This document shows positions 1 to 21,524 of a stretch of DNA of 21,524 nucleotides, piece by piece. The translations under genes and the position numbers were made by a program. Source of the DNA: a virus; IMG/VR virus record IMGVR_UViG_3300020187_000260, positions 1-21,524 of that record; one strand, 5' to 3'. The notes under the pieces are model-generated. The model worked only from the letters and a program-made list of their open reading frames with translations. It searched no databases and was not told where the DNA came from. Positions within the stretch are counted from its first letter, which is position 1, and every line of letters begins with the position of its first letter.

Positions 1-101
1 TTTATCTCTTGGAATATTTTTTGATTACCTATTACTACAGATATATCACCATCAGAACCTATGCTGAGGTCTCCATTTGTTATTTTTAAATCAAAAGACA
101 T
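1..101 (-). CDS. gp25/W-like baseplate wedge protein, N-terminal fragment (cut by window edge)
   Basis: Only the first 33 codons are present; the gene runs off the left edge. The ATG at 99-101 has a strong Shine-Dalgarno just upstream. The peptide begins MSFDLKITNGDLSIGSDGD and continues into VVIGNQKIFQEI. This short beta-hairpin pattern (two successive 'G-D-L/I' strands, then a helix starting with Q-K) is how T4 gp25 / P2 gpW-type and XkdS-type wedge proteins commonly begin. In those families the protein lies at the inner baseplate and helps start sheath assembly. A position at the end of a hub-spike-baseplate run fits this. The assignment rests on a short N-terminal pattern plus context, so it is probable rather than certain. 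Confidence 0.62.
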   Translation of the reverse strand, partial: MSFDLKITNGDLSIGSDGDISVVIGNQKIFQEI

Positions 102-105
102 AGCA

Positions 106-112
106 CTCCTCT
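106..112 (-). promoter_or_regulatory. Ribosome binding site of the gp25-like gene
   Basis: On the minus strand AGAGGAG lies 4 nt before the ATG at 99-101. It fixes the start of the truncated left-edge gene. The 49-nt gap between this start and the preceding stop (102-150) holds only this site and AT-rich sequence; no convincing promoter or terminator was seen there. Confidence 0.75.
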
Positions 113-150
113 CTTAAAAGTAGAGCAATAATAATAGATGAAAAACACTG

Positions 151-2046
151 CTAGTCTTTAATTGTCGCAGAAAACAAATTATAACATTCTGCCAGCCTAA
201 TTGAAAAATTATTTATTGCGTCAACCTGAGCCGAAACCTCTAATTTCCCTCTTATCCCAAACTCACTTTTCACCGCCTTTATTTGACTCTCTCCAAGAAG
301 ACCTAGAAGGTCTTTTTGACTTACGGTAAAGAAAGAAAGGGAAAAGCACAACAGATCTAACATTCCAACTCCTCTTTTCAGTCCCATCATCTGAGCAAGC
401 TTGGTTGAAGTATCTATAACTCCGTTTTTAGAATTAGCTGCGTCTTTTTTTATCTTCTCAAATTTGCTTAGCTTTCCAGAAGAATAACTCGATGGTATTG
501 TTATAACCTTCAATAGCGCATCCATCGCAACACCATCTTGAATAGATGTTGTGCTAAAATTACCAAACTCTCTAGTCTTTACTTTTGATTTCTCAAGCAA
601 AATCAATATAGTATCATCTATTTCCTTAAGGTGATATAGCATCTTATTCTCTTCTGTCATGTTGACCTCTCCAGACTCAGATCCAGAATAGCCAATTACT
701 TTCTTATGATCCTCAACCTCAAGCATCTTCGATAGTGTCACCCTTGCTTTTTTGCAAACCTTGTAATAATTTTGGCTAAGCTCATAAAAAGCCTCCGCAA
801 AGTTTGTAAGGGCGATCTGAAGTCTGTCAATTATAATAGACTCTACAAGGCTGAAAGCTTCGGAGTTTTTAACAGGGCTTGACAGACCAAAATCGCCCAT
901 CTCTATGTCTATAGGAGTTTTTAATCCTTTCCTTCCAGTATTCTCTCTGCTTCCAGTAACAGAGTCTAGTCTTATTCTTATTACAGACTCCAAAAGACTA
1001 GTTTTTATCTCTTTCCTGTTAACTGTTGCGCTGCCTACGTCAAAGGGCTTTGAAATTATCTTGTCTGGCTCGCTAAGGCAGTATTCTATTCTAGAATCTT
1101 GAACAGGGGGGAATAAGAGAGATGCTTCTTCTAGGATAAAATCAGCATAGTTTATTAGATTTCTATCCTTAGACTTTCCCATAACCTTAGAGCTGAAAGT
1201 GTTACTTATAATTTTATCGGTTTTTTCATCAAAATAAACTCTGCTTACCTGGCCTTCAGCGTCTTCTGGTGAGTTCACATCTCCTGAAGCTTCTGTATCT
1301 ACAAGATTTTTAAACTCGCTTTTTTTCGAAACACTCTTAAAGAATCTGCTTTTAAAGTCCGAAACATTAAACTTCTCGTTTTCTTTTAAAGCCTTTTCTT
1401 CAGAAGTTTTAATTTTTTTAAACTCTTGAATTACGGAGTTAAGCTGAGATGTTGCTTCTCTATTGAAGTAAGAAGTATCCAATTCAAAACCTGACAGAAA
1501 AACTATTTTTTGAGACCGATTGCTATTAATTCTATCTACAGACGATGAGTCTCTTTTTGAAAATATAGAATATATTGACTCACCATTGGAAGATCCTTCG
1601 CTAAAGGTCTCTAATCGTCCATCGTTATACGCAACGATATCCTTACCGACAATATTTTTTTCATTAGGCATTCCCATCATTCTCAAGAAAGCATTTTCAT
1701 AAGACTCTAAAAGATGCTCCTGAAATCTAATTTTTTTAACATCCTTATCTAACTCGTCTACTTTTACATTAGAAGTTGCATCACTAAAGGCTTCGTCTAG
1801 CCCTTTTGATATTGTCTTTACTGTATCTATAGGAATAACCGTAGATCTGATACTATCTACCTCTATTCCAAATTGACCAAAGTCTTTTGAGAATTTTTCT
1901 AGATATTCAGAATAAATCTCATCCAATATGGGTAGAGAGTTTGATTCCTCAGTGAACGATCCTTCCATCTCTTTGGAGAAAACTCCAGAAACTTTAAGGT
2001 CGGATAAAGTACGGCTAAGTATTTGAGAAAGAGTTTCGCTTGGCAT
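151..2046 (-). CDS. Hypothetical large structural protein (631 aa), probable baseplate component
   Basis: I do not recognise this protein. The ATG at 2044-2046 follows the preceding stop by 2 nt and has an AGGA-type Shine-Dalgarno inside the last codons of that gene. The sequence is charged (many K, E, D, S), appears mainly alpha-helical with coiled-coil-like stretches, and has no signal peptide or clear membrane helix. A mildly hydrophobic helix, GVGMLDLLCFSLSFF, lies near residues 555-570. The last 70 residues (starting near IKAVKSEFGI) look like a compact helical end. It sits between unrecognised structural genes and a gp25-like gene in a tightly spaced operon, so a role in the baseplate or its assembly is the natural inference. 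No catalytic motif was seen. Confidence 0.88.
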   Translation of the reverse strand: MPSETLSQILSRTLSDLKVSGVFSKEMEGSFTEESNSLPILDEIYSEYLEKFSKDFGQFGIEVDSIRSTVIPIDTVKTISKGLDEAFSDATSNVKVDELDKDVKKIRFQEHLLESYENAFLRMMGMPNEKNIVGKDIVAYNDGRLETFSEGSSNGESIYSIFSKRDSSSVDRINSNRSQKIVFLSGFELDTSYFNREATSQLNSVIQEFKKIKTSEEKALKENEKFNVSDFKSRFFKSVSKKSEFKNLVDTEASGDVNSPEDAEGQVSRVYFDEKTDKIISNTFSSKVMGKSKDRNLINYADFILEEASLLFPPVQDSRIEYCLSEPDKIISKPFDVGSATVNRKEIKTSLLESVIRIRLDSVTGSRENTGRKGLKTPIDIEMGDFGLSSPVKNSEAFSLVESIIIDRLQIALTNFAEAFYELSQNYYKVCKKARVTLSKMLEVEDHKKVIGYSGSESGEVNMTEENKMLYHLKEIDDTILILLEKSKVKTREFGNFSTTSIQDGVAMDALLKVITIPSSYSSGKLSKFEKIKKDAANSKNGVIDTSTKLAQMMGLKRGVGMLDLLCFSLSFFTVSQKDLLGLLGESQIKAVKSEFGIRGKLEVSAQVDAINNFSIRLAECYNLFSATIKD

Positions 2047-2048
2047 AA

Positions 2049-5000
2049 TTAATAGTCCTGACCTGTCTTGAGTGTGTCCGATGAGTTCTCAGCGTTTGAC
2101 TCAAAATCATCTGAGATTTCTGAGTTTTTAGAGTCAAAGTTTATAGTTAAAGATCTCTTCATTGTTCTTACAGAACCAAGAGCAAGATCACTAACAAGAC
2201 TTTCTGTGCTCATAACGGTACAGTTTTCATCAGAATATTCTGCGGATACCCCATCATATGTAAATGCCTTTATTGATTTTCCACATATAGATGCTGTTAT
2301 ATCAACTTCTCCCATTTCTGTAGTGGAAATATAACAGTAGTGTTCAGAATTATCAGCAGAGTAGTTCATTTTTGACACCACAGCAGCCTCAGTAGTATCT
2401 CTTTCTATTTTTATTAAAATTCTATCAGAAAAATCAATAGAAAATGTATTGTCATATATATCTCTTGGAATTATTACAATCTTTACGCTTTTTTCTGCGG
2501 AAGATTCTATATAGTCACCTATACCTGAGGCATACTCTGTTGCTCCAGTAAAAGAGACTCCATCAGCACTTGCAATATCTTCTTCGGCTTGATTAACAAT
2601 ATCGCCTAATGCTGAGGATGGTATTCCCGAAGGATCCAAAATATTATCCAGCGGCTCTACCGATTTATCTTCAGATATTTTAAAAGAAGTTGAGAATGAG
2701 CTGACAGCCTGATTGCAGACACTGTCCAATATTCCCTCTACACAATCATTAGACTCTTTGTACTTCTCAAAAACTTCCGCAACATCAAACGGACTCGTCG
2801 ATATATTTCCACTTTGAAAATCAGACTTCACCTTATTTATTCCAGCATAAACGTAATCTCTTATGCCCTTCATGCAGTCATCCAAAGCATTTACAGTATC
2901 AAGCACTTCTTCTGCAGAAGGGGCCTCTAAGTTGTCTAAATTTTGAACCTGAGATTCGCATGACTCTATAAGCTCTGGACCTGCAGATCTGGTGTCTACG
3001 AAATATATGTCAATAAACTTAAAAACCTCTGTAAGGCTAATAGAATTTTGATACTCTTCCACATCTTCTTCAGATCCTCCCAAAAAGTTATACGCTCCCT
3101 TCTCAGGGTACAGCATTCTATCTTCAAGATCCGACACGGATATGCTTAGAGATTCTTTATTTATTATGAATTCAGCATACCCCTCGCTGGGTGCCTCTTT
3201 TCTTCCATGAGTACTGTTCGAGAAAGCGATCTCCTCTTCTATAAGCACAGAAGATACTACTTCATAATTAGCCTGAGCGTCTAATACGTCTTGACCCTCT
3301 TTGGTTATTGATACTTCCTCTTCTTTTTCAAAAGTTTTCTTTGCGGCATGAGTATCGCTAATTATTTTTGCAAAAATACCCTTTATCTTGCCGTTATCAT
3401 CAAACTTCATTCCATTTTCCTCGATAACGTAAACATCGCCTTCGTCATCTACAATCATGAATGATGGAATATTAGAATAGGTAATTATCTCTGACCCAAA
3501 GCCATACTTTAAAGGTGATGGGTGCATACCTTCCTGCTTTCCTCCCGAAAGAGTAATTGCATCAGAGCCAAACGCAGAAAACAAATCCTTACTACTTGAA
3601 TTTCCAACCAGAACTTCTTCTCCGCTGATATTTAAAAGAGAGAGCGAGTCATCTATATTGTCACTTTCAGATATGTTTTTAGTCTTGTGGAATGAAAATA
3701 ACCCAAAAGCTTTTTCGTCCGTAATTCCCTTAGGATTAATATCTTCTTTCGGCTGACCAAGAAGGTTTAAGTTATTTCCGAATGATATATAAACTCTAGC
3801 AGGGTCTTTTTTTAAGTCTCTTATGTTGTCAAGATTTAAAACAACGGATGCTTTTATTATTTTTGTGGCAGATATTTTAAATGTTCCTTCGAATTCAGAA
3901 TTCTTAACCCTATAAGAGAAATTGTCAACATTATCTAAGATGTAGTCTTTTGAGGTTTCTGATATTTTCTTTCCATTCGAGTATTCTGGTTTCATGATAA
4001 CCTTATAATCTGAAGTATTCCACTGGTCTTCACAATCAGAACCCTTATACTTGATATCTCCTCCCGAGTTCCTAAACTCACCCATCTCTTCTGAATTCTG
4101 AAAAGACGGAGTGTTTCCACACTTTCCAGGAGGCTCGGTTGTGTATGTTTGAGCAACCATGAGAAGGTTTCCTACCGTCTCTGCCTTTTCAGCAATAACG
4201 GCGCTTGCAGCTATATTATCAACACAAAAGATGTTTTCGACAGAATCTAAATTCCCCAAGTTACACGGCAGGTTAAAAACCAAATCTAAAAGTCTTCTGA
4301 AAATTGCAATAATATCTTCTATGGGCCTTAAAACGTCAATTTCTGCCTCAAAACTTGCAATGTATTTTTCAACAGTTTTTTCGAGTTGATAAAGAGACTG
4401 CACATCTCTTTTTTCCATTACGATGACAGCTCTATCTACAAGCTCTTTTAGCCCGAAAGCATAATAAGCTATTTTGTCGAAAACACACTTTAACAACGCC
4501 AATATGTGTATGACCATTTTAATCATCATAACGGGAATCGCAAACTGAGGAAGTAAAGATATTAGATCCCACAAACATTCAAATAGTCTGACCAAGGCTC
4601 TAAAATACTTTCTAGGGTTTGTTACAGAGCATATTACATCAATTATACAAAATATAATCTTTATTACACTAAGAACCTTTTCGAAGCCTTTCAGTTCTAT
4701 CTTAAGTTCTGCAGTCAAGTAAAAGCTAAAATCGCAAACACTCTGTAGGTGAGCCAGCTTCTCTGTAGGAATATTCAAATCTATATTTATAAAACTTAAA
4801 GAGGGAGGGTTATCAAATATTCCAAACCCACCTCTCAATCTTGGAGGCTTGTCGCAAGGATCTTCGATATCTGGAGAGTCTGGAGTTTCGGCAATGCTTT
4901 TGTCAGGCCTTACTACCGATATACTTGACTCGCATGGCAGACCTAAGTCTGAAACCTTATCAATATACGCTTGCGTATTATTAGATAACGCGACCTGAGA

Positions 5001-5219
5001 CGTATTTTGGCTTAAGCTAGAAGTTCCTACCAGAACATCATTTATTGCAAGCTTTAGATCTCCAGAACCTGGTGATGTTTCTACCGTCCTAACATCGGCA
5101 GGAGATATAGAAGAAAAGTCTTCCTTACCGTTTACTTTTATTAATTGTGGATTTTCAGAAAGAGTATTCGAGTTTACTTTTATAGAAAAAAACATCTTTG
5201 TCAGTCTAGATCCGTCCAT
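2049..5219 (-). CDS. Hypothetical large baseplate-region protein (1056 aa from first ATG) with hydrophobic helices
   Basis: No recognised family. The N-terminal part has a Pro/Cys-rich stretch (PCESS, DPCDKPPRLRGGFGIFDNPP, residues about 100-145). A strongly hydrophobic helical segment follows at about 175-265, with IIFCIIDVICSV, LFECLWDLISLLPQF and VIHILALLKCVF. The middle is polar and beta-rich, and a Cys-punctuated acidic helical region follows at about 755-870 (ESCESQ, DDCMKG, NDCVEG, SVCNQ). The C-terminal 180 residues look beta-rich (HYCYISTTEMGEVDITASIC). Nineteen or so cysteines is high for a tail protein. The first ATG (5217-5219) has no Shine-Dalgarno, unlike neighbouring genes, and the same frame stays open without an ATG, GTG or TTG back to 5450. 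The true N-terminus is therefore probably further upstream or supplied by the 495-codon gene. Confidence 0.82.
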   Translation of the reverse strand: MDGSRLTKMFFSIKVNSNTLSENPQLIKVNGKEDFSSISPADVRTVETSPGSGDLKLAINDVLVGTSSLSQNTSQVALSNNTQAYIDKVSDLGLPCESSISVVRPDKSIAETPDSPDIEDPCDKPPRLRGGFGIFDNPPSLSFINIDLNIPTEKLAHLQSVCDFSFYLTAELKIELKGFEKVLSVIKIIFCIIDVICSVTNPRKYFRALVRLFECLWDLISLLPQFAIPVMMIKMVIHILALLKCVFDKIAYYAFGLKELVDRAVIVMEKRDVQSLYQLEKTVEKYIASFEAEIDVLRPIEDIIAIFRRLLDLVFNLPCNLGNLDSVENIFCVDNIAASAVIAEKAETVGNLLMVAQTYTTEPPGKCGNTPSFQNSEEMGEFRNSGGDIKYKGSDCEDQWNTSDYKVIMKPEYSNGKKISETSKDYILDNVDNFSYRVKNSEFEGTFKISATKIIKASVVLNLDNIRDLKKDPARVYISFGNNLNLLGQPKEDINPKGITDEKAFGLFSFHKTKNISESDNIDDSLSLLNISGEEVLVGNSSSKDLFSAFGSDAITLSGGKQEGMHPSPLKYGFGSEIITYSNIPSFMIVDDEGDVYVIEENGMKFDDNGKIKGIFAKIISDTHAAKKTFEKEEEVSITKEGQDVLDAQANYEVVSSVLIEEEIAFSNSTHGRKEAPSEGYAEFIINKESLSISVSDLEDRMLYPEKGAYNFLGGSEEDVEEYQNSISLTEVFKFIDIYFVDTRSAGPELIESCESQVQNLDNLEAPSAEEVLDTVNALDDCMKGIRDYVYAGINKVKSDFQSGNISTSPFDVAEVFEKYKESNDCVEGILDSVCNQAVSSFSTSFKISEDKSVEPLDNILDPSGIPSSALGDIVNQAEEDIASADGVSFTGATEYASGIGDYIESSAEKSVKIVIIPRDIYDNTFSIDFSDRILIKIERDTTEAAVVSKMNYSADNSEHYCYISTTEMGEVDITASICGKSIKAFTYDGVSAEYSDENCTVMSTESLVSDLALGSVRTMKRSLTINFDSKNSEISDDFESNAENSSDTLKTGQDY

Positions 5220-5450
5220 TCTGGATATCGTCTGATAGCTCTCTGCAGATTTACCACCCCTAATGAAAGCTCTAATAGACCCACTACCCTTTGCCGAAAT
5301 AACCCTAGAAACAAAGTTTGATTTCTTTAAAGATAAAACCTCTCCCGTATCATCAAAAAATGAAATTATCCTAGACAGGGGTGTTTTCTTTGATACTCCA
5401 GGCTCTTCACACGGATCTTCCTTAAAATCTCTTTCATCTTTAGAATTTTT
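5220..5450 (-). other. Open in-frame extension upstream of the 1056-codon gene
   Basis: Read in the frame of the downstream gene, these 77 codons contain no stop; the first upstream stop is TAA at 5451-5453. The translation looks like real protein: KNSKDERDFKEDPCEEPGV, then TPLSRIISFFDDTGEVL, then NFVSRVISAKGSGSIRAFI. Codon use matches the neighbours. There is no ATG, GTG or TTG in it. It overlaps the last 28 codons of the 495-codon gene, whose tail there (KMKEILRKIRVKSLEYQRKH) is unlike the acidic Pro/Thr-rich sequence just before it and looks like an out-of-frame reading. I infer that this is translated sequence reached by a frame change or by a non-canonical start. Confidence 0.6.
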
Positions 5451-6853
5451 TTAATCTGTAATGATGCAATCAGATCGTCCAAGCTTGTTGGCAGAGTTGT
5501 AATATCTATCAAATTAGAAGATGACTCGTCTATGATGAGAGGAGTAACACCTTCCGATATAAGATCAGACTCATTCACCTCTGCTACAGAAACACCGTCC
5601 TTGGACACGAATACTACCGAAGTCTCTCCTGTGATTTCAGGAGTCATTGGATCAGTATCCAGATCTGTTGCTTCTCCGAATATGCCAACCTCACCTACGG
5701 CGGTTACTTCTATTGCGGGCGTATCTATTCCTGTTTCGGGATCTTTTTCCCTATCATCATTGCTTGTAAAATCTATAACAAGCCCTTCGTCGGGGGTTTT
5801 TGGGGGAGACGTGGCATCTTCGGGAGTTACAATAATGGCCCTAGATCTATACTCATCTGACGTCGCAATCCTTGTCTTATTCTCAATTACAATTCTTGGG
5901 GAATAAACTCCATTGACCGCATATTTCTTTTTTATATTTACAATATACGCAATCAATTCTCCATCATCGCTAACAATTCTTCTTTTTACAGAGTGAGCTT
6001 TATCATTTATATATAGCTTGTAATTTGATTTTGGTATTTCGTCGTTGTAAAAAGAAAATATTACAACTTGGTTTGTATTTCCAGACTTAAGTCTGAAGTT
6101 TCTATACTCAGAAGAAAGATCTCCGTAGTCTACGCCTCCAAACTCTTTTGCTATAATATCTTTTTCAGATTTTGTTAGGCCGTAAAATCTATTTGTATTT
6201 ATTTTGTTTTGCTGAAGCTCAACAACTCTCGTTATTATAGGTGTTGATCTAAATGGATTTTCTATAGTCTCGAAGAAGAAGTTTTCAACATATTTCATAT
6301 AATATATGTAATCTACAGTTTCTTTATTATTTTCGTTTTTTATAAATACAAACTTTGCCTTCTTCACCTCTACGAAGGGTAAAAGGTTATATCTTGCATT
6401 TCCAGCAGCATCCAAAGCTATGTTCTCAAAAACGTCTAAGCTTAATATTCCATCACTGTAGTACGCCTCACTCTGAGGGTCTGTGGTAGAAATTGTAACG
6501 TAGTAATCTTCAACAAGATACGACGCTCTAGAGGATATGTCAAGATTTTCCTCATCGTTAACCGTATCTGCCACGTCATCATCTGGGAAGTCATCTAGAT
6601 TGACAGAGATTTCAGCCCTTGAGGTATTAGATGTGGAAGCTCCCTTTACATATAAAGGCTCATCACTTTTAAAGCGATAAAGGCTTAGGCCTGTAGCTTC
6701 TTCAAACTCTTCTTGAGTCTGACCTTCGAGCTCTATAACCATAGAGATTGAAACATCTTTTATATCATTTTTAAGCTTATCGTTTATAATTTTAAATGAT
6801 ACTTTTGACCAGCCATCATAAGATATTTGTATATGACCTATTTTGCTACTCAT
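5366..6853 (-). CDS. Hypothetical beta-rich structural protein (495 aa), possibly the N-terminal half of the downstream gene
   Basis: I do not recognise it. The ATG at 6851-6853 has an AGGA-type Shine-Dalgarno about 8 nt upstream and overlaps the preceding gene by 8 nt. Residues 1-110 are beta-rich (GHIQISYDGWSKVSFKI). Residues about 255-330 form another beta-rich block (YKLYINDKAHSVKRRI to YSPRIVIENKTR) that could be an Ig/IPT-like fold. Residues about 340-440 are an acidic, Pro/Thr-rich linker (EDATSPPKTPDEG). The final 26 residues switch abruptly to a basic sequence ending KHPCLG. This follows a run of seven A, beyond which the -1 frame carries the better coding signal. The product may therefore continue into the next gene as one polypeptide of about 1600 residues. 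A baseplate role is inferred from position only. Confidence 0.82.
   Translation of the reverse strand: MSSKIGHIQISYDGWSKVSFKIINDKLKNDIKDVSISMVIELEGQTQEEFEEATGLSLYRFKSDEPLYVKGASTSNTSRAEISVNLDDFPDDDVADTVNDEENLDISSRASYLVEDYYVTISTTDPQSEAYYSDGILSLDVFENIALDAAGNARYNLLPFVEVKKAKFVFIKNENNKETVDYIYYMKYVENFFFETIENPFRSTPIITRVVELQQNKINTNRFYGLTKSEKDIIAKEFGGVDYGDLSSEYRNFRLKSGNTNQVVIFSFYNDEIPKSNYKLYINDKAHSVKRRIVSDDGELIAYIVNIKKKYAVNGVYSPRIVIENKTRIATSDEYRSRAIIVTPEDATSPPKTPDEGLVIDFTSNDDREKDPETGIDTPAIEVTAVGEVGIFGEATDLDTDPMTPEITGETSVVFVSKDGVSVAEVNESDLISEGVTPLIIDESSSNLIDITTLPTSLDDLIASLQIKKILKMKEILRKIRVKSLEYQRKHPCLG
5446..5452 (-). other. A7 homopolymer at the frame transition: slippage site or sequence indel
   Basis: On the minus strand the 495-codon gene reads ATT AAA AAA ATT across seven A. 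A -1 shift here yields AAA AAT TCT, which enters the open frame of the 1056-codon gene immediately after that frame's last stop (TAA, 5451-5453). The heptamer U AAA AAA does not meet the X XXY YYZ rule for two-tRNA slippage, because P-site re-pairing would have a first-position mismatch. One-tRNA slippage, polymerase slippage, or a missing A in the sequence are all possible. No strong hairpin follows closely. Confidence 0.45.
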
Positions 6854-9047
6854 TTGTAAATCCTGATTCTGACACTATATCACCTACGTTGATAGTACTC
6901 GTTTCTGTAACATTATTTCCCTCAGCACTGGAACTAATTTCCTTGCTAAGAATATTCGACTCGAGAGAATCATAATTCGATGGAGATTGGCATAATAATA
7001 AAAACTTTAAAATTCCAGAATATTCTGGGTCATCTATAACACCTGCAAAAAAATTATCAGAGGAGGATATGCTTATTCTTGTTCCCGAAAGACTTACCGA
7101 TTCATCATCCAGAGAATAATGATGATCTGTTCCATTCTTATCTGTTATGACTAATGTCTCTGCAAATTCTAAATCATTACCTTCTATAACGATAGAGAAA
7201 CCTCCAGAGATGTTGGCAATTAGCTCTAGTGTATCCATAATAGGATCTTTTATTATGAATCTGTACATATTGCTAAATTTATGGTAACGCAACCCATTAT
7301 TATCTTTTACGCTGGATTTTTTTAACAATGGCTGATATTGTCCATATTCATCTACCAGATAGGCCTTAGCGTACACACTCATTCTATCAGAGTACTCCTC
7401 TGGAAGTCTTAATTTGAATTGTTTTCTTGATATTGATATTTTTACATCATCAATATTTGATCCGAAATGTTCAAAAGGTATAAACACATATGTCAGTTTT
7501 TCACTTAGAGTGTCATACTCATCAATGTTTTCTACAAAACCAGAGGATATTGACTTTAAGGTGGAAGCGTTTGCAAGGCTTTTAGTTAGACTTCCAGATG
7601 GAGGGGGGGATAATCTTATAAAGCCATCGCTATCATACATCTGAAAGCCAGTTTCAAAAGAATAATTTCTTTTTGGGAATTTACGAAACTGCCTTGCTGC
7701 ATCTGCGACATCATCAATCTCTGTTATATCTGAAGTGAAAGATCTCGATACCTTTTGATCTTTGTGATCCTTTGCAGAAAGATATGGTGATCTTATAAGA
7801 GGGTATGGGTAATCCTCTAGTCCAGAAATATTACAAAGGCTTAAAACTATGTTGTACTTGTCAAAACTTCCGTTATGTATTTCCAGGTCTATATATTTAA
7901 AATTAAACTCATCGGCCGATGATTTAAATATATCAACAGGATCATCCCTTAGAGATATGTCTTCCGAGCTCTGATAATCCATCCTTCTCTTATCATAAAG
8001 ATATGGCATCACAATGCTATTATAATAATTGTTTGACATTTTAAATGAAAAAAGAAGCGGCCTTTTGCTGGAAAAATTAAAATCTCTGTCGTACTCAAAA
8101 GATCCCTCATCACTTATTATTGGAGTCTTTAAATAACCCTTAGAGCCTATGACGGTAAAGAACCCTAATCTTACCGTATCGTCCTCTTTAAAACTACCAA
8201 CCCTTTCGGATGGTATTATATAATTCATAATTTTTAAAAATAATAGTTCGGCGCCGAACTTTTCAATCATTGGAGCAACCCTAACATTATCGACCTCTTC
8301 GCCTAGAGCTATGTTTTTATATATGTCGTAGAAGTCTTTTGTTAGGACCTCGTCTGAAGTATAGTAGTTATAAGAACTTACATATTCTTCATCTTTTGAT
8401 AGAGCTGATATAATTTCACAAATTAATCCTATCATCTCATGAGGTATAAATTTAAACTTAAACATTTCATATATGGCTGTTATTAGCGTTCCCGAATCAA
8501 GTCCTTCGTTTATTTTTTCAACAGAGCTTATTTTTCCAAAAGAAGAATGCTCCACTCCGTACGAGCTTTCGATATAGTCATCTTCGTTTATGTTAAGGTA
8601 TGATATGCCAAACTTTGGAACCAAAGGTCTGAACCTTACATCGGAATATAGATCAATAACTTTATTGATAGAGGTTCTCAAGGTTTCTTGATAAAACTTC
8701 AAAACGCCCTCTTGCGTTTCTTTATAATCTTTCTTTATCTTAAAATTCTGCTTCATCTCAGATATGGAAAAATCCAAAGCGGACTTAAACTTATCCTTAG
8801 TGTCCCCAGATCCCTGATTATTTTTTAAAAACTTTTCCTCAAAGTCTGTTCCTATACCTATAGATATTAGATTTGGAGAGGTAAGCATAAGAATGTTATC
8901 ATTTTCAGGATAGAGTATGTTTAGCTCCATATCCTGAAATATATCGTCATTTGGATTGCAATTAAACTTTCTAGATACTGTCTGAGAAGGCATACTCGCA
9001 TTCTTGATCATATTTTTGCTTGCCCCGTGAGGACTTTTATATGGCAT
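6846..9047 (-). CDS. Hypothetical large structural protein (733 aa), probable baseplate component
   Basis: I do not recognise a family. The ATG at 9045-9047 follows GGAG with 7 nt spacing and lies 19 nt after the spike gene's stop. Residues about 75-125 are a charged helical segment (MKQNFKIKKDYKETQEGV). Residues about 180-215 are hydrophobic helical (AIYEMFKFKFIPHEMIGLI). The middle contains beta-rich blocks, including KRPLLFSFKMSNNYY and FKYIDLEIHNGSFDKYN. Near residues 600-690, IANISGGFSIVIEGNDLEF followed by a short turn-and-strand series resembles an Ig/IPT-like domain. The last 35 residues are a Ser-rich acidic tail ending SESGFTNE. No signal peptide, membrane helix or enzyme motif was seen. 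Its location right after hub and spike suggests a baseplate part around the hub or a peripheral protein; this is context-based inference. Confidence 0.88.
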   Translation of the reverse strand: MPYKSPHGASKNMIKNASMPSQTVSRKFNCNPNDDIFQDMELNILYPENDNILMLTSPNLISIGIGTDFEEKFLKNNQGSGDTKDKFKSALDFSISEMKQNFKIKKDYKETQEGVLKFYQETLRTSINKVIDLYSDVRFRPLVPKFGISYLNINEDDYIESSYGVEHSSFGKISSVEKINEGLDSGTLITAIYEMFKFKFIPHEMIGLICEIISALSKDEEYVSSYNYYTSDEVLTKDFYDIYKNIALGEEVDNVRVAPMIEKFGAELLFLKIMNYIIPSERVGSFKEDDTVRLGFFTVIGSKGYLKTPIISDEGSFEYDRDFNFSSKRPLLFSFKMSNNYYNSIVMPYLYDKRRMDYQSSEDISLRDDPVDIFKSSADEFNFKYIDLEIHNGSFDKYNIVLSLCNISGLEDYPYPLIRSPYLSAKDHKDQKVSRSFTSDITEIDDVADAARQFRKFPKRNYSFETGFQMYDSDGFIRLSPPPSGSLTKSLANASTLKSISSGFVENIDEYDTLSEKLTYVFIPFEHFGSNIDDVKISISRKQFKLRLPEEYSDRMSVYAKAYLVDEYGQYQPLLKKSSVKDNNGLRYHKFSNMYRFIIKDPIMDTLELIANISGGFSIVIEGNDLEFAETLVITDKNGTDHHYSLDDESVSLSGTRISISSSDNFFAGVIDDPEYSGILKFLLLCQSPSNYDSLESNILSKEISSSAEGNNVTETSTINVGDIVSESGFTNE

Positions 9048-9066
9048 TGTCTCGCTCCAGAACTAA

Positions 9067-11307
9067 TTATTGGCCAGAAACTTTACTGTTCAAAGCATCC
9101 TCTGCTTTTTTCAGATATGTTCCTAATGATCTAGACTCAGTGTCTCTATGGGTGATGTCATTAAACTCGCCACTTCCAGTCTTATATTTTATAGAACCTT
9201 CATTTGCAACTATATTAACATCTCCATGTAAACTTTCTAGATTTAGATTTCCATTACTTGATATGACCATAGGCGCGCTTCTTTTTCCGCCAGAGATTAT
9301 CAACCCCTTTTCTGAGATTGAAATTCTATAATCTTCGTCTCCAGATGAAACATTTCCTTGAGCGCCTACAGTACCCTTATTTAGTATATTAACCTTAATG
9401 TCTAATCTGCCCTTATTAAAAGAACTGGAAGATTCTAGGTTCAGAGATGGTCCTCCCACACAAATATTTATAGAGCCGTCAGTTTGCGTAACTATGCTTC
9501 TACCATTATTATCTGAGCCAAACCAAGATATGACTCCGCCACTTGTATCGATTATTGCAGATACTCCGTCAGCATCCGTTCTTCCGATAGAGGCAACGAC
9601 AGCGCCTGCTGTCTCAAGAAGCATAGAGTACCCTCCTGCGCTCTCAAAAGAGTCATCAGGCGTCGCCTCTCCACTTTCAGCTGACTTGAAAGTATTCGAG
9701 AAAGGCTTTTCTTCCGACCTATCTAGACCTGAGACAAAATACTCTTTATCCGACCCTCCAGATTTTAATGCTGGCTCTGTTGGCCCAACAAGTATAAATG
9801 AAGATCCTACAGCCTTGTGCGAGAGCTCCCCTTCAGAGTCCGCACCTGCGTTTTTAAGCTCACCTTCGGAGGCCCCACCGTCATCTATCCAGTGCTCAAA
9901 AGAAGCGCTTATATGACCCCCTCCAGTGCTAGGAACAATCTTATAAGGGAATGCCGCAAGAAGCTGCTCTGCGGTTGCAACCATATTATGATGAGATGTT
10001 ATACTTGCTCTAAACTCAGAATCAGTGCCCGACTTATTAAAGCTAGAAACTTCTGAGAATCTTATCCCAGAATCCCTTTCTTCTTTAATAGTGTTAGGTA
10101 TCGTAGTTCCGTCCGCTTTTATAAAAACAATAGGGTTTCTTTCTTTAGGGTTCTTATCTTTGATTAAAGATTCTCCATAAGATGTTTCCTTTCTTACGGG
10201 CAAGTTACCTTTAAACGAGGATTTGTTTAATTTTATTTTCGTCAAACCCTCCCTATCGGAAATAACGTATGTATTATCTTCAAAGGTTGAAGATTTTATA
10301 TCTGACTGCCTAAATACGGAATTGTTTATGGAAAAAGCAAATGATATCCCTCTGCCAAATAAGTTTTCTGTTTTCGAAACATCCTTTTCACTATTAGGTC
10401 TCTTTCCGAACGAGCCATATCTGACTTCATTAAAATTTAAGTCGTACTCGTAACCAAGCTTGGAGAATATGCCTCCATTTATAGAAAATGAAGACTCATT
10501 TGGAAGAAAAAAGTGCCTATAAAAGGGGTCTGACTCTAGCTGTCTATACTCACCTATTTTTTTCGAGGCAGCTCCTCTTATAGAATCATAATATGCGTCA
10601 AAACCGACAAACTCTATGCCCATATGCCTATAAGTCTTTCTATTATAATTTCTGGCGAGATTAAGCATACCCTCTATCTCGGAAACTCTAGACTCTGGAT
10701 ATATACCGACGTGTCTAAATCTGGACAAAATACTTTCATCAATCTTTCCAAGATTTTCCATAGTCAGCCTTATACCTGACGATGATCTCTTCTTGGGTAA
10801 AAATAACCTACCACTAATAGAGTCAGATCCGTTATCGAAGTTTATTGAGGAGTCTCCAATAAAAACCAGATTGTTTTCAATTGAATTCGGCATCCCTAAT
10901 ATTTTAAATCCCTGCATAGAAGAAGACATTAATGAAATATTTTCATCGGAGAATTCTAACTTCCCAACACCTCTTTTAAAAACACTAACGACGTCCTCTC
11001 TAGGGTTAATTAAAGTATTTAGTGTTTTTTCATTAGGGAGGCCGCTAAGTATTCCTACCGTATCTTCTATCGTATTTCGATCTATGCCCATTATGTGGCA
11101 AAGTCTTGTTTCTCCAGGTATTTTTTTAGTCAGAACATTTGTGCCGACAGGGAGCTTCGAGTAAAATCCTTCAACAGGGCCATACCATGGAGCTATAAAG
11201 TAGTCGATCTTGTTGAACTCTAGTCTACCTAGAATATACCCATCATCGGCATATCCCTTTACCGTCATCACTTCTATATTTAGAGATGTTCTATTCGCCA
11301 GACTCAT
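9067..11307 (-). CDS. Baseplate central spike protein (gp5/gpV/VgrG-like), OB-fold plus beta-helix
   Basis: The start ATG overlaps the hub gene's stop as ATGA and has a GGGGA Shine-Dalgarno. The N-terminal 115 residues are beta-rich, with GRLEFNKIDYFIAPWYG and a GETRLCHIMG strand, consistent with the OB-fold that docks spikes onto the hub. Residues about 445-480 (AAFPYKIVPSTGGGHI) form a Gly/His-rich segment. From about 555 to 620 there are glycine-spaced short-strand repeats (VVASIGRTDADG, GVISWFGSDNNGRS, GSINICVGG), and further strands to about 715 (NLNLESLHGDVNIVANEGS) suggest a triple-stranded beta-helix. This is the usual architecture of membrane-piercing spikes. At 746 residues it is longer than simple spikes, and residues 120-440 are unassigned. 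I see no lysozyme catalytic motif like that inserted in T4 gp5. The order hub then spike supports the call. Confidence 0.75.
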   Translation of the reverse strand: MSLANRTSLNIEVMTVKGYADDGYILGRLEFNKIDYFIAPWYGPVEGFYSKLPVGTNVLTKKIPGETRLCHIMGIDRNTIEDTVGILSGLPNEKTLNTLINPREDVVSVFKRGVGKLEFSDENISLMSSSMQGFKILGMPNSIENNLVFIGDSSINFDNGSDSISGRLFLPKKRSSSGIRLTMENLGKIDESILSRFRHVGIYPESRVSEIEGMLNLARNYNRKTYRHMGIEFVGFDAYYDSIRGAASKKIGEYRQLESDPFYRHFFLPNESSFSINGGIFSKLGYEYDLNFNEVRYGSFGKRPNSEKDVSKTENLFGRGISFAFSINNSVFRQSDIKSSTFEDNTYVISDREGLTKIKLNKSSFKGNLPVRKETSYGESLIKDKNPKERNPIVFIKADGTTIPNTIKEERDSGIRFSEVSSFNKSGTDSEFRASITSHHNMVATAEQLLAAFPYKIVPSTGGGHISASFEHWIDDGGASEGELKNAGADSEGELSHKAVGSSFILVGPTEPALKSGGSDKEYFVSGLDRSEEKPFSNTFKSAESGEATPDDSFESAGGYSMLLETAGAVVASIGRTDADGVSAIIDTSGGVISWFGSDNNGRSIVTQTDGSINICVGGPSLNLESSSSFNKGRLDIKVNILNKGTVGAQGNVSSGDEDYRISISEKGLIISGGKRSAPMVISSNGNLNLESLHGDVNIVANEGSIKYKTGSGEFNDITHRDTESRSLGTYLKKAEDALNSKVSGQ

Positions 11308-14300
11308 TGATTGTCCCCTAAGTCAATTATACCAATTTCAATAACACCAACAACTCCTTTTTTTCCATCTAACAAACCATATGTTCTTGCGTCTAGCCAT
11401 GTAGCTTGAGATGGTCCACCCATGGGAAATATTCTCTTTGCATCATCTCTAATATCCCCTTCCTTATCTGTAAGAAAGTTTATAAGATCCCTGTCAAAAC
11501 ATTGAATTCCTAACTCTGGAAGTTCTTTAATTCTGCTGCTTTTATTATTTCTATTTAAACTTGAGGAATTTTTGTTTGTATTATCTCCAGAATCAACGAC
11601 CTTATCTTTTTTCAAATATGATACTTGAATTATTATATCCTCTTCAGATACAGGCTTCGCCTGTGCTCCATTCGGAAGGTTAAATGATTGCAGTTCTCCA
11701 AATGTAGATTTCTTTATCGATGATACAAGCTTACCCGCAACATCTTCAATGTTATTTATTGATGCCGATATTTCCCCAACATCATCTTTTACGACTATCT
11801 CTGGATTCATAAACATGCCTTTTACCACATCAAGATATGCTTTGGCAGTCTTAACAGCATCAGACCCTTCTGTGCTCTCCGAAGGCTTTGAGGAAATGAA
11901 AGCTCTAAGCAAAAGCTTTCTCTTGCTAGAGATAAGAAGTGCGGTATCAGATAGCATTCTCATGAATCTTGTTTGATTATCAGCATAGTTCAGCACAAAC
12001 CTTTTAGATGCAAAATCATTTCCCGTAAAGCCCGTAGATATCTTGTTAGGCGGCATAACTATGCTTCCAGGATTTAAAACCCTATAATTATCATCGCCTC
12101 GAAGATTTCTTTGAGTTATAACCTTATCCTTTAAAGGATTCGTGTAGAGCTGTTGACCAATAACATCCAGCGGGCCTGGAAGATACTCGCCAGGTGCATG
12201 GCCGTATGACAGAGACAAGGTTGTGGTGAATGACTGACCTATTGTAAATGTATGAGAAACGGAGTTAACATAATAAAGAAGGTGTTTGCTTTTCACATAT
12301 ACAACGTCCCCAGGCTGATAAAACTCATTACCCGTAAGAGTAACAGAGCCTTGCATTATCTTTGCTCTCTGAGTTTGCATCTTAAAATAGGCAAACGGCT
12401 TGCAAGCATTCTCCGCATCATTAAGGAATGGGACCGAGTTCATAGTCAAAGGCTTGTAGCCGTATTGTCTCCAAAGATCGAAATCACTTGCCCCTGCCCA
12501 ATAGTAAAGTCCGTCGGTTGCAGAATTAGCAGCCTGAGCTACGTCCAAGGGAACATCCCCGACAACATTAATTCTTGTAAAGTCTGGTGGCTTTTCGCTA
12601 TAACTTGCGGAGATGATATCAACATCGTCAATTAAAAATCTTTTTCCAGAACCATATCCCAGTATGTTCGAATTATCATTCAATATGAGGTGTTCGAATA
12701 CATTTCCATCAAAAGGGCTTCCTTTTAATATTTCATTGGCACTATTTATAAGATTAATAGTCTTCTCTAAAACCTTATTGTCAACTTCTCTGGGATTTAT
12801 CTCATTGCCTTGAAAAAATGTCTCTACGGCTTCTAGCTCTTTCTTTCTATCTTTATTTCTATTAAGTATATTTACAAGCCTATCTCTAGAGGAAACAAAA
12901 ACAGAAAGTTTTTTAAATAATCCTTCCCCATCTCCTTTTCCAAATATAATATCCTCTATTCCTCCAGATCCAGTTCTATTAAGGATGAAATCATCTTCCT
13001 GTATCTTTCTCGCTCCTAATCCAAGACTTTTGGATGGATCAAATCCAACAAACTTAATAGAGTCGTCTCTAACTATGTTTAAGGAGTCCGCATTTGCATA
13101 TTTTGAAGCATCGCCCCGTGGCGCTCCTCCAGACTTAGAGCGTACCCTTTCAACAACGGAATTGAATATTCCACTATATTCTTGAGCAATCGCATCAAAC
13201 TCTCCCATAAGAGATGTTGTGTTTCCGAAAGAAACTTTGCCTCCTGCGGGGTCAAAATCAACTTTTAGCGTGTCATCTAACAGAGTTGCTGACCTTTTTG
13301 CACCAGCGAAAGCATCAGATCCCGAAACAAAATTTTTAAACTTTGACGTTCCATCCTCACCATTTTCTGACTGTATCTTTAGCTTTATTCCGTAAAATGC
13401 AAGAGATGATGGGCCGTTAATCCCTGGATATCCTGGTATCAAGAACTTATCTGGAAACCTGCCCAGAAGAAGGGCTGACATTGTAATTAAAATATTTAAC
13501 TTTTGTATTTCATACTCAAGTCCATCTATTCTTTTTGAAAACAGACTCATTATATTTTCTGGAATAACAGGCTTACCGTCTCTCTTAGACTTAGAAGCAT
13601 ATTCTAATATCGTCTGAGGGGTTCTATTCCACTGAGGTGGTCTGAACTCTATATGCCCTTGAGTATTTGCGAAGAATTCAAAGCCTATAGCGTTATTGGC
13701 AGATTTACATCTGTCAAAAACATTTGTATAGTCTCCCTGAAACTTCTTATACTTTGTCTGTGACAACCTAAGAAGAAATGGGGTCAGCTCTAAGTTGAAG
13801 TCATACTGATCTGAAACGACAAGATAATTATTATCTCTATTTAGTCTAACATCCTCAATTCTTCTTAAAGAGCCCACATGCAACATTGCCCTAGTGACTT
13901 TCTCTTCATCTTCTTCATTCAGGTCGGAGACTATTTCGCTTTTGTTTCCAAAAGAAAAATTAAAAGTCAGATTTGTATCAATATTTCCGAAATTTGTATT
14001 TTTAAGCGCACCTATCTGTCCCTGAATGCTTGAGTCTATTTCTAATATCTGATCATTTATAACAGATATTAGAGGGTTTCGTCTGCCTTGAGAGTTTTCT
14101 CTTAGTGACGAATATAAGGATAGACCTTGAATATCCTCTCTTTGCCTTATAAGTCTAACTTTTCTTTTCTGCAAAGATACTATGTTGGAATTCAGATTAT
14201 CTCTTTTTATCTTATCCTGAACAGACCTTGAAACAGTCTTTTTATTAATAGTAACTGTTCGGTATGGCTTGAAATTACCATAATAAGCATTCTGTTTCTT

Positions 14301-16172
14301 AATAGAATGAACTAGGAAAGATAGAGGATCTTCTCTTCCTAGCTTATTAGAACCTTCAGAGTTTGACGTAGTAGCCTCAAACGATCTTTCTAAAAAAGTC
14401 TCGATATTGTACGGCTGACCTGTAATCAAAACACTTATTATGTTTGCAACGTCCAAACCTGACAGTATATCATCAGCAGGAGTGATTCCGTATCTTTGAG
14501 AAAACAGCTTATTATTTCTCGCCCCACTTCCAGACTCGCTTGCCGACTGAACAGATGCAGTTGCGGTCATTATCCCCCTCTTCCATCTATATATAAATCC
14601 ATCTGGGTGCTGAAGTATCTTAGTCTTATCAAGAGATCCAAAGCCATTGAATTGACCCTGATAAAGATTACCCTCAGAAGCCTGCTGTCCTTTTAAAATT
14701 CCAGAATTATAAGATAGATAGTTGTTCTCAAGCAATTCCTTATTTTCATCTAAGAGCTCTGGAGCGCCATCCTCTATTATATCTCCAAACTCATCTGTGT
14801 CAATCTTATATGGGGTAAATGGGTCTTCCAATACTCCTGTAAGATCTTCGAGCGCTGGAACTTTCTGATATGTCGACCATTGCAACCAACCCATGTTGTC
14901 AGATGCAGAAAAAGAAAAGTCATACTTTCCAGAGCTATATCTCGTAGAGGCGCTACTAACAACTCCTGCATATACATGCATCATCTTGAATGAATTATCT
15001 ATATTTGATCTTATATCTTTATACTCATCCAGTGTTAGCTTTCCAGAGCTGTAGAGTCTTCTTTCTGCCTCTAAGACTATTTCATCTATCTGGTACTCTT
15101 CATTATAAGATATTGGAGACCATGCGTGCTCCTTTTCTTTAAACACCGAGGAGGATTCAGATGACTTCGAAGGATGTATCCTGCCCTTATTTGAGCACAT
15201 ATATACATGAACACCGTCGGCTGGATTTACAAATGGCTTTCCTAGGTAAAAAACCCTAAGTCTCTCTCTCAAATACGATGCATCAGAATTTAGAGTATTT
15301 TTTGACGACTCGTTAAATCTTTTGGAAAAAGAGTTAATATCTGACCTGTAACTTCCCTTCTTTCCGTAGTTCATCATCTCCAAACTACCAGACACTAGCT
15401 TTGAGAAGAAATCGTGAGCCCCAAATATAGCCTCCTCTATTGCAAATTCTATATCATCCTCGGTTATTGTTGATAAGTTTAGAGGATCTTCCATTGTCAG
15501 GTTAAAAGTTGAAGGGCTAGAGTCTAGCGATGTGGATGTAGTAAGAGAAGAGAAGCTCGCAAGTTCTATAACTCCTGTACCAGGACCTAGAACCAAATCC
15601 TCCTGACTTTCTGGGTCAATATGCCATGTTGTAAGGTTATAGTTTCCAGAAAAGGCAAATCTTCTTGCAAGTTCCGCAACATCCTTCAGTTCAGCACCAA
15701 TACTTTGCCTGTTTATCTTTTCTCTTTGCGCTTTTTTCAATATTTCTTCAAACCTTCCTTCAAATTCCGAAACATCAACCGTCAGAAGATTAAGGTCATT
15801 AAAAACATTATATAGGAAAAATAAATTATGATCCCCAGTAGTGTTTGCAAAATTATTGTACTTTGTCAAAGCCTCGTAGGATCTTATCTGTTGTACCTTA
15901 TACGCAAAAAGCGCCTTTGTTGCTCTTAGGAGAAACTTTTCCGTAGTATCCATCCACTTTAAATCGTTATTAAAGTTAAGAGTTGAGAACGCCTTTTTCT
16001 TAATTAAAACGGAACATTCTGGCGACATACTGGAAAATTCTTTAGAGTTTTTAAAAGATGATCTAAAGTTGTTCTCTCCGAATACTGACTTGGATCCAAC
16101 ATCTAGCAGACTACCTATATTTTTCTCTAAACTTTCCTGTATAAAACTTTCAAAACTTCTACTTAAAGACAT
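11304..16172 (-). CDS. Baseplate hub protein (gp27/gpD-like), giant form
   Basis: This 1622-residue protein carries hub features in separate blocks. Residues 40-110 are helical (DLKWMDTTEKFLLRATKALF). Around 312-440, FVNPADGVHVYMCSNK and MMHVYAGVVSSASTRYSS followed by FSASDNMGWLQ look like the first hub beta-barrel. Around 832-852, FEFFANTQGHIEFRPPQWN is typical of gpD/gp27-type hubs. Around 1262-1335, FYQPGDVVYVKSKHLLYYVN and HTFTIGQSFTTTLSLSYG match the closing barrel strands, the 'GD.v.v....yyV.sv.H.f..g..f.TtL.l.yG' pattern. Simple hubs have about 350-400 residues, so about three quarters of this protein is insertions or extensions, including a basic helical stretch near 640-700. The ATG at 16170-16172 lies downstream of AGGAAG. 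The ATGA overlap with the spike gene suggests translational coupling of the two partners. Confidence 0.8.
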   Translation of the reverse strand: MSLSRSFESFIQESLEKNIGSLLDVGSKSVFGENNFRSSFKNSKEFSSMSPECSVLIKKKAFSTLNFNNDLKWMDTTEKFLLRATKALFAYKVQQIRSYEALTKYNNFANTTGDHNLFFLYNVFNDLNLLTVDVSEFEGRFEEILKKAQREKINRQSIGAELKDVAELARRFAFSGNYNLTTWHIDPESQEDLVLGPGTGVIELASFSSLTTSTSLDSSPSTFNLTMEDPLNLSTITEDDIEFAIEEAIFGAHDFFSKLVSGSLEMMNYGKKGSYRSDINSFSKRFNESSKNTLNSDASYLRERLRVFYLGKPFVNPADGVHVYMCSNKGRIHPSKSSESSSVFKEKEHAWSPISYNEEYQIDEIVLEAERRLYSSGKLTLDEYKDIRSNIDNSFKMMHVYAGVVSSASTRYSSGKYDFSFSASDNMGWLQWSTYQKVPALEDLTGVLEDPFTPYKIDTDEFGDIIEDGAPELLDENKELLENNYLSYNSGILKGQQASEGNLYQGQFNGFGSLDKTKILQHPDGFIYRWKRGIMTATASVQSASESGSGARNNKLFSQRYGITPADDILSGLDVANIISVLITGQPYNIETFLERSFEATTSNSEGSNKLGREDPLSFLVHSIKKQNAYYGNFKPYRTVTINKKTVSRSVQDKIKRDNLNSNIVSLQKRKVRLIRQREDIQGLSLYSSLRENSQGRRNPLISVINDQILEIDSSIQGQIGALKNTNFGNIDTNLTFNFSFGNKSEIVSDLNEEDEEKVTRAMLHVGSLRRIEDVRLNRDNNYLVVSDQYDFNLELTPFLLRLSQTKYKKFQGDYTNVFDRCKSANNAIGFEFFANTQGHIEFRPPQWNRTPQTILEYASKSKRDGKPVIPENIMSLFSKRIDGLEYEIQKLNILITMSALLLGRFPDKFLIPGYPGINGPSSLAFYGIKLKIQSENGEDGTSKFKNFVSGSDAFAGAKRSATLLDDTLKVDFDPAGGKVSFGNTTSLMGEFDAIAQEYSGIFNSVVERVRSKSGGAPRGDASKYANADSLNIVRDDSIKFVGFDPSKSLGLGARKIQEDDFILNRTGSGGIEDIIFGKGDGEGLFKKLSVFVSSRDRLVNILNRNKDRKKELEAVETFFQGNEINPREVDNKVLEKTINLINSANEILKGSPFDGNVFEHLILNDNSNILGYGSGKRFLIDDVDIISASYSEKPPDFTRINVVGDVPLDVAQAANSATDGLYYWAGASDFDLWRQYGYKPLTMNSVPFLNDAENACKPFAYFKMQTQRAKIMQGSVTLTGNEFYQPGDVVYVKSKHLLYYVNSVSHTFTIGQSFTTTLSLSYGHAPGEYLPGPLDVIGQQLYTNPLKDKVITQRNLRGDDNYRVLNPGSIVMPPNKISTGFTGNDFASKRFVLNYADNQTRFMRMLSDTALLISSKRKLLLRAFISSKPSESTEGSDAVKTAKAYLDVVKGMFMNPEIVVKDDVGEISASINNIEDVAGKLVSSIKKSTFGELQSFNLPNGAQAKPVSEEDIIIQVSYLKKDKVVDSGDNTNKNSSSLNRNNKSSRIKELPELGIQCFDRDLINFLTDKEGDIRDDAKRIFPMGGPSQATWLDARTYGLLDGKKGVVGVIEIGIIDLGDNQ

Positions 16173-16178
16173 GTTACG

Positions 16179-17108
16179 CTACTTCCTGCTTGTTGGTTTA
16201 AATCCAGATGGTGGACTATCACTATTCTTAAAATCTGATATCTTAATGCCACTAGTAAGTCCTCTGAAGAAGGTTTGATTCGAATATGGAAATGTAAGGT
16301 TCCAGTTAACATAAGAGTCTCTGGGGAGAGAAGAGGATCTGGGCTCACCATTAGCATCCAGAGGACTTCTGTGCCACGGCATGAAATTAGATCTAGATCC
16401 CTCTCTCCTTAATACTGTAAAACTAATTTGATATTTGAAAAGTCCTGGCTCTTGAGAGCTTTCGGTAAAATTAAAACTTACAAAATACCCCTGATATATC
16501 ACCCCATCGTAATGACACTCTACCGTTGTGGCCAGCGCTCCCAAAGATTCGTGTGTAGATATCGGAGTCCAGTTTCTCTCTGGCAGAGCACTACCCTTAT
16601 TTCCAGTAAAAGTATCCATTATTGTTTCTAGACCGTCAGCTATTGCGGATGGTATTACCGAAAGACTTGGTCCAGATGATATATTATTTAGCTTGGCGGC
16701 ATTCTCAACAACCCCTGCCTTTATTCTATCCTTCGCCTTTTTAACCCTGGCTTTTATTATTTTATCGTACTCAACCTGCTCATGTCTATAGATTCTTCTT
16801 AGTACGTTTATTCCTTCTATACCAGAAGATCCCGTTGAGCCATTCATATTCAAAGTAGTGTTCTTCTCTCCCCAGTATTGAACAACATATCCTCCTTTTG
16901 TGAGGGACTCGTTTACAATCTTAGAGTCAGATAGAGTTACTGCTTCTGGATTAATATACATCTTTACATATATTCTGTTCCCATCAGAGCTAACATTTTC
17001 ACTGCTATTAAGATCAAAAGTGGAGATGTAATCCGATACTGGAAGAGACCATATCATTGTCGATCTCTTTATGTTTGGCGGATTATCCGAGGATAAAATT
17101 TTAGTCAT
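16179..17108 (-). CDS. Tail tube initiator / distal tube-like baseplate protein
   Basis: A 309-residue protein with an AGGAGAG Shine-Dalgarno, located between the tape measure and hub genes, where tube-initiator or hub-connector proteins are usually encoded. Residues about 45-100 hold KMYINPEAVTLSDSKIV and GGYVVQYWGEKNTTLNM followed by a Gly/Ser-rich turn and GINVLRRIYRHEQ. Residues about 193-232 hold VECHYDGVIYQGYFVSFNFT and GLFKYQISFTVLRR. Split beta-sandwich strands of this kind with the 'GY.v..wG......i.i.G.tG' pattern occur in tail-tube-like and distal tail proteins of large myoviruses. The charged helix at 105-135 (KIIKARVKKAKDRIKAGVV) interrupts the fold. The C-terminus is Ser/Pro-rich and disordered-looking. 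The role proposed is joining tube to hub; this is inference from position and fold pattern, with no lysozyme or LysM motif seen. Confidence 0.6.
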   Translation of the reverse strand: MTKILSSDNPPNIKRSTMIWSLPVSDYISTFDLNSSENVSSDGNRIYVKMYINPEAVTLSDSKIVNESLTKGGYVVQYWGEKNTTLNMNGSTGSSGIEGINVLRRIYRHEQVEYDKIIKARVKKAKDRIKAGVVENAAKLNNISSGPSLSVIPSAIADGLETIMDTFTGNKGSALPERNWTPISTHESLGALATTVECHYDGVIYQGYFVSFNFTESSQEPGLFKYQISFTVLRREGSRSNFMPWHRSPLDANGEPRSSSLPRDSYVNWNLTFPYSNQTFFRGLTSGIKISDFKNSDSPPSGFKPTSRK

Positions 17109-17130
17109 AATGCTCTCCTATGTCTCTTTA

Positions 17131-18897
17131 TTATCCAGGCGGATTGTCTGGTGTTTCGAACGCAGCGACAACTTCTAATATTGATTTCCATATAGATGAA
17201 GACTCCTCATTCATTGCGATTTTAACATCAACAAGCTGACTAGCGCGGTTAGTTGCTCCAGAACCAGGCGATTTATTTCCCATCTTTGATACATCGATAG
17301 ACATATCCCTTAGAGTATCAGCCATTCCCAGTGATGCATCCAAATCAACAGACTCCCTTGCTGTGTCCATTGCAGACGACATATCCATAATCTGTCCTCT
17401 AGTCATCCCTCCAGTTGCAATCGAAATAGACTTTAATGTTTCAAGCATCCCATTATACGTCGCGCTAGCAACGGTATTCTGCGCGACCATTTTTGACAAA
17501 TGAGCATTTGTTTTTTGAGACTCGTCAAGAGTATTTTCCTTCTGATCTCTCGTAGAATCAACAAGCTCTTCGAGTCTAGCTTTAGTCTCCTCTTTTCCTA
17601 GTACATTTATATTGTCAAGATTTTTTAGCAACTCAAGAGTTCTGTCTGCCTTTGCCACATCGGATATGCCAAACTGCTTTAACAGGTCTTGCTGTATTGC
17701 AAACTGCTGTTGCTTATCTGGAGAATCTGCGGCTTCTTGAAGGGTAATGATTTCTCCCCCTCCAAAATTTCTCAGAGTATCTCTCATAGCCTCAGCTACC
17801 TGCATACCTATATCTGCCTGACCAGAGCCAACCTTCTCCGATTCTAGCATTTTAGCTCTAAGTCCTATCGATCCTCCGAGGACTCCACTTCCAGCCCCAA
17901 AGTCTAATCCACCTTGCTGGAAAACAAAGAACGCCTTTCCGTAATCTTCAGCCATCTTCATGACAGATGAGGACATTGTGGTTGCGAGGCCTGAAGCATT
18001 TGATATACCTAGCCCAACCTTTTCAAGGGTCTCAACAAACCCTTCCAGAAACGGCTTTGCAAAGTCAGTAGACATACCAAACAATCTAAAGCCATTCGAT
18101 GCACTGCTCAGTGCTGAGGAGACAGATGACATTGTCAATCCCGTTTTCGAAGCAATGTCGTAGAAAGTCCCAATTTGGGTAACCGAGTCATCGGCGCTCA
18201 TGCCTAAGTCATAAATGCTTGATTTTACATCTCCAAAAACTTCTCGAAGACTCTTCCCAGTAGCGTCAGACATTAGCATTGATGCGTGAACCAGATTAAA
18301 GCTTCCCGATAATGTCGTCACAGAATCATCAAGTTTATCCGCCTCTATTCCCATTCCCATCATGGTTGTTGCGGCTTCCTTCATAGATCCAAAAGAAAAA
18401 TAATCTTCTGCATTATCCATAGATGCTGATAAGTCAGATATGCCATCTCTAAGAATTTTTGAGTCTTCAAAGGTTACTCCGAAAGATCTTCCGAGAACCG
18501 CAACTTCTGCAGTATATCTTCTCAAGCCCCTAGTAGAGTCATCAAGCGAGTCTGTTGCTGCTGTTGTATCTTCAACAACCTTCATCATGCTCTTCATCGA
18601 CTCTAGTGCTACTCCAGAAATCAAATTAGAACCTATTATAGGATTTGAAGCAATTGCCTCAAGTCCTTTTAGAGCTTTTGACATTCCAGCAATCGTATTA
18701 TTTGCATTCATTGCTGATTGATATATGTCGTCAAAAACCTTAGTTTCTTGCCCAAGAGATATTAACACCCTAGACATACCCTCAACCTTACTCGTCATAG
18801 CGGATAAAGTTTTTGAGTACGCCTGTACCGCGTCTGTCCCTTTGTCAAACTCAGAGTTCGTTTTAAATAGACTCTCTAATAATTCCTCTAACTTCAT
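17131..18897 (-). CDS. Tail tape measure protein (short)
   Basis: It directly follows the frameshifted tail chaperone gene, overlapping it as TAATG, with an AAGGAG Shine-Dalgarno 5 nt upstream. The 588 residues are almost entirely helical and rich in Ser, Met, Ala and Gly. Residues about 120-275 (YTAEVAVLGRSFGVTFEDSK, then VFGDVKSSIYDLGMSADDS and LTMSSVSSALSSASNGF) resemble the core of TP901-type tape measure proteins, with its recurrent 'LG.s..d......A...G.s...v...l' helical pattern. The Met-rich segment LATTMSSSVMKMAED lies at about 305-320. No C-terminal peptidoglycan hydrolase or zinc-peptidase motif is visible. Taking the usual rule of about 1.5 angstrom per residue, 588 residues would predict a tail near 85-90 nm, short beside the very large baseplate genes. 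Position and composition make the call fairly secure; sequence identity to named proteins was not testable. Confidence 0.8.
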   Translation of the reverse strand: MKLEELLESLFKTNSEFDKGTDAVQAYSKTLSAMTSKVEGMSRVLISLGQETKVFDDIYQSAMNANNTIAGMSKALKGLEAIASNPIIGSNLISGVALESMKSMMKVVEDTTAATDSLDDSTRGLRRYTAEVAVLGRSFGVTFEDSKILRDGISDLSASMDNAEDYFSFGSMKEAATTMMGMGIEADKLDDSVTTLSGSFNLVHASMLMSDATGKSLREVFGDVKSSIYDLGMSADDSVTQIGTFYDIASKTGLTMSSVSSALSSASNGFRLFGMSTDFAKPFLEGFVETLEKVGLGISNASGLATTMSSSVMKMAEDYGKAFFVFQQGGLDFGAGSGVLGGSIGLRAKMLESEKVGSGQADIGMQVAEAMRDTLRNFGGGEIITLQEAADSPDKQQQFAIQQDLLKQFGISDVAKADRTLELLKNLDNINVLGKEETKARLEELVDSTRDQKENTLDESQKTNAHLSKMVAQNTVASATYNGMLETLKSISIATGGMTRGQIMDMSSAMDTARESVDLDASLGMADTLRDMSIDVSKMGNKSPGSGATNRASQLVDVKIAMNEESSSIWKSILEVVAAFETPDNPPG

Positions 18898-19711
18898 TAA
18901 TACTCCTTAGTAACGTCAAAAAGAGAACTTTCGAAGTTTACATCTTCTTTTAACTCCTTATTATTATTAGTTTGTTCAAAACCAACACCTTTTTTTGCGT
19001 CTTTAAAGTCTTTCATAAATTCTGAATTTTTGTCTAACATGTCTTTTGCGAGTTCATGAGGGTCTACAGAACTGATCTTGGAGTTCTCACCTTCTCGGGA
19101 GTCTTTGATTCTTCTAACCGCTTCAGGATTTACAAATGACATCATATATTCCGCAATATCTCTTACGGTCTCTATAAGTTCTTTTTCATCCGTCCTTATG
19201 TTGTTAGAATACCATAGCATTTGAACGGCAGACATCTCTAAGAATAGATCATCGCTAACATGGATACCTAGAGATTTGCAAATTTTCCAACGGAGCCTGC
19301 TATAGGGCTCCTCTACGAGTTTTTTAGGTTCTCTGTTGCCTCGCCAGTATCTACATTAGAATTTATAGACTCAAAGGCCTCATATAACTTGTTTACTATG
19401 GAGAATTGCATTTTTGATATCAATGCAATCTTTTTATCAAAGGTCGTTTCCCCTTCCTCAACTCCTCCAATAACGGTCTCGAGATCGAACTCATTTATTT
19501 TCAATATTGAGCTTGCGACCGCAATACCTTTTGACTGAGCGAGTCTTTCCGCCTCAGACAATCCAAATATTTTTTCCAAAAGAGTTCTGTTTTGTTTTTC
19601 AGTTAGAGAGCTCATAGTGAACTTAACCTCTCCAATCTCAACAACCCTTTCATTTTTACCCATGAAGATTAATTTTTCCAATAAATCTTTTCCAACTGAA
19701 CCTTTTTCCAT
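18897..19711 (-). CDS. Tail assembly chaperone, long frameshift product (G-T-like fusion, about 271 aa)
   Basis: This is the product expected when ribosomes shift -1 at 19319-19325: 131 codons of the upstream frame, then 140 codons of the -1 frame to the TAA at 18897-18899. Right after the slip the -1 frame reads LVEEPYSRLRWKICKSLGIH and then VSDDLFLEMSAVQMLWY, open and protein-like, joining the downstream helical charged domain. The internal ATG at 19233-19235 has no good Shine-Dalgarno, so the downstream part is probably made only as the fusion. In lambda (G/GT) and many other long-tailed phages, the short and long chaperone forms coat the tape measure protein during tail assembly. The position just before the tape measure gene is the conserved one. 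The end of this gene overlaps the tape measure start by one base. Confidence 0.85.
19292..19325 (-). other. -1 programmed ribosomal frameshift signal: A AAA AAC plus hairpin
   Basis: On the minus strand the zero frame reads CTA AAA AAC TCG TAG. The heptamer A AAA AAC (19319-19325) is an in-register X XXY YYZ slippery site. A 7-nt spacer (19312-19318) containing the zero-frame stop is followed by a perfect 6-bp hairpin, GGAGCC / GGCTCC (19306-19311 with 19292-19297), with an 8-nt loop. Spacer length and stem position are typical of stimulatory structures. The hairpin lacks a following U tract, so it is not a terminator. Confidence 0.9.
19313..19711 (-). CDS. Tail assembly chaperone, short form (G-like, 132 aa)
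   Basis: The ATG at 19709-19711 sits 4 nt after GGAGG, one of the strongest ribosome binding sites here. The protein starts MEKGSVGKDLLEKLIFMGK, has a small beta region (VVEIGEVKFTMSSLTEKQN) and then helices to its end at LKNS. It stops two codons after the A AAA AAC slip site, so it is the default product when no frameshift occurs. A 'beta hairpin then S-L-T/S-x-x-x' opening is common in tail chaperones, where the first segment describes a target epitope-like loop. Function as the tape measure chaperone is inferred from gene order and from the frameshift signal rather than from detailed sequence similarity. Confidence 0.85.
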   Translation of the reverse strand: MEKGSVGKDLLEKLIFMGKNERVVEIGEVKFTMSSLTEKQNRTLLEKIFGLSEAERLAQSKGIAVASSILKINEFDLETVIGGVEEGETTFDKKIALISKMQFSIVNKLYEAFESINSNVDTGEATENLKNS

Positions 19712-19732
19712 AGTTCCTCCATCTTGTACTAT

Positions 19733-19741
19733 ATAATACCA
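19733..19741 (-). promoter_or_regulatory. Possible extended -10 promoter upstream of the chaperone gene
   Basis: The minus strand reads TGGTATTAT, an extended -10 match (TGn plus TATTAT, one mismatch to TATAAT), about 22 nt before the chaperone ATG. No acceptable -35 box is present at 16-18 nt upstream. AT-rich DNA makes chance matches common, so this is only a candidate, made more plausible by the stem-loop immediately upstream. Confidence 0.28.
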
Positions 19742-19744
19742 AAC

Positions 19745-19774
19745 AAAGAGAAAAAGCTTGCACTCTTTCTCTTT
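19745..19774 (-). terminator. Stem-loop after the tail tube gene: possible (weak) terminator or RNA-processing element
   Basis: In the largest noncoding gap of the cluster (19712-19799) the transcript can form a 12-bp stem, AAAGAGAAAGAG pairing with CTTTTTCTCTTT (one G-U pair), with the 6-nt loop TGCAAG. The stem is AU-rich and the 3' arm is U-rich, but the sequence after it (GTTTGG) is not a clean U tract. It could partly stop transcription after the abundant sheath and tube genes, or protect the upstream mRNA end. Confidence 0.4.
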
Positions 19775-19799
19775 ATAAAGTTTTTATAATTTATTTTTA

Positions 19800-20411
19800 T
19801 TAGTACGCGGCGTTTATAATTCCTGGGAAGTCCATCGCACCTCTTCTTTCTCCCGAATCCGCAGCAAACTCTGCTCCAGACTGATCGATATCGGCACCAG
19901 GGATTTCTCTCTGCCCAGAGCCAGAAGTATTGCCTACAGGCTCACCATTTCTAGTAGTATAGACTGTTTCTACGTCAACACTTGCATTCTCTTGAATAAT
20001 ATAATCAGAAGAACTATAAGTCTTTCCTATATTATTAAACCAACAGTTTTTATAAACCGTGACCATCTTTTCTTCTTCTGAGTCTCCAAAAAACTTATCT
20101 ATTACTACAATATCAAAAGGAATCCTTTGTGATTGAAGATGTACGAAGGATCTTCCGAACGCTTGAGTTACAGAAAGACCGTCATAAACTATTCTGGTGA
20201 TAGAAATAGTTATAGTTGTCTGTGCAGACGGAACGATCTCGACAAACCCATCCGTGCCTACCTCTGATATTCTTTTATTACCTCTACTTTGAGTTACTTG
20301 AAAAGATTGAACTGCCCCAACAGGCTCGCCGTTAACCATTATAACGACTTGTGTTGATAGGCCCGTTCTTGTTTTCGAATCAAGTGTGCTTTTTGTTGCT
20401 GGATACGCCAT
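19800..20411 (-). CDS. Tail tube protein
   Basis: A 203-residue protein directly downstream of the sheath gene, with AGGAG 6 nt before its ATG. Near the N-terminus QVVIMVNGEPVGAVQSFQVT followed by RISEVGTDGFVEIVPS looks like the first strands of a tail-tube beta-sandwich. ISITRIVYDGLSVTQAF and YKNCWFNNIGKTYSSSDYII, ending with ASVDVETVYT, give the remaining strands and the usual closing strand. The final 45 residues are Gly/Asp-rich and probably flexible (GNTSGSGQREIPGADIDQSG). Length, predicted fold and location between sheath and tape measure chaperone match tube proteins of contractile tails such as T4 gp19, which stack as hexameric rings inside the sheath. The direct sequence resemblance to T4 itself is not evident by eye. 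Confidence 0.82.
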   Translation of the reverse strand: MAYPATKSTLDSKTRTGLSTQVVIMVNGEPVGAVQSFQVTQSRGNKRISEVGTDGFVEIVPSAQTTITISITRIVYDGLSVTQAFGRSFVHLQSQRIPFDIVVIDKFFGDSEEEKMVTVYKNCWFNNIGKTYSSSDYIIQENASVDVETVYTTRNGEPVGNTSGSGQREIPGADIDQSGAEFAADSGERRGAMDFPGIINAAY

Positions 20412-20425
20412 TATTATCTCCTAAA

Positions 20426-21524
20426 TTATAATCCTACTTCGATGTCGATAAAGACATAGTTGATCGGGAATACTGGTACAAATCTCAAGAAAACATTTAT
20501 CTGTCTTGGATCTACTTTATCTCTCTCTACTCTAACATTAGAGTATGATTCTATAACAGTTTGCGTAAGTAAAGCACTCATAACACTTTTAGCTCTAACA
20601 AGGATTGCCGTGCTAGTATTTGAGTCTTGCACTCCACCAACATATGGCTTCATAGCATCTCTAAGCGCTGTTTTTACCCTATCTCTAATAAATATTATAG
20701 AAATCTCTTCGTCTTCTATATAACCACTATTACTTGTAGTTCTTCCCGCAAGAACCCTTCCCCCACCAGTTATTGGCTGAAGAACAGTGGCTCCAACAGA
20801 TCCCAACTCATTGAGAGTTATATCCCTGAAAAGCTTGTCTCTAAGTATTGTAAACCCTATAAGAGACTTGTTTGTCAAAGGAACTGCAATATTCTGAGTA
20901 GAGCTTAACAATCCGCCAGCTGCTGCTGCGATATAAAAACCATCCAAGAAAGAATTAGTTCCGTTTATAGATCGTACAATCTGATCTGGATAGAAGTAAA
21001 CACATCGATTCGACGTGTAATTATCGCTAAGTTTGAAGTTTTGAAGGTCTTCTATATTGCTATTCAAAACCTCTTCCGCATCATCACCTTGTATGCCTTC
21101 CATAACTCCGACATCTTCTACTGCGATCAGCTCTCTTCCTACGAGAGCATCTGGAGTTACCCCTTGCATTGCACCAATCAGAGCCATTCTCTCTCTTCTC
21201 TTAGGCATGCTAGACATAAGCTCACAGTGCCTAACTGCGGCCTGAAAGATAGCACTCTTTGTCTCTTTTGGCAAAGGAACTATAATTTGAGCCTGAAAAG
21301 CTTCCAGCTTCTCAAATGCTTCAAAGAAGTTAGCGTCAAAATAATCTGCATCATTCTGATCGATATAAGATATTTTAATTCCATCACCAGACTGTATAGC
21401 TCCACTTCTAACAAGGTCTCTGTTCAGCAAAAGTGCTGCGGTTTCAACGCTTGAGTTTGGATCTATTAAGACGATTTGCGTATCAGAAAAACCCACATCT
21501 TTGAAATCTTGAGATTGATCCTTA
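20426..21524 (-). CDS. Tail sheath protein, C-terminal part (5' end beyond window)
   Basis: 365 codons are present and the frame is open through the right edge. The GTG at 21494-21496 is not a convincing start: the frame continues upstream as KDQSQDFKD, no Shine-Dalgarno precedes it, and sheath proteins are usually longer. The C-terminal end has the sheath signature: IAVPLTNKSLIGFTILRDKL, then GGGRVLAGRTTS, and the final VDPRQINVFLRFVPVFPINY followed by VFIDIEVG. This closing strand takes part in the handshake linking neighbouring sheath subunits in known contractile tails. Residues within the window around FQAQIIVPLPKETKSA belong to the conserved Rossmann-like middle domain. The stop is 14 nt before the tube gene, the normal order in contractile phages. 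Confidence 0.9.
   Translation of the reverse strand, partial: KDQSQDFKDVGFSDTQIVLIDPNSSVETAALLLNRDLVRSGAIQSGDGIKISYIDQNDADYFDANFFEAFEKLEAFQAQIIVPLPKETKSAIFQAAVRHCELMSSMPKRRERMALIGAMQGVTPDALVGRELIAVEDVGVMEGIQGDDAEEVLNSNIEDLQNFKLSDNYTSNRCVYFYPDQIVRSINGTNSFLDGFYIAAAAGGLLSSTQNIAVPLTNKSLIGFTILRDKLFRDITLNELGSVGATVLQPITGGGRVLAGRTTSNSGYIEDEEISIIFIRDRVKTALRDAMKPYVGGVQDSNTSTAILVRAKSVMSALLTQTVIESYSNVRVERDKVDPRQINVFLRFVPVFPINYVFIDIEVGL

Follow-up and report, generated by a model that had tools for sequence, protein, structure and literature searches.

A Giant Tail-Module Gene of a Contractile-Tailed Phage, Probably Split in Its Record by One Base Lost From an A7 Run

Introduction

Two adjacent open reading frames (ORFs) of 495 and 1056 codons, p495 and p1056, raise the question of whether they are separate genes, a single gene that is read through a recoding site, or a single gene whose frame has been broken by the loss of a base. 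They belong to the tail module of a large phage with a contractile tail, a module that is covered by a 21.5-kb IMG/VR virus record. This whole stretch of 21,524 nucleotides is referred to as the window. Its minus strand carries all major genes, and these follow each other in transcription order as listed below.

Minus strand, start: tail sheath fragment of 356 aa (cut); structural protein of 203 aa at the tail-tube position; 132 aa; 112 aa.
Minus strand, middle: 588 aa at the tape-measure position; 309 aa, weakly similar to tail tube initiators; 1622 aa; 746 aa.
Minus strand, end: 733 aa; 495 aa; 1056 aa; 631 aa.

The sheath fragment has shown a similarity of 23–28% to phage G, Tunturi_5 and others. 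Apart from the break between p495 and p1056, no gene in the window is broken, so that base errors are not frequent in this assembly, a point that counts against a lost base.

The Frame Switch at the A7 Run

The features at the boundary are the following.

5446–5452, minus strand: A7 homopolymer (T7 on the plus strand), at which the coding frame passes from 0 to −1.
5366–6853, minus strand: p495, the 495-aa ORF, with AGGA 7 nt before its ATG; middle part of the relatives' giant tail protein by a weak match.
5366–5445, minus strand: out-of-frame tail of p495, ending at the stop 5366–5368.
5220–5447, minus strand: 76 open, coding-like codons of the −1 frame that lead into p1056.
2049–5219, minus strand: p1056, the 1056-aa ORF; matches the giant tail protein in its C-terminal part, with a conserved hydrophobic FCIIDVIC core.

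Across the run the zero frame reads ATT AAA AAA ATT. The −1 frame has a TAA that shares bases with the beginning of the run, and from there it stays open until p1056 terminates. Taken together with the zero-frame stop at 5366–5368, this pattern confines a switch to the interval between the A run and that stop. Codon scores have been trained on the window's own genes, with in-frame and off-frame pieces as controls. By this measure the last 27 codons of p495 have reached −0.54 bits/codon, compared with an in-frame mean of +0.33 (sd 0.16, 26-codon pieces), and the 76 codons of the −1 frame before the ATG at 5219 have reached +0.31 bits/codon, where the in-frame mean is 0.33 and the best off-frame control 0.04. 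The optimum for the breakpoint falls at 5448–5451, within the A7 run, and none of 11,884 off-frame segments of 76 codons from the window's genes has been found free of stops. The earlier sequence-only reading, which had described the last 28 codons of p495 as an out-of-frame tail and the −1 frame as open and protein-like from the run into p1056, is thus borne out by both the codon scores and the stop-free control. The loss of one base would be expected to shift the coding frame at a homopolymer and to leave coding-like sequence beyond it, and both are seen here.

An independent start of p1056 has been looked for in the same interval. Upstream of 5219 no ATG, GTG or TTG has been found in the −1 frame, in agreement over 76 codons with what had been claimed for the stretch between the run and 5219. 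The first ATG, at 5219, had also been described as differing from its neighbors by the absence of a Shine-Dalgarno sequence, and this holds as well: the motif is absent at both 5219 and 5195, whereas it precedes all nine of the other complete genes (the second ORF of the chaperone pair excluded), compared with 11% of non-start ATGs. Starts without the motif amount to three of 12, namely 5219, the 112-aa ORF, which is a frameshift product, and the cut sheath fragment. Non-standard starts in the −1 frame have been considered too; a Shine-Dalgarno-like motif occurs only at the AAG codons 5390, 5327 and 5291 and at ATT 5276, none of them convincing.

The Giant Tail Gene in Related Phages

Relatives have been collected by means of a conserved segment of the 1622-aa protein, which yielded 80 loci of 39–64% identity, and by a search with the p1056 core, which added 27 loci, some on contigs already found. 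In 64 of these IMG/VR loci, which form 32 clusters at 95%, the p1056 core is found 1,207–1,714 open codons into one long ORF, with the exception of a split in the contigs L014/L099 that is described below. This ORF stands directly after the homologue of the 746-aa protein and spans 2,016–2,763 codons where complete. It is unbroken in 31 of the 32 clusters, and in the remaining one a single contig out of three near-identical ones is split, with at least one contig in every cluster showing one continuous ORF. One further part of the window belongs to the comparison.

6846–9047, minus strand: p733, the 733-aa ORF; matches the giant tail protein in its N-terminal part, and its end overlaps p495.

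In profile comparisons by hhalign, p733 has been placed on columns 23–406 of the giant profile (E 3.5e-10), p495 weakly on columns ~846–1041, and the p1056 frame, read from the A7 run on, on columns 1491–2418 (probability 100, E ~4e-100). The three ORFs match the profile in order, and the relatives' protein therefore corresponds to p733 + p495 + p1056. The homologues are continuous across the site, as a one-base loss in the window would predict, with a junction too divergent for a position-by-position alignment at the residue level. Together with the codon usage, the unbroken gene in relatives upholds the proposal that p495 and p1056 share one coding frame with a switch at the A7 run. Relatives with two clearly separate genes, which the sequence-only reading had named as evidence against it, have been sought, and none has been encountered among the 32 closer clusters. 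In more distant loci (e.g., L053 and L072) the core forms its own gene of ~700 aa, which starts 64–104 codons before the core; this start is not equivalent to 5219, and no 495-type gene lies upstream.

The window (2049–9047) and its relatives (e.g., L093:3462-10829 and L105:2982-11195) define a tail-module family of ~2,000–2,760 aa, whose hydrophobic core, KVIFCIIDVICALLNPVKLAFAIIRLF, is strongly conserved. For this giant family no significant match has been obtained in the PDB or among annotated phages, and matches in PHROGs have not been consistent. Searches with p495 and p1056 among annotated phages have given no match, nor have single-protein scans with the whole of p1056 and the whole of p495. 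The 76 residues before the ATG, to which even the nearest relatives are too distant to be aligned, have likewise matched nothing in profile searches, where shuffled residues in their place scored equally well, and AlphaFold has assigned a pLDDT of ~30–35 to the region before the hydrophobic core. When viral_contigs and genome_contigs were searched for the A7 region with variable spacing, no second copy of the genome turned up.

A One-Base Loss in a Relative and the Favored Reading

The split relative shows how such a break looks when close copies are at hand. L007, L008 and L014 are 99.8–99.9% identical over the module, and the giant ORF is intact in L007 and L008. A T5 run of these two contigs is a T4 run in L014/L099, near L014:16375, and this difference alone cuts the giant ORF in two. 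Accordingly, a loss of one base from a homopolymer within the giant gene already exists in a public assembly. The contigs L007 and L014, otherwise 99.8% identical, also differ in two short, dense clusters (L007:3623-3659 and L007:18711-18717), which are possibly recombination or hypervariable spots.

The frame switch at the A7 run, the fused gene in relatives, the precedent in L014/L099 and the missing Shine-Dalgarno sequence at p1056 together favor the reading that a single base is missing from the A homopolymer, through a sequencing or assembly error or through a recent deletion, and we assign to it a probability of roughly 0.8. As to the origin of the loss, an error of sequencing or assembly in the metagenomic contig appears rather likely, whereas it appears somewhat unlikely that the sampled phage itself has recently undergone a deletion. 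The base would be missing from the sequence without being compensated at expression. The 495- and 1056-aa ORFs would then be one gene, interrupted in the record by the single lost base, and its uninterrupted product would be a ~1,600-residue part of a giant protein of the tail or baseplate region, which the relatives make in one piece with the 733-aa part. The giant protein may be placed in the baseplate region because its gene comes after those for the sheath and tube proteins, the chaperone, the tape measure and the tube initiator. Four causes had been left unranked in the sequence-only reading, namely recoding, slippage of the polymerase, a true mutation and a homopolymer sequencing error; the lost base, as error or recent deletion, has gained from the present data, and programmed recoding has lost ground.

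Possible Recoding at the A7 Run

Ribosomal −1 slippage or slippage of an RNA polymerase on the A7 run would provide some full-length product of p495 and p1056 beside a short 495-aa form. The run sits at the exact switch point, and A runs are known slippage sites: a contractile-apparatus gene is rescued on an A11 run (PMC4256274), and for slippage of T7 RNA polymerase three A's are already enough (PMC6260861); a polymerase of its own may be conceivable in a large phage. The published limits are nevertheless above the run at hand, since A runs over 7 are cited for transcriptional recoding (PMC3711429) and slippage by E. coli RNA polymerase is undetectable below eight A's (PMC6260861). The A7 run thus falls short of the reported length for transcriptional slippage, from which a phage-encoded polymerase could differ.

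As for the ribosome, the zero-frame phase T_AAA_AAA_A does not conform to the slippery heptamer X_XXY_YYZ. The run is out of phase, and a tandem slip on A_AAA_AAA/G/C is therefore unavailable, which leaves only a single-codon slip in the P-site. The fold z-scores downstream of the run (0.70, −0.37 and 0.13, for non-pseudoknot folds) indicate no more RNA structure than expected by chance, and upstream of it no Shine-Dalgarno-like stimulator is present in the sequence. The relatives, whose gene is in frame, have conserved neither the A7 site nor the −1 arrangement, and A7 or T7 runs occur without a shift 12 times elsewhere in the window's genes and 85 times in the relatives' representative giant genes. 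A real programmed site of the window looks quite different.

~19313–19325, minus strand: −1 site A_AAA_AAC of the tail assembly chaperone (ORFs 19313–19711 and 18897–19235), with heptamer, hairpin and conservation.

At this site the 132-aa ORF ends in CTA AAA AAC TCG TAG with A_AAA_AAC in phase, a GGAGCC/GGCTCC hairpin follows immediately 3' of the slippery sequence, and the −1 frame continues into the 112-aa ORF, which has no Shine-Dalgarno sequence. Those relatives that have been checked show an A-rich slippery stretch and a conserved −1 product at the same position. The tail assembly chaperone thus has a canonical site of programmed −1 frameshifting. Programmed recoding at the A7 run is not supported, and functional recoding there is held to be improbable. 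We regard as still more doubtful a lineage-specific form of it, perhaps with a phage-encoded RNA polymerase, in which 495-aa and 1,600-aa forms of the tail protein would be made in a fixed ratio and the relatives would make the full-length form only.

A Possible Real Fission of the Gene

In a real fission, p1056 would be a separate gene that starts at the ATG 5219 or at a non-standard codon, and the preceding 76 codons would be a relic. This reading draws on the neighboring boundary of p733 and p495.

6846–6853, minus strand: ATGAGTAG, stop/start overlap of the 733- and 495-aa ORFs, with an AGGA Shine-Dalgarno sequence 7 nt upstream of the ATG.

Here the coding character extends up to the stop of the 733-aa ORF and resumes at the ATG of the 495-aa ORF, and the longest homopolymer does not exceed four. 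The boundary is probably a genuine, lineage-specific gene fission, which weakens the case for a joined p495 and p1056 without removing it: the lineage appears to have split its giant gene once, with overlap and Shine-Dalgarno sequence, and a second real split would not be absurd, which counts against the lost base. The ~700-aa gene formed by the C-terminal core in distant relatives points in the same direction. At p1056 itself, though, neither 5219 nor 5195 has a Shine-Dalgarno sequence, and the 76 codons still look translated, being stop-free and coding-like in score, in contrast to the last 27 codons of p495, which have an out-of-frame look. A real fission at this place is consequently judged quite unlikely. 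Least probable are base errors at both boundaries with a giant gene unbroken in the real genome: 32 of 32 related clusters do include one contig or more with the three parts in a single ORF, but the 733/495 boundary has an ATG, a Shine-Dalgarno sequence at 7 nt, a stop/start overlap, continuous coding character and no homopolymer longer than four.

Significance and Comparison With Known Systems

With a lost base as the favored reading, the biological weight of the locus is small, as the break most likely stems from an erroneous base call or a deletion of recent date. The consequence is for annotation: the 495- and 1056-aa calls need a flag that assigns them to a single gene, and the break in L014/L099 shows that losses of one base from a homopolymer do divide the giant gene in publicly available viral assemblies. 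Should the A7 run be genuine and its effect be corrected during expression, the tail module would contain a second recoding site.

The programmed −1 frameshift of tail assembly chaperones (Xu, Hendrix and Duda 2004, cited in PMC3711429) shares with the A7 site the −1 direction, an A-rich sequence and the location in a tail module. The window's own site of this type is a separate one, with A_AAA_AAC, hairpin and conservation, unlike the A7 run, which has none of these. A closer resemblance in arrangement is offered by tssM of Citrobacter rodentium, where an interrupted gene has been shown by experiment to be rescued through transcriptional slippage on an A11 run (PMC4256274). Both genes belong to a contractile, phage-tail-like machine, and both are interrupted shortly after an A run and followed by a long downstream frame; there, the run is an A11 with experimentally shown activity, whereas here it is an unconserved A7. 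The singletons of the GeneTack study (PMC3711429) are like the present case in that a single record carries the break while its relatives are in frame, the switch coincides with a homopolymer, and a ribosome binding site is missing before the downstream ORF. For singleton frame breaks that are validated by protein similarity, the authors of that study expect sequencing errors and not genuine indels (PMC3711429).
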